Assembly (NCBI RefSeq): GCF_000013565.1
Contig: NC_007802.1
Coordinates: forward strand, 4,018,501 to 4,082,500
Direction of reading: 5' to 3'
Length of the DNA: 64,000 nt
Origin: Jannaschia sp. CCS1
GTDB lineage: Bacteria; Pseudomonadota; Alphaproteobacteria; Rhodobacterales; Rhodobacteraceae
Under the pieces are notes generated by a model. It saw only the letters and a program-made list of their open reading frames with translations. It had not been told where the DNA came from and ran no database searches. Made by a program: the position numbers and the translations under genes. Positions 1-64,000 of the stretch are shown here, one piece after another; positions within the stretch are counted from its first letter, which is position 1; every line of letters begins with the position of its first letter.

Positions 1-389
1 ATCACCCCGTGCCACCACGTCAATGGCCCAAGGAAACACAGGCCAATGAACAGAAGCGTGCCCACCATCATGAACGTGTATTCACGCCGCGTGTCGCTGG
101 TGGCCGCCAGACCCGCCAGCAGGGCAGGCACCCCCAGCACCAGCAGCACATTTGCCGTGTTTGAGCCCACGACGTTCCCAAGGGCGAGGCCCGGAACCCC
201 ATCAAGGATCGACTGGACGGAAATCAACAGCTCAGGCGCGGAGGTCCCAAACGCCACGATCGTCAGCGACACGATCAACGCCGGGATGCCCAGCCGCAGG
301 GCCAGGTTCACCGCGCCCTTCACCAGCACGTCACCGGCCAGGAGCAGGATCACCAGCCCCAGGATCGCGAAGCCAAATTGGTCAGCCAT
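1..389 (-). CDS. Na+/Ca2+ exchanger family antiporter (partial)
   Basis: The first 129 residues of an integral membrane antiporter of the CaCA family; the gene runs off the left edge, so the C-terminal part is missing. Hydrophobic helices alternate with short loops, and the first repeat carries the family signature GTSAPELLIS near residues 51-60 followed by GNVVGSNTANVLLVLG, the alpha-1 repeat that lines the ion path. The usual function is electrogenic exchange of Ca2+ against Na+ across the inner membrane. The start ATG overlaps the end of the upstream small zinc-ribbon gene by 8 nt, so the two are probably co-translated. Confidence 0.85.
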   Translation of the reverse strand, partial: MADQFGFAILGLVILLLAGDVLVKGAVNLALRLGIPALIVSLTIVAFGTSAPELLISVQSILDGVPGLALGNVVGSNTANVLLVLGVPALLAGLAATSDTRREYTFMMVGTLLFIGLCFLGPLTWWHGV

Positions 390-585
390 TGTCGCCCTCT
401 CGGCAGACACGGCATTTGCCACCGCGCAGGTTCATGCGACCGCAGTCCGGGCAGGTGCGCGGGCGCGGCAAGGGGTCGTTATCCTTGTTGCGGCCAAGGC
501 GTTTGATGCCAAGCCAGTGCAGCTTGCCGAACATCGCCAGCACCGCCATGCCGATCAGGAAGAAGGTGACGATCTTGATCATCAC
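382..585 (-). CDS. small membrane-anchored zinc-ribbon protein, function unknown
   Basis: A 67-residue protein with one N-terminal hydrophobic helix (about residues 4-20) and a C-terminal tail with two Cys-x-x-Cys pairs, CPDCGR and CRVC, spaced as in a zinc ribbon. It overlaps the S49 peptidase gene by 4 nt at its start and the antiporter gene by 8 nt at its end, which supports translation as part of a three-gene unit. I do not recognise the family. A role in membrane protein quality control beside the S49 peptidase is only a guess from position. Confidence 0.7.
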   Translation of the reverse strand: MMIKIVTFFLIGMAVLAMFGKLHWLGIKRLGRNKDNDPLPRPRTCPDCGRMNLRGGKCRVCREGDNG

Positions 586-1382
586 GTCAGCCCATACCGG
601 GCGTAGAGCGCGCGTTCCTCAACGCTCTGGTCCAGATCGGCCAGCACTTGCGCGCCCAGACGCGGGATCAGCGGTTTCTTCGGGCCATGGACGGTGAATG
701 TCACCTTGTCGCCATAGACCTCTTTCATCTTCGGCACCAGATGCGCGATGCCGTCTGCCAGGCCCAGCTCCACGCCGCGCGTTCCAGTCCAGAAGGCGCC
801 GGTGAACATCTCCGGGTGATCTTTCAGGCGATCCCCACGGCGGGTCTTCACATGGTCGATGAACGACGCGTGGATATCGGTTTGCAGTGATTTCAGGCGC
901 TCAACGTCCTCGTCCTTCTCAGGCGAGAAGGGATCGAGGATGCTTTTGTTCTCGCCCGCGGTGTGCACGCGGCGCTCCACCCCCAGCTTGCCCAACGCCT
1001 CCACAAACCCAAAACCCGCCGAGACCACACCGATGGAGCCGACGATGGAACTCGGATCCACCCAGATGTCGTCAGCAGCGCAGGCCAGCCAATAGCCGCC
1101 GGAGGCTGCCACATCCTCCACGAAGGCATGGACGGGGATGTCTTTTTCTTCCGCCAACCGCCGGATGCGGGCTGCAACCAACGCGGATTGAACCGGCGAT
1201 CCACCGGGCGAATTCATGACCAAAGCCACCGCCTTGGGCTTGCCCTTGGCGAAGGCCTTCTCAATCACCGGCGCGAAGGTCGCATCATTGATGCCCCCGC
1301 GCGTGCCGGACGCAATCGCGCCCTGCAACCGGATGACCGAGACGCGGGGATCGGACGACATAAAGGGGATAAAACGTTTCAT
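582..1382 (-). CDS. S49 family signal peptide peptidase (SppA/SohB-like)
   Basis: A 266-residue serine protease of the S49 family, which cleaves leftover signal peptides or membrane proteins. The nucleophile Ser94 sits in DVAASGGYW and the general-base Lys146 in GENKSILDPF; the 52-residue spacing equals that of the Bacillus SppA Ser/Lys dyad. The oxyanion region is MNSPGGS. The ATG at 1382 was chosen over an upstream in-frame start because the conserved fold begins there (MKRFIPF). No clear N-terminal transmembrane segment is visible, so this looks like a short cytoplasmic or peripheral S49 form. It is the first gene of a tight cluster with the zinc-ribbon protein and the antiporter. Confidence 0.88.
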   Translation of the reverse strand: MKRFIPFMSSDPRVSVIRLQGAIASGTRGGINDATFAPVIEKAFAKGKPKAVALVMNSPGGSPVQSALVAARIRRLAEEKDIPVHAFVEDVAASGGYWLACAADDIWVDPSSIVGSIGVVSAGFGFVEALGKLGVERRVHTAGENKSILDPFSPEKDEDVERLKSLQTDIHASFIDHVKTRRGDRLKDHPEMFTGAFWTGTRGVELGLADGIAHLVPKMKEVYGDKVTFTVHGPKKPLIPRLGAQVLADLDQSVEERALYARYGLT

Positions 1383-1454
1383 TCCATGCGATGTAGGCGG
1401 CGGGGCCCTTGGCAGCAAGGCGAAGACCCATGTTTTCACCTCACGTGTTGCGGA

Positions 1455-2273
1455 TCAGGACGCCACGACTGGCAGCCGCTGCTCTCCCAAGCCGTCAATG
1501 CCCAGATGCATCTCTTGCCCCGCGCGCAGAAAGACCTGGGGTCGCCGGCCAAGGCCCACACCGGGCGGCGTGCCGGTGAAGATGATGTCACCGGGCTCCA
1601 GCGTCATGAAGCGGCTGATGTATTCGACGATGAAATCGGGCTTGAAGATCATCGTATCGGTATTGCCGTCTTGCATCCGCTCTCCGTCCACATCCAGCCA
1701 GATGGAGCGTCCTGTGGGATCGCCCAATTCATCGGCCGTCACCAGCCAGGGGCCAAGCGGCGCGAAGGTGTCGTGGGACTTGCCCTTGGTCCATTGGCCG
1801 CCGTGCTCTTGCTGCCAGGCCCGTTCCGACACGTCATTGCCAAGACAATAGCCCGCGATATGCGCGGCCCCGTCCGTCGTATTCTTCGCGTGCGTGCCGA
1901 TGACGATGACCAACTCCACCTCCCAATCCGTCTTCTCGCTGCCGGGTGGCAGGATCACCGGGTCGTTGGGGCCGGAAATGGCGGTGACAGCCTTCATGAA
2001 CAGCACCGGTTCGGTCGGGACATCCCACCCGCCTTCTGCGGCATGGTCCGCATAGTTGAGGCCCACGCAGACCAGCTTGCCGACGTTGCCGACGCAAGGA
2101 CCAAGGCGCGGGTTGCCCACAAGGGGCAGGTCTTCCGGCGTGATCTCGGGCATCGCCGCCAGGGACGTGCCATCGATATCGGCAACAACACCGCTCAGGT
2201 CACGCACCCCGCCATCTGCATCTAGCACGCCGGGCTTTTCCGCGCCCGCCTCCCCCCATCTGACAAATTTCAT
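1455..2273 (-). CDS. fumarylacetoacetate hydrolase (FAH) family protein
   Basis: A 272-residue enzyme of the FAH superfamily, whose members hydrolyse or decarboxylate 1,3-dicarbonyl acids with a divalent metal. Visible signatures are VGLNYADHA, the metal-binding acidic pair in DWEVELVIVIG, KSHDTFAPLGPW and the terminal FTGTPPGVG block. The start at 2273 has a strong GGGAGGGG ribosome binding site. Proteins of this subtype are often labelled ureidoglycolate lyase or 2,4-diketo-3-deoxy-L-fuconate hydrolase; the sequence alone cannot decide. The neighbours do not form an obvious fucose or purine pathway. Confidence 0.85.
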   Translation of the reverse strand: MKFVRWGEAGAEKPGVLDADGGVRDLSGVVADIDGTSLAAMPEITPEDLPLVGNPRLGPCVGNVGKLVCVGLNYADHAAEGGWDVPTEPVLFMKAVTAISGPNDPVILPPGSEKTDWEVELVIVIGTHAKNTTDGAAHIAGYCLGNDVSERAWQQEHGGQWTKGKSHDTFAPLGPWLVTADELGDPTGRSIWLDVDGERMQDGNTDTMIFKPDFIVEYISRFMTLEPGDIIFTGTPPGVGLGRRPQVFLRAGQEMHLGIDGLGEQRLPVVAS

Positions 2274-2387
2274 CGGCTGCCCCTCCCTTAGATTGATCGC
2301 AGCCACCATGCGTCGCTGGGATCGGAACTCCAAGGGGGCATACGTGTCATCATTCTGGATGGTCTCGTCACCGATGCCACCGCGTGC

Positions 2388-3311
2388 TCAGGTCGCGGCC
2401 GTGCCGTCCTCTGCATCCAGCGACGTCTCTACATCCCTGATGTAGGCGTTCAACTCATCGCGAAACTTGGACGGCATCTTCTCGATCAGCGTGTCGCGCA
2501 AAGCGGGCCATTGCGGTGCCTGATAGAGGAACCGCATTCGGTGATAATGCAGGATCGTGGCATCGGGGGTCCGGGAATAATCGCCCCGGTGCGACAGTGA
2601 GTAATTGTGCATCTCATCCAGCACTCGCACCTTGTACCCGAACCGCTTCATCGTCAGCGGCAGGGTGATCTGGTCCAGCCATGGACGCTTTTGCGCGATC
2701 TTACAATTGCGATCAAAGTCCAGCGCCGTGTCCAGCCAATGGTCGCCAAACCGGCGTCCATCGGCCTGCCTGGCCTCTGGGAACGCCACGAAACCCGCAT
2801 TGTAGTAGGGCGGGTAGTCAACCTTTGACCCACGCAGAAGCGTCACCCGCTCTTCCGGTACGTCCATGTCAAAATGCGCATAGGCCCGTTCCCACCGATC
2901 ATTGGTCTCCCCCCAGGTCGGGCGGCCCTCGGGGGCGGCGGCACAGGTGTCTGCGGGCAACGCCATGAACTCCGCCAGAGATGTCGTGCAGGCCATGTCG
3001 GTATCCAGAAAGATCGAATGGCTCGTGCCGCGATCATCGCAGGCGGCGACAATCTTGTTGCCGTGGGGGTAGTCTTTCTTCCACTTCGGCGGATCGTTCA
3101 GCGTGCGCAGTTCAACGCCGCACACCTCGAATATGGCATGTGTGATATCGCGGATGTCCGGCCGGAAGGCGGCGCTGGCATAGGCGAATTGTCTGATACG
3201 CGTATCCCCCTCATGGGCCTCGGCGAGGGAGGCCGCCAGGAGCCAGGATTGCTTCTCCAGCCGAATGCCGTCGGCCACGTAGAAAAGGGCGAGGGAGGTG
3301 GTGTCGCTCAT
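2388..3311 (-). CDS. glycosyltransferase-like hypothetical protein
   Basis: A 307-residue soluble protein. Residues 103-105 form an Asp-x-Asp motif inside SIFLDTDMAC, placed after a predicted beta strand as in GT-A glycosyltransferases that bind a nucleotide sugar through a metal. A later YYNAGFVAFPEAR segment resembles the acceptor-side block of GT8-like enzymes. There is no signal peptide or membrane segment. The start is uncertain: upstream in-frame ATG (3326) and GTG (3344) codons are possible and none has a convincing ribosome binding site. The acceptor and biological role are not known. Confidence 0.65.
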   Translation of the reverse strand: MSDTTSLALFYVADGIRLEKQSWLLAASLAEAHEGDTRIRQFAYASAAFRPDIRDITHAIFEVCGVELRTLNDPPKWKKDYPHGNKIVAACDDRGTSHSIFLDTDMACTTSLAEFMALPADTCAAAPEGRPTWGETNDRWERAYAHFDMDVPEERVTLLRGSKVDYPPYYNAGFVAFPEARQADGRRFGDHWLDTALDFDRNCKIAQKRPWLDQITLPLTMKRFGYKVRVLDEMHNYSLSHRGDYSRTPDATILHYHRMRFLYQAPQWPALRDTLIEKMPSKFRDELNAYIRDVETSLDAEDGTAAT

Positions 3312-3374
3312 GGCGGGTGTCCGCATTGTCTGCTCGGGCCTCACAATGCCCGCAAACCGGGTATCGCGCCAGCC

Positions 3375-3683
3375 TCAGACCTCCAGATCAACCACTAAGA
3401 TCCCGTCCGCGCCATTCCTGCAGGACGCGACCAACATGCCGCCTGCGCGCTGGTGGGTGGGGTGGACCGCATAGGCATCAAGCGCGGCTTTATCCGTGAA
3501 GGTGCACAGGAAGCCATAGGGATAGCGTTCGGACTTCTGCTCAAAATCGCGGTTGGGGCCGTGGCGGAACTCCGTGAGGCCGGGCAACTCGGGCGCGAGA
3601 CCGTCCAGGATCGCCATCGCCTCCATGATCCGGTCCATCGCGCCCTCGCCTTCAGGCTCCAACATCACCAAGTGATATAGCAT
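3375..3683 (-). CDS. Dabb family stress-responsive A/B-barrel protein
   Basis: A 102-residue alpha/beta-barrel (Dabb) protein. The typical N-terminal strand MLYHLVML, the central helix with ELPGLTEF, and the segment YGFLCTFTDKAALDAYAVHPTHQ are visible. Such proteins are small dimeric enzymes or accessory proteins; no specific reaction can be given. It lies 20 bp after the glycerate kinase stop and is the probable last gene of the LacI-controlled catabolic operon. The sequence around its start codon closely resembles a site at 26593-26617. Confidence 0.8.
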   Translation of the reverse strand: MLYHLVMLEPEGEGAMDRIMEAMAILDGLAPELPGLTEFRHGPNRDFEQKSERYPYGFLCTFTDKAALDAYAVHPTHQRAGGMLVASCRNGADGILVVDLEV

Positions 3684-3692
3684 TGATATACC
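3668..3692 (-). repeat. TATATCA direct-repeat motif over the Dabb gene start
   Basis: On the minus strand this segment reads GGTATATCAATG then CTATATCAC, i.e. two TATATCA units 11 bp apart, with the Dabb start codon in the middle. It matches 22 of 25 positions of a sequence on the plus strand at 26593-26617. It could be a regulator site or a shared translation-start context; no function is proven. Confidence 0.35.
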
Positions 3693-3702
3693 CCCCCAGG
3701 GT

Positions 3703-4926
3703 CTACGTGATCAAAATCGCGCGGAAATCGTTAACGTTTGTCAGCGTCGGACCGGTAACAACCTGATCGCCGATTGACGCGAAAAAGCTGTGGGCGTCGT
3801 TGGTGGCCAGCGCATGGTCGGGCGTCAGCGTTGTGGCTTTTGCCAGCGTATCGGGGCCGATGACCGCGCCCGCGACCTCTGCCGCGCCATCCACGCCGTC
3901 TGTATCACAGGCGATGGCGTGGATATTATCCTTGCCTTTCAGGGCGATGGCCAGTGCCAGGGCGTATTCGGCATTGGGCCCGCCGATACCGTTTCCACGG
4001 CGGGTCACAGTCAGTTCGCCACCTGAAAGAATGACCGTGCCGGGGGCCGCCTTCAACGCACGGGCGGCATGGTCCGCAGCCACCTCTCTGGCCTCTCCTT
4101 CAATGGAATCTCCCAGCATTTCAACCGTGTAGCCTTCCGCGCGCGCGCTCTCAGCCGCGGCCGCGAGCGACTGCGACGGGGCCGCGTAGATCACGTTGTC
4201 CGTCCGCGCGAGGCGCGGATCATCGGGCAAGACCGGATTGCCACCTTTTTCCAGGTAGTTCTGGATCGACGGCGCTGGGGTCACGCCCCATTTATCCAAT
4301 TCTTCCAATGTCCTAGCCGCGCTGCCCCCGTGGCCGACGGTCGGACCGCTGGCAATGTCGCCCGGGTCGTCGCCGGGCACGTCGGAGATCATAAGCGCCA
4401 ACATTCGCGCCGGGTAGGCGGCTGCCGCCAAACGCCCACCCTTGACGGCAGAAACCTCTTTCCGGATGCCGTTGATCGTGCCAATCGGCGCACCAGACGC
4501 CAGAAGACCCGCCGTAAGCTCTTGTTTCTCCTGCAAACTCACGCCATCGACCGGTGCGCATAACAGCGCCGACCCGCCGCCGGAGATCAGCGCGAGGACG
4601 AAATCCCCCTCCCCCACCGTGTCCAGCAGGGCCAGCAGCCGTTTGGTCGCCAAGACCCCCGCCCTGTCGGGCACGGGATGGGATGCTTCAACGATTTCAA
4701 TGCCCTGACAGGGGCGCCCGTAGCCATAGCGTGTGATCACCAGCCCCTCGCACGGGCCCCATTCAGCCTCCACCGCCTCTGCCATCCGCGCACTGGCCTT
4801 GCCCGCGCCGATGACCACCACGCGGCCCTCGGGCTTGGGCGGCAAGGCGCGTGCGAGCGATTGCATCGGGTCCGCCACGCGGACGGCGCAATCGAAGAGG
4901 CCCCGCAGAAAATCGTTTGGCGTCAT
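3703..4926 (-). CDS. glycerate 2-kinase (DUF4147/MOFRL type)
   Basis: A 407-residue kinase that phosphorylates D-glycerate to 2-phosphoglycerate in glyoxylate, tartrate or serine-cycle metabolism. The N-terminal domain shows VVVIGAGKASARMAEAVE and LISGGGSALL; the C-terminal MOFRL domain shows ILSGGELTVT and CDTDGVDG. The start at 4926 overlaps the lacI stop by 4 nt (ATGA), so it is translationally coupled. Its place in the operon suggests that the pathway fed by the GMC, SDR and DUF993 enzymes delivers a three-carbon acid into central metabolism. Confidence 0.9.
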   Translation of the reverse strand: MTPNDFLRGLFDCAVRVADPMQSLARALPPKPEGRVVVIGAGKASARMAEAVEAEWGPCEGLVITRYGYGRPCQGIEIVEASHPVPDRAGVLATKRLLALLDTVGEGDFVLALISGGGSALLCAPVDGVSLQEKQELTAGLLASGAPIGTINGIRKEVSAVKGGRLAAAAYPARMLALMISDVPGDDPGDIASGPTVGHGGSAARTLEELDKWGVTPAPSIQNYLEKGGNPVLPDDPRLARTDNVIYAAPSQSLAAAAESARAEGYTVEMLGDSIEGEAREVAADHAARALKAAPGTVILSGGELTVTRRGNGIGGPNAEYALALAIALKGKDNIHAIACDTDGVDGAAEVAGAVIGPDTLAKATTLTPDHALATNDAHSFFASIGDQVVTGPTLTNVNDFRAILIT

Positions 4927-5927
4927 GGGTTTCGTCCGGTGCTGGAGGTGCGGGCGACAAGGTGAACCGGGGCTCGATGCTCGGGCGGTGGGGTCACGCC
5001 GTCCTGCATCCAGGCCAACAATCCGTCGGCGATGCCCTGCGCAAAGCCCGAGATGTCGCACGCGACGGAGGAAACCTGCGGCCAGACCTGTGCGCAATCC
5101 TCAATATCGTCAAAGCCTACAAGGCGGAAATCCCGGCCCAGTTCCACCCCTTCCCGGGCAAAGCCGGACAGCATGCCCAAGGCGACCAAGTCGTTGAAAC
5201 ATATGGCCGCATCGACATCCATCGGCAGAGCCATTGCCGCCTCCAGCCCGAAGGCGCGGGAACTGCGGCCATGCAGCACAAAGGGCTCCGCACCCGCGCG
5301 CTTGATCTCTGCCAGGTAGCCGGACTTGCGTTCTTCGGTGATCGCGCGCCCCTCCATGCCGCCGACAAACGCGATGCGGGTCGCGCCCTGGTTCATCAGG
5401 TGCCGGGTGGCCTTGGCCGACCCCGATGCATAGTCGAAGGACGCGAACGGAAACAGGCCAGTCCGCGGGTCGGTTTTGCGCAGAACCTGCATGGCCGGAA
5501 TGCCCGCGCGCTCCACCTGATCAAAGGCGTCGCCACCGTCGTCATAGGCCGGGGACACGACCAGCGCGGACACGCCATGCTCGATCATCGAGCCCATCAA
5601 TTTTGCTTGCAAATCAGCATCTTCGTCAGAATTCGCAATGACCGTCGCATAGCCTTTGGCGGCCAAAGTCATCTGCAACACGGTCGCAAATTCGGTGAAG
5701 AACGGGTTGCGCAGGTCGTTGATCACCAGCCCCACCAACCCCGCCGATTGCGACCGCATCTGCGCCGCCGCACGGTTGTAGACGTAGCCGATATCCGCCA
5801 TTGCGGCGCGCACAGCCTCGCGGGTTTCCGCCTTCACCTGTTTGGAGTTCTGCAACACCAGCGACACGGTTGATTTCGACACGCCCGCGCGGGCTGCGAC
5901 GTCCAGAATGGTGGGGCGACGGGTCAT
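4923..5927 (-). CDS. LacI family transcriptional regulator
   Basis: A 334-residue LacI/GalR repressor. The N-terminal helix-turn-helix TILDVAARAGVSKSTVSLVL is followed by the hinge helix and a periplasmic-binding-like effector domain (VGLVINDLRNPFF...). The ATG at 5927 is preferred; a TTG two codons upstream is possible. The gene is embedded in the catabolic operon, between DUF993 and glycerate kinase, which suggests autoregulation by its pathway substrate. The perfect palindrome TGGAACGTTCCA upstream of the first operon gene (10895-10906), and twice near 21485-21521, is the best candidate operator. Confidence 0.92.
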   Translation of the reverse strand: MTRRPTILDVAARAGVSKSTVSLVLQNSKQVKAETREAVRAAMADIGYVYNRAAAQMRSQSAGLVGLVINDLRNPFFTEFATVLQMTLAAKGYATVIANSDEDADLQAKLMGSMIEHGVSALVVSPAYDDGGDAFDQVERAGIPAMQVLRKTDPRTGLFPFASFDYASGSAKATRHLMNQGATRIAFVGGMEGRAITEERKSGYLAEIKRAGAEPFVLHGRSSRAFGLEAAMALPMDVDAAICFNDLVALGMLSGFAREGVELGRDFRLVGFDDIEDCAQVWPQVSSVACDISGFAQGIADGLLAWMQDGVTPPPEHRAPVHLVARTSSTGRNP

Positions 5928-5935
5928 GGGCAACG

Positions 5936-7099
5936 CTAACCCTCGATCCCGTGAAGCGCCAGAAGGTTGCCCATTTTCCGCATGGCTTGGTCCGGGTCCG
6001 TCAGTAGCCGCGCTTGGTCGGCAAGGCGGAACACCTCCGCGAAGTGACTGATATCGCGGGAGGATTGGAACCCGCCCGGCATGATGAAATGCGACTGCGC
6101 GCCGTTGAGCCAGGCCAGAAACGCAATGCCCGCCTTGTAATATTGCGTGGGCGCTTTGAAGATCTCGCGGCTCAGCGGGACCGTCGGCGCGAGCAGCCCG
6201 TGATACGCACCGGCATCGCCCTGCGCCAGGGCCTCCAACGCCTGGGACGCGGCGGGGGCAATGGCCGCGAAGATCCCCAGAAGTGCGTGGGAGTAATGCG
6301 CGCCGTCGCCCTCAATCAAACTGGCGTAGTTGAAATCGTCGCCTGTGTAGAGGCGAACGCCATCGGGTAGGCGTTTACGGAACGCTTCCTCATGGGACTG
6401 ATCCAGAAGGGAAATCTTGATGCCGTCGATCTTGGGCGCGGTGCGCGCGATCAGATCGTGGACGACATCATTGGCCTGATCCACGTCGTCGCTGCCCCAA
6501 TAGCCCCGCAGGCCGGGATCAAACATGTCGCCCAACCAATGAAGGATCACGGGCGCTTCGGCCTGCGTGATGAGATCATCGTAGAGGCGGGCATAATCCT
6601 CCGGCCCCGCCCCAATTGCGGGCAGGGCGCGGGTGGCCATCAGGATCAGCCGCCCGCCGGCGGCCTCGATCGCGTCCATCTGGTGCATGTAGGCGTCGCG
6701 GATGCTGCCCAGGTTGGTTAACGCCTCCGCAGCCACGTGATCCGTGCCCGCGCCACAGGCCACGCGGGGACGGGCGGGATGCGCTTTCGCGGCAGCCATT
6801 GTCCGCTCAATCAACTCACGCGCGGTGGCCCAATCCACGCCCATGCCCCGCTGCGCGGTATCCATGGCCTCGGCAAGGTGAAGCCCCTGATCCCAAAGCC
6901 CCTCCCGAAACCTCAGCGTCGCCTCCCAATCCACGGCGGGGCGGCCTTGCCAGGGGTCCCGTTCGGCCAAAGGATCGCTGATCACATGGGCCGCGGCAAA
7001 GGCGGTACGGGTCAGCGGCACATAAGGTGCGCGCGGGGTCAAAGGCTCCCCAACTAGCGTGTAGTCTTCAAGCATCCCTGCGTAGGTGGGCAATTTCAT
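5936..7099 (-). CDS. DUF993 dihydrodipicolinate synthase-like aldolase
   Basis: A 387-residue protein of the DUF993 family, a TIM-barrel group related to dihydrodipicolinate synthase/N-acetylneuraminate lyase. The lysine in DGIKISLLDQ is the likely Schiff-base residue, and VILHWLGDMFDP and YTGDDFNYASLI are further conserved strands. The reaction is probably cleavage or dehydration of a keto sugar acid, but I know of no firm assignment for this family. It lies 8 bp upstream of the lacI start and 3 bp after the GMC gene, in one transcription unit with two oxidoreductases and an SDR. Confidence 0.82.
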   Translation of the reverse strand: MKLPTYAGMLEDYTLVGEPLTPRAPYVPLTRTAFAAAHVISDPLAERDPWQGRPAVDWEATLRFREGLWDQGLHLAEAMDTAQRGMGVDWATARELIERTMAAAKAHPARPRVACGAGTDHVAAEALTNLGSIRDAYMHQMDAIEAAGGRLILMATRALPAIGAGPEDYARLYDDLITQAEAPVILHWLGDMFDPGLRGYWGSDDVDQANDVVHDLIARTAPKIDGIKISLLDQSHEEAFRKRLPDGVRLYTGDDFNYASLIEGDGAHYSHALLGIFAAIAPAASQALEALAQGDAGAYHGLLAPTVPLSREIFKAPTQYYKAGIAFLAWLNGAQSHFIMPGGFQSSRDISHFAEVFRLADQARLLTDPDQAMRKMGNLLALHGIEG

Positions 7100-7102
7100 C
7101 GG

Positions 7103-8689
7103 TTAAATTCCCTGGTCTTCGCGGATCATATCGGCGGCTTTTTCACCGATCATGATCGTGGGCGCGTTGGTGTTGGAGGACACGACACGCGGCATGATGG
7201 AGGCATCGGCGACGCGGAGGCCATCTATTCCGTTGAATGTCAGGCGGGGCGTCACGACGGCGCTGTCGCCCGGTCCCATGGCGCAGGTCCCGGCACAATG
7301 GTGGGAGGTTTTGGAATGCTGGCAGATGAAGTTGAAGTAATCCTCATCGTTGCGGACGCCCTCGCCGGGCAGGTGCTCAACCTTGAGCATTTGGCTAAGC
7401 GCCTGTTGTGAAAGTATTTTCTGAGTCAGCTTTAATCCGCGAATGGACATCTCGCGGTCCAGCGGGTCGGCGCAATAATTGGGGTCGATCAACGGCGCGC
7501 GGGCCGGATCGGCGCTGGCCAGCCGGACGGTTCCACGCGAGCGGGGGCGCAGATAACACGAATTCAGCGTCACGCCGCCCTCGGGCATGGCGACAACGCC
7601 CGCCTCGATCCCCGTGCCCAGACCCAGATGGAATTGCAGGTCCGGCGAACGCGCGGCGGGGTCGGCGTACCAGAAGCCGCCGGTCTCAAACAGGCTGCTC
7701 GCCACCGGGCCTGTCTTCGTCAGCAAATATTGCAGCCCGGCCAGCACGCTCAGATGCGGCTTGGCGAAGCGGTCATAGGTGTGGGGGCCGGAGACCTCGG
7801 CGATGCAATACAGGTCCAGATGATCCTGCAAGTTGCTGCCCACTTGCGGCTGGTCCAGCACCACATCAATCCCAAGCTCGCGCAAGTGATCCGCCGGACC
7901 AATGCCGGACAGTTGCAATAGCCTCGGCGAACCGATGGCCCCGCTGGTCAGGATCACCTCGCGGCGCGCAGTGATGCGGGTGCCGTCCAGCATCTCCACA
8001 CCCACGGCACGGCCACCGTCCACCACGATGCGTCGCACATGGGCGCGCAGCTTCACATTCAGGTTCACGCGGTGCCTGTTGGGGTGCAGGAATGCCATCG
8101 CCGCCGACGACCGGCGGGCGTTCTTCTGGGTCAGCTGATAATAGGCCGCGCCCTCCTGCACCGCTCCGGTGACATCGTCGTTGAAGGGAATGCCGAGGGC
8201 CTTTGCGGCCTCAAAATACGCCTCACAAATCGGCAGGGGCGCGGCGGGTTTCGACACGCCCAAAGGGCCGTCCTGACCGTGATACCGCCCGCCAAAACTA
8301 TCGTTGCCCTCGGACTTGCGGAAGTAGGGCAACACGTCCTCATAACTCCAGCCGTCACAGCCCAACTGCCGCCATTCGTCGTAATCCAGCGGGTGCCCGC
8401 GCGTGTAGATCTGCGCGTTGATCGCTGACCCGCCGCCGATCACCTTGGCCTGCGTATAGGTGAAGACCTTGCCCTGCATGTGGACCTGCGGCACCGTGCT
8501 CCAGCCCCAGGACGCGATGCCCTTGGTCATCTTCGCAAAGCCCGCGGGCAGATGAAAAAACGGGTGGCGGTCCGACCTTCCGGCCTCCAGCACACAAACG
8601 GTCACATCGGGGTTTTCGGACAATCGCGCGGCGATGACGGACCCCGCCGAGCCGCCGCCGATGATGATGAAATCGTATGCCTCAGCCAT
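7103..8689 (-). CDS. GMC family oxidoreductase (choline dehydrogenase-like)
   Basis: A 528-residue FAD enzyme of the glucose-methanol-choline family. It has the N-terminal dinucleotide fold IIIGGGSAGSVIAARL, the VIGGGSAINAQIYTRG GMC signature 1 region, the ILTSGAIGSPRLLQLSGIG signature 2, and near the end the active-site histidines in SKTSHHCAGTCAMG and the NTNAPTIMIGEKAAD motif. Such enzymes oxidise an alcohol or sugar hydroxyl to the aldehyde or ketone and pass electrons to a quinone or cytochrome. No signal peptide is visible, so it is probably cytoplasmic. The substrate is likely a polyol or sugar derivative imported by one of the nearby ABC systems. Confidence 0.9.
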   Translation of the reverse strand: MAEAYDFIIIGGGSAGSVIAARLSENPDVTVCVLEAGRSDRHPFFHLPAGFAKMTKGIASWGWSTVPQVHMQGKVFTYTQAKVIGGGSAINAQIYTRGHPLDYDEWRQLGCDGWSYEDVLPYFRKSEGNDSFGGRYHGQDGPLGVSKPAAPLPICEAYFEAAKALGIPFNDDVTGAVQEGAAYYQLTQKNARRSSAAMAFLHPNRHRVNLNVKLRAHVRRIVVDGGRAVGVEMLDGTRITARREVILTSGAIGSPRLLQLSGIGPADHLRELGIDVVLDQPQVGSNLQDHLDLYCIAEVSGPHTYDRFAKPHLSVLAGLQYLLTKTGPVASSLFETGGFWYADPAARSPDLQFHLGLGTGIEAGVVAMPEGGVTLNSCYLRPRSRGTVRLASADPARAPLIDPNYCADPLDREMSIRGLKLTQKILSQQALSQMLKVEHLPGEGVRNDEDYFNFICQHSKTSHHCAGTCAMGPGDSAVVTPRLTFNGIDGLRVADASIMPRVVSSNTNAPTIMIGEKAADMIREDQGI

Positions 8690-8698
8690 GGGGATGCC

Positions 8699-9409
8699 TC
8701 AAAACGTCTGGATCGTCAGGCCGCCATCCACGGGGATCTGCGCCCCGGTGGCGAAGGCAAAATCCCCGCGCGCCAGCGGCACGACGACATCCGCGATGTC
8801 CCGCGGTGTGCCCCAGCGGCCAGCGGGGACGGTATCGGGGATCGTGGTGTCGTAGCGGTCGGCCACCGGCGCGGTCATCGGCGACTGGATGATGCCGGGG
8901 CGGATGTCGAAGACGCCGATGTTCTCGGGGGCAAGCCGTTCTGCGAAGGCCTTGGCCGCCATGGCCGTGGCTGTCTTCGAGATACAATATTCCACGCGAT
9001 TGGGGCTGAGGACGGCGGCATTGACGGAGGTGATGAAGGTGATGGAGCGGTAGGGATCACCGGGCATGTCCAGCATTCGCCGCGCCACCTGCTGCGCTAG
9101 AAACACCGCGCCGCGTGTGTTGACGGCAAGGCAGCGGTCAAAACTTTCGGGTGTCATATCAAGGACATCACCGCGCCTGATCGCACCGACGCCTGCGTTG
9201 GAGATCAGCGTGGTGATCGGTCCCGTGGCGTCGAGCAACGCGGGAATGGCCTCAATATCGCACACATCGTGCTGATGATATGTGGCCTCGAACGGTATGT
9301 CGGCAGTGGCCTGTTCAGACGCCACCGCAATCTCCCACCCCGCCGCGTGCAGCGCCTGCGCGATGCCAAGGCCGATGCCCTGTTGGCCGCCGGTGATAAG
9401 CGCTTTCAT
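8699..9409 (-). CDS. short-chain dehydrogenase/reductase (SDR)
   Basis: A 236-residue classical SDR. The cofactor-binding TGGQQGIGLG is at residues 6-15, NAG follows strand 4, the catalytic Ser lies in ITFITSVNAAV, and the Tyr-x-x-x-Lys pair in EYCISKTATA. No acidic residue decides clearly between NAD and NADP. The start overlaps the upstream GMC gene by 4 nt. The enzyme probably interconverts a hydroxyl and a keto group of the same substrate as the adjacent GMC oxidoreductases. Confidence 0.9.
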   Translation of the reverse strand: MKALITGGQQGIGLGIAQALHAAGWEIAVASEQATADIPFEATYHQHDVCDIEAIPALLDATGPITTLISNAGVGAIRRGDVLDMTPESFDRCLAVNTRGAVFLAQQVARRMLDMPGDPYRSITFITSVNAAVLSPNRVEYCISKTATAMAAKAFAERLAPENIGVFDIRPGIIQSPMTAPVADRYDTTIPDTVPAGRWGTPRDIADVVVPLARGDFAFATGAQIPVDGGLTIQTF

Positions 9410-10875
9410 GTGGTCTCCAATAGATGGTCTGCCTGGCGCAGGGCCAAAGCGGCGATGGTGAGCGAGGGGTTCACGGCAGCCGATGTCGGCAGCAGCGACG
9501 CGTCGCAGATAAACAGGTTCGGGTGGTCGTGGGTGCGCCCAAACGGGTCACACACTGACGTCGCGGGATTGTCTCCGACCCGCGCGGTGCCACATTGGTG
9601 GGACGGCGTGCGGCGATCGAACGCTTTGGACAGGACCACCGGGAAGCCCGCGCGTTTGAGCGTCGCCGTCAGCTTTGCCACCAGCGCCAGATGCGCGTCC
9701 CAGTTGGAGCGTTTCCAGTCCAACACGATGTCATCGCCCGTCACCGTCACGCGGCTGTCCGGGTCCGGCAAATCCTCGGACATGGCGTAGAAATCAATCG
9801 CCCGGCCCGCGATGGCTCTGGCTGCGACCATCGGCATCCCCGTTTGGGCCGCAAGGATGGGCGCAGAGACGCGGCCCAAAAGCTGCACATTGCCCAAAGG
9901 CGTGCCGTCCAGGCCGCCGGACAGATACCAATCGTTGATCTGGAGCGTCTTTTGATAGACGGAGCGGTTGCGCCGCGGGCTGAGCGCCAACACGGCGCTG
10001 GTGTTGTGGTTCATGAAGTTGCGCCCGACCTGATCGGAGCGGTTGGCCAGGCCGTTTGGATGCGCCTCATCCTTTGAGCGCAACAAAAGCGCCGCCGTAT
10101 GCACGGCCCCCGCCGCCAGGACGATCCGGGGTGCAGTCAGCCGCCCGGCGGAGGTCAGCAAACCGGTCACTTGGCCGCCTTCAACCTCGATCTTACGCAC
10201 CTCAACCCCGGTGCGCAGCGTCACATTCGGATGCGCCAACGCCTGCACCATTGCGGCGCTTTCGGCATCCAGCTTGCCGCCGTTTGTATCCGGGAAGGCG
10301 TCCCACGGGGTCTTGGCCCGGCTGAGCCACCGCTCCAGATCGACGGCCAGCGGCAGGGGCGACGGGGTCAGCCCGGCCCGTTTCAGGCGCAGGGCGAGGT
10401 CAATGATGTCCGGCTCGTGGGGGACAGGCGGGAAGGTGTAGTCGCCGCGAGGCGGTTCCGTCGGGTCCAGCGTGCCGTCGCCGCGCACCTGGTAGAGCGC
10501 TTCGGCGCGGGCGTAGAACGGCGCGAGGGTTGCGTAGTCGATGGGCCAGCCGGGGGTGGTGCCGCCGAGGTGGCGGATCGGGGCGAAGTCCGCTTCCCGG
10601 TAGCGGAGCATGACCGCACCGTAGAACTTGGAATTGCCGCCGACGCAGGCGTAATTGCCGGGGTTGAAGCGGGTGCCATCGGGGGTCAGCCAGGTCTCGT
10701 CCGGGCGAAAGTGGCCGTCTTTGAAGATCGCCTCCGGGTCGCGGGCTTCCGGGCAATCATGGAGCAGCTGCCCGCGTTCCAGAACGAGCACCCGCAGGCC
10801 CGAGGGCGCCAGCCCGGCGGCCAGTGTCGCGCCCCCCATCCCGGAGCCGACGATGATGATATCCGCGTCTGACAT
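9406..10875 (-). CDS. GMC family oxidoreductase, second copy
   Basis: A 489-residue FAD-dependent oxidoreductase of the short GMC type. The FAD fold IIIVGSGMGGATLAAGL is at the N-terminus, YACVGGNSKFYGAVMLR forms the flavin-contact region, and the C-terminal half contains HQCGTARVGDNPATSV with the active-site His and PTSAAVNPSLTIAALALR. It differs strongly from the GMC protein at 7103-8689, so the two probably act on different intermediates. It is the first gene of the operon, and a perfect LacI-type palindrome lies 20 bp upstream of its start. Confidence 0.9.
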   Translation of the reverse strand: MSDADIIIVGSGMGGATLAAGLAPSGLRVLVLERGQLLHDCPEARDPEAIFKDGHFRPDETWLTPDGTRFNPGNYACVGGNSKFYGAVMLRYREADFAPIRHLGGTTPGWPIDYATLAPFYARAEALYQVRGDGTLDPTEPPRGDYTFPPVPHEPDIIDLALRLKRAGLTPSPLPLAVDLERWLSRAKTPWDAFPDTNGGKLDAESAAMVQALAHPNVTLRTGVEVRKIEVEGGQVTGLLTSAGRLTAPRIVLAAGAVHTAALLLRSKDEAHPNGLANRSDQVGRNFMNHNTSAVLALSPRRNRSVYQKTLQINDWYLSGGLDGTPLGNVQLLGRVSAPILAAQTGMPMVAARAIAGRAIDFYAMSEDLPDPDSRVTVTGDDIVLDWKRSNWDAHLALVAKLTATLKRAGFPVVLSKAFDRRTPSHQCGTARVGDNPATSVCDPFGRTHDHPNLFICDASLLPTSAAVNPSLTIAALALRQADHLLETT

Positions 10876-10894
10876 TGCCCGGCCTTGATACTTC

Positions 10895-10906
10895 TGGAAC
10901 GTTCCA
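10895..10906. promoter_or_regulatory. LacI-type operator TGGAACGTTCCA
   Basis: A perfect 12-bp palindrome with the central CG typical of LacI/GalR operators, 20 bp upstream of the first gene of the catabolic operon. The same sequence recurs at 21510-21521 and with one outer change at 21485-21496. The regulator is probably the operon's own LacI protein (4923-5927). Confidence 0.65.
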
Positions 10907-10950
10907 ATTCCAAGTTAAAAGTGAAAATCGGGGCCAAACCGTAAGACACG

Positions 10951-10971
10951 TGTAGTTACGGAAAAACTACA
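10951..10971 (-). terminator. short hairpin after the ABC ATPase gene
   Basis: A 7-bp perfect stem (TGTAGTT/AACTACA) with a 7-nt loop lies 18 bp downstream of the stop of the ATP-binding gene, but without a clear U tract on the minus strand. It may be a weak terminator or part of the promoter region of the next operon. Confidence 0.3.
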
Positions 10972-10988
10972 GGAAAACTACGGATAAA

Positions 10989-12104
10989 TTATGCGATCCG
11001 CGCCTCGGTTTTAGGGTCGAACAGAACCGCCTTGTCCATGTTCACCGCAAACTCGAACGGTTGACTGGCGTGGACATCGGCGTCCGCCCGCATCCGCGCA
11101 ATGCAGTCTTTTCCCGCGAGCGTGGTGCTGACAAACGTATCCGCACCAGCCGGTTCCGTGACGCTGACGGTGTTCGTCATCATCTGGATGTTGCGGGCGT
11201 TGCGGTCCGCGCCTTCCGGGTCCGTGATCGCCTCAGGACGGATGCCCAGCATCACGCGTTTGCCGATATAGTCGCCGTATGCCTCGGGCGCGTCTTCAAT
11301 CCGCAGATTGATATCCGCCCCTTCCGCACCAGAGAATTTTGCGTGAAGCGCGCCGTTCATCTCAACCAGTTCCGCATCCAGCACGTTCATCGCGGGCGAG
11401 CCCATGAAGGTCGCCACAAAGAGGTTGGCAGGGTCGTCGTAGATCTCTTTCGGGGTGCCGAGTTGCTGCACGTAGCCATCGTACATCACGGCAATGCGTG
11501 TGGATAAAGTCATCGCCTCGATCTGGTCGTGGGTGACGTAGACGATGGTGGTGCCCAGGTTCTGGTGCAGCTTCTTGATCTCGGTCCGCATGTCGACGCG
11601 CAGCTTGGCATCGAGGTTGGACAGCGGCTCATCAAACAGGAACACGTCCGGGTCCCGCACCAGCGCACGGCCCATAGCAACACGCTGACGTTGCCCGCCC
11701 GAGAGCTGGCCGGGCTTACGATCCAGCAGGTTTTCGATCTGCAACAGGCTTGCGACTTCGGACATGGCTTTGTCACGTTCGGGTTTCGGGGTGCCCTGCA
11801 TTTCCAAGCCAAAGGTGATGTTCTGGCCCACGGTCATGTTGGGGTAGAGCGCGTAGGACTGGAACACCATCGCGATGTTGCGCTTGGACGGCGTGACGTC
11901 GTTGACGACGCGGTCCTTGATGGCGATCTCTCCGCTGGAAATCCCCTCCAGCCCCGCGATCATATTGAGCAATGTGGATTTGCCGCAGCCGGACGGGCCG
12001 ACAAGCACAAGAAACTCCCCCTCCTGCACCTGAATGTCGACCTTATGCAGGACCTCCACCGCGCCGTAGGATTTGGTGACGTTGTTGATGTCTAGAAAAC
12101 CCAT
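10989..12104 (-). CDS. sugar ABC transporter ATP-binding protein (UgpC/MalK type)
   Basis: A 371-residue ATPase that powers a CUT1-family sugar importer. Walker [10 protein letters not shown] is at residues 36-44, the Q-loop in [10 protein letters not shown], the signature LSGGQRQR, Walker B VFLFDEP and the H-loop YVTHDQ are all intact; a C-terminal regulatory TOBE/MalK-like domain follows. It is the last gene of a four-gene operon (binding protein, two permeases, ATPase). It is separated from the preceding permease gene by an 80-bp gap that holds a double palindrome. Confidence 0.93.
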
Positions 12105-12130
12105 GGGTCAGCTCCTTTCAGTTCCGTTGC

Positions 12131-12182
12131 GCGCCCAGAGTTTTGCAAAACTCTGTACAAACTCTTGCAAGAGTTTGGGCGC
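12131..12182. repeat. nested double palindrome between permease and ATPase genes
   Basis: Two perfect 20-bp palindromes lie side by side: CAGAGTTTTGCAAAACTCTG (12136-12155) and CAAACTCTTGCAAGAGTTTG (12158-12177). Both are enclosed by a third stem, GCGCCCA with TGGGCGC. In RNA this forms a three-way, cloverleaf-like structure. It sits inside the operon just after the second permease stop codon, so it may protect upstream mRNA or reduce ATPase expression, or be a REP-like mobile palindrome. Confidence 0.75.
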
Positions 12183-12184
12183 GG

Positions 12185-13066
12185 TCATCCTTTTACGCTG
12201 CCTGCCATCAGGCCACGGACGAAGTATCGACCAGCCACGATGTAGACGAGAAGTGTGGGGCCGGCGGCCATGATCGCCCCGGCGAAATGGACGTTGTAGG
12301 GGCGTTCACCCGTCGATGAATTCACCAGATTGTTCAGCGCCACGGTCATCGGCGCGGCATCCCCGGACGCAAACGACGCGCCGAACAGGAAGTCATTCCA
12401 GATGTTGGTGAACTGCCAGATGCAGCAGACCGCGATGATCGGCCCCGACGACGGCAACATGATCCGCCAGAAGATCTGGAAGAACCCCGCGCCGTCGATC
12501 TGGGCGGCGCGCACCAGCTCTGTCGGGAAGGCCGCATAGTAGTTGCGGAAATAGAGCGTGGAAAACCCGATACCGTAGACCACGTGGACCAGGATCAGCC
12601 CGTAGGTGGTGCCCGAGATATTCAGGATCCCCAGGATCCGCGCCATCGGGATCAGGACGATCTGGAACGGAATGAAGCAGGAGAACAACAGCAGGCCGAA
12701 GATCCAGGTCGCACCCCGGAAGTGCCATTTCGTCAGGACGTAGCCATTCAAAGCCCCCGCAATGGTCGAGATAGCGACCGCAGGCACCGCCATGGCGATG
12801 GAGTTGATGAAATAGGGGCGCAGGCCCGTCGGCTCCACCCCGATCTGGGCAGTGGACCAGGCAGACAGCCAGGGCTGGATCGTCCATTCGTTGGGCAGCG
12901 CGATCATGCCGCCTTCGGTGATTTCCGACAGCGGTTTCAGAGAGTTCACCACCATGATGAACAGCGGCAGCAGATAGAACAGCGCGAACAGCAGCAGGAC
13001 CAGATAAATCAGCGTCCGGGTCCAGTTCGACGAGCGGATGGCGGTGTCAGACGAGGCTATGGCCAT
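12185..13066 (-). CDS. sugar ABC transporter permease (MalG type)
   Basis: A 293-residue inner-membrane permease with six predicted helices. The EAA loop that contacts the ATPase reads ELVRAAQIDGAGFFQIFWRI near residues 180-200. The first helix starts close to residue 17 (LIYLVLLLFALFYLLPLF). Its start codon overlaps the stop of the other permease gene by 1 nt, and it pairs with that protein in the transport channel. Confidence 0.92.
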   Translation of the reverse strand: MAIASSDTAIRSSNWTRTLIYLVLLLFALFYLLPLFIMVVNSLKPLSEITEGGMIALPNEWTIQPWLSAWSTAQIGVEPTGLRPYFINSIAMAVPAVAISTIAGALNGYVLTKWHFRGATWIFGLLLFSCFIPFQIVLIPMARILGILNISGTTYGLILVHVVYGIGFSTLYFRNYYAAFPTELVRAAQIDGAGFFQIFWRIMLPSSGPIIAVCCIWQFTNIWNDFLFGASFASGDAAPMTVALNNLVNSSTGERPYNVHFAGAIMAAGPTLLVYIVAGRYFVRGLMAGSVKG

Positions 13067-13974
13067 TACTTCTGCTCCCGCAATTCGGCGTAGAGATAGG
13101 GCACCATGATCGCGGCGATGGTCATCAGCATGATCACGGCGGAGGCCGCGCCGATCCCCATCTGGTTCCGCGTGAAAGTGTATTCATACATGAACAGCGC
13201 AGGCAGCCAGGTGGACGTGCCGGGGCCGCCATCGGTCATCGCGACCACAAGGTCGTAGGATTTAATCGCCAGGTGCGACAGGATCACGAAGGCGCTGAGG
13301 AACGCAGGCCGAAGCTGCGGCAGGATGATCCGGCGATACATCTGAAAGTTCGACGCACCGTCCATTTGTGCGGCCTTGAGGATTTCATTGTCGATCCCGC
13401 GCAGGCCCGCGAGGAACATCGCCATCACGAAGCCCGAGGATTGCCAGACCGCGGCGATGACGATGGTGTAGATCGCCATGTCGCTGTCCTTGATCCAGTC
13501 AAATTCAAACGAGGTCCAGCCCCAGCGCTGCATGGTGACTTCCAACCCGATGGCCGGGTCTAGGAACCATTTCCACGCCGTGCCCGTCACGATGAACGAC
13601 AGCGCCATGGGGTAGAGGAAGATCGGGCGCAGGAAGCCTTCGCCGCGGATTTTCTGGTCGAGGAAGATCGCCAGCATCAGGCCGATGATCGTGCTGATGA
13701 CGATGTAGAGCCCGGCGAAGATGCCAAGATTGATGATCGCCGTGTCCCATTGCCGGACGCGGAACAGGCGCTCATAATTCTGCCAGCCGACCAGATCGAA
13801 GCTCGGCAACATGCGCGAGCCGGTGAAGCTGAGGTAGATCGTGAAGGCGATGAACCCGTAGACGAAGATCACCATCACCGCGAAGGACGGGGCGAGAACG
13901 ATCTTGGGAAGCCAGTTCTGGAGCCGTGTGCGGAAATCCGCACCGCTGTCCAGCATGGGATCAGTGGCGGCCAT
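13066..13974 (-). CDS. sugar ABC transporter permease (MalF type)
   Basis: A 302-residue permease with six predicted helices and the EAA motif EILKAAQMDGASNFQMYRRI. The ATG at 13974 is chosen because a GAGGAGAGG ribosome binding site lies just before it; the longer in-frame GTG start would place that site inside the coding region. It follows the binding-protein gene after a strong intercistronic hairpin, and its stop overlaps the next permease start. Confidence 0.92.
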   Translation of the reverse strand: MAATDPMLDSGADFRTRLQNWLPKIVLAPSFAVMVIFVYGFIAFTIYLSFTGSRMLPSFDLVGWQNYERLFRVRQWDTAIINLGIFAGLYIVISTIIGLMLAIFLDQKIRGEGFLRPIFLYPMALSFIVTGTAWKWFLDPAIGLEVTMQRWGWTSFEFDWIKDSDMAIYTIVIAAVWQSSGFVMAMFLAGLRGIDNEILKAAQMDGASNFQMYRRIILPQLRPAFLSAFVILSHLAIKSYDLVVAMTDGGPGTSTWLPALFMYEYTFTRNQMGIGAASAVIMLMTIAAIMVPYLYAELREQK

Positions 13975-14014
13975 GGGGCCTCTCCTCACAATCTGATCGG
14001 GATATCGAAGGGGT

Positions 14015-14043
14015 GGACCGGCCCGCGAAACCGGGGCCGGTCC
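14015..14043 (-). promoter_or_regulatory. intercistronic hairpin after the binding-protein gene
   Basis: A perfect 10-bp GC-rich stem (GGACCGGCCC/GGGCCGGTCC) with a 9-nt loop in the gap between binding protein and first permease. There is no U tract. Such hairpins typically stabilise the binding-protein mRNA and lower downstream expression. Confidence 0.6.
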
Positions 14044-14064
14044 GATGCCGCTTACGCGGGTCTC

Positions 14065-15327
14065 TTATTGAGCAAGCTCAACGGCGGTGACCATCTCTTC
14101 GGCGGCGGTTGCTGAGTCGAACTCACCGTTGAAGTGGGCGGTGATCACGTCGTACATCGCGTTCTGGATCGACGGCGGGTTGGCGTGGCCGTGGGCCATG
14201 GAGCCGAACAGGCCACCGCTTTCACCGGCTGCCGCCAGATCCGCCATGGCGGCCTGACCACAAGCGTCGAAGGACGATGCGTCGATGTCGGTGCGCGCAG
14301 GGGCAGAGCCCTTCACCACGTTGAACGCGATCTGGAATTCAGGCGACATCACGGCAGAGGCCATGGCAACCTGTGACGCCTGATCGCCTTCGTCCTCGAC
14401 GCCGAACATCGCGAACTGGTCGGAGTTGAAGGTCACGGTGCCTTCGGTGCCGGGCACGCGGAAGCACTGGAATTCGTCGCCAGCCGTCAGGCCAGCATTG
14501 ACGAATTCGCCCTTCGCCCAGTCACCCATGATCTGGAACAGCGCTTCGCCATTGATCACCATGGCAGAGGCCAGGTTCCAGTCACGACCGGAGAAGTTGT
14601 CATCCACGAAGCCGCGCAGGGTCGCCATACGGTCAAACGCTTCAACCATCTGCGCACCGCCGAGGGCTTCAGGATCCAGATCGACCATGGAGGCCTGATA
14701 GAACTCGGGTCCACCAACGCCCATCACCATCGAGTCGAAGATCGTGGCGTCCTGCCAAGCCTGACCGCCGTGGGCCAGCGGCGTATAGCCCGCCTCTGCT
14801 GCCGTTTCCATCGCGGCGACGAACTCTTCCCAAGTGCCGGGCTGCTCGATACCAAGCTCTTCCATCAGCGCGGTGTTGGCCCAGACCCAGTTGGTGGAGT
14901 GGACGTTAACCGGCGCGGCAACCCAGTTGCCCTCGTAGGTGGAGAACGCTTGCAGCGCTTCCGGCACCACTTCATTCCAGTTCTGCTCTTCCGCCAGCGC
15001 GTTCAGGTCTGCCAGCGCGCCTTCGGCGGCCCAGTCCTGAATCGAGAAGCCAAGCATCTGCACGGCGGTGGGCGGGTCGCCTGCGGTGACGCGGGCGCGC
15101 AGGACGGTCATGGCGTCAGAGCCACCGCCGCCAGCGACTGGCATGTCGGTCCAACCGATGCCACCCCCGGCAAGATCTTCGCGCAACACGTTCAGGGCAG
15201 CCGCTTCGCCGCCGGACGTCCACCAGTGCAGAACCTCCACGTCCTGTGCCGATGCAACAGACGTGATCGCCGTCGTTGACAGGGCCAGCACGGCTGCGCC
15301 CGTAGATAGTTTTTTCATCATGGTCAT
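14065..15327 (-). CDS. sugar ABC transporter substrate-binding protein
   Basis: A 420-residue periplasmic binding protein of the CUT1 class. The N-terminus is a Sec signal peptide (MTMMKKLSTGAAVLALS, cleavage near VASAQ), and the mature protein begins with VEVLHWWTSGGEAAAL, a start typical of the glucose/mannose-type (GtsA-like) binding proteins. VNVHSTNWVWAN and ALMQIMGDWAKG-like segments are further family marks. Start 15327 is supported by GGGAGGACT upstream. It heads the transporter operon and diverges from a lacI gene, with two LacI-type sites in between. The real sugar is not determined. Confidence 0.92.
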   Translation of the reverse strand: MTMMKKLSTGAAVLALSTTAITSVASAQDVEVLHWWTSGGEAAALNVLREDLAGGGIGWTDMPVAGGGGSDAMTVLRARVTAGDPPTAVQMLGFSIQDWAAEGALADLNALAEEQNWNEVVPEALQAFSTYEGNWVAAPVNVHSTNWVWANTALMEELGIEQPGTWEEFVAAMETAAEAGYTPLAHGGQAWQDATIFDSMVMGVGGPEFYQASMVDLDPEALGGAQMVEAFDRMATLRGFVDDNFSGRDWNLASAMVINGEALFQIMGDWAKGEFVNAGLTAGDEFQCFRVPGTEGTVTFNSDQFAMFGVEDEGDQASQVAMASAVMSPEFQIAFNVVKGSAPARTDIDASSFDACGQAAMADLAAAGESGGLFGSMAHGHANPPSIQNAMYDVITAHFNGEFDSATAAEEMVTAVELAQ

Positions 15328-15372
15328 TCGTAGTCCTCCCAATTGACCGGTCCCCTTTTCGGGGCTGCAAGA

Positions 15373-15389
15373 ATTAAAACGTTATAAAT
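15373..15389. promoter_or_regulatory. LacI-type operator 1 (AAACGTT core)
   Basis: ATTAAAACGTTATAAAT lies 46 bp upstream of the binding-protein gene in the divergent promoter region. It matches the site at 15502-15518 in 14 of 17 positions and has the central CG of LacI-family operators. The divergent LacI protein is the likely ligand. Confidence 0.5.
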
Positions 15390-15501
15390 CTGGTCCAAGT
15401 CAACCAGAAATTGTCCCTTTCACCTGCAAGTTTCGCCGCATAGCGGCATAAAATGCTCCATTTTTCTGCATTGCAGAATGTAGTCGTTCAGAAATCGCGC
15501 T

Positions 15502-15518
15502 ATTGAAACGTTTAAAAT
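15502..15518. promoter_or_regulatory. LacI-type operator 2 (AAACGTTT core)
   Basis: ATTGAAACGTTTAAAAT, containing the perfect palindrome AAACGTTT, lies 47 bp upstream of the divergent lacI gene. Paired with the site at 15373-15389 it could allow looping and coordinate control of transporter and regulator. Confidence 0.5.
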
Positions 15519-15564
15519 CATGCGCAATATACTGCTGAATGCAACTTGAAGGCGACCCCTCTTT

Positions 15565-16638
15565 ATGAGCAGCGACCTTGGCCATCCGACCAGCGGTGAA
15601 AAACCGACGCTGCGCTCTTTGGCTGTGGCGACAGGCTTCTCTGTCGCAACGATCAGCCGGGCCTTGGCCGACGATCCGCGAATCGCCGCAAAGACCCGGG
15701 CGACCGTGGCTGAGGCGGCGGCGGCGGCCGGATACGTGCCGGACCGTGCCGCGCGTCGGCTGCGCACCGGGCGCACGCAGGTCGTGACCCTTCTGCTCAA
15801 CACCGAGCACGAGTTTCTGGGCTTCACCCACGAGTTTCTGTCCGGCATGACTGAGGCCCTGCGCGGCACCGGATATTCCGTCAACGTCGTGCCGGATCAC
15901 GTGGGTGAAGACCGGCTGGAACCAGTGCGCAACATCCTGCGCAATCACCTGGCCGACGGTGTTCTGTTCACCCGGACCGAGGCGTTTGACCCCCGCGTCC
16001 GCCTGTTGCTGGAGGCGGATTTTCCCTTCGTCAGCCATGGCCGGACGGAGTTCACGACGCCGCACCCTTATGTCGATTTCGACAACGAGGCCTTCGCCCG
16101 CACCGCCGTGCAACGCCTTGTCGCGAAGGGTCGCAAGCGTCTGTCCCTGATCCTGCCGGAGGATCGGTTCACCTTCACGCAACACCTGCGCTATGGCTTT
16201 CTCAGCGCCGTGCGGGAGGCCGGGGTTGAGTATGAAATTGTCAGCGGCGTAACGCTGGACAGCTCGTCCGCCGATATCGCGCAAGCCACGCGCGACAGCC
16301 GAAACTCCCCCACTCCGCCTGATGGCTATGTTTGCGTGGGCGAGGTGACCGCGCTCGTCACCCTCTCCGCCCTGTCCGACAGCGGCGCGGTTCTGGGCCG
16401 TGACGCGGATATCTTTGCCAAACGCGCCTCGCCCATCTTCGACAACATCCGCCCGCGTATCGACACCGTTTACGAGGACCTGCGCGAGACGGGTCACAAG
16501 ATGGCCGAGATGCTGCTGAGGCGTATGGGGGGCGAGGCCCCGACTGGCCTCACGCATCTTCTGGCGCCGGATTTTGAGCAATTGGCTCATTCAGAGAGAT
16601 CCGCTGATTGCACGCCCTCCGGCGTGACCCACATCTGA
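15565..16638 (+). CDS. LacI family transcriptional regulator, divergent to sugar transporter
   Basis: A 357-residue LacI/GalR-type repressor. The helix-turn-helix PTLRSLAVATGFSVATISRAL lies at about residues 13-33, followed by hinge residues and an effector-binding domain with VTLLLNTEHEFLGF. It is transcribed away from the sugar transporter operon and probably controls it through the two AAACGTT sites in the shared promoter. Its last 52 nt overlap the end of the convergent aldehyde dehydrogenase gene, an unusually long tail-to-tail overlap. Confidence 0.92.
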   Translation: MSSDLGHPTSGEKPTLRSLAVATGFSVATISRALADDPRIAAKTRATVAEAAAAAGYVPDRAARRLRTGRTQVVTLLLNTEHEFLGFTHEFLSGMTEALRGTGYSVNVVPDHVGEDRLEPVRNILRNHLADGVLFTRTEAFDPRVRLLLEADFPFVSHGRTEFTTPHPYVDFDNEAFARTAVQRLVAKGRKRLSLILPEDRFTFTQHLRYGFLSAVREAGVEYEIVSGVTLDSSSADIAQATRDSRNSPTPPDGYVCVGEVTALVTLSALSDSGAVLGRDADIFAKRASPIFDNIRPRIDTVYEDLRETGHKMAEMLLRRMGGEAPTGLTHLLAPDFEQLAHSERSADCTPSGVTHI

Positions 16639-18137
16639 CGGCTGTCGCCGATGCGCATCTGGACGGTTTTGACCTCCAGGAATTCCTCAAGACCATAGCG
16701 CCCCAATTCGCGTCCCTGCCCGCTTTCCTTGACCCCGCCAAAAGGCATTTCCGGGAAGCCGTCCATCCATGTGTTTGTCCACACGGTCCCCGCCTGCACC
16801 CGGCGCGCGAATGACAGGCAGGTGGACATGTCCTTGGACCAAACCCCCGCAGACAGGCCATAAGTTGCGTTGTTGCAAAGACTTAAGGCGTCATCGAGGG
16901 TCCGAAACGTCAGCACAGCCAGCACCGGACCAAAGACCTCATCACGCGCGATGGCCATGTCTTCGCGCAGATCGGTGACCACCGTGGGCTGGTAGAATTG
17001 CGGCCCCACACCGTCTACGTCCAGCGCCGCGCCACCGATGGCAAGCCGCGCGCCATCCTTCACGGCGTCCTGCACATAGCCGTCGATCTTCGCCATATGC
17101 TCGGGCGAAATGATCGCGCCGACTTGGGTGGCCGGGTCCAGCGGGTCGCCGAACGGCACGCGGCGCGACAGGGCGACGACCTTTGCGGTCAGCTCCTCCG
17201 CCACATCTTCATGCACGATGATACGGGAGCCGGAGTTGCAGCATTCGCCCGCGTTGAAATAGACGCCGAAGGTGATCGCATCGGCGGCCTGATCCAAATC
17301 GGCGTCGGGGAAGATCACCTGCGGGTTCTTGCCGCCCAACTCCAGCGAGACCTTCTTCAACGTGCCGCTGGCGGCTGCGGAAATCTGTTTGCCGACGCCG
17401 GTGGAGCCGGTGAAGCTGACCATATCCACGCGTGGATCCGTCGACAGAACCTCGCCCACCGGGTCGCCAAACCCCAGCACGATGTTGGCGACCCCTGCGG
17501 GCAGCCCTGCCTCGAACAGTAATTCACCCAGAATGCAGGTCGTGGACGGCGTCAGTTCCGACGGTTTGATCACCGCCGTGCAGCCTGCCGCCAGCGCGAA
17601 GGGCAACTTTTGGGACACGATCAGGAACGGAAAGTTCCAGGGCGTGATCATGGACACGACGCCGATGGGCTCTTTCAGGACGACACCCAACATGTCCGCG
17701 CCAAGGGAATTGTGGCTATCGCCATGGATCATCCGCGCGAGGCTGGCAGCGTAGCGCCACAGGTCCGCCGCGCCGCCGATCTCGGCTTTTGCCTGGCTGA
17801 TCGGCTTGCCGGATTCGAGCGTTTCCAGAAGGGCGATCCGGTCCAGATCCCGCTCAATCAGGTCCGCGACTTTGAGCAGGATCGCCGCGCGCGATGCCCC
17901 GCTGGAGAACGGCCAATCGCCCGCATCGAAGGTGGTCCGAGCCGCCGCAATGGCAGCGTCCGCCTCCGTCGCGCCGCCCCTGGCAGCCGTGCTGACGTGG
18001 GTGCCATGGGCCGGGGAGTGCCTGTCGGACACTGCACCATCGGCACTGTCGCACCACACGCCACCGATCAGGTGCCGCCCCCGAAAAGGCGCAGGGATGG
18101 AGACCCCGGCGGAGGGAATAATCGTCATCTCGGTCAT
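16587..18137 (-). CDS. NAD(P)-dependent aldehyde dehydrogenase
   Basis: A 516-residue aldehyde dehydrogenase. The cofactor loop is VSFTGSTGVGK, the general-base Glu sits in SLELGGKNPQ and the catalytic Cys in NAGECCNSGSR; the N-terminal TPWNFPF block is also present. It oxidises an aldehyde to the acid or CoA-independent product. It ends the four-gene catabolic operon with CoA-transferase and enoyl-CoA hydratase and starts 3 bp after the hydratase stop. Substrate not determined. Confidence 0.93.
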   Translation of the reverse strand: MTEMTIIPSAGVSIPAPFRGRHLIGGVWCDSADGAVSDRHSPAHGTHVSTAARGGATEADAAIAAARTTFDAGDWPFSSGASRAAILLKVADLIERDLDRIALLETLESGKPISQAKAEIGGAADLWRYAASLARMIHGDSHNSLGADMLGVVLKEPIGVVSMITPWNFPFLIVSQKLPFALAAGCTAVIKPSELTPSTTCILGELLFEAGLPAGVANIVLGFGDPVGEVLSTDPRVDMVSFTGSTGVGKQISAAASGTLKKVSLELGGKNPQVIFPDADLDQAADAITFGVYFNAGECCNSGSRIIVHEDVAEELTAKVVALSRRVPFGDPLDPATQVGAIISPEHMAKIDGYVQDAVKDGARLAIGGAALDVDGVGPQFYQPTVVTDLREDMAIARDEVFGPVLAVLTFRTLDDALSLCNNATYGLSAGVWSKDMSTCLSFARRVQAGTVWTNTWMDGFPEMPFGGVKESGQGRELGRYGLEEFLEVKTVQMRIGDSRQMWVTPEGVQSADLSE

Positions 18138-18140
18138 CGG

Positions 18141-18905
18141 TCAGGTCCCTCGGAAATCGGGTGTGCGTTTCTCAGCAAAGGCAGCCACGCCCTCCGCCTT
18201 GTCCGCGGTCGCAGCAGCCATGCCACCGCCCAAGGCCTCTATCATCGCGTTGCGATCTTCGCCGACCGCCGCATGGATCTGGTATTTTGCAATCTCGTGG
18301 GCGCGGGGAGAGGCGGCGATCATGTCCTTGGCGATGGTTTCCGCAGTGCCAAGCGGATTGTCAGAGACCTCCGCGAACCCTAGCATCTGCGCCTTTTCCG
18401 CCGACACACGCCGCCCGAACAGCGCCATATCCTTGACCACCGCCTCTGGCAACAGGCGCAAGAGCCGCGTGGTGCCGCCCCATCCGGGCACGATCCCCAC
18501 CTTCGCCTCGGGCAGTGCGAGCGTCGCCCCCGGGGCCATAATGCGCATATCGGCACAGGCCGCCAGTTCCAGCCCGCCGCCGAAGGCATGGGCCTGAAGG
18601 ACCGCGATTGTGGGCTTGGACAACCGCGCGAGGCGGTCGTAGATGCGGTGGCCTTCGCGGACCCAAAGGCGCGCGAAGTCCGTCGGCGAAAGGGCGCCCC
18701 AGCCGCCGATATCCGCCCCCGCACAGAAGGCGCGATTGCCTTCAGCGATGATCAGGACGGCGCGGACGTTCGGATTGCGTTCGATGGTCGCGCAGGCAGT
18801 TTCCAGTTGCGCCAACATCTCGACGGTCAACGCGTTCAGCTTGGACGGATTGTCCAACGTGATCCGCGCGACAGCCCCATCGATGGTGAGGTGAATGGCG
18901 CTCAT
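18141..18905 (-). CDS. enoyl-CoA hydratase/isomerase family protein
   Basis: A 254-residue crotonase-fold protein. The oxyanion-hole segments are AFCAGADIGGWG and AHAFGGGLELAACAD, and the catalytic region PEAKVGIVPGWGGTTRL carries one glutamate in the usual place. It acts on a CoA thioester, consistent with the CoA-transferase directly upstream, whose reading frame it overlaps by 4 nt. Hydratase, isomerase or hydrolase activity cannot be told apart here. Confidence 0.9.
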   Translation of the reverse strand: MSAIHLTIDGAVARITLDNPSKLNALTVEMLAQLETACATIERNPNVRAVLIIAEGNRAFCAGADIGGWGALSPTDFARLWVREGHRIYDRLARLSKPTIAVLQAHAFGGGLELAACADMRIMAPGATLALPEAKVGIVPGWGGTTRLLRLLPEAVVKDMALFGRRVSAEKAQMLGFAEVSDNPLGTAETIAKDMIAASPRAHEIAKYQIHAAVGEDRNAMIEALGGGMAAATADKAEGVAAFAEKRTPDFRGT

Positions 18906-20473
18906 GGCTGCAATCCCATCGGCGCGTGTTGCAGAAGGGACGTCGAGAGCGTCACCGCATTCTGCGCGACGGTGACGCGGCCTGCGCTGGCGGAGACGAT
19001 GTCCCGGTCGGGGTCGATGCCGGGCATGATTTCAGTGGCGATCAACCCGTCGTCGCCAAGGCGCATCACGCACCGCTCGGTGATATAAAGGACATCCGCC
19101 CCCCGCGCCCGCGCCCGGCGGCCCGCGAAGGTGACGTGTTCGACCGTCTCCACCATCTTGGTGAATTTGCCCGGCTTGGTGATGGTCAGGGCGTCGTCGG
19201 TGACGTCAAACTGGCCGCCTGCCTCGAAAAATCCGCTGAAGACGATCTTCTTGGCGTGGGCCGTGATGTCCACGAACCCGCCGCATCCCGCCGTCAGGTA
19301 GGGTTTCTTGCCAAGTTTCGACACGTTCACGTTGCCGTCCACGTCGACCTCCATGAACGACAGGAAGGACACGTCAAACCCGCCGCCCTGGAAGTAGCTG
19401 AACTGGTTGGGAGAGGGCACGAAGGCATCGGCGTTCGAGGCGCAGCCAAACGCGAACCCGGTCAGGGGCATGCCGCCGACAGCGCCCTGTTCGATGGCCC
19501 ATGTGACGGCGTCGTGGGCCCCTTCTTCCAGCAGAATACGCGGCACCATGGCCGAGATCCCGAAGCCCAGATTGGCGGTCATCCCGCGCGTGAGTTCCAT
19601 AGCGGCGCGCCGCGCAATGATCTTTTCGACCCCATGTTCCGCCAGCGCGAAAGAGGCCCAAGGCCGCATGACCTCACCGCTAATGGCCGGATCATAGGGC
19701 GTTTCCGTCGTCTGCTTCTGGTCGGGCGCGACGACGATCAGATCCACCAGATGCCCCGGCACATGGACATCGTGGGGCCGCAAGCTGCCCGCCGCCGTCA
19801 CGCGTTTGACTTGCGCGATCACCAGCCCGCCGTGGTTGCGCGTCGCGATCGCCTGATCGAGGCCGCCAAGATATGCGCCCTCATGTTCATAGGTCAGGTT
19901 GCCGTTTTCATCCGCCGTGGTGGCGCGAATGATGGCCACGTCCGGCACGATGTTGGGGAAGTGCAGCCAGGTATCACCGGCGAATTCCACGCGGGACACA
20001 ATGGGCGCGGCGTCGGCGGAGGCGTTCATCGCGCACCCTTCGCGGATTGGGTCCACAAACGTCTCCAACCCCACCTGCGTCAAGACGCCGGGGCGGCGCG
20101 CGGCCACATCGCGGTGCATGTCATAGAGGATGCCGGAGGGCACGTTGTAGGCCGCGACGCGGTCCTCCACGACCATTTGCCAAATCTCAGGCATCGGCAG
20201 GGACGACGGGCCGGACGGGTAGGAGCCACCGATGATCCGCGACAAAAGGCCGTCCTTGGCGATGTGGTCCACACCCTTCACACCATACATGTCGCCTGCC
20301 GCGATGGGGTGGATCGTGGTCAGGTTTTGCGGGTGCCCCTCGGCATCGAACCGCGCGCCGATGGCCTGCAGCACGGCATCCGGGCAGCCCAACGCGCTGC
20401 TGGAGGATACGGTCACAACCGCGCAGTCCTTGATCTGTCCAGCGGCCTCTGCGCCGGTGACGATCTTGCCCAT
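18902..20473 (-). CDS. acyl-CoA:acetate/3-ketoacid CoA-transferase (YdiF type)
   Basis: A 523-residue fused alpha-beta family I CoA-transferase. The catalytic glutamate lies in WAIEQGAVGGMPLTG of the beta half; the alpha half carries the glycine-rich FDAEGHPQNLTTIHPIAAGDM. It activates a short-chain carboxylic acid by CoA transfer. The start at 20473 is chosen because MGKIVTGAEAA begins the conserved region. It is 1 bp from the Gfo/Idh stop and overlaps the enoyl-CoA hydratase start, so it is a tightly coupled operon member. Confidence 0.9.
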   Translation of the reverse strand: MGKIVTGAEAAGQIKDCAVVTVSSSSALGCPDAVLQAIGARFDAEGHPQNLTTIHPIAAGDMYGVKGVDHIAKDGLLSRIIGGSYPSGPSSLPMPEIWQMVVEDRVAAYNVPSGILYDMHRDVAARRPGVLTQVGLETFVDPIREGCAMNASADAAPIVSRVEFAGDTWLHFPNIVPDVAIIRATTADENGNLTYEHEGAYLGGLDQAIATRNHGGLVIAQVKRVTAAGSLRPHDVHVPGHLVDLIVVAPDQKQTTETPYDPAISGEVMRPWASFALAEHGVEKIIARRAAMELTRGMTANLGFGISAMVPRILLEEGAHDAVTWAIEQGAVGGMPLTGFAFGCASNADAFVPSPNQFSYFQGGGFDVSFLSFMEVDVDGNVNVSKLGKKPYLTAGCGGFVDITAHAKKIVFSGFFEAGGQFDVTDDALTITKPGKFTKMVETVEHVTFAGRRARARGADVLYITERCVMRLGDDGLIATEIMPGIDPDRDIVSASAGRVTVAQNAVTLSTSLLQHAPMGLQP

Positions 20474-20474
20474 G

Positions 20475-21467
20475 CTACAGCCCACCGTAGTCAACGGTCG
20501 TTCGCGAACCGGTCTCGGCGGCCTTCGCGACGGCAGCAGCTACGGCAAGGGATTTCACCCCATCCACGCCATCAGCGGCGGGGCGACCTTCGCCCGCGCA
20601 CGCCTTGGTGAACAACTCCACCGCGCGGTTGTAGAGGCCATGATGGGCATATTCGACCACCTGTTCTCCCCCCTCAAAGCGCAGCAAGACATCTCCGACC
20701 GGGGCCTGCGTCATCACCCCCTTGGCGATGATCGAGCCTTCGGTTCCATGCACCTCAATCCCCGTACCCGCATAGGCATGGGTAAAGCTCTCATGGGTGT
20801 GAACCATCGCGCCCGAGGGCATGGACCAGACAGACATCGCGCTGTCTTCCACCCCCCGCCCCATCCCGGAGGCCGTTTTCATGGCTACGACGTCAATGGG
20901 ATCCTCGCCCAGGTGAAACCGCACCGTGTCCGCGTCATGGACGGTGATATCGGGGATCACGCCACCACCCGCATCCGGATTGTCGATCCGCCACCCCTGC
21001 AAATGTGGGGGCAAATGAACGGCGTGGAAGACGCGAACGGACAGGACATCACCAATGCGGCCCGTCTCGATCAGCGCACGGATGGCAAGATGACTGCCCG
21101 CGTTGCGCAGGTGGTGGTTGGTGCCGAAGGTCACGCCCGCCGCATCCGCCGCCTTCACCATGCGCGCGGCATCGGCGACGTTCATCGCGAGGGGCTTTTC
21201 ACATAGCACATGTTTGCCGGCCTTGATCGCGGCCATGGCCTGCGGCAGGTGCTTTTCGTTCGTTGTGGAGATGTAGACCGCATCGACGCCGTCCATCGCC
21301 GCGTCCAGATCGGTGACGCCTTTGGCAATATCGTGGGTGGTGGCGTAGCTCGCGGCGCGATCAGGACTGGAGCTAAGGACGGTCGCGGTCTCTCCGCCCG
21401 AAGCGCGAATGGCGCCGATCATATGCTCAGCCGCAATGGTACTCGCCCCGATCAATCCCCAACGCAT
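20475..21467 (-). CDS. Gfo/Idh/MocA family oxidoreductase
   Basis: A 330-residue NAD(P)-dependent sugar or inositol dehydrogenase. The N-terminal Rossmann motif WGLIGASTIAAEHMIGAI is followed by the EKP signature (HVLCEKPLAMN) whose Lys is catalytic. It is the first gene of the four-gene catabolic operon, and the 73-bp gap upstream contains two LacI-type palindromes. Oxidation of a sugar derivative to a keto compound that is later made a CoA ester is the plausible flow. Confidence 0.92.
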   Translation of the reverse strand: MRWGLIGASTIAAEHMIGAIRASGGETATVLSSSPDRAASYATTHDIAKGVTDLDAAMDGVDAVYISTTNEKHLPQAMAAIKAGKHVLCEKPLAMNVADAARMVKAADAAGVTFGTNHHLRNAGSHLAIRALIETGRIGDVLSVRVFHAVHLPPHLQGWRIDNPDAGGGVIPDITVHDADTVRFHLGEDPIDVVAMKTASGMGRGVEDSAMSVWSMPSGAMVHTHESFTHAYAGTGIEVHGTEGSIIAKGVMTQAPVGDVLLRFEGGEQVVEYAHHGLYNRAVELFTKACAGEGRPAADGVDGVKSLAVAAAVAKAAETGSRTTVDYGGL

Positions 21468-21484
21468 GACACTCTCCGGCAAAT

Positions 21485-21496
21485 TGGAACGTTCCG
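21485..21496. promoter_or_regulatory. LacI-type operator (TGGAACGTTCCG)
   Basis: A 10-bp perfect palindrome GGAACGTTCC, 17 bp upstream of the Gfo/Idh start. Its centre is 25 bp from that of the second copy at 21510-21521, placing both sites on about the same face of the helix. Confidence 0.6.
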
Positions 21497-21509
21497 ATTT
21501 CTGGATAAT

Positions 21510-21521
21510 TGGAACGTTCCA
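21510..21521. promoter_or_regulatory. LacI-type operator TGGAACGTTCCA
   Basis: A perfect 12-bp palindrome identical to the one at 10895-10906 before the GMC operon. With 21485-21496 it forms a double operator for the Gfo/Idh operon. Confidence 0.65.
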
Positions 21522-21540
21522 CAATGAGAGTCAAGCCTGC

Positions 21541-22614
21541 TCAGGATCTGGTGCAGCTAAGCCCGGTGTCGACATCGAAGAGATGCGCGGAGGAGGCGTC
21601 GATGGCCACTTGCAGCGTCGTTTTGGCCTGAATGTTGACCTGTCCGGGCAGTTGCATGGCGAAGTCATCGGACCCGGCGACCGCGCCATAGACGAAGGTT
21701 TCCGTCCCCAACTGCTCCACCGCGCGGACCTGCAATGGCACGCCGTCGCCGTCCGCCGGGTTCGTGTGACCGGGGCGCACGCCCAACTCCACCGCCTGCC
21801 CCGCGCGCGTGGTGAAGCGGGTCGCATCCAAGGCGACCTCGGCCCCACCTTCGGACACGAACGCGCCGTTTTCGCCCATCGTGCCCCGGATGAAGTTCAT
21901 TTTGGGCGAGCCGATGAAGCCCGCCACGAAACGGTTGGCAGGGGCGTTGAACAGCTCCAGCGGGGGGCCGAATTGTTCCAGCTTTCCGGCGCGCAGGACG
22001 GCAATCTTGTCGGCCATGGTCATCGCTTCGACCTGATCGTGGGTGACGTAGACCATGGTGTTGCCAAGGCGCTGGTGCAATTCGCTGATCTCTCCCCGTG
22101 TCGCAACGCGAAGCTCCGCGTCGAGGTTCGACAAAGGCTCGTCAAACAGGAACACGCGCGGCTCCCGCACCACGGCACGGCCAATGGCGACGCGCTGGCG
22201 CTGCCCGCCGGAGAGCTGACCGGGGCGACGGTCGAGGTAATCGTCGATCTGCAGCATCCGCGCGGCTTCCCCGACGCGGCTATCGATTTCCGCCCGCTCC
22301 ATGCCGATATTTTCAAGGCCGAAGGACAGGTTATTGCGCACCGACATGTGGGGGTACAGGGCGTAGGATTGGAACACCATCGCCAACCCGCGCTTGGAGG
22401 CGGGGACGTGGTTCAACACCTCATTGTCGATGGCGATCTCGCCCGAGGAGATCTCCTCCAACCCCGCGATCATGCGCAACAGCGTGGACTTGCCGCAGCC
22501 CGAGGGGCCGACGAATACGCAGAACTCACCGGACTTCACCGTGATGTCGACGCCGTGGATCACCTCCACCGGGCCGTAGGCTTTCTTGACGTTGCGCAGT
22601 TCTAGAAGGGCCAT
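21541..22614 (-). CDS. sugar ABC transporter ATP-binding protein (UgpC/MalK type), second system
   Basis: A 357-residue ATPase of the CUT1 importer class with intact Walker [18 protein letters not shown] signature, FLFDEP Walker B and YVTHDQ H-loop, plus the C-terminal MalK-like regulatory domain. It is the last gene of the second sugar transporter and lies just upstream of the Gfo/Idh operon. Transporter and catabolic genes therefore probably serve the same substrate. Confidence 0.93.
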   Translation of the reverse strand: MALLELRNVKKAYGPVEVIHGVDITVKSGEFCVFVGPSGCGKSTLLRMIAGLEEISSGEIAIDNEVLNHVPASKRGLAMVFQSYALYPHMSVRNNLSFGLENIGMERAEIDSRVGEAARMLQIDDYLDRRPGQLSGGQRQRVAIGRAVVREPRVFLFDEPLSNLDAELRVATRGEISELHQRLGNTMVYVTHDQVEAMTMADKIAVLRAGKLEQFGPPLELFNAPANRFVAGFIGSPKMNFIRGTMGENGAFVSEGGAEVALDATRFTTRAGQAVELGVRPGHTNPADGDGVPLQVRAVEQLGTETFVYGAVAGSDDFAMQLPGQVNIQAKTTLQVAIDASSAHLFDVDTGLSCTRS

Positions 22615-22621
22615 GAGAGTC

Positions 22622-24058
22622 TCATTTCATGCCGGTATTCGCGATGCCGGTGGTGATATATTTCTGCAGGAACACGAAGACGAGCGTCGTGGGGATCAGG
22701 CTGACAACAGTCATCGCGAGGCGGTAATGTTCCTGGCTGATATGTTCGCCCCGGAATTCCAGCAGGCACAATTGGATCGTGTAGGCCTCGGTATTCGTGG
22801 CGATGGCGACCATGGGAATAATCAGGTCATTCCAGCGCCAGATGACCGACAGGATGCCAAGCGCCGCGATGGCGGGCAGCGCGAGGGGCAGGACGATGCG
22901 CCAGTAGACCTTCCATTCGGACGCAGAATCCATCCGCGCGGCTTCGAGCAATTCATCCGGGATCGTCAGCATGTATTGGCGCAGCAGGAAGACGCCTGCT
23001 GGCGTGGCCGCGCCGGGGATGATGACGCCCCAGATAGACCCGGAAAGCCCGGTGGCGTTGATCGCCTTGAAGACCCCTACGAGCGTGATCGTTGCGGGCA
23101 CCATCAGCGTCGCGAGGATTACGACAAGGAACAGCGTTTGGCCTTTGAACGTGTATTTCGACAGGGCGAAGGCGGCCATGGAGTTGATCAGCAGCGTCAT
23201 TAGAGTCGCGATCACTGTCACAAGGACGGAGTTGGTGATGCAGGTCGCGAAGTCCACGTTGACGCCGTAAGCGGTGCCGGTCAGCGGCTCTGAATAATTG
23301 CCCCAGGCGGGCGAGATGGTGCGGTTGGCGGTGACGCTTTCCGCAGGCAGGCGCACGACTTGCGACGCATCGCCGTTGACGGCACGACCGGGGAGGAACT
23401 CCGACGCGGCGTTGGGGTTGGGGATTGCCCATTCCATGACCTCGCCCGTGTCCGGGTGCGGCGCGGTGACGAGGACCTGGGTGACGATGCGGTTGGGCTG
23501 GTAGGGCTCCACGCCCAGATATTCGAGGAGCAGGCGTTGTTGATCCGCGTCCAGCGCTTCGACCACAGCATCCAGATCAAACGCTTCCCGCGCCTGCGGG
23601 GTTAACGCGGCGTAGCGGTTCAGCCATTCGGGCAGCCGCTCCTCCGCTATAAGCGTCCTCGCCGCGTTGCTGACTTGGCCGAGATGGGAGCGGAGGGCGT
23701 AAAGGGCATTGCCTTCGAAGCCCTCCAGGTAGGCGGTAACGTCCCTGCCCTCTTGCTCCGCCTCGGACAGGTCGGACCAATTCAACACCCAAAGCGGCAG
23801 ATCCGCGATGATGGAAATCTCGCGCCCATCGGGGCCGTTGACCGTGGCACGGGCGACGCGGTCGAAGTCTCCGGGCAGCAGGGACAGGTCCTGGGATTCA
23901 ATCTGGAACTGCGATTTGACCGAGTTCAGGCCAAGCCAGACCACCGGCACCAGAATAATCAGGAAGCCGAAGATCAGGTAGGCGTAGGACAGCCAGTCGG
24001 TCCAGCTGAGGCGTCCGCGCCCTTGTGTGCGCGACAGGAAACCCCACACGGCACTCAT
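22622..24058 (-). CDS. sugar ABC transporter permease (MalG type) with a large periplasmic insertion
   Basis: A 478-residue permease, against about 280 in the family. The first helix (about residues 27-46) is followed by some 225 residues before the second helix (about 274-295), where roughly 50 is normal. The extra hydrophilic segment is acidic and should face the periplasm. The remainder is typical, including the EAA loop ELLEAARMDSASEWKVYWRI. It overlaps the other permease gene by 4 nt and ends 7 bp before the ATPase gene. Confidence 0.9.
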   Translation of the reverse strand: MSAVWGFLSRTQGRGRLSWTDWLSYAYLIFGFLIILVPVVWLGLNSVKSQFQIESQDLSLLPGDFDRVARATVNGPDGREISIIADLPLWVLNWSDLSEAEQEGRDVTAYLEGFEGNALYALRSHLGQVSNAARTLIAEERLPEWLNRYAALTPQAREAFDLDAVVEALDADQQRLLLEYLGVEPYQPNRIVTQVLVTAPHPDTGEVMEWAIPNPNAASEFLPGRAVNGDASQVVRLPAESVTANRTISPAWGNYSEPLTGTAYGVNVDFATCITNSVLVTVIATLMTLLINSMAAFALSKYTFKGQTLFLVVILATLMVPATITLVGVFKAINATGLSGSIWGVIIPGAATPAGVFLLRQYMLTIPDELLEAARMDSASEWKVYWRIVLPLALPAIAALGILSVIWRWNDLIIPMVAIATNTEAYTIQLCLLEFRGEHISQEHYRLAMTVVSLIPTTLVFVFLQKYITTGIANTGMK

Positions 24059-25116
24059 CGCGCGGACCGACCGCTGAGGAAGATCTGGATGATCGAGAAG
24101 ATCGCCAGCGCGCCCGCGATAATCAGCGACGCGGTCGCCGCGATGCCGAGGCCGTTGGGCGTTGGGTTGCCGCGCAGGCCAGCGGTTTCAAAGATATAGG
24201 CCACGATGGAGATCCAGCCGACCTGCATGGCGTAGAGCTCTTCAAAGGCCTGGAACGCCTTGATCAGGGACAGGACCGTGACGACCAGCAGGGTGGGCAT
24301 CAACAACGGCAAGGTGATCTTGCGCAGCACACGCCAAGGGGACGCGCCGTCCATTTCAGCTGCTTCGTAGAGGTCCGATGGGATCGCTTGCAAGCCCGCC
24401 AGAAGGATCAGCATATAGAAGCCCAAGTGTGCCCAGGTGAACACGAAAACGGACCAAAACATCGTCCAGGCCGGGTCCACCAGCCATTGGATCGGCGCAT
24501 CGATCCAGCCCCATTCCATCAGGGTGATCGACAACACGCCCTGACGTTTCAGGATCAGCGTCCAAAGGAAGCCGACCACGACGGGCGACAGCATGACAGG
24601 GTAGAAGAAGATCGACCGCCAGAGGCCGCGCGCCACGATATCGCGGTTCAGGACCAGCGCGGTGATCAGGGAAAACAGCACCATGATCGGCACTTGGAAG
24701 ATGACGAAGACCGATGTGTCCATGACCGCGCGGTAGAATTGGTCGTCTTCCAGATTTGGCGCGCCGGTGTCGATCTGGGTTTCCGCCAGCAGGCGCTGCC
24801 AGTTGTCGGTGCCCGCAAAGGGGCGGTCGGCGAAATTGATGGACTGGCCTTCGGTGACCGAAAAGCCCACGTTGATGAACAGCGGTGCGAAGGTGAAGAT
24901 GCCGAAGACCAGAAGGTTCGGCAGCAGGAACAGATAGGGCAACGGCCCGTGGCCGCGCATCTTCTGGGCCAGTTCAATCGGCCAGCCGAGCACGGCCATG
25001 GCGCGGGACGACAGGGTGCCGGAGGGCCGTGCAATCAAGGCCCCCACGATAAGATACACAAGGAAAGCAAGAGGCCAGGACGAGCCCGCGAAGGCGTTTT
25101 CAATCGCCGTCCACAT
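24055..25116 (-). CDS. sugar ABC transporter permease (MalF type)
   Basis: A 353-residue permease. An extra N-terminal hydrophobic segment (about residues 14-30) precedes the usual six helices; the EAA motif is DLYEAAEMDGASPWRVLRKI. It follows the binding-protein gene by 33 bp and overlaps the larger MalG-type permease by 4 nt. MalF-like extra helices are common, and here both subunits of the pair are extended. Confidence 0.9.
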   Translation of the reverse strand: MWTAIENAFAGSSWPLAFLVYLIVGALIARPSGTLSSRAMAVLGWPIELAQKMRGHGPLPYLFLLPNLLVFGIFTFAPLFINVGFSVTEGQSINFADRPFAGTDNWQRLLAETQIDTGAPNLEDDQFYRAVMDTSVFVIFQVPIMVLFSLITALVLNRDIVARGLWRSIFFYPVMLSPVVVGFLWTLILKRQGVLSITLMEWGWIDAPIQWLVDPAWTMFWSVFVFTWAHLGFYMLILLAGLQAIPSDLYEAAEMDGASPWRVLRKITLPLLMPTLLVVTVLSLIKAFQAFEELYAMQVGWISIVAYIFETAGLRGNPTPNGLGIAATASLIIAGALAIFSIIQIFLSGRSAR

Positions 25117-25149
25117 CGCGCGCTATTCCCCCCTGGCCCCGGCTCGTTC

Positions 25150-26418
25150 TTATTCCGCGATCTGTGCGGCGACGTCCGCGTCGATGGCAGCCAACGCATC
25201 TTCCAGCGTGGATTCACCGGTGATGACCTGCGTGATGTAGTCCGGCACCACGCCGTAGATCACGAAGTTCTGGGCGTAGCCCTGGAAGGTGAAGGCCTGA
25301 GGTGTCGTCTCTGCCGCTGTGCCGATGGAGGCCGCGAAGGTCGACAGGGCCTGCGCCACCGCCGGATCCGCATCGCCGTAATCCACCCCGGATGCTTGCA
25401 GGCCTGCATGCGCGGTGATGGAGGACGTCTCAGCCGCGAAGCGTGCCGTGTTTTCCTCGGACGCGAAATGGGCGATCAAGCCCGCTGCCGCCTCGGGCAC
25501 ATCGGTGGAGTTGAACGCCACGATGCCAGCGCCGCCGGGCATTGCGCCACAGCCGCCGGGACCGCAGGGGGCGGGAACGGCGCGCCATTCAAAATCGGTG
25601 ATGTTTTCGGCGTAGTTGCCGATCATCCAGGATCCCGACATATGCATGGCAACCGATCCAGACAGGAACAGAGGCGCGGCGTTGCGGTAGGCCGTGCCGG
25701 TGCCTGCGGGCCAGCCATCGGCGGGCATCAACCCGCTCTCGTGCCAACCCACGAAGGTCTCGGCGTAGATGGTAAAGCCCTCGTCCACGAGGATCGGCGC
25801 GCCTGCATCGTCAAAGAAGGCAGCGCCATAGGAGAACGCAGGCCCGGCCCAACGGTGGGCGGTGCGGTCCATCGCGAAGGCTGCGTCCATGCCAAGCGTT
25901 TCCTGAACCTCGCCAAGCGCAACCATCCACTCATCCCACGTGGCCCCGTCGCCGGGGATCTCGACGCCCGCGTCGTCAAACATGGTGACGTTGATATAGG
26001 GGCCGGTCACGGTCAGCTCGGTCGGCCAGCCGTAGATGCCCGTGTCTTCACCGCCGGGCGCGCGATACCACGGCAGAACCGCGCCATAGGCGGCTTCCAT
26101 GTAATCGGCATCCACATAGGGCGTCAGGTCCAGGTAATACTGGTTCAAACCGCCCAGATTGGTCACGCGGGCCACGTCAGGCGCGGCATCGGTTTGCAGC
26201 TGGTTTTCCAACTGATCGCGGACGATCTCATAGCCCACGACCTCCATGGCGACGGTGTGACCGGTTTCGGCCTCATAATCCGCCGCAATTGCCGCCAGCA
26301 CGTCGCATTCATTGCCGTTTTGATAGCACAGGAAGCTCACTTCATCGGCGTGAGCGGTGCCCGCGGCCATCAGAGCGGTCGCAGCACAGGTCAGCCGCAG
26401 GGTTTGCAGTTTGGTCAT
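25150..26418 (-). CDS. extracellular sugar-binding protein of the second ABC system
   Basis: A 422-residue periplasmic binding protein. A signal peptide ends near GTAHA/DEV, and the mature protein has the family 1 extracellular-binding fold (LAAIAADYEAETGHTVAM, GIYGWPTELTVTGPYIN, SVAMHMSGSWMIGNY). Start 26418 is preceded by GGAGGATTCC at good spacing; the longer in-frame start lacks a ribosome site and would bury the signal peptide. An unusual Cys pair in CYQNGNEC could form a disulfide. First gene of the transporter operon. Confidence 0.92.
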   Translation of the reverse strand: MTKLQTLRLTCAATALMAAGTAHADEVSFLCYQNGNECDVLAAIAADYEAETGHTVAMEVVGYEIVRDQLENQLQTDAAPDVARVTNLGGLNQYYLDLTPYVDADYMEAAYGAVLPWYRAPGGEDTGIYGWPTELTVTGPYINVTMFDDAGVEIPGDGATWDEWMVALGEVQETLGMDAAFAMDRTAHRWAGPAFSYGAAFFDDAGAPILVDEGFTIYAETFVGWHESGLMPADGWPAGTGTAYRNAAPLFLSGSVAMHMSGSWMIGNYAENITDFEWRAVPAPCGPGGCGAMPGGAGIVAFNSTDVPEAAAGLIAHFASEENTARFAAETSSITAHAGLQASGVDYGDADPAVAQALSTFAASIGTAAETTPQAFTFQGYAQNFVIYGVVPDYITQVITGESTLEDALAAIDADVAAQIAE

Positions 26419-26592
26419 TTGGAATCCTCCCATAGAGTCCGATGTGGTCTGTTGTTCTTGGTCTTTTGCCAGACGATAGAAGACATGCGCGCCTGTCGTC
26501 CACAGGTTATCGCACCCATGGATTCGCGGATTTGCGCGGCCTATAACAATCTTTGCGTGGGGAGGGAGTTGAGGCACCAAACCTCAACCCGG

Positions 26593-26617
26593 GGTATATC
26601 AATGGTATATCAATTTG
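26593..26617 (+). repeat. tandem 11-bp direct repeat GGTATATCAAT upstream of the transporter operon
   Basis: GGTATATCAAT occurs twice with no gap (26593-26603 and 26604-26614), between the marR gene and the binding-protein gene. A one-turn direct repeat could bind a regulator. A 22/25 match is found on the minus strand over the Dabb gene start at 3668-3692. The 265-bp region 26419-26683 otherwise holds only the operon promoter. Confidence 0.45.
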
Positions 26618-26683
26618 AATTTCACTCGACCGAGACGGCCCGTTGATTTCGTCCAAATCGACCCTCACACGAATCGCAGATGG

Positions 26684-27121
26684 TCAGGACGGGAGTTTCG
26701 AAAGCGTCAGAAGGGCCCGCCGCAGGGCGTCGACCTCGGGCGGGGACAGCCCGTCCTCCAGTTTGGCTTCGAACCCCTCTGCCGCGCGCGCAAGGTCGTT
26801 GAACACGGTGCGTCCGGAGGGCGTCAGGGACAGCACCTCGATCCGCCGATCCACGTCGCTGGGGGCGCGGGTGAGGTAGCGTTTGGCCTCCAGTGCGGCG
26901 ACCGCTCGGCTGACCTTAGTTTTGTGGATCAGCGCCTTCTGACAAATCTGCTTGGCCGACATCTCGCCGTAGCAGCCGAGGTGAAACAGAACCCGCCATT
27001 CTGTGCGCAACATCCCATAGCGGGCGCGGTAGTAATCCTGAAACTCACGGCTGGCCGCCTCCGCCGCCTGATTGAGCAGATAGGGCAGGAAATGGGGCAG
27101 ATGAAACGGCGTCTGGGTCAT
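26684..27121 (-). CDS. MarR family transcriptional regulator
   Basis: A 145-residue winged-helix regulator. The DNA-binding helix region is MSAKQICQKALIHKTKVSRAVAALE and the wing contains the DRR motif (PSDVDRRIEVLSLT). MarR proteins bind small aromatic or phenolic ligands and control nearby genes. It points towards the sugar transporter operon but is separated from it by 265 bp, so its target is not clear. The ATG at 27121 is used rather than a TTG two codons earlier. Confidence 0.88.
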   Translation of the reverse strand: MTQTPFHLPHFLPYLLNQAAEAASREFQDYYRARYGMLRTEWRVLFHLGCYGEMSAKQICQKALIHKTKVSRAVAALEAKRYLTRAPSDVDRRIEVLSLTPSGRTVFNDLARAAEGFEAKLEDGLSPPEVDALRRALLTLSKLPS

Positions 27122-27338
27122 GGGCAAGAGAGGTAGCAGCGCAGGGGGGCGAAGGCGAGTGGGGGCCGCAAGCGCCGGGACGCGCCCGGCACAATTTTAG
27201 GTAAATCGTCCGGGAAAGACACAGTCTTTGCAAACCGGTTCACACTTTGGTCACGGGTCAGGTCCCGATTGCGCCATCAGATGCGGGCACAACGGCGTCA
27301 TCCAGACCGATGACGCAAGATTTTCAGGAGACACGATC

Positions 27339-27527
27339 ATGATCGTTACCGACACGCCCCCTGCCGCACCACAGCGCGCCTGTGCTCGGGCGGGTCGGAT
27401 CTTCGTGGTCGACACAACCAAACGCATCCCACGGCCCCAGAGCCCTGTACCATCGGATGCCTACAGCCACGACAGCTTTGTGTTTCACTCAGACATCAGC
27501 CCGAAAGCGTGCGCACATCACCCCTGA
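27339..27527 (+). CDS. small hypothetical protein
   Basis: A 62-residue ORF with a good ribosome binding site (TCAGGAG, 8 nt before the ATG) and a strong hairpin directly after the stop. The product is rich in Pro, Ala and Arg and has no recognisable domain, signal peptide or membrane segment. It diverges from marR and converges on the tauABC-like operon. Expression is plausible but the protein is unsupported by any family. Confidence 0.4.
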   Translation: MIVTDTPPAAPQRACARAGRIFVVDTTKRIPRPQSPVPSDAYSHDSFVFHSDISPKACAHHP

Positions 27528-27530
27528 AAA

Positions 27531-27558
27531 AACGTCGGCCCGGTCAGGAGCCGACGTT
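27531..27558 (-). terminator. intrinsic terminator of the tauABC-like operon
   Basis: A perfect 9-bp stem (AACGTCGGC/GCCGACGTT) with a 10-nt loop is followed on the minus strand by a run of six T. It ends the tau operon and may also serve the small plus-strand ORF. Confidence 0.75.
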
Positions 27559-27569
27559 GGTTTTGTGAT

Positions 27570-27599
27570 CCGCGACCGCCCTTCGAGTTACTTGAGCGG
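27570..27599 (-). repeat. 30-nt CAAGTA hairpin element, copy A
   Basis: One of four related elements. On the transcribed (minus) strand it has an outer stem CCGC/GCGG, a one-sided conserved CAAGTA internal loop and an inner hairpin. It is the most divergent copy. It lies between copy B and the tau terminator, in the 3' untranslated region of tauC. Confidence 0.5.
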
Positions 27600-27610
27600 G
27601 TGTCTTTCCT

Positions 27611-27640
27611 GCGCTATCGCCCTCCGGGCTACTTGAGCGC
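27611..27640 (-). repeat. 30-nt CAAGTA hairpin element, copy B
   Basis: Begins 1 nt after the tauC stop. On the minus strand: GCGCT, CAAGTA, GCCC, GGA loop, GGGC, GAT, AGCGC. The outer and inner stems pair perfectly; CAAGTA faces GAT in an internal loop. Related copies flank the 23S gene. Confidence 0.6.
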
Positions 27641-27641
27641 G

Positions 27642-28934
27642 TCAGCTCTTGCCCTTCCACGGAACCAGCCAGTTCTCGGCAATCCGCATCAGGATATCGA
27701 TGCCGAAGCCGATCATGCCGATCAGGATGATGCCCAGGATCACGATGTCCGTGTTCTGGAACCGCGAGGCGACCATGATCATCATGCCCGCGCCCTGCAC
27801 AGCGGCCACAAGTTCCGCCGCCACAACCGTGCCCCAGCATACGCCCATCGCCACCCGTGCACCGGTGAAGATCTCGGGGAGCGAGTTGGGCACGATCACG
27901 TGCCGCATGATCTGCGCCTTTGACGCCCCCAGCGAATAGGCCGCGTGGACCTTGGAGATGTTGACGCCAGACACCCCGGCCCGCGCCGCAATCGCCATGA
28001 TCCACAACGCCGCCAGGAACAGCAGGACGATCTTGCCCGCCTCTCCGATGCCCGCCCAGATGATCACCAGCGGGATCAGGGCCAGCGGCGGCACGGGGCG
28101 CATGAATTCCACGATCGGGTCAAACCACCCGCGCGCCCAGTTCGACAGGCCCATGGCGTAGCCGAGCGGGATGCCCACCAGCGCGCCAAGCACGAAGCCC
28201 ACGACCACGCGGAACAGCGAGTAACCCAAGTGCTCGATCAGCGTATAGTTGCGGAAGCCGTCCTGGGAAATTTCGATCAGGCGGGCCACCACATTTTCCG
28301 GCGGCGGCAGCCAGATCGGCTCCATCTGTAGGCCCTGGTCTGGCAAAATATTGATCGAACCGCGGGTGGACATGGTCACGGTGCCAAAATCCAGCTCCAA
28401 CCGGCCACCCGCTTCAATCGGCTGGCCATTGACGGCGACGATGGTGGTCCCGTCATCGCGCGTCAGAACGTCGTTGTTTTGCAGACGCGCCAGTTCTGAT
28501 CCGTAGGCCTCGATCACGAGGCTGTCGTTCAGGGCAAAGCCATCGCCGGGCTCCACTTCGGGGGCCTCGGGATCGGGCAAATCGTTGCCCTCCTCGTCTT
28601 GCTCCGTCTCGAACAGAAGGAACGTCACGGTGGCGTCGTCGGTGTTGCCGTCGGCATCCTGCACGGTGTGGGTGAATGTATGCAGGCCCAGGGGGGGGCC
28701 GGGCATATGCAGGAAGGACGGGATGATGACCGACCCGGTGAACGTGGCCCAAAGAAAGAAGAGCGCCAGGATCGAGATGACGGAGGCGCGCCTGTCCGGG
28801 ATCACCGCGCTTTCATCGCCAAAGGTGACTGTCTTGAGCGAGGAAAACCCGGTGGGCGATACGGCCCCGGCGATCAGGCGCACCGCGAAGAAGGCACCAA
28901 TGAAGATCGCCACATAGATAAGGAGGGGGATCAT
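27642..28934 (-). CDS. tauC: taurine-type ABC transporter permease with periplasmic insertion
   Basis: A 430-residue permease of the TauC/SsuC type, about 150 residues longer than usual. The N-terminus has two hydrophobic segments (about residues 3-23 and 50-71); residues 76-205 form an acidic hydrophilic domain, and a standard TauC domain follows (VRLIEISQ... onward) with EAA-like AYSLGASKAQIMRHVIVPNSLPE. It overlaps tauB by 4 nt. The substrate, taurine or another sulfonate, is inferred from the binding protein and ATPase. Confidence 0.82.
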   Translation of the reverse strand: MIPLLIYVAIFIGAFFAVRLIAGAVSPTGFSSLKTVTFGDESAVIPDRRASVISILALFFLWATFTGSVIIPSFLHMPGPPLGLHTFTHTVQDADGNTDDATVTFLLFETEQDEEGNDLPDPEAPEVEPGDGFALNDSLVIEAYGSELARLQNNDVLTRDDGTTIVAVNGQPIEAGGRLELDFGTVTMSTRGSINILPDQGLQMEPIWLPPPENVVARLIEISQDGFRNYTLIEHLGYSLFRVVVGFVLGALVGIPLGYAMGLSNWARGWFDPIVEFMRPVPPLALIPLVIIWAGIGEAGKIVLLFLAALWIMAIAARAGVSGVNISKVHAAYSLGASKAQIMRHVIVPNSLPEIFTGARVAMGVCWGTVVAAELVAAVQGAGMMIMVASRFQNTDIVILGIILIGMIGFGIDILMRIAENWLVPWKGKS

Positions 28935-29737
28935 GCGCTTGCCTCCGTGCGGCCCATAATTTCTTCTTCCATATCCCAGATCATGCCGAGGATTTCTTCC
29001 CGCACCTCCGCAAATTTGGGGTTCTTCTTCACCTCGCGCAGATCGGCGTCGACGCCCTCATCCGCGAAGGGCAGGCGGTATTCCTTGTGGATGCGGCCGG
29101 GGCGCGGGGCCATCACGATCAGACGCTCGCCTAGAAGCAGGGCTTCCTCGACCGAGTGGGTGATCAGGATGATGGTCTTGCCCGTCTCTTTCCAGAGCTT
29201 CAGCACAAGGCTTTGCATCTTCTCGCGGGTCAGCGCGTCCAAGGCACCCAGCGGCTCGTCCATCAAGATGACGTCGGGATCGTTGGCCAGGCAACGGGCC
29301 AGGGCCACACGCTGCTGCATGCCGCCAGACAGCTCGTAAATCGCTTTTTCTTTGAAGTCCTGAAGACCCACGACATCAAGAAGGTGGTCCACATTGGCAC
29401 TGTAGTCGGACGCGCGCTCCCCCTTCATCCGGGGGCCAAAGCTGACGTTTTCGCGCACCGACATCCATTCAAACAGCGCACCCTTCTGGAACACCATGCC
29501 GCGTTCGGCATTGGGACCGTGCACTTCGTGACCGTTGAGCTCGATCACCCCGTCCGTGGGCGCAAGGAACCCCGCAACGATGTTGAGAAGCGTGGTCTTG
29601 CCGCAACCCGACGGGCCGAGAACAGACATGATTTCACCCTGTTTAATGTCGAGGGAGACATCCTGGAGCGCCTGAACAGATCCGCCATTGGGCAGATCGA
29701 AGCGCATGGAGATATTCCGAATGGCCAAGCCGGTCAT
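28931..29737 (-). CDS. tauB: taurine-type ABC transporter ATP-binding protein
   Basis: A 268-residue ATPase of the nitrate/sulfonate/taurine family. Walker A GPSGCGKTT, LSGGMQQRVALAR signature, VILMDEPLGALD Walker B with D-loop and the ITHSVEEA H-loop are intact. The LSGGMQQR form is characteristic of TauB/SsuB. It lies between tauA and tauC in one operon after a long intercistronic hairpin. Confidence 0.88.
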   Translation of the reverse strand: MTGLAIRNISMRFDLPNGGSVQALQDVSLDIKQGEIMSVLGPSGCGKTTLLNIVAGFLAPTDGVIELNGHEVHGPNAERGMVFQKGALFEWMSVRENVSFGPRMKGERASDYSANVDHLLDVVGLQDFKEKAIYELSGGMQQRVALARCLANDPDVILMDEPLGALDALTREKMQSLVLKLWKETGKTIILITHSVEEALLLGERLIVMAPRPGRIHKEYRLPFADEGVDADLREVKKNPKFAEVREEILGMIWDMEEEIMGRTEASA

Positions 29738-29782
29738 CTGCGGCCCTTCCGTGTCATGTGAAACTAATGGAAGTGATGGAAA

Positions 29783-29824
29783 AAGGGGCCCGGCCCACCT
29801 GTCAAGCCGGTGGTCGGACCCCTT
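29783..29824 (-). promoter_or_regulatory. long intercistronic hairpin between tauA and tauB
   Basis: An imperfect stem of about 17 bp (AAGGGG.CCG.CC.CC with its complement) and a short loop, followed on the minus strand by TTTTTCC. It can act as a partial terminator or mRNA stabiliser that favours expression of the binding protein over the downstream genes. Confidence 0.6.
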
Positions 29825-29836
29825 GGGATTAGGCGC

Positions 29837-30835
29837 TTAGTTGGTGGCGTCGGTCAACGGGCCTGCATTCACACGGTCCGTGTAATCCGCCAGCGCGCTG
29901 TCGATGGAGCCTGCTTCCACGAAGACGTTGGCCACGCCGCCCATGAAGGTGGCCATGCCGCCATCCATCCATGTTGCGCCGAGAACCTCTTCCGCCGACG
30001 GGAAGCCCATGGTCGCAATCGCGTTCTGCGCGGATTCCAGATCCATGCCGGCTGCGTCTGCGATGTTTTGCAGCATCTCGTCGTTGGGGTTGGAATTCCA
30101 ACGGTCGTTGGCGGCCTGACCCACAGCAAGGAACTGCGCGACGAGATCAGGGTTTTCGGCGACAAACTCAGCCGGGGCTGCGATCACATCGAACACCAGG
30201 ATGCCAAGCTCGGTCTTTTCTTCGCCGGTCAGCAGCACGTTGCCGTATTCCAGCATCGTGGTCAGACCACCGCCGTAGCCGCAGGCAAAGTCAACGGCAC
30301 CCTGGGACAGGGCGGCGGCACCTTCTGGCGGCGCCATATCCACGATTTCCAGGCTGTCGAGGGCAACACCGAAGTGGTCCATCTGGCGCAGGAAGCCGTA
30401 ATGCGCGGCGGTGCCGAGCGGAACAGCAACGCGACGGCCAGCCAGCTCACTGGCGTTGTCGGCATCAATTTCCAGATCCGAGCGCACGACGCAATTGTCG
30501 TTGTCGGCGTAGGTCACGGCAACATCCACAACTTCAATGTCCTGACCCGCGGATGCGGCGACAACGAAGGGCGGCAGGCCCTGGGACACGGCGATCTGAA
30601 CGTCACCCGATGCCATCGCGGCGGACATGGCGGTCCCGGTCTCGAAGGAGACCCAGTTCAGCTCGATGCCCATGGCTTCTTCGAACTCACCATTGGCCCA
30701 TGCATCATACATCGGCAGCGGCCATTCGAGGAAATAGGCGACGGTGATCTCTTCGACATGGCCGTCTGCCAGCGCGGCCTGACCGGAGGCCAGCATTGCC
30801 GTGCCAGCCAGCAAGGATGCGATTGTCTTCTTCAT
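29837..30835 (-). CDS. tauA: taurine-type ABC transporter substrate-binding protein
   Basis: A 332-residue periplasmic binding protein with a signal peptide (MKKTIASLLAGTAMLASGQ, cleavage near AALA). The mature part begins with EEITVAYFLEWPLPMYDAW and has the NMT1/TauA fold (MASGDVQIAVSQGLPPFVVAA, LAGRRVAVPLGTAAHYGFLRQ). First gene of the tau operon, divergent from an IclR regulator whose product probably controls it. Taurine is the most likely ligand by family, not proven. Confidence 0.85.
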   Translation of the reverse strand: MKKTIASLLAGTAMLASGQAALADGHVEEITVAYFLEWPLPMYDAWANGEFEEAMGIELNWVSFETGTAMSAAMASGDVQIAVSQGLPPFVVAASAGQDIEVVDVAVTYADNDNCVVRSDLEIDADNASELAGRRVAVPLGTAAHYGFLRQMDHFGVALDSLEIVDMAPPEGAAALSQGAVDFACGYGGGLTTMLEYGNVLLTGEEKTELGILVFDVIAAPAEFVAENPDLVAQFLAVGQAANDRWNSNPNDEMLQNIADAAGMDLESAQNAIATMGFPSAEEVLGATWMDGGMATFMGGVANVFVEAGSIDSALADYTDRVNAGPLTDATN

Positions 30836-30951
30836 TTTACTCTCCTGTTGGGAAGGTCTTGTTATTTTTCAGATACTTCTGAATTTCGGATTCTTTGCAA
30901 AGATCGTCGGACGAGTGTTGCTTTTGCTTCGATTCGCGCCATACTCTCCTG

Positions 30952-30962
30952 CATTGCAGAAC
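30952..30962 (+). promoter_or_regulatory. candidate IclR site CATTGCAGAAC
   Basis: This 11-mer lies in the tauA/iclR divergent promoter region. Its exact reverse complement, GTTCTGCAATG, occurs at 31897-31907, just before the next gene after iclR. The pair could be the binding sequence of the IclR protein encoded between them. Confidence 0.4.
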
Positions 30963-31073
30963 TGTTGTTCCGTAAAATAAGGCTATCCATCGTTGCCGAT
31001 GGGTCAACCATTAATTTTCCGGCGGCGCTGGCTGCACGCGGGTCCTCAGGGTTCGCTTATGGGGAGGCAGGTC

Positions 31074-31862
31074 GTGGCCCGGCACAAGGAAAGCTCAATC
31101 GTCACAAAGTGCGCGGTGATCATGGACGTCATCAGCCAGGCGCGCCAGCCCCTGCCGTTCTCGGAAATCGTCGCACAGTCCGGCTTTGTCAAAAGCTCCT
31201 GCCACCGGATCCTCGCCGTGCTGCAAAGCGAGGACATGATCAACTACGACAAGGCGAGCCGAACGTATTTCACCGGCACGCGCCTGCGGCTCTGGGCGCG
31301 GTCATCGTGGCATCGCACCGATATCTCGGACGTGGCGGTGCCCACGATGGATGCGCTGAGCGAAACGGCAGGCATGAACGCCGCGCTGTCGATCCAGGAT
31401 GACGGGTTCATTCTGTATCTGCGCACCTCCGATCACCTGTCGCTGCGCCTGGCCGCCCGCGCGGGAGACAGGGCCCCACTGCACAACACCGCCGCTGGCA
31501 AGGTCTTTCTAGCCTTCATGACCGACAAGCGCCGCGCCACGACGCTGGCCTCCCTCAAGCTGGAGAGGTTCACCGAGCATACGATGACCACACCCGAAGC
31601 GATCGAGGCCGAGATCCCAAACATCCGCGCGCAGGGTTACGGGATGTCGATCCGGGAGGAATATCTGCACGTCATCGGCATGGCCGCCCCGATCCGCGAT
31701 GCGCAAGGGGATGTGACCGCCTGCCTGTCCGTCTGGACCATCACCGACGCGGCCACGCCCGAACAGGTGGAACGGCTGGCCCCGGACCTGATCCGGGCCG
31801 CCGATGACATTTCCGCGCTTAGCGGGTGGTCGCCAGAGACGCCAACGGACGCGGGGTCTTGA
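31074..31862 (+). CDS. IclR family transcriptional regulator
   Basis: A 262-residue regulator with an N-terminal winged helix (FSEIVAQSGFVKSSCHRILAVL) and a C-terminal IclR effector domain (LHNTAAGKVFLAFM, the G-K-x-hydrophobic block; ILYLRTSDHLSLRL). The GTG at 31074 has GGGGAGG at ideal spacing and is preferred; an ATG at 31059 is the alternative. It lies between tauABC and a flavin oxidoreductase gene and probably controls both. Confidence 0.88.
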   Translation: MARHKESSIVTKCAVIMDVISQARQPLPFSEIVAQSGFVKSSCHRILAVLQSEDMINYDKASRTYFTGTRLRLWARSSWHRTDISDVAVPTMDALSETAGMNAALSIQDDGFILYLRTSDHLSLRLAARAGDRAPLHNTAAGKVFLAFMTDKRRATTLASLKLERFTEHTMTTPEAIEAEIPNIRAQGYGMSIREEYLHVIGMAAPIRDAQGDVTACLSVWTITDAATPEQVERLAPDLIRAADDISALSGWSPETPTDAGS

Positions 31863-31896
31863 CCCACCTGCAACACTCTCACAAAATGAAACTTGA

Positions 31897-31907
31897 GTTC
31901 TGCAATG
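31897..31907 (-). promoter_or_regulatory. candidate IclR site GTTCTGCAATG
   Basis: Reverse complement of 30952-30962, located 13 bp before the start of the FAD oxidoreductase gene. Supports joint control of the transporter and this enzyme. Confidence 0.4.
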
Positions 31908-31919
31908 TGAGACTTTTTC

Positions 31920-33224
31920 ATGGGCCTGCCCAACGCGTTTGCGACAACACCGCCCGGGTCGCTTTGGCGCGCGACCGCACCTGACACGCCGCCAAACCCA
32001 TCGCTGGCTGGCGAGGCGGAGGCCGACGTCACAATCATCGGCGCGGGCTACACCGGCCTGCGTGCAGCGCTTGCCCTGGCAGAAGCTGGGCTGCGTGTGA
32101 TCGTCCTGGAGGCGGGCGATGTGGGCAGCGGGGCGTCGGGGCGGACCGGCGGACAGGTCAATCCGATGCTGCCATTCAACTCACCCGAGCAGACGCGCAA
32201 ATTGGTGGGCGACAGGATATTTGACCGGTTGGCCGAGCAATCCCTTGGCTCCGCCGATGAGATATTCGCGCTGATCAAGACCTATCAGATCGAGTGTCAG
32301 GCGCGCCAGAACGGCTGGCTTCGGGTGCATCACTCCAAAGCAGCTCAGCGCAAAGCAACCGCTGACATTGCCGATTGGAATGCCATCGGGGCCGAGATGC
32401 GGGTGGTCGACCGGGATGAAGTTGCCGCATTGTCAGGCAGTACCGCCTACCGCACCGGCACCGTGAACCCGCGTGGCGGCGCGGTGCATCCGATGATGTT
32501 CGTGCGCGGTCTGGCGGCTGCCGGACAGGCGCGGGGTGTTGCCATCCACGGGCAAAGCGCGGTGCGGGACCTGTCAAAGGACGGGGCAACCTGGGTGGTC
32601 CGCACCGATGCGGGCAGCGTCCGGTCCGATTGGGTGGTGGTGGCGACGAACGGCTATTCCGGTGATCTTGTCAAACGCCTCGACAAGTCGATCCTGCCGG
32701 TGAGCCCGATCCAGATCGCCAGTGATCCCCTGCCCGATGATGTTATCGGCAGCGTTTTGCCCCGGGGCCACACGATCTCGGACTCGCGCCGCGTGATCAT
32801 GTATGCCCGCCGCGAACCTGACAATCGCATGGTCTATGGGGGCCATGGAGAGCCGGACCGCAACGGCACCCTTGGCGGGTTTGACTGGCTGATGAAAGAT
32901 GTGGCCCGCGTGTTCCCACAATTGCGCGACGTCAAATGGACCTACCGCTGGGGCGGCAACATCGCCGTGACGGAGGATCACCTGCCGCATCTGCACGAGC
33001 CGCAAGCGGGGCTGATCGTGGGTTTGGGCTACAACGGGCGCGGCGTGGCGATGTCCAACGTCATGGGCCGGGTGATGGCCGAGCGCATTCTGGGCGCGCC
33101 GCCCGAAGACCTGCCGTTCCCGGTGACGGATGTGGCGGGCATCCCGATGCGGCGGCTGAAGATGGTGGGGATGAAACACGTGATCCGCTGGATGAAGTTT
33201 CTGGATTATCTGGAAACGCGATAA
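31920..33224 (+). CDS. FAD-dependent oxidoreductase (DAO/PuuB-like)
   Basis: A 434-residue amine or amino-acid oxidase/dehydrogenase of the DAO family. The FAD-binding fold is VTIIGAGYTGLRAALALAEAG followed by VLEAGDVGSGASGRTGGQ, a hallmark of gamma-glutamylputrescine oxidase-like proteins; the C-terminal GLGYNGRGVAMSNVMGRVMAE closes the flavin site. It oxidises a C-N bond. Its position behind iclR and tauABC suggests an amine substrate brought in by that transporter. Confidence 0.9.
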   Translation: MGLPNAFATTPPGSLWRATAPDTPPNPSLAGEAEADVTIIGAGYTGLRAALALAEAGLRVIVLEAGDVGSGASGRTGGQVNPMLPFNSPEQTRKLVGDRIFDRLAEQSLGSADEIFALIKTYQIECQARQNGWLRVHHSKAAQRKATADIADWNAIGAEMRVVDRDEVAALSGSTAYRTGTVNPRGGAVHPMMFVRGLAAAGQARGVAIHGQSAVRDLSKDGATWVVRTDAGSVRSDWVVVATNGYSGDLVKRLDKSILPVSPIQIASDPLPDDVIGSVLPRGHTISDSRRVIMYARREPDNRMVYGGHGEPDRNGTLGGFDWLMKDVARVFPQLRDVKWTYRWGGNIAVTEDHLPHLHEPQAGLIVGLGYNGRGVAMSNVMGRVMAERILGAPPEDLPFPVTDVAGIPMRRLKMVGMKHVIRWMKFLDYLETR

Positions 33225-33233
33225 CGTCTGCGG

Positions 33234-34256
33234 TCAGGCGTTTTCCGTTTCAATCGCCTTCTGCAAACCCAGTCGGAACGTCTTCGCGCCCGCATCCAAG
33301 CCAAGGTCAATATGCGGCGTCACCGCGTGCTTCATGCCCGTGTGAACCTTCTCCAGGATCGCTTTGTCCTCATGAAACGCCATGACGGCCCCTTTGTTCA
33401 TCGTCTCCGACATCTCCACGTTGTCGGGCTCCGAATTGCGGTGCTGGAACCAGAAGTAGCGGGTTTTGTCTTCGGTGATCGGCGTCATGAAATTGTAGGA
33501 GATGTTGATGAACGTGTTCTCCACCGGGCTGCGGCCATAACCACCCGTGCCCGGCGGCGTGTAGATCGACATGTTGGTCGCCATGGCAGGCCGGGTCATT
33601 TCATAATGTTGCAGGCGATCGCAGGGGCCTTGGAAGGCAAGCAGGTTTTCGTAATAGGGCGACGGCGGCTCGCCAAAAATCCAGCGGGTGACCTGCACGC
33701 CGTGCTCGGTCTTGTCCACTTGCAGCGGCGCGCCATCGGTGCCGCCCCCCGCGAAGGAGGTGACGTGGACCCACGCCACATGGGACGGATCCAGCAGATT
33801 ATCCACGACCCACAGGTAGTTGCAGTCGATGTCCAGCACGCCACCATCGGTCTTGCCCCAGGTCGGGTCATCGAAATTGGGGATCGGGAAGATAAGATCC
33901 GGGTCGGCTTCAGCGGGATCGCCCATCCAGATCCAGGTGAAGCGGTAACGGTCAACGACGGGGTAGGATTTGACGGTGGCGCGTTTGGGGATCGCATCTT
34001 TCTGGGTGGGGGCGGCGACGCAGGCACCAGCGCAATCGAAGGTCAGCCCGTGGTAGCCGCATTCGACAGTGTCGCCCTGGAGCGCGCCATCGCTGAGGGG
34101 CAGTTTGCGGTGGGGGCAGGCATCTTCCAGCGCGACGGGGGTGCCGTCCTGCTTGCGGTAGAGGACCACGTTTTCACCCAGAAAGGTTTGGGGTTGCAGG
34201 GTGCGGTCGATCTCATGGCTCCACGCGGCGACGTACCAGCAGTTTTTCAGGAACAT
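33234..34256 (-). CDS. Rieske aromatic ring-hydroxylating oxygenase (VanA-like)
   Basis: A 340-residue oxygenase of the vanillate O-demethylase class. The Rieske [2Fe-2S] ligands are Cys47, His49, Cys66 and His69 (CPHR and CGYHG). The mononuclear iron site is Asp156/His159/His164 in DNLLDPSHVAWVH. It hydroxylates or O-demethylates an aromatic or related compound using electrons from a reductase that is not encoded next to it. It converges with the DAO enzyme gene (9-bp gap) and lies beside a LysR regulator. Confidence 0.9.
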   Translation of the reverse strand: MFLKNCWYVAAWSHEIDRTLQPQTFLGENVVLYRKQDGTPVALEDACPHRKLPLSDGALQGDTVECGYHGLTFDCAGACVAAPTQKDAIPKRATVKSYPVVDRYRFTWIWMGDPAEADPDLIFPIPNFDDPTWGKTDGGVLDIDCNYLWVVDNLLDPSHVAWVHVTSFAGGGTDGAPLQVDKTEHGVQVTRWIFGEPPSPYYENLLAFQGPCDRLQHYEMTRPAMATNMSIYTPPGTGGYGRSPVENTFINISYNFMTPITEDKTRYFWFQHRNSEPDNVEMSETMNKGAVMAFHEDKAILEKVHTGMKHAVTPHIDLGLDAGAKTFRLGLQKAIETENA

Positions 34257-34334
34257 GGGCGGAGACCTTTCACTTTGGAGTGACTATGCGGGCCTTGGGC
34301 GCGGCAATCCATTCCCTATGGTTAATGCTTCACA

Positions 34335-35264
34335 TTAGGCGAACTTATTGAGCGATGCGGGAATATCGGGCTGGGTTTCCGCCTCTTTTTTGATCCATTT
34401 GAGAAACTCCTGCACCTTGGGGCTGTCATCGGCCTGTTTGCGGCGCACCAGCCAGTAGGACAACGGCGATTTGACATTCTGCGTGAAGGGCCGCACCAGG
34501 CGGCCATCGGTCAGCGCATCCAGCACTAAAGGCTCCCGCCCCAGCGCCACACCAAGGCCTTCAATCGCGGCCTGAAGCACAAGGTTGGATTGCCCGAACC
34601 GCCGGGTGCGGGCGCGGGACGGCAGGTGAACGCCACAAGCCTCGGCCCAGTATTCCCAAGACGGATTGGCGGAGCCGAAGTTGAGGATTTCGTCCTGCAG
34701 CAGCGTGTGCTGGCCAAGGGATGCGACGTCGGTCAACCGCTCCGCGACCTGCGGCGCGCAGACGGGAAACAGCCGCTCACCCATCAGATGATCCACCCGC
34801 AGGTTGGGGAATTCGCCGTGCCCGTAGCGGATACCGATATCGGCGTCCGCGGGGTTGAAGGGCCGTCCGCCGGTGTCCGTGGCGATGGAGATCGACAGGT
34901 CGGGATGGGCGAGGTCAAAGCGCAACAGGCGCGGGAACAGCCAGGTGAATGCGAACCCCGGCAGGCAGGAAATCACCACGGTGGTGTCGGAATGGGACGC
35001 GGCGCGAATCTGGGTGCAAACCTCCGATATGCCGCCAAGACCCCGGTCAATCTCACGCGCCAGAAGGGTTCCGTAGCGGGTGCCTTTGGAGGCCCGCGCG
35101 CCGCGCACCAGCAGCTCCTGCCCCAGCCATTCCTCCAGCGATTTCACATGCTGGCTGACCGCGCTTTGGCTGACACCCAGATCGCCCGCAGCCGCCGAGA
35201 AACTGCCGAGGCGCACCACGGCCTCAAACGCACGGAGGGAGGCATAGGGGAGATTGCGGATCAT
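34335..35264 (-). CDS. LysR family regulator (GcvA-like)
   Basis: A 309-residue LysR regulator. The helix-turn-helix is SFSAAAGDLGVSQSAVSQHVKSLEEWLG, followed by a type 2 periplasmic-binding effector domain. The start at 35264 gives the usual N-terminus with LPYASLRAFEAVV; two upstream ATG codons are less likely. It sits between the Rieske oxygenase and the divergent NicX/aminopeptidase-like gene and may regulate either. Confidence 0.88.
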   Translation of the reverse strand: MIRNLPYASLRAFEAVVRLGSFSAAAGDLGVSQSAVSQHVKSLEEWLGQELLVRGARASKGTRYGTLLAREIDRGLGGISEVCTQIRAASHSDTTVVISCLPGFAFTWLFPRLLRFDLAHPDLSISIATDTGGRPFNPADADIGIRYGHGEFPNLRVDHLMGERLFPVCAPQVAERLTDVASLGQHTLLQDEILNFGSANPSWEYWAEACGVHLPSRARTRRFGQSNLVLQAAIEGLGVALGREPLVLDALTDGRLVRPFTQNVKSPLSYWLVRRKQADDSPKVQEFLKWIKKEAETQPDIPASLNKFA

Positions 35265-35365
35265 ATAAGCGAGGCTAATGGAATACATTAACACTTTCAA
35301 ATGGAACGATACCCCCACGCAGCCATAGGTTGAACCGGTCGGCTGCCCGACGAAGGATGCAACCC

Positions 35366-36448
35366 ATGTCGCCCCGCGCTGGTGCCAGAAATCTACTGCT
35401 GAACTGCGCGCAGGTGCGGGCCGGGCAAAGTCTTCTGATCGCCTATGAGCCTGCCCGGTTTGGGTACTTTGACGAGGAGGCCGTGGTTTGCGTCGCCCAG
35501 GAGGCGCGCGACCTGGGCCTGCATGTGCGCACCTGCGATGTGGGGTTCAAAGCCACCAAGCCTCACCTGTCCACCATCCTTCTGGACCAGATGCGCCACG
35601 CGGATATCGTCATTTTCTTTGCGCGCCTCGGCGATCAATTGCGGTTCTGCGAGATGCCTGCGGGCAAGACCATCATCACCAGTTTCGCCGCCACGACTGA
35701 ACTTCTGGGGTCTGGCTTCGGGACGGGCCATTATGGCGCATTCAGCGCGCTCAAGGCGGCGGTGGACAAGGCGCTGGCAAATGCAAGCGACGTGCGGCTG
35801 ACCTGCGAAAACGGCACCGACGTCCGGGGCACGCCTCGGCCCAACGGCACGGAAACCTCGGTCACGCGCTTTCCACTGTCGGTTTTTGCGCCAATCCCGG
35901 CGCAGGATTTCTCGGGCCGGGTGGCGATGGCGGGGTTCCTGACCGGCACCGGGTCACGCTACTATGCGCCCTACAATCTGGACCTCGACGGGCCGCTATT
36001 TGCGTATCTCGACAACGGGCGGCTCACGCGGTTTGAAGGCTCCGCGCAGGCCGTGCGCCACGCCAATGACCATTACGACCGCGTGGCAGAGCGCTTCGAT
36101 CTTGATCGTAACGCCATCCCTTCCTGGCACGCGGGCATCCACCCCGGCTGCGGTTTCCCGTGGGACATGGCCGACCATCCCGAGCGGTGGGGCGGCACCG
36201 CGTTTGGCAATCCGCGTATCGCCCATTTCCACACCTGCGGCAGCGACGCGCCGGGGGAAATCAGCTGGAACGTCATCGACCCGACAATCACGTTGGACGG
36301 TGTTCCGATGTGGGACAACGGGACGTTCCACGCGCACCGTATCCCCGGCGGGGCCGCGATCCTGGCCCGATATCCTGACGTCGCCGACATGTTCGCCCGG
36401 CCCGACCAGTCTATTGGCATCGCCGCACCCGCGTTCGCGGTGGCTTGA
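35366..36448 (+). CDS. M29 aminopeptidase/NicX-like metalloprotein
   Basis: A 360-residue protein that resembles the M29 aminopeptidase superfamily, which also contains the 2,5-dihydroxypyridine dioxygenase NicX. Histidine-containing motifs that could bind metal are GIHPGCGFPWD, HFHTCGSD and DNGTFHAHR in the C-terminal half. AAGGA before the ATG at 35366 supports this start over an ATG at 35357. There is no signal peptide. Whether it is a peptidase or a ring-cleaving dioxygenase cannot be decided from the sequence; the nearby Rieske oxygenase makes the second option worth testing. Confidence 0.6.
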   Translation: MSPRAGARNLLLNCAQVRAGQSLLIAYEPARFGYFDEEAVVCVAQEARDLGLHVRTCDVGFKATKPHLSTILLDQMRHADIVIFFARLGDQLRFCEMPAGKTIITSFAATTELLGSGFGTGHYGAFSALKAAVDKALANASDVRLTCENGTDVRGTPRPNGTETSVTRFPLSVFAPIPAQDFSGRVAMAGFLTGTGSRYYAPYNLDLDGPLFAYLDNGRLTRFEGSAQAVRHANDHYDRVAERFDLDRNAIPSWHAGIHPGCGFPWDMADHPERWGGTAFGNPRIAHFHTCGSDAPGEISWNVIDPTITLDGVPMWDNGTFHAHRIPGGAAILARYPDVADMFARPDQSIGIAAPAFAVA

Positions 36449-36534
36449 ACGCCCCTGCGTGACGCCTATACTTCACGTAATGTCGGCGGGCGAGTACGCG
36501 GGCATGGTGCGGAGCACTCCCGTCTCCGGTGGTG

Positions 36535-37527
36535 ATGCGGCAGGCATCCGTGAACATACGAGATCCCGACGTGGCACATTCGACGACGACAGGGGCGATC
36601 ATCACCCCCCTGACCCAGGCTCTGGCCGAGGGAAAACTGACCCGGGAGCAGTTGAAGCACTTCATGCAGCGCAGCAACGCGCCTGGCCTGTGGCGGGTGG
36701 CTTTGTGGCTGGTGATGCTGGCAGGGTCGACCATGCTAATCGTCCTGGCCTGGAACAGCTGGTTGATCTGGCCTGCAATGTTTGTGCAGGGCGTGATCCT
36801 GGTCCATCACTTCTCGCTGCAACATGAATGCGTGCATTACACGGTGTTTCGCACGCGGTGGCTGAATGACGTGGTGGGGCAGATTTGCGGCTATACGATC
36901 CTGCTGCCGCATCGGTTCTTCCGGTACGAGCATTGCGATCACCACACCTATACGCAGGTCGTGGGTGAAGACCCCGAGCAGATCCCGATGCCGAAGACGT
37001 TCGGAGAGTACTTCCTGTATCTCAGCGCCCTGCCCTACTGGAAAACCAAGTTCACCGAGGTGTTTCGCCATGCAAGCGGTGGTCTGAGTGACGCGGAGCG
37101 CGGCTTCATCCCCAAGGAAGAGCACGCCGCCGTCGCCCGCGATGCGCGTCTGATGCTGGCGTTCTATGCCGCCTGCATTACCGGAATGGCCGCGAGCGGG
37201 TGGTGGGGCCTTGTCTGGCTGTGGTTCATCCCACTGATCTTGGGTGAGCCCGTCATGCGCTTCATCCGCATGACCGAACATGTGGGCCGCCCGAATGTGG
37301 CGCAGATGAGTGACAACACGCGCACCAATCTCGTCTCTGCGCCGATGCGGTTCCTGTGTTGGAACATGAATTACCACGCGGAGCATCACTACGTCTCGTC
37401 GGTCCCGTTCCATGCGCTGCCCCGCCTGCATGAGACGTTGAAGGACCACATCCATGTGGAGCCCGGAGGCTACATCGGTGCGCATCGGGACATCTGGCGG
37501 CAGATCCGGGCCAATAATGCCGTGTGA
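36535..37527 (+). CDS. fatty acid desaturase family protein
   Basis: A 330-residue integral membrane di-iron enzyme. The three histidine clusters are HECVHYT (from residue 97), HCDHHTY (from residue 133) and NYHAEHH near the C-terminus. Four hydrophobic helices frame them. Members desaturate or hydroxylate lipids or other substrates and need a ferredoxin. The gene overlaps a Rieske ferredoxin gene by 11 nt, a built-in electron donor. GTG codons just upstream are alternative starts. Confidence 0.88.
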   Translation: MRQASVNIRDPDVAHSTTTGAIITPLTQALAEGKLTREQLKHFMQRSNAPGLWRVALWLVMLAGSTMLIVLAWNSWLIWPAMFVQGVILVHHFSLQHECVHYTVFRTRWLNDVVGQICGYTILLPHRFFRYEHCDHHTYTQVVGEDPEQIPMPKTFGEYFLYLSALPYWKTKFTEVFRHASGGLSDAERGFIPKEEHAAVARDARLMLAFYAACITGMAASGWWGLVWLWFIPLILGEPVMRFIRMTEHVGRPNVAQMSDNTRTNLVSAPMRFLCWNMNYHAEHHYVSSVPFHALPRLHETLKDHIHVEPGGYIGAHRDIWRQIRANNAV

Positions 37528-37834
37528 GAAGACGTGGGTGGACGCCATTGCCTTGGTGGACGTGGAAAAGGCCTGGGTCACACGGGTGCAGGTGGGCGAG
37601 CGGACGCTGGCGATCTACGACACGCCAGGCGGGCTGTTCGCATCGGCGGCGCTGTGTAACCACGGCGGCGCGGACCTGTGTGACGGGTATTTCGACGGCC
37701 ACGTGATTGAGTGCCCGCTCCATCAGGGGGCGTTCGACGTGCGCGACGGGCGGCCGGCTGGTGCCCCTGCGGTGCGGCGGATGCTGACATATGAGGTGCG
37801 AGTGGCGGACGGAATGGTACAGGTTTGGCTATAG
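37517..37834 (+). CDS. Rieske [2Fe-2S] ferredoxin
   Basis: A 105-residue ferredoxin with the cluster ligands Cys47, His49, Cys66 and His69 (CNHGG and CPLHQG). It resembles dioxygenase ferredoxins and MocE. Its start lies inside the end of the desaturase gene (11-nt overlap), so the pair is co-translated and this protein is the probable electron carrier for the desaturase. Confidence 0.88.
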   Translation: MPCEKTWVDAIALVDVEKAWVTRVQVGERTLAIYDTPGGLFASAALCNHGGADLCDGYFDGHVIECPLHQGAFDVRDGRPAGAPAVRRMLTYEVRVADGMVQVWL

Positions 37835-37904
37835 GGAAGGCGGCGGCCACTGCCCCAAGGCCGGACGGTTACCAGACCAGCCGCGATGCTGTTAAGCTGG
37901 AGCG

Positions 37905-38222
37905 ATGAGCCAACCTGTTCCGCCTCCAGATTTCCCACACCTCATGCATGTTATTGCGTCTGCGCAGGTTCCTCGTCTCAGCCTGGCGCCGACCCAGTGC
38001 ATCATCGTCGCCGACAGCCCCACTCTCTCGGTCGACGATCAACTGCGCTTCCAGAGGGTGCGCGCCGCCAGAACCGTGAGGGCGCTTACCCTGCTCCTCG
38101 GCAAGCTGCGACCGGCCATGACGACGGAACCCGGGCATCGTTATCTTATTGAGTTTGATGCGGAGGCCATCCCGAACGACGTGTCCGCAAGCTACGCCTT
38201 TCAACGCATCGAGGACGTCTGA
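37905..38222 (+). CDS. small hypothetical protein
   Basis: A 105-residue ORF with GGAG near the ATG. The product is soluble, with no signal peptide and no recognised domain; the C-terminal half (YLIEFDAEAIPNDVSASYAFQ) looks like folded protein. It fills the gap between the ferredoxin and the convergent amino-acid transporter. A longer frame on the opposite strand is less protein-like. Confidence 0.5.
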   Translation: MSQPVPPPDFPHLMHVIASAQVPRLSLAPTQCIIVADSPTLSVDDQLRFQRVRAARTVRALTLLLGKLRPAMTTEPGHRYLIEFDAEAIPNDVSASYAFQRIEDV

Positions 38223-38236
38223 GCAGAGAGAAGAGG

Positions 38237-39118
38237 CTACCCCTTCTTCCGCCCCTTCTCCAACCGGGCAAACAGCCTGCTCAGCCCAAAACACACGATG
38301 AAGTAGAAGGCTGCCGTGGTGATCCAGGCCTCGAAGATGAGGCGGGAGGAGGCGACGAGTTCGACGGTTTTGTAGGTCAGCTCCTGCACGGAGATCAGCG
38401 AAATGATGGAACTGTCCTTGATCAGCGTGATGAATTGGTTGGCCATGGGCGGCACGACCTTTTTCATCGCTTGCGGCAGGACGATGTAGCGAAGCTCTTG
38501 CCAGCGGCTCATGCCGATGGACCGGGCGGCTTCCCGCTGTCCTTTGGGAACGGATTGGATGCCTGCACGGACGATTTCGCCCACAAAAGCGCTTTCAAAC
38601 AGGGCCAGAACGACGACGCCGGAGATCAGGGACGGGAAGCGGCGCATGTCCCCGAAGAAGAACCCCCACACCGCGATGTCGTCTTGCCGTGCGATGCCAC
38701 GTGCCCAGCGCTCAAGGTTGAGCAGGTCGATAAGTTGTTGAGACAGAAAGAAAAAGAAGATGAACACCACCACGACGGGGGGGATGTTGCGCAAGAGTTC
38801 CAGATAGGTGCGTGCCAACATGCGGATGGTGAGGTTGGCGGAGGTCCGCGCGATACCAAGGACAGTGCCGAGGATCAGCGCCAGAACACTGGCATAGATC
38901 GAGATGCGGATCGTGGCGGCGAGGCCCTGTAGCAGGAGATTGGCGAAGTATTCTTCCCGCGAGGTGTGCCAGCCGACGATGTAATTGGGGATCAGATGCC
39001 AGCGCCAATTGTAGTTCAGCGTGCCCTCGATCGCATAGGCGATGTACCCGAAGAACGCGACCAGGAGGGCTGCGATCAGGTAATCCGGCCAGCGGAGGCG
39101 TCTGAAGAACTTGGTCAA
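38237..39118 (-). CDS. polar amino-acid ABC transporter permease (HisM type), subunit 2
   Basis: A 293-residue permease of the His/Glu/Gln class. After one long N-terminal helix and an extended periplasmic loop, the typical core shows ATIRISIYASVLALILGTVLG, YLELLRNIPPVVVV and the EAA segment QREAARSIGMSRWQELRYIV. It is the last gene of the four-gene transporter operon. Confidence 0.92.
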   Translation of the reverse strand: MTKFFRRLRWPDYLIAALLVAFFGYIAYAIEGTLNYNWRWHLIPNYIVGWHTSREEYFANLLLQGLAATIRISIYASVLALILGTVLGIARTSANLTIRMLARTYLELLRNIPPVVVVFIFFFFLSQQLIDLLNLERWARGIARQDDIAVWGFFFGDMRRFPSLISGVVVLALFESAFVGEIVRAGIQSVPKGQREAARSIGMSRWQELRYIVLPQAMKKVVPPMANQFITLIKDSSIISLISVQELTYKTVELVASSRLIFEAWITTAAFYFIVCFGLSRLFARLEKGRKKG

Positions 39119-39173
39119 TGGGCGTGCCTAGCGAAAACGGGGGCCACGTGGATCGCGGCCCCCAAAGTTTAAG

Positions 39174-40004
39174 TTATTCCGGAACCTGATCGGCCCATTC
39201 GTCCCCGACGAACCAGTAATCGTGACGCTCTTCCAGCCAGCCAGAGCGCGTGCGCGCCGCGATCCAGTTGTTGAAGAAGTTCATCGCGTCCGGGTCGCCC
39301 TTGCGCACAGCGAAGGCTTCGCCCGTGGGGTCGATCAACTCATCAAAGGGCACTGACAGCGTTTCCGGGTTCAGGCGCACTTCCCGGTCCGGCGTGGGCT
39401 GGGACGCCATGGTGGCGTGAGCATTGCCGTTCAGAACCTCCTGGGTCGAGGCGCCATCCTCGTCGAACAGCAGCAACTCAGCCTCGGGGAAGCGGTTCTG
39501 GATGACGGTTGCGGGCGTGGCCCCACGGCGGGCGGCGAAGGTGATGTCGGGCGAGTTGTAATCGTCCATCGTCATGCCTTCGGTCATGGCGGTATTGGCC
39601 AGGATCGCCATGCCGGAATAGGCGTAGGGATCGGTGAAGTTGACCGTCAGGTTGCGCTGGGGCGTGATCGACATGCCCGAGATGATGACATCGAAATTGC
39701 CCGCCAGAAGCGCGGGGATGATGCCGTCCCAGGCGGTGGGCACGAATTCCACCTCGACACCCATGTCCTCGGCCAGCGCGCGGCCCACGTCCAACTCGAA
39801 GCCGATCAGCTCTCCGTTGACGTCACGCATGGACCATGGCGTGAAAATGGACAGGCCGATGCGGATCACGCCTTCTTCCTGGATGGTGGTCAGGACGCTT
39901 TCGCTGGCCAACGATTGCGCCGCGCTTTGGGCTGTGGCGGGCAGGGCTGCCATTGCGGCGGCAACTCCGAGGCTGGCCGCGAATACTCTGCGGGATAGGG
40001 TCAT
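39174..40004 (-). CDS. polar amino-acid ABC transporter substrate-binding protein
   Basis: A 276-residue periplasmic protein of the family 3 solute-binding proteins. A signal peptide (RRVFAASLGVAAAMAALPATAQ) precedes IRIGLSIFTPWSM, GELIGFELDVGRALAEDMG and WDGIIPALLAGNFDVIISGM, the family signature. It probably binds a polar amino acid such as glutamate or glutamine. It lies between the two permease genes. Confidence 0.92.
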   Translation of the reverse strand: MTLSRRVFAASLGVAAAMAALPATAQSAAQSLASESVLTTIQEEGVIRIGLSIFTPWSMRDVNGELIGFELDVGRALAEDMGVEVEFVPTAWDGIIPALLAGNFDVIISGMSITPQRNLTVNFTDPYAYSGMAILANTAMTEGMTMDDYNSPDITFAARRGATPATVIQNRFPEAELLLFDEDGASTQEVLNGNAHATMASQPTPDREVRLNPETLSVPFDELIDPTGEAFAVRKGDPDAMNFFNNWIAARTRSGWLEERHDYWFVGDEWADQVPE

Positions 40005-40034
40005 GGGTCTTCTCCTTGTTGGGTCTTTTGGTGG

Positions 40035-40874
40035 TTAATCTTGGGCATATCGCCGTTCCAGAAACGATACGCCAACGGACAGGATCAACGTGATGGCCAT
40101 GTAGACTAATGCCACGGTGAACCAGATCTCGAAGCTCAGGAACGTGTCCGAGATGATGTTACGGCCAATCGTCGTCAGTTCCGCCACGGCGATGACGGAG
40201 ACGATGGCCGAGGATTTGATCAGGTGGACGACCTCGCCAAACATCGGCGGCAACATGAAGCGCACTGATTGCGGCAGGATGATGTAGCGGTAGGTCTGGC
40301 CCTGGCTCATCCCGATGGATTTCGCGGCTTCCCACTGGCCTGTCGCGACCGCGTTGATGCCCGCGCGGAAGATTTCCGAGATCAGGACGGAGTGGAAGAC
40401 GGCGAGGGTCAGGACGGACGCCCAGTAGCGGTCGAACCCGAAAATGGGGCCGAGGACGTAATAGAACAGGTAGAGCAGGACCAGCAGCGGGATGTTGCGG
40501 TTGAACTCCAGAAATGCGACCGCAACGGCGGAGCCGATCACCAGATCGGACAGGCGCAGCAGGGCCACCAGCAGGCCCAGAACAGTCGCCAAAGCAAACG
40601 CCGTGGCGGAGAGTTGCAGGGTCACGCCCAGGCCTTGAAAGATCTCTCCCAGTTGGAAGCCGTCGTCGGTGAAGGTCCACAGGAATTGCGGCACGCGCGA
40701 CCATTGCCAATTGTAGCCCATGTTCTGGGCGCCTGTGTAGGAACCGTAGATGATCGCGGCCATGACGCCCGCATAGATCAGCACAGACATCGCAGCCGAC
40801 CCGAAGATCCGTTGCACCGCGCTTTGTTGCGGCAGGGGCGCACCTTTCAGCACGCTATAGTCAATCGCGCTCAC
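40035..40874 (-). CDS. polar amino-acid ABC transporter permease (HisM type), subunit 1
   Basis: A 279-residue permease. The core includes LGVTLQLSATAFALATVLGL, FLEFNRNIPLLVLLYL and the EAA segment QWEAAKSIGMSQGQTYRYII. Its start is directly next to the ATPase stop (no gap). It pairs with the permease at 38237-39118. Confidence 0.92.
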   Translation of the reverse strand: MSAIDYSVLKGAPLPQQSAVQRIFGSAAMSVLIYAGVMAAIIYGSYTGAQNMGYNWQWSRVPQFLWTFTDDGFQLGEIFQGLGVTLQLSATAFALATVLGLLVALLRLSDLVIGSAVAVAFLEFNRNIPLLVLLYLFYYVLGPIFGFDRYWASVLTLAVFHSVLISEIFRAGINAVATGQWEAAKSIGMSQGQTYRYIILPQSVRFMLPPMFGEVVHLIKSSAIVSVIAVAELTTIGRNIISDTFLSFEIWFTVALVYMAITLILSVGVSFLERRYAQD

Positions 40875-41621
40875 CTAATGGGCCAGGATCTGATCAAGAA
40901 ACAGGCGACAGCGCTCGGACTTGGGGTTGGTGAAGAACTGCTCCGGCGGAGAGACCTCGATAATCCGCCCCTCCTCCATGAACACCATGGTATCGGCGAC
41001 CTTGCGGGCAAAGCCCATTTCGTGGGTGACGACGACCATGGTCATGCCGGTGTCCACAAGTTCGGCCATCACGTCGAGGACTTCGTTGATCATCTCCGGG
41101 TCCAGCGCGGAGGTCGGCTCATCGAACAGCATGATCTTGGTCTCCATGCACAAGGATCGTGCAATGGCGACACGCTGCTGCTGCCCACCGGACAGGGCGG
41201 AGGGGTATTTGTCGGCCTGTTCGGGGATATGCACCCGGTCGAGGTATTTGCGGGCGGTGGCTTCGGCATCCGCTTTCGACAGGCCGCGGACCTTCATGGG
41301 CCCAATCGTCAGGTTTTCCAGCACCGTCAGATGCGGGAACAGATTGAACTGCTGGAACACCATGCCGACATCCTGGCGCAGCTGGCGGATGTCCTTGGCA
41401 CCTTCATGGACGGTGATGCCATCGATCACCAATTCACCGGAATTGTGGAACTCCAGCCCGTTGAAGCAGCGGATCAGGGTGGATTTGCCCGACCCGGACG
41501 GGCCGCAAACGACCATCTTTTCGCCCTGATGGACGGTCAGGTCGATGTCTTTTAATGCATGGAAATCGCCATAGAACTTGTCGAGGCTGCGCGCCTCGAT
41601 AATGGCTGGCTGGTTGTTCAT
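40875..41621 (-). CDS. polar amino-acid ABC transporter ATP-binding protein
   Basis: A 248-residue ATPase of the GlnQ/HisP group. Walker A GPSGSGKST, the Q-loop VFQQFNLFPHLTV, LSGGQQQRVAIARSL, Walker B IMLFDEPTSALDPE and VVTHEM are intact. First gene of the operon; the 188-bp upstream region (41622-41809) is the shared divergent promoter with the AhpD-like gene. Confidence 0.93.
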   Translation of the reverse strand: MNNQPAIIEARSLDKFYGDFHALKDIDLTVHQGEKMVVCGPSGSGKSTLIRCFNGLEFHNSGELVIDGITVHEGAKDIRQLRQDVGMVFQQFNLFPHLTVLENLTIGPMKVRGLSKADAEATARKYLDRVHIPEQADKYPSALSGGQQQRVAIARSLCMETKIMLFDEPTSALDPEMINEVLDVMAELVDTGMTMVVVTHEMGFARKVADTMVFMEEGRIIEVSPPEQFFTNPKSERCRLFLDQILAH

Positions 41622-41809
41622 GAACGGAGGGCCCCGGTTCCAGATCGCGCTTGCAGCGGAAATAGGTCGGCATACTCAAAGGGGTAGGCTTGCTTTGTCG
41701 GCAATTACTTTACCTTATGCGAGTTGCGTCGCGCGGGTTCCATCAACCCGCCAAAGACGAGCCTAGCGGCGTTGAGCGTACTTTTACACCCGTGTGAGGA
41801 TAAATTGAC

Positions 41810-42385
41810 ATGTCGGCCTGGATTGAAATGATTTCAGACGAAATGGCATCGGCGCGCCTGCGAGTGTCTTTGGACAATGCCCGCACGCCCCACGGCACCG
41901 TGGACAACGTGATGCGGGTGCATTCCCTGCGGCCCGCGACGATGGATGGTCACGTAAAGTTGTACCGCGCCTGCCTGCACGACGACAGCAACACGATCCC
42001 CGAATGGTTCCAGGAGGTCATCGCGTCCCTGGTGTCTGTGCTGAACCACTGCCCCTATTCCTACGCCAACCACTGGGCCAATGCGCGCCACCTGATCGGG
42101 GATGAGGCACGGGCCGATGCGATTGAGGCGGCGTTGAAGGGCGATGTGGCGGATGCGTTTGAGGGCCGGGAGCTGGAAGCGCTGGTCCACGCGCGGAAGC
42201 TGACGCTGCATCCGGGACAGATGGAGAAGGCCGATGTGGACGCCCTGCGCGCGGCCGACTGGGGCGACGGAGAGATTCTGGAGATCAACCAGATCGTCGG
42301 ATATTTTTGTTACGTGAACCGCCTGCTCAACGGGCTCGGCGTCACCACTGACGGCGATGTCGTCGGATATTACGCGGAGAGTTGA
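41810..42385 (+). CDS. AhpD-like peroxidase-related protein
   Basis: A 191-residue all-helical protein of the carboxymuconolactone decarboxylase/AhpD superfamily. The active-site region reads VIASLVSVLNHCPYSYANH; the first cysteine is present but the second of the usual CxxC pair is Ser, the form seen in the uncharacterised peroxidase-related group. Its stop is directly followed by the MATE gene start, so they are probably coupled. Confidence 0.8.
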   Translation: MSAWIEMISDEMASARLRVSLDNARTPHGTVDNVMRVHSLRPATMDGHVKLYRACLHDDSNTIPEWFQEVIASLVSVLNHCPYSYANHWANARHLIGDEARADAIEAALKGDVADAFEGRELEALVHARKLTLHPGQMEKADVDALRAADWGDGEILEINQIVGYFCYVNRLLNGLGVTTDGDVVGYYAES

Positions 42386-43759
42386 GTGGCGGCCCATATC
42401 GATCAGGACCTGACGAAAGGTCCCATCCCGAAGCATTTCTGGGCGCTGGCCATCCCTGCCGCCGTGGGGATGCTGTTCAACACGCTCTATAACGTCGTGG
42501 ATGTCTACTTCGCGGGGCTCGTGTCCACCGCGGCGCAGGCGGGTCTGTCGTTGGGATTTCAGATCCTGTTCGTCAGCATGGCACTGGGTGTGGGCCTTGG
42601 GGCGGCCATGGGCGCGCTGGTGGGCAACGCGCTGGGGGAAGGCGATAAACGGCTGGCGCGGCGATACTGCGCCCAGGGCATCAGCTATGGCCTGTTGGGG
42701 GCGGTGATCCTTGCGGTCGCCGGTCAGGCCTACGGGCCGGGCCTGATCAGGTTCGTGTCGGCCGAGGCGGAATATCAGAACACGGCTATCACCTATTACC
42801 GCCTGCTGACGCTGGCGCTGCCGGGCTTCATCCTGGCCGCAGGATGCAACGGCATCTTGCAGGCCCACGGCGACGGCAAATCCATGCGGCGCGCGCTGAT
42901 GGTCGCTTTCTTCGTCAATATTGGCCTGAACCCGCTGCTGATGTTTGGCATTCCGGGCGTCTGGGGCGGCCTGGGCTTTCCGGGGCTCGCCGTGTCGACC
43001 ATCATCAGCCAGACCGGCGTGATGGCCTATCTGATCCGGCAGGTGATCCGCCTCGACACGATGGAGGCGACGGAGCCGCGCCATTTCGCCCCCGACTGGC
43101 CGCGCTACAAGGAGATCACCGAACAGGTCGTGCCGTCGGGCTTCGCCTTCCTGATCATGATCCTTGCGGGCGTCGTGGTGCAATTCGCGCTGAAAGATTT
43201 CGGAGAGCACGCGGTGGCGGGCTTCGGCATCGGCATCCGGCTGGAACAACTGGTGATCCTGCCGCTCATCGGCATGTCGAGCGCGCTTCTGCCCATCGCC
43301 GCGCAAAACCTCGGCGCGGGCAACCCCGACCGGGTGCGGGAGGCGATCTTCTATTGCTGGAAGGCGGGCGCAGTGATCGCGCTGATCGCGGGCCCGATCC
43401 TGTTTTTGGGCGCCCCTTATTTCGTGCGCCTGTTCACCAACGACGCGGACGTCATTCTTGTGGGCCGCGACTACCTGCGGGTGGGGGCGTTCATGCTCTA
43501 TGTCTACCTCATCCACTTCTCGATCACGTCGTTCCTGCAAGCGGCCAAACGCCCGATCTGGTCGCTCTGGATCAGCCTTTACCGGCAGGCCTTTGGCGTC
43601 GCGTTCTTCGTCTGGCTTTATGTCGGGGTCTTCGGGATGCCGGTGATCGGTGTCTGGTTCGGCACCTCCACCGCGGCGGCGACGGGTGCAGTCATGGCGC
43701 TGCTGGTGGCGCGCCACATCGCGCGGGAAAAGATCGGCGGATTGAGGGGAGAGGCGTGA
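42386..43759 (+). CDS. MATE family efflux transporter
   Basis: A 457-residue protein with twelve predicted membrane helices in two homologous halves. The first half contains IPAAVGMLFNTLYNVVDVYF and the second IPSG-type FAFLIMILAGVVVQFALKDF. MATE proteins export drugs, organic cations or metabolites by Na+ or H+ antiport. The start is the GTG at 42386, directly after the previous stop, and the stop overlaps the ADH start (TGATG). Confidence 0.9.
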   Translation: MAAHIDQDLTKGPIPKHFWALAIPAAVGMLFNTLYNVVDVYFAGLVSTAAQAGLSLGFQILFVSMALGVGLGAAMGALVGNALGEGDKRLARRYCAQGISYGLLGAVILAVAGQAYGPGLIRFVSAEAEYQNTAITYYRLLTLALPGFILAAGCNGILQAHGDGKSMRRALMVAFFVNIGLNPLLMFGIPGVWGGLGFPGLAVSTIISQTGVMAYLIRQVIRLDTMEATEPRHFAPDWPRYKEITEQVVPSGFAFLIMILAGVVVQFALKDFGEHAVAGFGIGIRLEQLVILPLIGMSSALLPIAAQNLGAGNPDRVREAIFYCWKAGAVIALIAGPILFLGAPYFVRLFTNDADVILVGRDYLRVGAFMLYVYLIHFSITSFLQAAKRPIWSLWISLYRQAFGVAFFVWLYVGVFGMPVIGVWFGTSTAAATGAVMALLVARHIAREKIGGLRGEA

Positions 43760-44793
43760 TGCGCGCAGCGGTTGTCCGGGACTTCAACGCGGATCTGGCG
43801 CTGGAGCGCGTGCCTGACCCCGCCTGCCCCGAGACTGGCGTGGTGCTGGAGGTTGCGGCCTGTGGCGTGTGCCGGTCCGATTACCACGGCTGGACGGGCG
43901 GGCACCCGAACGTCGTGAATGGCTCCATCCTCGGCCATGAATATTGCGGCACGGTGGTGGAGGCCGGGCCGCGTGCGCAACACAAGGTAGGTGATCGACT
44001 GATCGCGCCCTTTATCCTTGGCTGCGGAGCCTGCCCCGCTTGCCAAACGGGTGCGTCCAACACCTGCGCCCATCAGGTCGTGCCGGGCTTCGGCGCGCCA
44101 GGTGCCTATGCCGAATGCGTCGCCGTGCCGTTTGATCACAATCTTGTCCATCTGCCCGATAGCCTGTCACCCGCCCTTGCCGCCGGGCTTGGCTGCCGGG
44201 TCACAACCGCCTGGCAAGCGCTGACGGACCGGGCGGATGTGAAGGCCGGCGAATGGGTCGCCGTCCATGGCACGGGCGGCATCGGTCTGTCGGTGCTGCT
44301 GCTGGCGAAGATGCTTGGCGCGCGGGTTGTGGTGGTCGATATCGTTGACGAGAAGCTGGAGCACGCCGTGACCCACGGGGCTGACGCGACGGTCAACGCG
44401 TCACAGGTTGATGCGGCGGCGGCGATCCGGGACATCACCGGCGGTGGCGCACACGTCTCGATCGAGGCTCTGGGGATTGCGGCCACCACGAATGCGTCGG
44501 TGGAGTGTCTGGCCACGCTGGGTCGGCACGTCCATGTGGGGATGCCCGCAGGTGATGGCATGATGGAGATCAACATGCGCGCGATCTACGCCAAGCAGCT
44601 TGCTTTCTATGGCACGCGCGGGATGCCGTCTTGGAAATATCCAACGCTTCTGGGCATGATTGAACGCGGCGATGTGGATATTTCCCCCATGGTCGCCCGC
44701 GAAATCCCCCTGTCAGCCGCAAGCGCCGAGTTGCGCGCGATGGGTGGCCCGACACCGCCCGGCACGGCGGTGATCACGGATTTTCTGGGGTAG
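43759..44793 (+). CDS. zinc-dependent alcohol dehydrogenase
   Basis: A 344-residue medium-chain dehydrogenase. The catalytic zinc ligands are Cys38 and His60 with Glu61 (GHEYCG), the structural zinc is held by Cys89, Cys92, Cys95 and Cys103, and the cofactor fold is VHGTGGIGLSVLLLAK. GGGGAGAGG precedes the ATG, which overlaps the MATE stop. It oxidises an alcohol with NAD(P). Confidence 0.92.
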   Translation: MRAAVVRDFNADLALERVPDPACPETGVVLEVAACGVCRSDYHGWTGGHPNVVNGSILGHEYCGTVVEAGPRAQHKVGDRLIAPFILGCGACPACQTGASNTCAHQVVPGFGAPGAYAECVAVPFDHNLVHLPDSLSPALAAGLGCRVTTAWQALTDRADVKAGEWVAVHGTGGIGLSVLLLAKMLGARVVVVDIVDEKLEHAVTHGADATVNASQVDAAAAIRDITGGGAHVSIEALGIAATTNASVECLATLGRHVHVGMPAGDGMMEINMRAIYAKQLAFYGTRGMPSWKYPTLLGMIERGDVDISPMVAREIPLSAASAELRAMGGPTPPGTAVITDFLG

Positions 44794-44796
44794 TCC

Positions 44797-45594
44797 TCAC
44801 GTCAAATCGAACCCTATGGCGCGGATGTAGGCCCCGAAGTCTGCCCTCTCCGGCTGACTGTACTGGCGCACCTTATCTTCGGACCAGCCATAGGTCTCTG
44901 AGGTGCCGAAACTGTCGGTAAATCGCTGCGTGGCATATGTGCGGTCCTTGTCATAGGCCGCGACGGCATCTTTCAGGCCGTCCTCCCGATACCGATCTGA
45001 GTGAACCGTCACGGCAAGGGGCAGACGCTTGGTGAGAGGGGGCGGCGCAACCGGGTAGCCGATGGCAAGCCCCGCGAAGGGGAAGACATGATCAGGCAGG
45101 TGCAGCAGGTCCGCGACCGCGCGCGCATCGTTCCGGACGGCGCTGATCGGGCAACATCCAAGACCCATGGCTTCTGCCGCCGTGACAAACGCGCCCAGGG
45201 TGATGGCCGCGTCAGCGGTGGCGTTTATGACGGCGTCCAGATGATCGTTGGCAAAGGGCACGCCATGCCAGTCGTGCAGCAGCCGCTGCCGCCGGTTGTT
45301 GCCGCAGAACACTGCAAGTATCGGAGCCTCTGCGACCCAGGCCTGCCCGCCCACAAGACGCGACAGCTCGGCGCGCAGCTCGGGTGAATTCAACAAGATG
45401 ATGTCGCGCTGTTGCAGGTCACTCTTGGTGGGCGACGCCAAAGCGACGGCACAGAGCGTGCGCAGAAGGGCATCATCCACGGGCCGGTCCTCGAAAACCC
45501 GGCAAGAGCCCCGAGCGGCCATGGAGGTCAGCAAGTCACCCTCGACCACATCCGATCCATCGCTGTAGCGTTCAGAGAGAGGGTTTTGCGCCAT
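44797..45594 (-). CDS. nitroreductase family protein
   Basis: A 265-residue FMN enzyme. The FMN-binding N-terminal motif is MAARGSCRVFEDRPV, followed by ALASPTKSDLQQRDIILL and a dimer core with GLGCCPISAVRND. It probably reduces nitro groups, quinones or another electron-poor substrate with NAD(P)H. ATG 45594 is used; an upstream extension would add an unrelated hydrophobic stretch. It is divergent from the succinate dehydrogenase-like operon. Confidence 0.85.
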   Translation of the reverse strand: MAQNPLSERYSDGSDVVEGDLLTSMAARGSCRVFEDRPVDDALLRTLCAVALASPTKSDLQQRDIILLNSPELRAELSRLVGGQAWVAEAPILAVFCGNNRRQRLLHDWHGVPFANDHLDAVINATADAAITLGAFVTAAEAMGLGCCPISAVRNDARAVADLLHLPDHVFPFAGLAIGYPVAPPPLTKRLPLAVTVHSDRYREDGLKDAVAAYDKDRTYATQRFTDSFGTSETYGWSEDKVRQYSQPERADFGAYIRAIGFDLT

Positions 45595-45717
45595 GGAGGT
45601 CTCCACTATTTGGTTAGGAAAACTTACAAAAAGATAAAGAATATATCGCATTCATAAAGAAATTCTGTCCGATATACTCTGCCACGAAGCCAGCCCCAAT
45701 GGAAAGCAAGCGCCCCC

Positions 45718-46431
45718 ATGACGTCAGACGTCCTTAAAGTCACAATCGAGCGGGGGCAGGACGGCATGGACGTGTTCGAGGTGCCCGCCTATGACAGCCA
45801 GACCGTCCTCGATGTCGTGTCCTGGGTGCAGCAGAACGCTGATCCGACGCTGAGCTACAGGTTCGCCTGCCGCGTGGGGATGTGCGGATCCTGCGCGATG
45901 ATGGTCAACGGCGTGCCGCGCTGGACCTGCCGGACCCATATCAACAAGGTTCTGGACGGAAACGCCGTCACCATAGGGCCGCTGCGCAACCTACCGGTGA
46001 TCAAGGACCTCGCCGTCGATATGGACGCGTTCTTCGACAAATGGGTGGCGGCGGAAGGCGTCCATCACGGCTCCCTGACCCGCGACGATCCGATTGTGCC
46101 TGTCGATGAGGACAGCGCGGGGCGGGTGGAGGCGAATGCCGGGATCGAGTGCATCAACTGCTCCGTCTGCTATGCGGCTTGTGACACGGTGGCGGGCAAT
46201 ACCGATTACCTTGGACCAGCCGCCTTGCAGCGGGCCTGGACCTTGCTGAATGACGCGAAAGATGAGGGGAGGGTGGCGATTTTGGATGCGGTGAGCGGGT
46301 CTGGCGGGTGCCACAACTGCCACTCTATGGGCTCCTGCACAGCGTATTGCCCCAACGATCTGGACCCGATGTCCGCCATTGCGGGCCTGAAGCGGGAGAC
46401 CGCGAAAACCTGGTTCCGGAGGGGGCGCTGA
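45718..46431 (+). CDS. succinate dehydrogenase/fumarate reductase iron-sulfur subunit
   Basis: A 237-residue subunit that carries electrons between flavoprotein and membrane. The [2Fe-2S] ligands are Cys51, Cys56, Cys59 and Cys71, the [4Fe-4S] group starts at Cys144 (CINCSVC), and the third cluster uses Cys154, Cys200 and Cys206 with Cys210 in HSMGSCTAYCP. An extra cysteine (Cys197) precedes the last group. First gene of an operon B, C, D, A, followed by fumarase-like genes. It is probably a second, specialised complex beside the normal citric-acid-cycle enzyme. Confidence 0.88.
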   Translation: MTSDVLKVTIERGQDGMDVFEVPAYDSQTVLDVVSWVQQNADPTLSYRFACRVGMCGSCAMMVNGVPRWTCRTHINKVLDGNAVTIGPLRNLPVIKDLAVDMDAFFDKWVAAEGVHHGSLTRDDPIVPVDEDSAGRVEANAGIECINCSVCYAACDTVAGNTDYLGPAALQRAWTLLNDAKDEGRVAILDAVSGSGGCHNCHSMGSCTAYCPNDLDPMSAIAGLKRETAKTWFRRGR

Positions 46432-46432
46432 C

Positions 46433-46774
46433 ATGCTGAGCCTACGCCTGTACATGCTGCAACGGATCACCGCGCTTTTGATGGCGCCGCTGGTGATCGG
46501 CCATCTCGCGGTGATGATCTACGCGATCCAAGGCGGGTTGTCGGCGGAGGAAATCCTGGGCCGCACCCAAGGGTCATTTGCGTGGTTCGCCTTCTACGGC
46601 ACCTTCGTGGTCGCTGTGGCGATCCATGGAGCCATCGGGTTACGGACAATCCTCCACGAATGGGGCGGCTTGCGCGGCTTCGCGTTGGAGGTCGTCATGT
46701 GGATCATCGGGCTGGGGCTGTTTGCAATGGGGGCCCGCGCCGTCTGGGCCGTGACATTTGGGGGTGCGGCGTGA
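46433..46774 (+). CDS. succinate dehydrogenase/fumarate reductase membrane anchor 1
   Basis: A 113-residue membrane subunit with three hydrophobic helices. Histidines in VIGHLAVM and AIHGAIGLRTILHEW are candidate haem ligands. It starts 1 bp after the iron-sulfur subunit and overlaps the next anchor by 4 nt. Confidence 0.82.
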   Translation: MLSLRLYMLQRITALLMAPLVIGHLAVMIYAIQGGLSAEEILGRTQGSFAWFAFYGTFVVAVAIHGAIGLRTILHEWGGLRGFALEVVMWIIGLGLFAMGARAVWAVTFGGAA

Positions 46775-47115
46775 AGGCCTACGCAAATCGCGCCCATCCC
46801 CTGTGGCTGGCCTACATCCTGCACCGGCTCTCGGGGCTGTTTCTGGCGCTGTTCCTGCCCCTGCATTTCTGGATCCTCGCCATGGCGATGACCGACCCCA
46901 CCCGCTTCGACGGCTTCATCGCCTTCACGGAAATCGGCGTGGTGAAGCTGGCCGAATTCGGCCTCGTCTTCCTGCTGGCGGTTCACATGTTCGGCGGCCT
47001 GCGCCTGATGGCGATGGAATGGCTACCGTGGAGCGGACCGCAAAAGACGCTCGCCGCAGGCGCCACCGCCGCGTCCTTCTTCATCGCAACCCTTTTCTTC
47101 ATGCAGGCCATCTGA
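46771..47115 (+). CDS. succinate dehydrogenase/fumarate reductase membrane anchor 2
   Basis: A 114-residue membrane protein of the SdhC type with three helices. The quinone and haem region is YILHRLSGLFLALFLPLHFW, matching the HR-x-SG motif; a further His lies in LAVHMFGGLRLM. The GTG at 46771 overlaps the previous stop; the start of the flavoprotein gene overlaps this stop (TGATG). Two histidine-bearing anchors could hold two haems. Confidence 0.82.
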   Translation: MKAYANRAHPLWLAYILHRLSGLFLALFLPLHFWILAMAMTDPTRFDGFIAFTEIGVVKLAEFGLVFLLAVHMFGGLRLMAMEWLPWSGPQKTLAAGATAASFFIATLFFMQAI

Positions 47116-48872
47116 TGCGTATCCAAGATATTGAACGTCATGATACCGATATCCTGATCCTTGGCACCGGCGGCGCGGGTCTGTTTGCGGCGTTGCACGG
47201 CCAACAAACAGCGCCAGAGGGGACGAAAATCACTATCGCCGTGAAGGGCCTGATCGGCAAATGCGGCTGCACGCGGATGGTTCAGGGCGGCTACAACGTG
47301 GCCCTTGGCGGTGGTGACACGGTTGAGCGGCACTTCATGGACACGATCAATGGCGGCAAATGGCTGCCCAATCAGGACATGGCGTGGCGGCTGTGCGAAC
47401 AGGCCGTGGTGCGCATCCGCGAGTTGGAGAATGAGATCGGGTGTTTCTTTGATCGCAACGCCGACGGGTCGTTGCACCAGAAGGCGTTTGCCGGTCAGAC
47501 GGCGGACCGCACGGTCCACAAGGGCGACCTGACGGGGATCGAGATTATCAATCGCCTGATGGAGAAGGTTCTGGCCAGCGGCGTGGAGAAGCTGCAGGAG
47601 CACCGCGCGGTGGGGCTGATCCCGACCAAAGACGGCAGTGCGTTGGCGGGTGTTTTGATGATCGACATGCGGACAGGGGGCTTCAGGCTGGTTCGCGCCA
47701 AAACCGTGATGATGGGCACGGGCGGCGGGCCCACGATGTACAAGTACCACACGCCGTCCGGTGACAAGACAATGGACGGGCTGGCGATGGCTCTGCGCGC
47801 AGGACTGCCGTTGCGCGATATGGAGATGGTGCAGTTTCACCCCACGGGGCTTCTGGCGGGCGATCATACGCGGATGACCGGCACGGTGCTGGAAGAAGGC
47901 CTGCGCGGGGCGGGCGGCCAATTGATCAGCCACGCGGGCAATCGGTTCATGTTCGACTACGACGGCAAAGGCGAGCGTGCGACCCGCGATGTGGTGTCGC
48001 GCGGGATTTATGCGGAGATGCGCAAGAACAACAACCCGGAGCAGGAGGGCGTGTTCATCTCGATGAGCCACCTTGGGCCGGAGTGGGTAGCGCAGAAATT
48101 CAAGGGCATGGTCAAGCGTTGTGCGGACAGCGGGTTCGATCTGGCCGCTGGCAAGGTAGAGGTGGTGCCGACGGCGCATTACTTCATGGGTGGCGTGGTC
48201 GTGGATGTGGATACGCGCGCCACAATGGAAGGTCTGTATGTGGCGGGCGAAGACGCGGGCGGGGCGCACGGATCGAACCGCCTGGGCGGGAATGGCGTGG
48301 CGAATTCAACGGTCTACGGCGGGATCGCTGGCGACACGATGGGCCGCGACGTGGGCGGTATGTCGTTGCGCGAGCCTGATGAGGATGTGCTGGCCGCAGA
48401 GTTTGAGCGCGCCATCTATCCGCTGTCGAAAAAGCCTGATCTGGTGCTGCCCCTGCGCAAACAATTGCAGGAATGCATGTGGGAAGAGGTGGGCGTGATG
48501 CGGACGGAGGCGGGGATGCAGCGCGGGCTGGCGGGGATCGCAGAGGTCTCCGACGCGCTGATGGATGTGGGCGTGAATGGCAGCAACCTGGCGTTCAACC
48601 TGACCTGGCATGATTGGCTGAACATGGCGAGCCTGTGCGATATCTCGGAGGTGATCACCAGGGCGGGGATCGCGCGCGAAAACTCTCGCGGCGCGCATTT
48701 CCGGGAGGATTTTCCAGAGCCCGGCGCGATGGAGGACAGCGAGTTTACCGTGGCGCGGATGGAGGGTGGCAAGGTCGCCGTCACCCGCGAACCGGTCCAG
48801 TTTACCATCGTGCGGCCCGGCGAAACGGTGCTGCCCGACGACGCGCCCGAGACATTGGTGGCGGCACAATGA
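47115..48872 (+). CDS. succinate dehydrogenase/fumarate reductase-like flavoprotein subunit
   Basis: A 585-residue FAD protein. The dinucleotide fold is ILILGTGGAGLFAALHG; the substrate region includes MVQFHPTGLLAGDH and VLEEGLRGAGGQL with the conserved Arg; the C-terminal YVAGEDAGGAHGSNRLGGNG is typical. The residue that carries covalent FAD in SdhA/FrdA (His in SHT.AA.GG) is Cys52 here (GCTRMVQGG). This may mean non-covalent flavin and a preference for reduction, or a relative acting on a substituted succinate. Last gene of the B-C-D-A operon. Confidence 0.87.
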   Translation: MRIQDIERHDTDILILGTGGAGLFAALHGQQTAPEGTKITIAVKGLIGKCGCTRMVQGGYNVALGGGDTVERHFMDTINGGKWLPNQDMAWRLCEQAVVRIRELENEIGCFFDRNADGSLHQKAFAGQTADRTVHKGDLTGIEIINRLMEKVLASGVEKLQEHRAVGLIPTKDGSALAGVLMIDMRTGGFRLVRAKTVMMGTGGGPTMYKYHTPSGDKTMDGLAMALRAGLPLRDMEMVQFHPTGLLAGDHTRMTGTVLEEGLRGAGGQLISHAGNRFMFDYDGKGERATRDVVSRGIYAEMRKNNNPEQEGVFISMSHLGPEWVAQKFKGMVKRCADSGFDLAAGKVEVVPTAHYFMGGVVVDVDTRATMEGLYVAGEDAGGAHGSNRLGGNGVANSTVYGGIAGDTMGRDVGGMSLREPDEDVLAAEFERAIYPLSKKPDLVLPLRKQLQECMWEEVGVMRTEAGMQRGLAGIAEVSDALMDVGVNGSNLAFNLTWHDWLNMASLCDISEVITRAGIARENSRGAHFREDFPEPGAMEDSEFTVARMEGGKVAVTREPVQFTIVRPGETVLPDDAPETLVAAQ

Positions 48873-48904
48873 GGGGTGGATTGCGCCGACTTCGTCGTCG
48901 CCCA

Positions 48905-48922
48905 GCGGGGGCCGGCCCCCGC
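48905..48922. repeat. GC-rich 18-bp palindrome after the flavoprotein gene
   Basis: GCGGGGGCCGGCCCCCGC is a perfect palindrome 32 bp after the stop codon, followed by CCCCCGGGATATTTCTGGAA, a string I associate with downstream regions in this bacterial family. A stem without a U tract; it may stabilise or separate the SDH-like and fumarase-like messages. Confidence 0.5.
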
Positions 48923-49038
48923 ACCCCCGGGATATTTCTGGAACGGGGAAAAGGGCGGAGCGCCTCCGCTGCGGGTTGGAAAGAACCGCGAAGGATAGAC
49001 GACCGTGAGCGCGCAAAACGCGGCTAAGGAGGGCAACG

Positions 49039-49995
49039 ATGATACCGATATCTCTCATTCAGGAGACAGCCGAGGGTCTGATGGACAAGGCGGCGATCGA
49101 GATACCGCAGGACTATCTGGACGGGTTGCAGGAGGCGGCGCGGACGGAGGATGGGGACCTGTCGTCCTTTGTGCTTAAGGCGATGCTGGATAACTACGAG
49201 GCCGCCAAGGAGGATCGCCGCGCGATGTGTGGCGACACGGGCGTGCCACGCTGGTTCGTGAAGATGGGAAATGATGCGAGCGTCGAGGGGGGCATGGTGG
49301 CGCTGGAGGCCGCGTTGCGCCGCGCGACGGCCAACGCGACCAACGGCGTGCCTTTGCGGCCCAACCGGGTGCATCCGCTATGGCGGACGGATCACAACAA
49401 CAATGTCGGTATCGGTGCGCCCGAGATCGAGTATGGGTTCGAGCCGGAAGGGGAATGGATTGACCTGATCACGGTCCATAAAGGCGGGCTGTTCGGCACC
49501 GACTACCGCATGCTGTTCCCAAGCGACGGCCTTCAGGGGATCAAGCGCTTCTACCTTGATAGCCTGATGGCGTTTGGCAAGCGCGGCCTCGCGTGTCAGC
49601 CCGCGATCATCGGGATCGGGCTGGGAGGATCCAAGGATATCTGCATGACGTTGGGCAAGCGGGCGTCGACGTTGCGGGTTGTTGGCTCGCGCAATTCTGA
49701 CCCGCGCATCGCCGAGATGGAGGACGAGTTCAAGGCGTTGGGCAACTCCATCGGCATGGGCGCGATGGGCTTTGTGGGCAAGAACATGGTGATCGATTGC
49801 AACATCGAGGTCGGCTATTGCCACACCGGCGGCCTGCCGATGTCAGTGCACGCGTTCTGCCTGTCGTCGCGCCGGGCCGTGGCGCGTATCCACGCCGATG
49901 GACGGGTGGAGCATCGCACGGACCCCGATTGGTTCACCGACTATCAGCGTCGCGAAACGATTGACTGGCCTCTGGCGCAGGAGGCCGCGGAATGA
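49039..49995 (+). CDS. class I fumarase/tartrate dehydratase alpha subunit
   Basis: A 318-residue iron-sulfur hydro-lyase subunit. Candidate [4Fe-4S] ligands are Cys64 in MCGDTG, Cys186 in ACQPAIIGIG and Cys261 in CHTGGLP; HKGGLFGTDYRMLFPS and GGSKD are further family blocks. It adds or removes water on fumarate, tartrate, mesaconate or a related acid together with the beta subunit 98 bp downstream. Its place right behind a succinate dehydrogenase-like operon suggests sequential oxidation and hydration. Confidence 0.87.
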   Translation: MIPISLIQETAEGLMDKAAIEIPQDYLDGLQEAARTEDGDLSSFVLKAMLDNYEAAKEDRRAMCGDTGVPRWFVKMGNDASVEGGMVALEAALRRATANATNGVPLRPNRVHPLWRTDHNNNVGIGAPEIEYGFEPEGEWIDLITVHKGGLFGTDYRMLFPSDGLQGIKRFYLDSLMAFGKRGLACQPAIIGIGLGGSKDICMTLGKRASTLRVVGSRNSDPRIAEMEDEFKALGNSIGMGAMGFVGKNMVIDCNIEVGYCHTGGLPMSVHAFCLSSRRAVARIHADGRVEHRTDPDWFTDYQRRETIDWPLAQEAAE

Positions 49996-50092
49996 CGAGA
50001 ATCTTTCGCCAAGAACGTCCTTGGGTGGGCAAGGATGCCTTCGCAAAACAAGGGTCACCAGCTCACGCCGCATCCACTCCAGGAGCTGCCCC

Positions 50093-50773
50093 ATGAGCCC
50101 CACACCGAACAAACCCCGCGAAATTACCCTGTCCACCACACCGTCGGCTGAAGCCATCGCGGACCTGCGCCTGGGCGATGTCGTCTACCTCTCCGGCCTG
50201 ATGTATACGGCGCGCGAGGGCGTCTACATGCGCGCCCTGGAGGACCGCGCAAACATTCCGATGGAACTGCCCGCGCAATCGGCTGCGAACTTCCATTGCT
50301 CGCCCGCGGCCCGGATCAACGCCGATGGCTCGTTCGACATGGGGGCCGTGACGGCCACAGCGAGCTTCCGATTTGCCAAGTGGTTGCCCGAATGGATGGC
50401 CAAGACCGGCGCGAAGCTGATTGTGGGCAAGGGTGGCATGACCTCAAAGGACTACAAGGAATATTTCGTGCCCAACGGCGCAGTCTATCTGTCGACCGTG
50501 GGCTACGGCACCGGCGCGCTTCTGGGGCGCGGGGTGGAGAATGTGGAGGCTGTGCATTGGAATGAAGAGCTTGGGATCGCGCAGGCGATGTGGGTTCTGA
50601 AATGCAACAGAATGGGGCCGTTCATCGTGGCGTCCGATATGAATGGCGATTGCCTGTTCGAACGGGAGAACGCCAAGATCGCGGAGAACGTCGCGCGCGT
50701 TTACGAGGGCACGAAGCCCGCGACGCTGAAACGGTACGGCGAGAGTGATGACCGCACGGATGAAGTTATCTAG
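50093..50773 (+). CDS. class I fumarase/tartrate dehydratase beta subunit
   Basis: A 226-residue protein matching the C-terminal half of class I fumarases. The conserved KTGAKLIVGKGGMTSKD block and GDVVYLSGLMYTARE N-terminal region are visible. CAGGAG lies 9 nt before the ATG. Works with the alpha subunit. It converges on the TauE/SafE gene with a 10-bp gap. Confidence 0.87.
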   Translation: MSPTPNKPREITLSTTPSAEAIADLRLGDVVYLSGLMYTAREGVYMRALEDRANIPMELPAQSAANFHCSPAARINADGSFDMGAVTATASFRFAKWLPEWMAKTGAKLIVGKGGMTSKDYKEYFVPNGAVYLSTVGYGTGALLGRGVENVEAVHWNEELGIAQAMWVLKCNRMGPFIVASDMNGDCLFERENAKIAENVARVYEGTKPATLKRYGESDDRTDEVI

Positions 50774-50783
50774 CCCGCGCGCT

Positions 50784-51536
50784 CTATCCGACCTTCGTCA
50801 GCTCACTGATCAGGATACCGATCCCCATCACGAAGTTCAGCCCGATCAGCAAGCGCCGGAAGCCGGTATTGGTCAGCCGTTTGAACACGGCGATGCCGAC
50901 TTGCGCCGCGACCAATCCCGTGGGCACCGTGATCAGGATCGCCCGGACCGCATCCGCGTCATAGGCCCCCTGGGAGAACAGCAGGCCAATGGTCGTCATC
51001 AGCATCACCATGTTGAACGGCTGCAAAACGGCGCGGGTCTCGAACTTGGTCCAAGGGCGCAGGGACATCCAAATCGACGGCAGGGCCCCGGACATACCCG
51101 TCGCCCCGCCCAGAACGCCACCAAGGCCGCCGACGCAGCTGTCCACCACCGGGGTCGGCCGCTCGAACGCGGGCAGAACGGCGCGGAAGCTGAAGTAGGC
51201 CCCGTAGATGATCAGGAATGCGGCGACCCCGTAGCGGAGGATCGTCGCATCGAGCCCCGCCAGAAGCCAGACCCCGACCGGCACGCCCACCAGCCCCGGA
51301 AGGACAAAGCGCAACAGGCGTTTGGGATTGTCGAATATCGCGGTTCGCACGACCCAAAGGCCCTGAAACCCTGCCACCACAGACATCAGTGACACAATGG
51401 CGACCGCCGTCACCGGGTCCAGCACCACAAGGTAGAACCCCAGCGCAAAGAGCGCCGTTCCGGTGCCGGAGAGGCCGTTGATAAAGCCCCCTGCCAGCGC
51501 ACCCAGAAGCAGGAAGGTGATCAGTTCCGCCGTCAT
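50784..51536 (-). CDS. TauE/SafE family anion exporter
   Basis: A 250-residue membrane protein with about eight helices. The family repeat ALAGGFINGLSGTGTALF and its partner VGGLGGVLGGATGMSG-like segment are present. Family members export sulfite, sulfoacetate or other small anions. Its start overlaps the end of the LysR gene by 4 nt, so it is probably that regulator's target. The adjacent dehalogenase makes halide or organic-acid export a possible role. Confidence 0.85.
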   Translation of the reverse strand: MTAELITFLLLGALAGGFINGLSGTGTALFALGFYLVVLDPVTAVAIVSLMSVVAGFQGLWVVRTAIFDNPKRLLRFVLPGLVGVPVGVWLLAGLDATILRYGVAAFLIIYGAYFSFRAVLPAFERPTPVVDSCVGGLGGVLGGATGMSGALPSIWMSLRPWTKFETRAVLQPFNMVMLMTTIGLLFSQGAYDADAVRAILITVPTGLVAAQVGIAVFKRLTNTGFRRLLIGLNFVMGIGILISELTKVG

Positions 51537-52423
51537 GGCGCGGCCCGTTGCGCTGCGGGGATCACGCTGGTGAGGGCGCGAAAAACTTCTTCAATCACAC
51601 GGGGTTTGACCTGATCTTTATGGCAGGCAAGGCCTAGGATGCGGCTTGGCGCGTCGTCCCCAAGGGGCAGTCGTTTGACGCGCACGCCGTCTTGTGGCGT
51701 CACCGCCAGATCCGGCACGATGGATACACCCAGACCCGCCTGCACCATGCTGGAAATCGCCTCGGCGCTGTTCAGCTCCATCGCCTCGGACACCTGCACG
51801 CGTTTGGAAAGGATCCAGTTCTCGATCAACGTTCCCAGGACGGCGTTGCGGTTGAAGCGGATGAACGGGCGGCTGTGCAGCAACTCGAACGGATCATCGC
51901 TGTGCTCATCCTGCGGGGCGATCAGTTGCAGAGGTTCCTCCGCGAGGCGCTGAAACCGGATGCGCTGGGGCAGAAGATGTGGCTTGGTGACAATGGCCGC
52001 ATCCAGGGTGCCCCGCTCAATATCAGCAAGAAGTTCTCCGGTCAGGCCGGGGCGGATATGCAGGCCAATGCCGGGGAAACGCCGCTTCAGGATGGCCATG
52101 GCCCGGGGCGTCAGGCCTGTCAGCGTGGTCCCAAGCGCGCCCAGACGCAGATCACCGCTGAGGCCATCTTCCTCCATGACCGAGGCCACGAGGCCGTCAT
52201 AATCGGCCAAAAGCACGCGGGCTTTGGCAACGATCTGGCGGGCAATCGGTGTCAGCTCGGGCGTGCGGGTGGTGCGGTTGAACAGGGCAACGCCAAGGTC
52301 CGCTTCGAGCGCCTGCATCTGTTGGCTGACGGCGGCGTGGGTGACGTGCACGACATCCGCCGCCGCGGAGAACGTCTTGGCGTCGGCCACGGCGACGAGG
52401 GTTCGAAGAAGGCGAATGGTCAC
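51533..52423 (-). CDS. LysR family transcriptional regulator
   Basis: A 296-residue regulator. The helix-turn-helix is TFSAAADVVHVTHAAVSQQMQALEADLG, followed by the effector-binding domain (LRLGALGTTLTGL). It is coupled to the TauE/SafE gene by a 4-nt overlap and is 82 bp downstream of the reductive dehalogenase stop, so a shared transcript is possible. Confidence 0.9.
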   Translation of the reverse strand: MTIRLLRTLVAVADAKTFSAAADVVHVTHAAVSQQMQALEADLGVALFNRTTRTPELTPIARQIVAKARVLLADYDGLVASVMEEDGLSGDLRLGALGTTLTGLTPRAMAILKRRFPGIGLHIRPGLTGELLADIERGTLDAAIVTKPHLLPQRIRFQRLAEEPLQLIAPQDEHSDDPFELLHSRPFIRFNRNAVLGTLIENWILSKRVQVSEAMELNSAEAISSMVQAGLGVSIVPDLAVTPQDGVRVKRLPLGDDAPSRILGLACHKDQVKPRVIEEVFRALTSVIPAAQRAAP

Positions 52424-52505
52424 GGGGGCTTTCGGATGGAGAAGCAGCCACGGCTAAGACTGTTAGCCCTGCTTACACAGCCCTGCCGCGGTCGTCCACG
52501 TCGTT

Positions 52506-55500
52506 CTAGAGATCCACCTCAATCACGCCGCCCGCCTCTGCTGCGCGGCTTTGGCACAGGATGATCCCGTCTTCGCGCTGCGCCTTGGAGAGGACGAAAT
52601 CCCGGTGCTCCACGTCGCCGGAAATCAAGCCGCATTTGCACACACCGCAGATCCCGTCCGAGCATTTGACGTCCACGTGAATGCCATTCTCGGTCAGCAC
52701 GTCGGTGGCGGTTTTGTCAGCGGGTATCGACAGAGTCTGCCCGGACCTCACCAGCTTCAGCGTGAAATCGTGGTTCACGTAGTCGGGCTGTTCGGGGACG
52801 GAGAAATACTCCAGATGCCGGGCGTCCTCCGGGAACCCTACCGCCTCTGCCGCCTCCATCACCGCGGACATGTAGCGATCCGCGCCGCAGGTGTAGACGT
52901 GCCAGCCGGGCTGATAGCCGCCCAGGATCGTCGCCAGATCCGCACGCGAGCCTTCGTCTGTCACGTGCAGCTGCACGCGGTCGGCCCATGGGAAGCCCAT
53001 GATCTCCTCAAGCAACCCCATCTGCGCGCGGGATCGACCAGAATAATGCATCGTAAACGCGCGCCCCTGGGCATGTAGTTCATGGGCCATTGCCACCATC
53101 GGGGTGATACCGATGCCACCCCCCATGAGGACCGAGTTGCTCGCACCAGCATTCAGCGGGAAATGGTTGATGGGCCGCGATATGAAGATCCGCCGCCCGG
53201 TGGAGAAAATGCGGTGCAGCAACTTTGAGCCGCCGCGCCCCTCATCCTCCTTCAACACGGCGATCTGGTATTTCGACCGATCTGCCGGGTCGCCGGACAT
53301 CGAGTATTGGCGCAGAAACTCCGGGGCGACGACGATATCAAGATGCGCGCCTGCGCTCCATTCGGGCAAGTCGCCGCCATCTACGGGCGTGAACTCATAG
53401 ATGCTGACCCCCTCGGCGCTGACATCCGCGCGGGTGATCTCCACCTGGATGACCGGGCTTTCGCCCTCGGCGGCGTAGATGTGCAGATGGCCCTTTTCAT
53501 CACGCTCCAGCAGCGACTTGTATTCCTTGGCCGTGACCATCGCCTGATAGGCTTCGATCCCCGCTTCCCGATCCATGTTGAACGGATAGGGGTGGGGATG
53601 GGGTGCCAGCGGTGCCGGATAGACGGCGAGGGTCTGATCCTCGTACCGCAAATCGAGGTCCTTTTGCAGGGCGCGCGTGTTGACCGGCTGCTGGGTGGGG
53701 CGATAGCCGCCGTCCTCTTCCATCTCCAGATCCCACCACCACTTCTTCACAGGGTTGAGGGTGCCATTTTCCACCACGTCATCGAGTTTTGCCAGGACGG
53801 GTGCCAGCTGCGGCACGTTCATCGCGGCCCACCGGAAGGGCTTTTCCTTGAAGAGCCCTTCGAGGTTCCAGGGGCAGGTCTTCATGCAGCGCCCGCACAT
53901 CGCGCCACCTGGTGTCGTGACGCGGTAGGTTGCGCATTTTTGGCTATCGGATTTCCAGATCTCATAGCCATTGAACATCAGCTTCGGGCCTGCGGTGATC
54001 GCGCCCGAGGGACATTCCCGCGCGCATTTGTTGCAGCTGTCGCAAAACCTTTGCAGACCGAAATCGATGGGCTTGTCATGGGCCATTGGCAAATCTGTTG
54101 TGACGGTGCCGGATTTCAGGCGAGGGCCAAGGAACGGGTTGAGGATGACCTCACCGATCCGGCTGACTTCCCCCAAGCCCGACAGCAGCAAAAGCGGCGG
54201 CTGCAACACCTCCCCATCCATCACGGTGTGGGCCTTGGCCTTGTAGCCGAGGTTACGGATCTGTTTGGCAATGACGCCGCCAATCAGGGAAAACCGCAGG
54301 TAGGCACGCATTGATTGCGCCACCGCGATCCAGTCATCGCCGCTGGACCCCTCCATCGTCTCATAGCCCTGGTCGATGATCATGTTGATCGACTGGTCGT
54401 GGGGCGGATCAATCCTCTCACCACGCGCGTCATGACTGTACCACGCCCAGTCCGGGCAACGCGCAATGCCCACCGCGTCAACGCCAAGCCAGTAGCTGGT
54501 GGCTTTCACCAAATCCGCCGCCTCCTGCGGGTCCAACTGCACCTGCTCTGCCGCGGTCTCCCCATCCTGCAGCAGCACAAACGCCCCCAATGCCCGCCGC
54601 TGCGCCATGGAGGGCGCGGCCTTGCGCACATAATGGCCGCCTTTCGCGCCCTCCTGCATCTTCTTGCCCATGTCCCCGAATTGGGCACGTGCGAACATGT
54701 CGGCGCGTTTGGGGACGCGGGCAACATTGGGCTCGTCAATGTAGGTGGTGGGCGTGTCGACACGCTTGAGCGTCTCGAACGGATGGGCGCCATCGACAAA
54801 GCGTCGCTTGGCGTAGGGCTCTGCGTTCATGGCGTTTTTGGCGGAGGATGTGCCAAGCCTCCAGCCGATGCCAAAGGCGGATTTCGGCTGTTGGTCCAGG
54901 GGCGTGAGCGGCAAATCAGGCGCGATCTCAAACGTCGTGGTAACGGCGGCGAGGCCGAACCGCGTGCCGATATACGGGTGATGCAGCGTGCCATCCTCGA
55001 CCGTCGCGAGACCGGCGGCCACGGCCAGTTTATTGAGGTCCACGTCCGAGCTGGACACCGTGTGCCCGCGCGACGGATAGCCCAGAAGCCTGAGGTAGTT
55101 GGCCAGGACAATCGCGGCCTCAGCGGCCAGTAGACCCGCGCGGTGGGCCTGGGCATCCGCCATCCATCCGGTGCCAGGTTCGTCCATGTCCGGCGCGCGC
55201 GGGTTCTCGTAGAGGAAGACCAGCGCGTGGGTGTGACCGTCGATGCCCGTGGGCGGTGCGTCCATGCTGTCCTTGAGATCCGACATGATCATGTCGATGC
55301 CCGCCGCCAGCGTTTTGGTCTGTCGTGTTTTCAGATCGTTGGCGAGGCGGCCCACATCCGGGTTCACGTGAGGCTCTGCCAGAACCGCCCCCTCAGGCAG
55401 CCTGCACACGCCCACCAAGGCCGCGTCTGAGAAATATCCGAACGCCTTGAGATGATCTGCCCGGTCCTGGGGGCCTGTCGGGGCCTCGGCCACGGCCTTG

Positions 55501-55715
55501 TTGACCAACCCATCCCGGATCGCGTCAAGCATCGCCTGATGCTCTCGCATCGCGTTGACGATGGACCGGGCATCATCGGGGCGCGCAAACGACAAGTGCT
55601 GTGACGGGGGCACGGCGGCAAGGTCCGGCATGGACGCGGTCCGCGACAGCCGCTCGGTCGGATAGCGACCCATGTGAACAGGTCGGTTCTTATCCGAGAA
55701 AAAGCGTAGCGTCAT
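52506..55715 (-). CDS. rdhA: self-sufficient reductive dehalogenase fused to flavin/2Fe-2S reductase
   Basis: A 1069-residue enzyme of the catabolic (NpRdhA/BhbA-type) class. Residues about 1-375 form an N-terminal domain that repeats the cobalamin domain's pattern (LGYPSRGHTV here, LGYKAKAHTV at 490-499). Residues 400-550 are the B12-binding domain, with Tyr491 and Lys534 as candidate active-site residues. Two [4Fe-4S] clusters use Cys558, 561, 564, 568 and Cys594, 607, 610, 614. From about 745 a phthalate-dioxygenase-reductase-like module follows: RQYSMSGDP (FMN), GGGIGITPM (NAD(P)H), and CSDGICGVC plus a later Cys (plant-type 2Fe-2S). There is no Tat signal or membrane-anchor partner, so it is cytoplasmic and likely oxygen-tolerant, removing halogen from an aromatic compound. 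Confidence 0.88.
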   Translation of the reverse strand: MTLRFFSDKNRPVHMGRYPTERLSRTASMPDLAAVPPSQHLSFARPDDARSIVNAMREHQAMLDAIRDGLVNKAVAEAPTGPQDRADHLKAFGYFSDAALVGVCRLPEGAVLAEPHVNPDVGRLANDLKTRQTKTLAAGIDMIMSDLKDSMDAPPTGIDGHTHALVFLYENPRAPDMDEPGTGWMADAQAHRAGLLAAEAAIVLANYLRLLGYPSRGHTVSSSDVDLNKLAVAAGLATVEDGTLHHPYIGTRFGLAAVTTTFEIAPDLPLTPLDQQPKSAFGIGWRLGTSSAKNAMNAEPYAKRRFVDGAHPFETLKRVDTPTTYIDEPNVARVPKRADMFARAQFGDMGKKMQEGAKGGHYVRKAAPSMAQRRALGAFVLLQDGETAAEQVQLDPQEAADLVKATSYWLGVDAVGIARCPDWAWYSHDARGERIDPPHDQSINMIIDQGYETMEGSSGDDWIAVAQSMRAYLRFSLIGGVIAKQIRNLGYKAKAHTVMDGEVLQPPLLLLSGLGEVSRIGEVILNPFLGPRLKSGTVTTDLPMAHDKPIDFGLQRFCDSCNKCARECPSGAITAGPKLMFNGYEIWKSDSQKCATYRVTTPGGAMCGRCMKTCPWNLEGLFKEKPFRWAAMNVPQLAPVLAKLDDVVENGTLNPVKKWWWDLEMEEDGGYRPTQQPVNTRALQKDLDLRYEDQTLAVYPAPLAPHPHPYPFNMDREAGIEAYQAMVTAKEYKSLLERDEKGHLHIYAAEGESPVIQVEITRADVSAEGVSIYEFTPVDGGDLPEWSAGAHLDIVVAPEFLRQYSMSGDPADRSKYQIAVLKEDEGRGGSKLLHRIFSTGRRIFISRPINHFPLNAGASNSVLMGGGIGITPMVAMAHELHAQGRAFTMHYSGRSRAQMGLLEEIMGFPWADRVQLHVTDEGSRADLATILGGYQPGWHVYTCGADRYMSAVMEAAEAVGFPEDARHLEYFSVPEQPDYVNHDFTLKLVRSGQTLSIPADKTATDVLTENGIHVDVKCSDGICGVCKCGLISGDVEHRDFVLSKAQREDGIILCQSRAAEAGGVIEVDL

Positions 55716-55827
55716 CATCTGCCCCGAGTTGAGTGATGGGGCGGAGCGTAGCCGCGTGGCGTGCCAGACCACAAGGCTATGTGAGCGCACCGTTTGAAAC
55801 CGGGTCGTCCAGCGGGGACGGACGCCG

Positions 55828-56052
55828 TCAACCATCGGTCACTGAGGCGCTGCCGAAAGCCTCACAAATGTTGCGATGACCGGCCTCGTCCAGGCAAGCC
55901 AGGACATGACGGGCGAACGCAAGTGTCGCTGACACGCAGATCACGCCTCCAATGGCGACCGAGTATCCGCCGACCAGAGAGGTGAAGAACCCAGTCACCG
56001 CCATCTCACCCGCGCCGATGGGATAACCCCATGACCGTGCGACCGCGATCAA
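55828..56052 (-). pseudogene. possible C-terminal remnant of an MFS exporter
   Basis: A 74-residue frame whose pattern PIGAGEMAVTGFFTSLVGGYSV...GGVICVSATLAFAR resembles the last two helices of MFS_3-type exporters. No upstream part of such a gene is visible in any frame, so it looks like the leftover end of a deleted transporter gene. The 583-bp stretch 55716-56298 between rdhA and the AraC gene contains nothing else I can support except promoters. Confidence 0.3.
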
Positions 56053-56298
56053 AGCTCGATTGACATCGAATGTGGGTCAGATCGGCATTACCCCGCCTGT
56101 TCGACCCCTTCGTTGGCAATAGTGGGCTTGCTGGTCGCCACCGATATCCCGGCCGCGCCGTGGTCGGGGTCGTCGTTGCTGTCCGCGCACCCGACGGTCG
56201 CCGCGCCGCTTTCAAACTCTTACATAAGTTCTTCTGCTTCAATGCAGGCGCTCAGGAAGTGCTATGGGATCGTCGGGGCCGATGATATCGTCAGTGAA

Positions 56299-57240
56299 AT
56301 GAAGACATGGCAAGTCACCTCAAACGACCCGCATGAGGGTCTGACCAAATGGGCCGACGGCTTGGATGAGGCCTTCGTGCAGCTGGAGCCCGTGGCCACC
56401 ACCGGCGACGGGTTCTACGGACACATACAGCAGACATCAACGGCGGAGCTTGATGTCTCCGTCGTGACATCGACCGGCCACGAGATACGGCGGCTTGACC
56501 GTCACATCCGGCATCGCTCGGCGGACCTTTTGTACGTGAATATTCTGGGCCGGGGGCGCAGCGAAGTCTCCCAACGTGACACGGTCGTGGCGGCCCCCAT
56601 GGACGTATCGATTGTCGATCCCCGGGCGCCCTACTCCATCCGACAAGAGGCTCCGTTTCAATTGGTGTCCATTGCGGTGCCACCCGATTGGGTCGAACGC
56701 GAGGCGCGCCATTGTCACTTCCTCAGCCGAACCGCTGCCGGGCGCGAGTTATCCAGTGTTGTCTGGGGGTTGGCCAAGATGCTTTTGGCCATCAAGCCGG
56801 ATCAGGACGGCCTGGCAACTTCGTTGGCACAGCAAATCCACCATAGCCTGGCCTTGTTGCCAGAGATGGCGGGGTCAGACGCCACCCCGCGCGTTAGCGT
56901 CGCAATGCTGCAAAGCTACGTGCAGCGCCATTTTAGCCAGCCTGATTTGCGGGCCGAGCACCTCGCCCGACAGTTTGGCATTTCGGTGCGGCGCGTGCAT
57001 CAGTTGTTTGAGCCTACAGGACACACAGTGTCGGAATTCATCAACGACCTCCGCCTTGCCCGTGCCGCTGATTGCCTGGGTGACGCCGCCCTGGCAAGGC
57101 GCACGATCTCGGAAATCGCCTGGCAGGTTGGCTATAGCGATCCGTCCTACTTCACCCGCCGGTTCAAGCGACGCTACGGATGCTCGCCCCGTGCGTACCG
57201 TGCGGCCCATCATCCGGCTCCGATTGCGCGTTTGTCCTAG
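56299..57240 (+). CDS. AraC family transcriptional regulator
   Basis: A 313-residue regulator with an N-terminal AraC-binding-like domain and a C-terminal double helix-turn-helix (LRAEHLARQFGISVRRVHQLF and ISEIAWQVGYSDPSYFTRRFKRRYG). The start at 56299 gives the usual family length; ATG codons at 56113 and 56242 would extend it. It diverges from the rdhA side and precedes the nitronate monooxygenase-amidase pair, so it may control either. Confidence 0.88.
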   Translation: MKTWQVTSNDPHEGLTKWADGLDEAFVQLEPVATTGDGFYGHIQQTSTAELDVSVVTSTGHEIRRLDRHIRHRSADLLYVNILGRGRSEVSQRDTVVAAPMDVSIVDPRAPYSIRQEAPFQLVSIAVPPDWVEREARHCHFLSRTAAGRELSSVVWGLAKMLLAIKPDQDGLATSLAQQIHHSLALLPEMAGSDATPRVSVAMLQSYVQRHFSQPDLRAEHLARQFGISVRRVHQLFEPTGHTVSEFINDLRLARAADCLGDAALARRTISEIAWQVGYSDPSYFTRRFKRRYGCSPRAYRAAHHPAPIARLS

Positions 57241-57336
57241 AATTGCGCGCGCATGTCCTACAGTCGCCACGCAGCTTTCGCCTAGCCTGATCCACGCCGC
57301 CCGGATGCGGGCGGTCACTGATTGGGAGGGACGACA

Positions 57337-58362
57337 ATGGCCACACGCTTCACAAAGACATTCGGACTGAAATACCCCTTGGCACAGGCGGGCATGGCCT
57401 TTGCCGGTGCAGAGCCGGACCTGGCCATCGCGGTCTGCAAAGGCGGCGGCATCGGGTCAATCGGGGTTGGTTTCACCCCCGGAGAGGTCTTGCGCGGGAT
57501 GATTGGGACGATCCGCGCCGCCACTGACGCGCCGTTCAACATCAATTTCATCACCTGTTTCGGAAACGATGAACAAGTCCGCGTCGCCGCCGAGGAAAAG
57601 GTGCCGGTGGTGTCCTTTCACTGGGGCCACCCCCCGGCGGATCAGATCAAAATGCTCAAAGATGCAGGCTGTTCGATCTGGGTACAGGTTGGCACGGTCG
57701 AGGATGGGTTGCAGGCCGTAGACTATGGCGCTGACGTGATCGTCGCCCAGGGTTGGGAGGCAGGCGGGCACAATTATGGCGGCATGGGATCGATGGCGCT
57801 GATCCCCGCGATGGTGGACGCTGTGGGCGATCGCGCGATGGTCCTTGCATCAGGCGGTATCTCCGATGCGCGTGCGGCAGCGGCAGCGATGGTTCTGGGC
57901 GCGGACGGCGTTTGGGTCGGCACCCGACTGGTCGCCAGCACCGAAGCCACGGTTCACCGGGAACATCACGCAAGATTGGTCGCGGCAAGCGGCACCGATA
58001 CCACCCGGTCTGCCGTGTTCGGGCCGGAAATGCCCCACTTCAACCCGATGCGACTGCTCAAGGTGCGTGTCACCGAGGAGTTTGAAGGGCGCTTGCAGGA
58101 TGTCCCGATGGAGCGGGATAATGAGCCGATCATCGGCGAAACCCTTCTTGGGGGGCAAAAGCACATCAAGCGTCGGTTCGACGTGATCCTGCCAACGGAA
58201 GACACCACCGGCGACTTTGAGGAAATGGCGTGGCTTGCCGGTCAGGGCGTGGGGCAGGTCAGGGATATCAAGCCCGCCGCACAGATCGTGGAGGAGATGA
58301 TGGACGGGGCAAACGACCTTCTTAATCGCATGGGCGCGTCGATCCCGACGGCAGCGGAGTGA
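57337..58362 (+). CDS. nitronate monooxygenase (2-nitropropane dioxygenase family)
   Basis: A 341-residue FMN TIM-barrel enzyme that oxidises nitronates, e.g. propionate-3-nitronate, to carbonyl compounds. The N-terminal PLAQAGMAFAGAEPDLAIAV, the FMN-binding glycines ASGGISDARAAAAAMVLGADGVWVG-like block and the catalytic-His region QGWEAGGH are visible. GGGAGGG precedes the ATG. The end overlaps the amidase start by 4 nt. Confidence 0.87.
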   Translation: MATRFTKTFGLKYPLAQAGMAFAGAEPDLAIAVCKGGGIGSIGVGFTPGEVLRGMIGTIRAATDAPFNINFITCFGNDEQVRVAAEEKVPVVSFHWGHPPADQIKMLKDAGCSIWVQVGTVEDGLQAVDYGADVIVAQGWEAGGHNYGGMGSMALIPAMVDAVGDRAMVLASGGISDARAAAAAMVLGADGVWVGTRLVASTEATVHREHHARLVAASGTDTTRSAVFGPEMPHFNPMRLLKVRVTEEFEGRLQDVPMERDNEPIIGETLLGGQKHIKRRFDVILPTEDTTGDFEEMAWLAGQGVGQVRDIKPAAQIVEEMMDGANDLLNRMGASIPTAAE

Positions 58363-59645
58363 CCGCCGTGAACGACAAGGTGACGGCGGCCAAAACTGCT
58401 TTGCGCGCCATGGCCGGCCTGAACCCGCTGGTGCGCGATCCGTTCGACCTGTCGACCGGAGGCGATGGCCCGTTGTCAGGTATGCCAATCGTGGTCAAAG
58501 CCAATATCGCCATAGACGAATTGCCCCAGTGTGGCGCGTCCCCGGCCCTGGAGGACAACATCGCGCAGAACTCCGCGCCCGTTGTTCAAAGGCTGCTTGA
58601 CGCCGGGGCGGTCATTGTCGGGCAGGCAAACATGCACGAATTGGCGTTCGGCATCACCAGTTACAACGCGTATCACGGCGCGGTCGGCAATCCCGCCAAT
58701 CCCGCGCATATGGCCGGTGGCTCCTCTGGCGGGACGGCCGCTGCGGTTGCGTCCGGGGCGGTTTCCTTGGGCCTGGCCTCGGACACCGGTGGATCCGGCA
58801 GATTGCCTGCCGCCATGTGTGGCTGTGTCGGGTTCCGGCCCACGCAGGGGCGCTATCCATCGGACGGCATTCTCACGTTGTCGTCCAGCTTTGACACCGT
58901 CACGCCTATGGCACGTGATGTGGCGGGACTTACCCTGATCGACGCGGTGATGGCAGGCGTGGCACCCCGAAAGCGCGATCCGCACAAACCGCTGCGCCTC
59001 GGTGTGGTGGAAGATGCCTTCTGGCAGGGCGTCGATGCGGCGATGGCGCAGGCATGTCGTGACAAGCTCAACACCCTTGAGGACGCGGGCGTGCATCTCG
59101 TGCCGCTCAGCGCTCCGGATCTGATGGCCCGCTGCGCGGACATCTCGATGGGCATCGTTCTTTATGAAACGCAGATCTACTGGGACGCTTTTCTTGCATC
59201 GCGGGACACCACAATGATCGCATTCGCAGATCAGATCGCCAGTCCGGATGTCGCCAGCATTTTTGGTCACGTCGCCAGTGGTGCGGCCCCGTCCGATGCC
59301 GACTACGCGCAAATGAGCGGCCCCAAGCGCCGAGCAATTTGCAAGATCGTGACTGATCTGCTGGCTGACGTCGACGGCCTGATCATGCCGACACTGGCCA
59401 CCACCGCCCCGCTGATCGACCAGACCGAGACCTGCCGGATCAATGGCGAAGAGGTTGACCTATTCAACGCTCTGACGGCGCGGGCCCTTGTTGCGTCCAT
59501 CACTGGCCATCCCGAGATCTCCCTGCCTGCGGGGCAGCTGGGCGGGTTGCCCATCGGGTTGGGCATATTAGGGACGCATGGCCAGGATGATGAATTGCTG
59601 GCGGTTGCGGCACAGATCGAACCCCTGTTGGCAGCAACGAATTGA
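58359..59645 (+). CDS. amidase (amidase signature family)
   Basis: A 428-residue hydrolase of the amidase signature family. The Ser-cisSer-Lys triad is Lys47 (VVKAN), Ser121 in GGSSGG and Ser145 in DTGGSGRLPAAMCG; the spacings fit the family. The SGRLPAAMCGCVGFRPTQGRYP stretch in two parts resembles mandelamide and indoleacetamide hydrolases. It starts with GTG within the previous stop. It probably releases a carboxylic acid from an aromatic or aliphatic amide. Confidence 0.88.
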   Translation: MTAVNDKVTAAKTALRAMAGLNPLVRDPFDLSTGGDGPLSGMPIVVKANIAIDELPQCGASPALEDNIAQNSAPVVQRLLDAGAVIVGQANMHELAFGITSYNAYHGAVGNPANPAHMAGGSSGGTAAAVASGAVSLGLASDTGGSGRLPAAMCGCVGFRPTQGRYPSDGILTLSSSFDTVTPMARDVAGLTLIDAVMAGVAPRKRDPHKPLRLGVVEDAFWQGVDAAMAQACRDKLNTLEDAGVHLVPLSAPDLMARCADISMGIVLYETQIYWDAFLASRDTTMIAFADQIASPDVASIFGHVASGAAPSDADYAQMSGPKRRAICKIVTDLLADVDGLIMPTLATTAPLIDQTETCRINGEEVDLFNALTARALVASITGHPEISLPAGQLGGLPIGLGILGTHGQDDELLAVAAQIEPLLAATN

Positions 59646-59806
59646 TCATGAGGGGGGCTAGGCAAGATCGGCGGCGGCTCAACTAGGGCCTGTCATCGCC
59701 GGTCTGCGCGTCGGGCCGGAGATGATCGGGATCCTGTTACGGCTCCCCAATGTCACACGCGTCTCGCTCAGGACGTTGGCGCCGGTCGAACATCCCACCA
59801 AACGCA

Positions 59807-59832
59807 AAAGGCCCCCCGGGCGGGAGGCCTTT
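59807..59832 (-). terminator. rRNA operon terminator
   Basis: Stem AAAGGCC/GGCCTTT with a GC-rich interior, followed on the minus strand by TTTTGCGTTT, 26 bp after the tRNA-fMet gene. It ends the rRNA operon. Confidence 0.8.
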
Positions 59833-59858
59833 GAGCGCATATTGCGACGTTAAGACAT

Positions 59859-59935
<77 letters not shown>

Positions 59936-60296
59936 CCAATGGGTGTGAGGTATCCCTCTCCCACCTGAGTCGCAAGGGGCATATGATGGAATTGTGACGT
60001 GAATCTGCGGTTTGTTGACCGGGCTTTCGATAAAGAGATGGGTCAGCTGCACGTCGCCAAGGTCGGCGTCACTCGGAAGGCGCGTAGCGCGCGCGGCCAT
60101 GCCGAGCGGCAAAAATCCATCTGGCCTGAGCATGAGATCAACCACAGAAGCCGTTTGCGCACCCAATATCCGTGTGCTGCCCGCCGACGGTAGTCTCTGC
60201 GTAGGTCATAAACGACGCAGACACCTAAAGGGGTGTGGCAAGTTCGATTGTTTGGAAGGGGGTATCGTTAGAGAGATATGTTTGTTTCTTACTAGG
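59936..60296 (-). other. spacer between 5S rRNA and tRNA-fMet
   Basis: 361 bp of transcribed spacer. No protein or RNA gene is recognised; frames in it are short and not protein-like. It is longer than the spacer I would expect here. Confidence 0.6.
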
Positions 60297-60411
60297 TTTG
60301 GCGGTGACCTACTCTCCCACACCTTAAGATGCAGTACCATCGGCGCAACGGCACTTAACGGCCGGGTTCGGAATGGAGCCGGGTGTTTTGCTCGCGCTAT
60401 GACCACCAAAC
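60297..60411 (-). rRNA. rrf: 5S ribosomal RNA
   Basis: About 115 nt with the 5S signature: closing stem GTTTGG/CCAAAC, and the conserved CCATTCCGAACCCGG and GTGGGAGAGTAGGTCACCGCC strings on the minus strand. It lies about 155 bp after the 23S gene; ends are approximate. Confidence 0.93.
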
Positions 60412-60437
60412 CAAGAAAGAAACAAACATTTATCAGT

Positions 60438-60467
60438 GTGCTACCGCGCCTCGCGCTACTTGAGCAC
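60438..60467 (-). repeat. 30-nt CAAGTA hairpin element, copy C (between 23S and 5S)
   Basis: Minus strand: GTGCT, CAAGTA, GCGC, GAG loop, GCGC, GGT, AGCAC. The outer stem sequence differs from copies B and D but pairing is kept (covariation). Confidence 0.6.
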
Positions 60468-60553
60468 GAATGCGGCGGCACTCTATCCAGATTTTAACAC
60501 TGTATGGTGTTGGTGATGCTTGAAGATCAGGTCGGACAGTTTCCTGTCTATCA

Positions 60554-60569
60554 CTGGATCAAATCAAGC
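60554..60569 (-). other. 3' arm of the 23S processing stem
   Basis: 16 bp exactly complementary to 63925-63940 at the other end of the 23S gene. The two arms form the long-range stem cleaved by RNase III to release pre-23S rRNA. Confidence 0.75.
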
Positions 60570-60985
60570 CTATCGAACAATTAGTACCAGTCAACTGAGC
60601 GTGTTACCACGCTTACATCTCTGGCCTATCGACGAGGTGGTCTACCTCGGTTCTCAGGGATACCTTGTTTTGAGGGGGGCTTCCCGCTTAGATGCCTTCA
60701 GCGGTTATCCTTTCCGATCATAGCTACCCAGCACTGCTCCTGGCGGAACAACTGGTACACCAGTGGATCGTTCACCCCGGTCCTCTCGTACTAGGGGCAA
60801 CTCCTCTCAAGTATCCTACACCCACGGCAGATAGGGACCGAACTGTCTCACGACGTTCTAAACCCAGCTCACGTACCTCTTTAAACGGCGAACAGCCGTA
60901 CCCTTGGGACCTGCTCCAGCCCCAGGATGAGATGAGCCGACATCGAGGTGCCAAACGGTGCCGTCGATATGGACTCTTGGGCACC

Positions 60986-61039
<54 letters not shown>

Positions 61040-61162
61040 TCGGGACCACCGGATCACTATGGCCGTCTTTCGACTCTGCTCGACTTGTCAGTCTCGCAGT
61101 CAGGCTGGCTTCTGCCATTGCACTCAACGAGCGATTTCCGACCGCTCTGAGCCAACCTTCGC

Positions 61163-61212
<50 letters not shown>

Positions 61213-61467
61213 ACAGAGGGTCCCGGATCCGGATAACGGACCGCGGTTAGATAACAAGAATGCGAAGGGTGGTATCTCAAGGATGGCTCCACAGAAACTA
61301 GCGTTCCTGCTTCAAAGCCTACCACCTATCCTGCACATCCCAGTCCTGTTACCAGTCTGAAGCTGTAGTAAAGGTGCACGGGGTCTTTCCGTCTAACCGC
61401 GGGAAGCCTGCATCTTGACAGGCAATTCAATTTCGCTGAGTCGATGTTGGAGACAGCGGGGAAGTCG

Positions 61468-61550
<83 letters not shown>

Positions 61551-62321
61551 TGGGCTTCAATTCAAGGCTTGCACCTCTCCTTTTAACCTTCAGGCACCGG
61601 GCAGGCGTCAGACCCTATACGTCGTCTTGCGACTTCGCAGAGCCCTGTGTTTTTAGTAAACAGTCGCCACCCCCTGGTTTGTGCCCCCAGTCAATACTTG
61701 CGTAGAAACTGGGCCTCCTTCTCGCGAACTTACGGAGGTATTTTGCCGAGTTCCTTCAACATCGTTCTCTCAAGCGCCTTGGTATTCTCTACCAGTCCAC
61801 CTGTGTCGGTTTAGGGTACGATCTTATGCCAGAGCTATTTCCAGGATCCGATTAACGGCCCACCCAATCCAATAAGGGTGAACAATCTTCACGAACCGTC
61901 ACTACTGGCTGGCCCAGGAATATTAACCTGGTTCCCATCGACTACGCCTTTCGGCCTCGCCTTAGGGGTCGGCTTACCCTGCTCAGATTAGCTTTAAGCA
62001 GGAACCCTTGGACTTTCGGCGACAGGGTCTCTCACCCTGTTTGTCGCTACTCATGTCATCATTCTCACTAGTGATCTCTCCACCGGATGGCTCACGCCCC
62101 GGCTTCACAGAAAAGACTGTATCTTTTGCTACCGCCTATCGACTGCTTGGACACGAATGCCCGCACACCCTTAGTGCAGTAATAAAGATAAGTCTTATGT
62201 CACACTACGCTCCGCTACCATGCACTATGTGCATCCTCAGCTTCGGCTCATGGCTTGAGCCCCGATACATCTTCGCCGCAGGACAACTTATTTAGACCAG
62301 TGAGCTGTTACGCTATCTTTA

Positions 62322-62352
<31 letters not shown>

Positions 62353-62849
62353 TTGTTTTGGTCGTCCCACCTGCTTTCCCACTTAGCCATGAATTAGGGG
62401 CCTTAGCTGGAGGTCAGGGTTGTTTCCCTCTCCACAATGGACGTTAGCATCCACTGTGTGTCTGCCGACTAGTACTCACGGGTATTCGGAGTTTGGTTAG
62501 GATCAGTAAGCCTGTGGGGCCCCATTACCCATCCAGTGCTCTACCCCCCGTGGTATTCGGTCGACGCTCTACCTAAATAGATTTCGCGGAGAACCAGCTA
62601 TCTCCGAGTTTGATTGGCCTTTCACCCCTAGGCACACCTCATCCCGACCTTTTTCAACAGGTGTGGGTTCGGACCTCCAGTAAGTGTTACCTTACCTTCA
62701 TCCTGGACATGCCTAGATCACTCGGTTTCGGGTCTGATCCCACGAACTCAACGCCCTATTAAGACTCGCTTTCGCTGCGCCTACACCTAACGGCTTAAGC
62801 TTGCTCGTGAGACCAAGTCGATGACCCATTATACAAAAGGTACGCCGTC

Positions 62850-63373
62850 ACCCGACTGGAGATTAATTTGGAGGTCAGAACCGAAGGCGATAGCGGATGG
62901 CTATGGCTTCTGATCCTGGGTTGAAGTCTTCGGCTCCACCGTTTGACAGGTGGTCGATCGAGACTGAGATCGCCGACGTTTCGCTCAGGTCATACCCGAG
63001 CCCGATCAGCGACCGGTACTGCAACGCCCCGCCCAGGACATCATCCTGTTCGTGGTAATAGCCCGGCATGAACGAAAACTCGACGAACACACGCTCGCTG
63101 AGATGTCGTTCCAGCGCAACACCGGCGCCGATCCATGCATCACCATCTTGATCAATCCTTGCCGCCACTGCCAGCGCCGCTTGGAAGCGGTTCGTGCTGT
63201 GGAACGGGGTTACATTGTACTCGATGGTGCCATGGATCCCATGGCCATCTTCATCCCACCCTAGGCCTCCGATAACCTGTTGGGCTTCGGTTGCGGGTGC
63301 GATCCAGATCGCTGCGAGAAAAATAAAACGTTTCATGCGTTCTATTCATCTCCAAATTAAACTCCAGTCAAGC
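62850..63373 (-). other. intervening sequence (IVS) in 23S helix 25, carrying a pagL-like gene
   Basis: An insertion of about 520 nt replaces the tip of helix 25, between the GCAGTCGGA and GTGACGGCGTACC strings on the minus strand. Its ends are inverted repeats: 62854-62873 and 63350-63369 pair over 20 positions with one U-U mismatch, and G-U pairs extend the stem to 24. This is the architecture of IVSs that RNase III cuts out, leaving fragmented 23S rRNA. The 476-nt loop is filled almost completely by one ORF in the same sense as the rRNA. Confidence 0.88.
62875..63336 (-). CDS. pagL: PagL-like lipid A 3-O-deacylase encoded inside the 23S intervening sequence
   Basis: A 153-residue protein with a Sec signal peptide (MKRFIFLAAIWIAPATEA/QQ) and an outer-membrane beta-barrel pattern ending in YRLRF with a terminal Phe. 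The C-terminal IDHLSNGGAEDFNPGSE has His129, Ser131 and Glu143; the His-x-Ser pair and the +14 position of Glu equal the catalytic triad of Pseudomonas PagL (His126, Ser128, Glu140). PagL removes the 3-O-acyl chain of lipid A in the outer membrane. The ORF is intact, starts 13 nt after the 5' IVS arm and stops 1 nt before the 3' arm. The nearest Shine-Dalgarno-like GGAG lies within the stem. Transcription depends on the rRNA promoter. Confidence 0.82.
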   Translation of the reverse strand: MKRFIFLAAIWIAPATEAQQVIGGLGWDEDGHGIHGTIEYNVTPFHSTNRFQAALAVAARIDQDGDAWIGAGVALERHLSERVFVEFSFMPGYYHEQDDVLGGALQYRSLIGLGYDLSETSAISVSIDHLSNGGAEDFNPGSEAIAIRYRLRF

Positions 63374-63924
63374 TCCGACTGCTTGTAGGCGTTCGGTTTC
63401 AGGGACTGTTTCACTCCCCTCGTCGGGGTGCTTTTCACCTTTCCCTCACGGTACTGGTTCACTATCGGTCAGTAAGGAGTACTTAGCCTTCGAAGGTGGT
63501 CCTCCGATCTTCAGACAGGATTTCACGTGTCCCGCCCTACTTGATACGTCCAATCATGCTTCTCATACGGGGCTGTCACCCACTATGGCGGACCTTTCCA
63601 GGTCCTTCTGATCACATTCATGGCTCGGCTGGTTCCCGTTCGCTCGCCGCTACTAGGGAAGTCGCTATTGCTGTCCTTTCCTCCGGGTACTTAGATGTTT
63701 CAGTTCCCCGGGTTTGCTTTTTTAAGCCTATATATTCAGCCTAAAAATACCTGGCTCAGCCACCTATTAATTACCGAAGTAATAATAGGAAAACTGTCAG
63801 GTGGGTTGCCCCATTCGGAAATCCAGGGATCAAAGCCTATTCTCGGCTCCCCCTAGCTTATCGCAGAGTATCACGTCCTTCATCGCCTCTTACTGCCAAG
63901 GCATTCACCAAACGCCCTTTTCGC

Positions 63925-63940
63925 GCTTGATTTGATCCAG
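63925..63940 (-). other. 5' arm of the 23S processing stem
   Basis: 16 bp, exact complement of 60554-60569; RNase III processing stem. Confidence 0.75.
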
Positions 63941-63965
63941 AGAAAGACAGGCTTGTATTGATCAA

Positions 63966-63994
63966 CTCCTATCGCCTTACGGCTACTTGAGGAG
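63966..63994 (-). repeat. CAAGTA hairpin element, copy D (upstream of 23S)
   Basis: Minus strand: CTCCT, CAAGTA, GCC, GTAA loop, GGC, GAT, AGGAG. Same architecture as copies B and C with different stem bases. It lies in the pre-23S spacer. Confidence 0.6.
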
Positions 63995-64000
63995 ATCTGA

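Follow-up and report, generated by a model that had tools for sequence, protein, structure and literature searches.

Can a gene for a cell-envelope enzyme be carried within a 23S rRNA gene and be expressed together with the ribosomal RNA? This question is raised by a stretch of 64,000 nucleotides from Jannaschia sp. CCS1 (contig NC_007802.1), referred to here as the window, in which the sole 23S rRNA match of the searched 4.4 Mb, two-contig genome is interrupted by an insert. A stretch beside the window is masked and could hide a second 23S copy; no 16S rRNA match was found. Alignment with the E. coli 23S rRNA places this insertion of 509 nt at E. coli position 542, which we take to correspond to helix 25 in the usual numbering. 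Its ends form an inverted repeat with arms of 20 nt each, 95% complementary and 476 nt apart, and an intact ORF of 153 codons takes up 462 of the 476 loop bases in the direction of the rRNA, both genes lying on the minus strand; the repeat and the ORF had been described in the original prediction, which was made from the letters alone, and both were recovered at the positions given in Table 1. With its helix 25 site, its complementary ends and its patchy presence among related genomes, the insert is an intervening sequence (IVS). The 544-nt RNA folds with a z-score of -7.5 relative to 100 shuffles, as expected given such arms. A group I or group II intron was rejected on the grounds that only LSU rRNA, 5S rRNA and tRNA reached gathering score in an Rfam search of positions 56000-64000, and a homing endonuclease insertion on the grounds that no endonuclease domain occurred among the Pfam matches of the ORF. 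Elsewhere in the same gene, a length-variable segment at 62108-62198, near E. coli position 1204, measures about 85 nt compared to 51 nt in G011; it lies within a variable 23S region and was put aside.

Table 1. Features of the 23S rRNA locus and its helix 25 insert, in window positions.
Feature	Position	Strand	Evidence
23S rRNA gene with insert	60560..63932	-	Rfam RF02541, 2609 bits, model 1-2925
Helix 25 IVS, replacing 13 nt of the empty site	62851..63372	-	BLAST gap in G005, G006, G007, G010, G011; alignment of four; E. coli position 542
IVS stem, 5' arm (rRNA sense)	63350..63369	-	Inverted repeat, 95% complementary; stem ladder, 23/25 columns paired
IVS stem, 3' arm (rRNA sense)	62854..62873	-	Same inverted repeat and stem ladder
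GGAG, possible ribosome-binding site	63350..63353	-	Inner end of 5' arm; sequence and fold; putative function
PagL-family ORF, 153 codons, ATG start, TGA stop	62875..63336	-	
Signal-peptide-like N-terminus, residues 1-18 (MKR, hydrophobic stretch, A-T-E-A)	63283..63336	-	By eye; residues 1-15 pLDDT <50
His129 codon, predicted catalytic	62950..62952	-	Aligns with 2erv chain residue 126; invariant in 14/14 aligned proteins
Ser131 codon, predicted catalytic	62944..62946	-	Aligns with 2erv chain residue 128; invariant in 14/14
Glu143 codon, predicted catalytic	62908..62910	-	Aligns with 2erv chain residue 140; Glu in 10/14, Asp in 3, Asn in 1
5S rRNA gene, downstream of 23S	60296..60410	-	Rfam RF00001
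tRNA-Met(CAT), downstream of 5S	59859..59935	-	ARAGORN

The openness of the ORF is by itself weak evidence, since a stop-free run of 153 codons was retained in 156 of 20,000 loop shuffles; beside it stands a match of residues 81-152 to the Pfam family PagL (PF09411) with 51 bits against a curated cut-off of 23 (E 2.2e-13). No other Pfam family was listed for the ORF at E values up to 10, a search of NCBIfam returned no family for it, and it provides the only PagL match in the Jannaschia sp. CCS1 genome. The predicted structure is an all-beta, eight-strand barrel of the outer-membrane type, resembling the solved PagL 2erv, which was the best match in VIA-align (17% identity); for both subtypes of IVS-encoded protein PagL came first among barrels. 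These outcomes of the HMM search and the structure prediction, both proposed with the original prediction, agree with its claims of a barrel-like C-terminus and of a His129-x-Ser131...Glu143 arrangement at PagL spacing, as all three residues align with residues of 2erv that presumably form its catalytic triad. In an alignment of 41 proteins, comprising one IVS-encoded protein, 37 drawn from its 315 database relatives and three free ones, every member matched PagL, and the His, Ser and Glu were invariant. In Salmonella PagL, His163 and Ser165 are essential, according to the available part of PMC4958258. An S23p identity was rejected because S23p is a four-helix bundle, whereas the window ORF is predicted to be an all-beta barrel with PagL as its only Pfam family. 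The product is therefore predicted, from sequence and structural model, to be a PagL-family lipid A 3-O-deacylase. A PagL fold that acts on another lipid or merely binds one would be in keeping with the low identity to the solved enzyme, the weak direct phmmer match to 2erv (E 0.047) and the Foldseek ranking, in which 2erv was among the best structural matches with a designed barrel just ahead of it; however, the above-threshold Pfam match, the triad in place and the first rank of PagL among barrels make such a role very unlikely.

How such a gene might be expressed is suggested by its position. Since the PagL gene is in sense orientation, some 560 nt from the start of the 23S gene, it would be transcribed from the rrn promoter as part of the pre-23S rRNA. 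By analogy with known IVSs, RNase III, which is reported to excise such elements in other bacteria (available parts of PMC4990558, PMC12013901 and PMC6191907) and whose gene was found in the window's genome, is predicted to release the IVS RNA. The freed RNA may then be translated, the product may reach the outer membrane by means of its signal-peptide-like start and, as its PagL match, predicted fold and triad suggest, it would remove the 3-O acyl chain of lipid A, which is likely made in this organism since LpxC was found. PagL supply would then track rRNA synthesis. Taken together, co-transcription of an intact IVS-borne PagL gene with rRNA, release by RNase III and translation into an outer-membrane lipid A 3-O-deacylase is the reading that we consider moderately probable. 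The common subtype of IVS-encoded PagL (L063, L066, L068-L071, L073-L076, L078-L083) starts with MADGTF or similar and has a predicted N-terminal helix with two conserved cysteines and no classical signal peptide by eye, which weighs against the export step of this reading.

Alternatively, a cryptic promoter within the 23S gene could drive expression, or the unprocessed pre-rRNA could serve as the message; RNase III would then destroy this message instead of releasing it, and output would fall when rRNA processing is fast. The putative ribosome-binding site bears on this alternative, as the GGAG is paired in the fold with CTCC of the 3' arm and its access could hinge on processing; RNase III cutting may thus either free or destroy it. 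A scan for sigma-70-like promoters in 62700-63600 found none, compared to 0.6 in shuffles, which is a weak negative against a cryptic promoter. Also against this alternative, 16 relatives carry a G-rich purine run within the loop, in the 30 nt that precede the start; it is GGAG in seven of them and another such run in the rest. On this evidence the cryptic-promoter or unprocessed-transcript route seems quite unlikely. The stem that RNase III would cut appears to be kept: over 17 inserts, 18-23 of its 25 columns are paired, with 23 in the window and 18-22 in the 16 relatives. Two-sided changes occur at eight columns, at five of which the window is their sole source. A U-U mismatch is found at the identical column (column 13) in 16 of the 17 inserts, possibly as a mark for RNase III. 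As related sequences count several times, these data support a kept stem, not many independent events.

The arrangement recurs in the family of the window, for which named relatives and plasmid matches point to Rhodobacteraceae in a broad sense. The search of relatives for helix 25 inserts that had been suggested with the original prediction bore fruit: a pattern of the IVS 3' arm and its 23S flank matched at 24 places in 21 of 394 family genomes, with a PagL match just inside the insert at 22 places in 19 genomes; of the other two places, one is unreadable save for a tail resembling the PagL C-terminus and one is wholly unreadable. PagL nested in 23S is thereby found in the window's genus and in 18 others of the family. 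Empty helix 25 sites were scored in 83 of the 394 genomes, all different from the 21 with the arm pattern, while 290 were scored by neither pattern owing to masking, contig ends or other flanks. Inserts readable end to end in 17 genomes measure 520 nt in the window, by the bounds set for this comparison, and 598-742 nt in the others. In a separate search, PagL was detected in 104 of the 394 genomes, 85 of which have it without the arm pattern, and in 18 of the 19 genomes with a PagL insert there was no PagL match outside the IVS, the exception being a second match in G177. Free PagL genes appear to be the commoner state, since 23 of the best 30 PagL loci have no 23S within about 1.5 kb, six lie in a 23S IVS and one (L107) lies between 23S relics. 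None of the relatives of the window ORF lay within 23S at the 17 named loci that were inspected with flanks of up to 6 kb. Class-wide, the arm pattern was matched among 337 genomes only by the window's own (five of them belong to its family; 0 of 332 outside it), a weak negative given the exact flanks and masking. Relatives were present in 6 and 8 records of the plasmid collection, annotated as acyloxyacyl hydrolase wherever annotated; among viral contigs, none of 64 pattern matches was a relative. In G352, a PagL IVS is present at all three pattern places (L074, L085, L086), indicating that the element can occupy several rrn copies. The recurrence also bears on whether a PagL gene was misjoined into the 23S gene during assembly, as might be suspected of a single copy in one genome; the arrangement was also found in 18 further genera and three times in G352, the arms are complementary, and the identical protein is listed on two contigs no longer than 6675 bases, a sign that it was also observed outside the 4.3 Mb contig. 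Such an artefact therefore has a negligible probability.

Purifying selection is apparent where the insert is common. Across 16 full-length relatives, pN/pS in the PagL frame is below 1 in 120 of 120 pairs, with a median of 0.42 and values of 0.16-0.23 in the closest eight pairs, compared to 1.12 and 1.42 in the shifted frames, and these ratios indicate that the IVS-borne PagL relatives are under purifying, protein-level selection. The inserts of the common subtype differ by 14-57% at the protein level, a diversity large enough for an old presence in the family. The window ORF has a pN/pS of 0.51-0.60 relative to five homologs, of which four are free genes and one lies between 23S relics; the shifted frames give 0.94-1.36. 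As it is the only one of its subtype found within an intact 23S gene, with three related protein clusters at E ≤1e-3, these values do not demonstrate selection since insertion. The element is also young or moving in the genus. In the five same-genus genomes with a readable 23S (G005, G006, G007, G010, G011; seven further genomes gave no 23S match), the empty site comprises 13 nt against 522 nt in the window, with flanks 93-100% identical, and IVS DNA was found in one of 13 genus genomes, the window's own. Since the five readable relatives are without the insert, the helix 25 element in this genus is, judged by sequence comparison, recent or mobile.

The window IVS could accordingly be a recent, neutral passenger, its PagL ORF caught while still intact and left untranslated, its RNA excised and degraded. 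The narrow distribution in the genus would fit, as would the wide spacing of 13 nt between GGAG and ATG and a low codon score of 0.10, compared to a median of 0.22 and a minimum of 0.03 among 27 long window ORFs and no better than one antisense frame (0.12). There is also a precedent in Coxiella, where the IVS RNA is rapidly degraded and the ORF product is apparently absent in vivo, as stated in the available part of PMC4990558. However, protein-level selection is clear in the relatives of the same class, every readable arm-matching insert encodes PagL sequence (by Pfam at 22 of 24 places, by its tail at one more) and the window ORF is intact with its triad kept, so that a mere passenger appears unlikely. 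Beyond the proposed expression of the window's PagL gene, a broader proposition would have the pre-23S rRNA double as messenger for a lipid A deacylase across the family, with at least two captures at helix 25, envelope remodelling dosed by ribosome synthesis and the 23S gene as home of the cell's only PagL; we regard it as evenly balanced.

IVSs occur elsewhere in the bacterial class of the window, where the 23S rRNA is fragmented by IVS removal but in another helix, and we know of no ORF in these elements. The 23S IVSs of Salmonella were reportedly described by Burgin in 1990. Those at helix 25 and helix 45 of Salmonella are short and share with the window insert the site, the terminal stem and the patchy presence (available parts of PMC2672173 and PMC12013901), but the accessible portion of PMC2672173 presents them as small and without an ORF, whereas the loop of the window IVS is a PagL gene. 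In Coxiella, the single-copy 23S gene holds a 428-nt IVS that likewise has one ORF; as far as the excerpt of PMC4990558 goes, it lies in helix 45 and its decaying ORF encodes an S23p four-helix bundle of unknown function. The window IVS differs in encoding a member of a predicted outer-membrane enzyme family, with relatives under purifying selection. Protein genes within rRNA genes are also known from transposase-coding insertions in Deinococcus and Nostoc (available part of PMC2672173) and from LAGLIDADG and GIY-YIG endonuclease insertions in CPR bacteria (available part of PMC11270868), but the proteins encoded there serve the mobility of the element itself, whereas PagL enzymes belong to the cell envelope and are not known to act in mobility. 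The PagL proteins of P. aeruginosa (2erv) and Salmonella share with the window product the Pfam family, the barrel and the spacing of His-x-Ser and Glu, but are encoded by free genes, whereas the window PagL lies inside rRNA. Salmonella PagL is induced under PhoPQ-activating conditions (available part of PMC4958258).

In the accessible portions of the literature, ORFs in IVSs or rRNA inserts encode S23 proteins (PMC4990558), transposases (PMC2672173) or homing endonucleases (PMC11270868). Literature searches that combined IVS with PagL or with lipid A deacylase returned no report, in line with the original prediction, which knew of no described case. Two others, one for Roseobacter with IVS and one for coding genes within 23S, had nothing on the subject among the matches listed (12 of 530 in the latter). 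The IVS and PagL are each known; their combination, its recurrence and the selection on it are new as far as these searches reach. Most descriptions of rRNA IVSs treat them as selfish or neutral. Here helix 25 holds an envelope-enzyme family in 19 genera, and protein-level selection among the relatives opens to direct test the question of whether IVSs benefit the cell. Should expression follow rRNA, the structure of lipid A would be linked to growth rate without a regulator, and the rRNA would act as mRNA. Such genes may go unnoticed because they are nested in a feature annotated as 23S rRNA.

Regarding the origin of the cargo, a tree of 58 PagL proteins separates 17 IVS rows (one partial) from the window ORF across a branch with 100/100 support, and the window ORF groups with free genes, e.g. 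from Oceaniglobus, Roseibacterium and a Maritalea-named genome. The outer IVS arm GCTTGACTGGA is nevertheless common to the window insert and the others. Given the separate branch of the window PagL and the shared arm, either helix 25 captured PagL a second time or an old IVS frame was kept while its cargo was replaced. Comparison of 23S and PagL distances over 16 inserts gave no significant correlation (Mantel r 0.21, p 0.16), and hence neither vertical descent nor transfer is demonstrated. One free protein, L087, is placed among the IVS rows in the tree, and the fork of just those 18 rows is weak (88/35). The gene of this IVS-subtype PagL (L087 / L118, G365) lies on a contig stretch without 23S sequence; it either escaped from an rRNA gene or is a free copy of independent origin. 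In G302 (L107:1231-1879; L117:8556-9204), a free PagL gene is located between two decayed 23S pieces of 78 nt (76% identity) and 41 nt (80% identity) that match the two flanks of helix 25, with no further 23S and no tRNA in the 18 kb around the gene. This locus, which lies in no rRNA operon seen, is likely a fossil PagL IVS and as such supports movement of the element.
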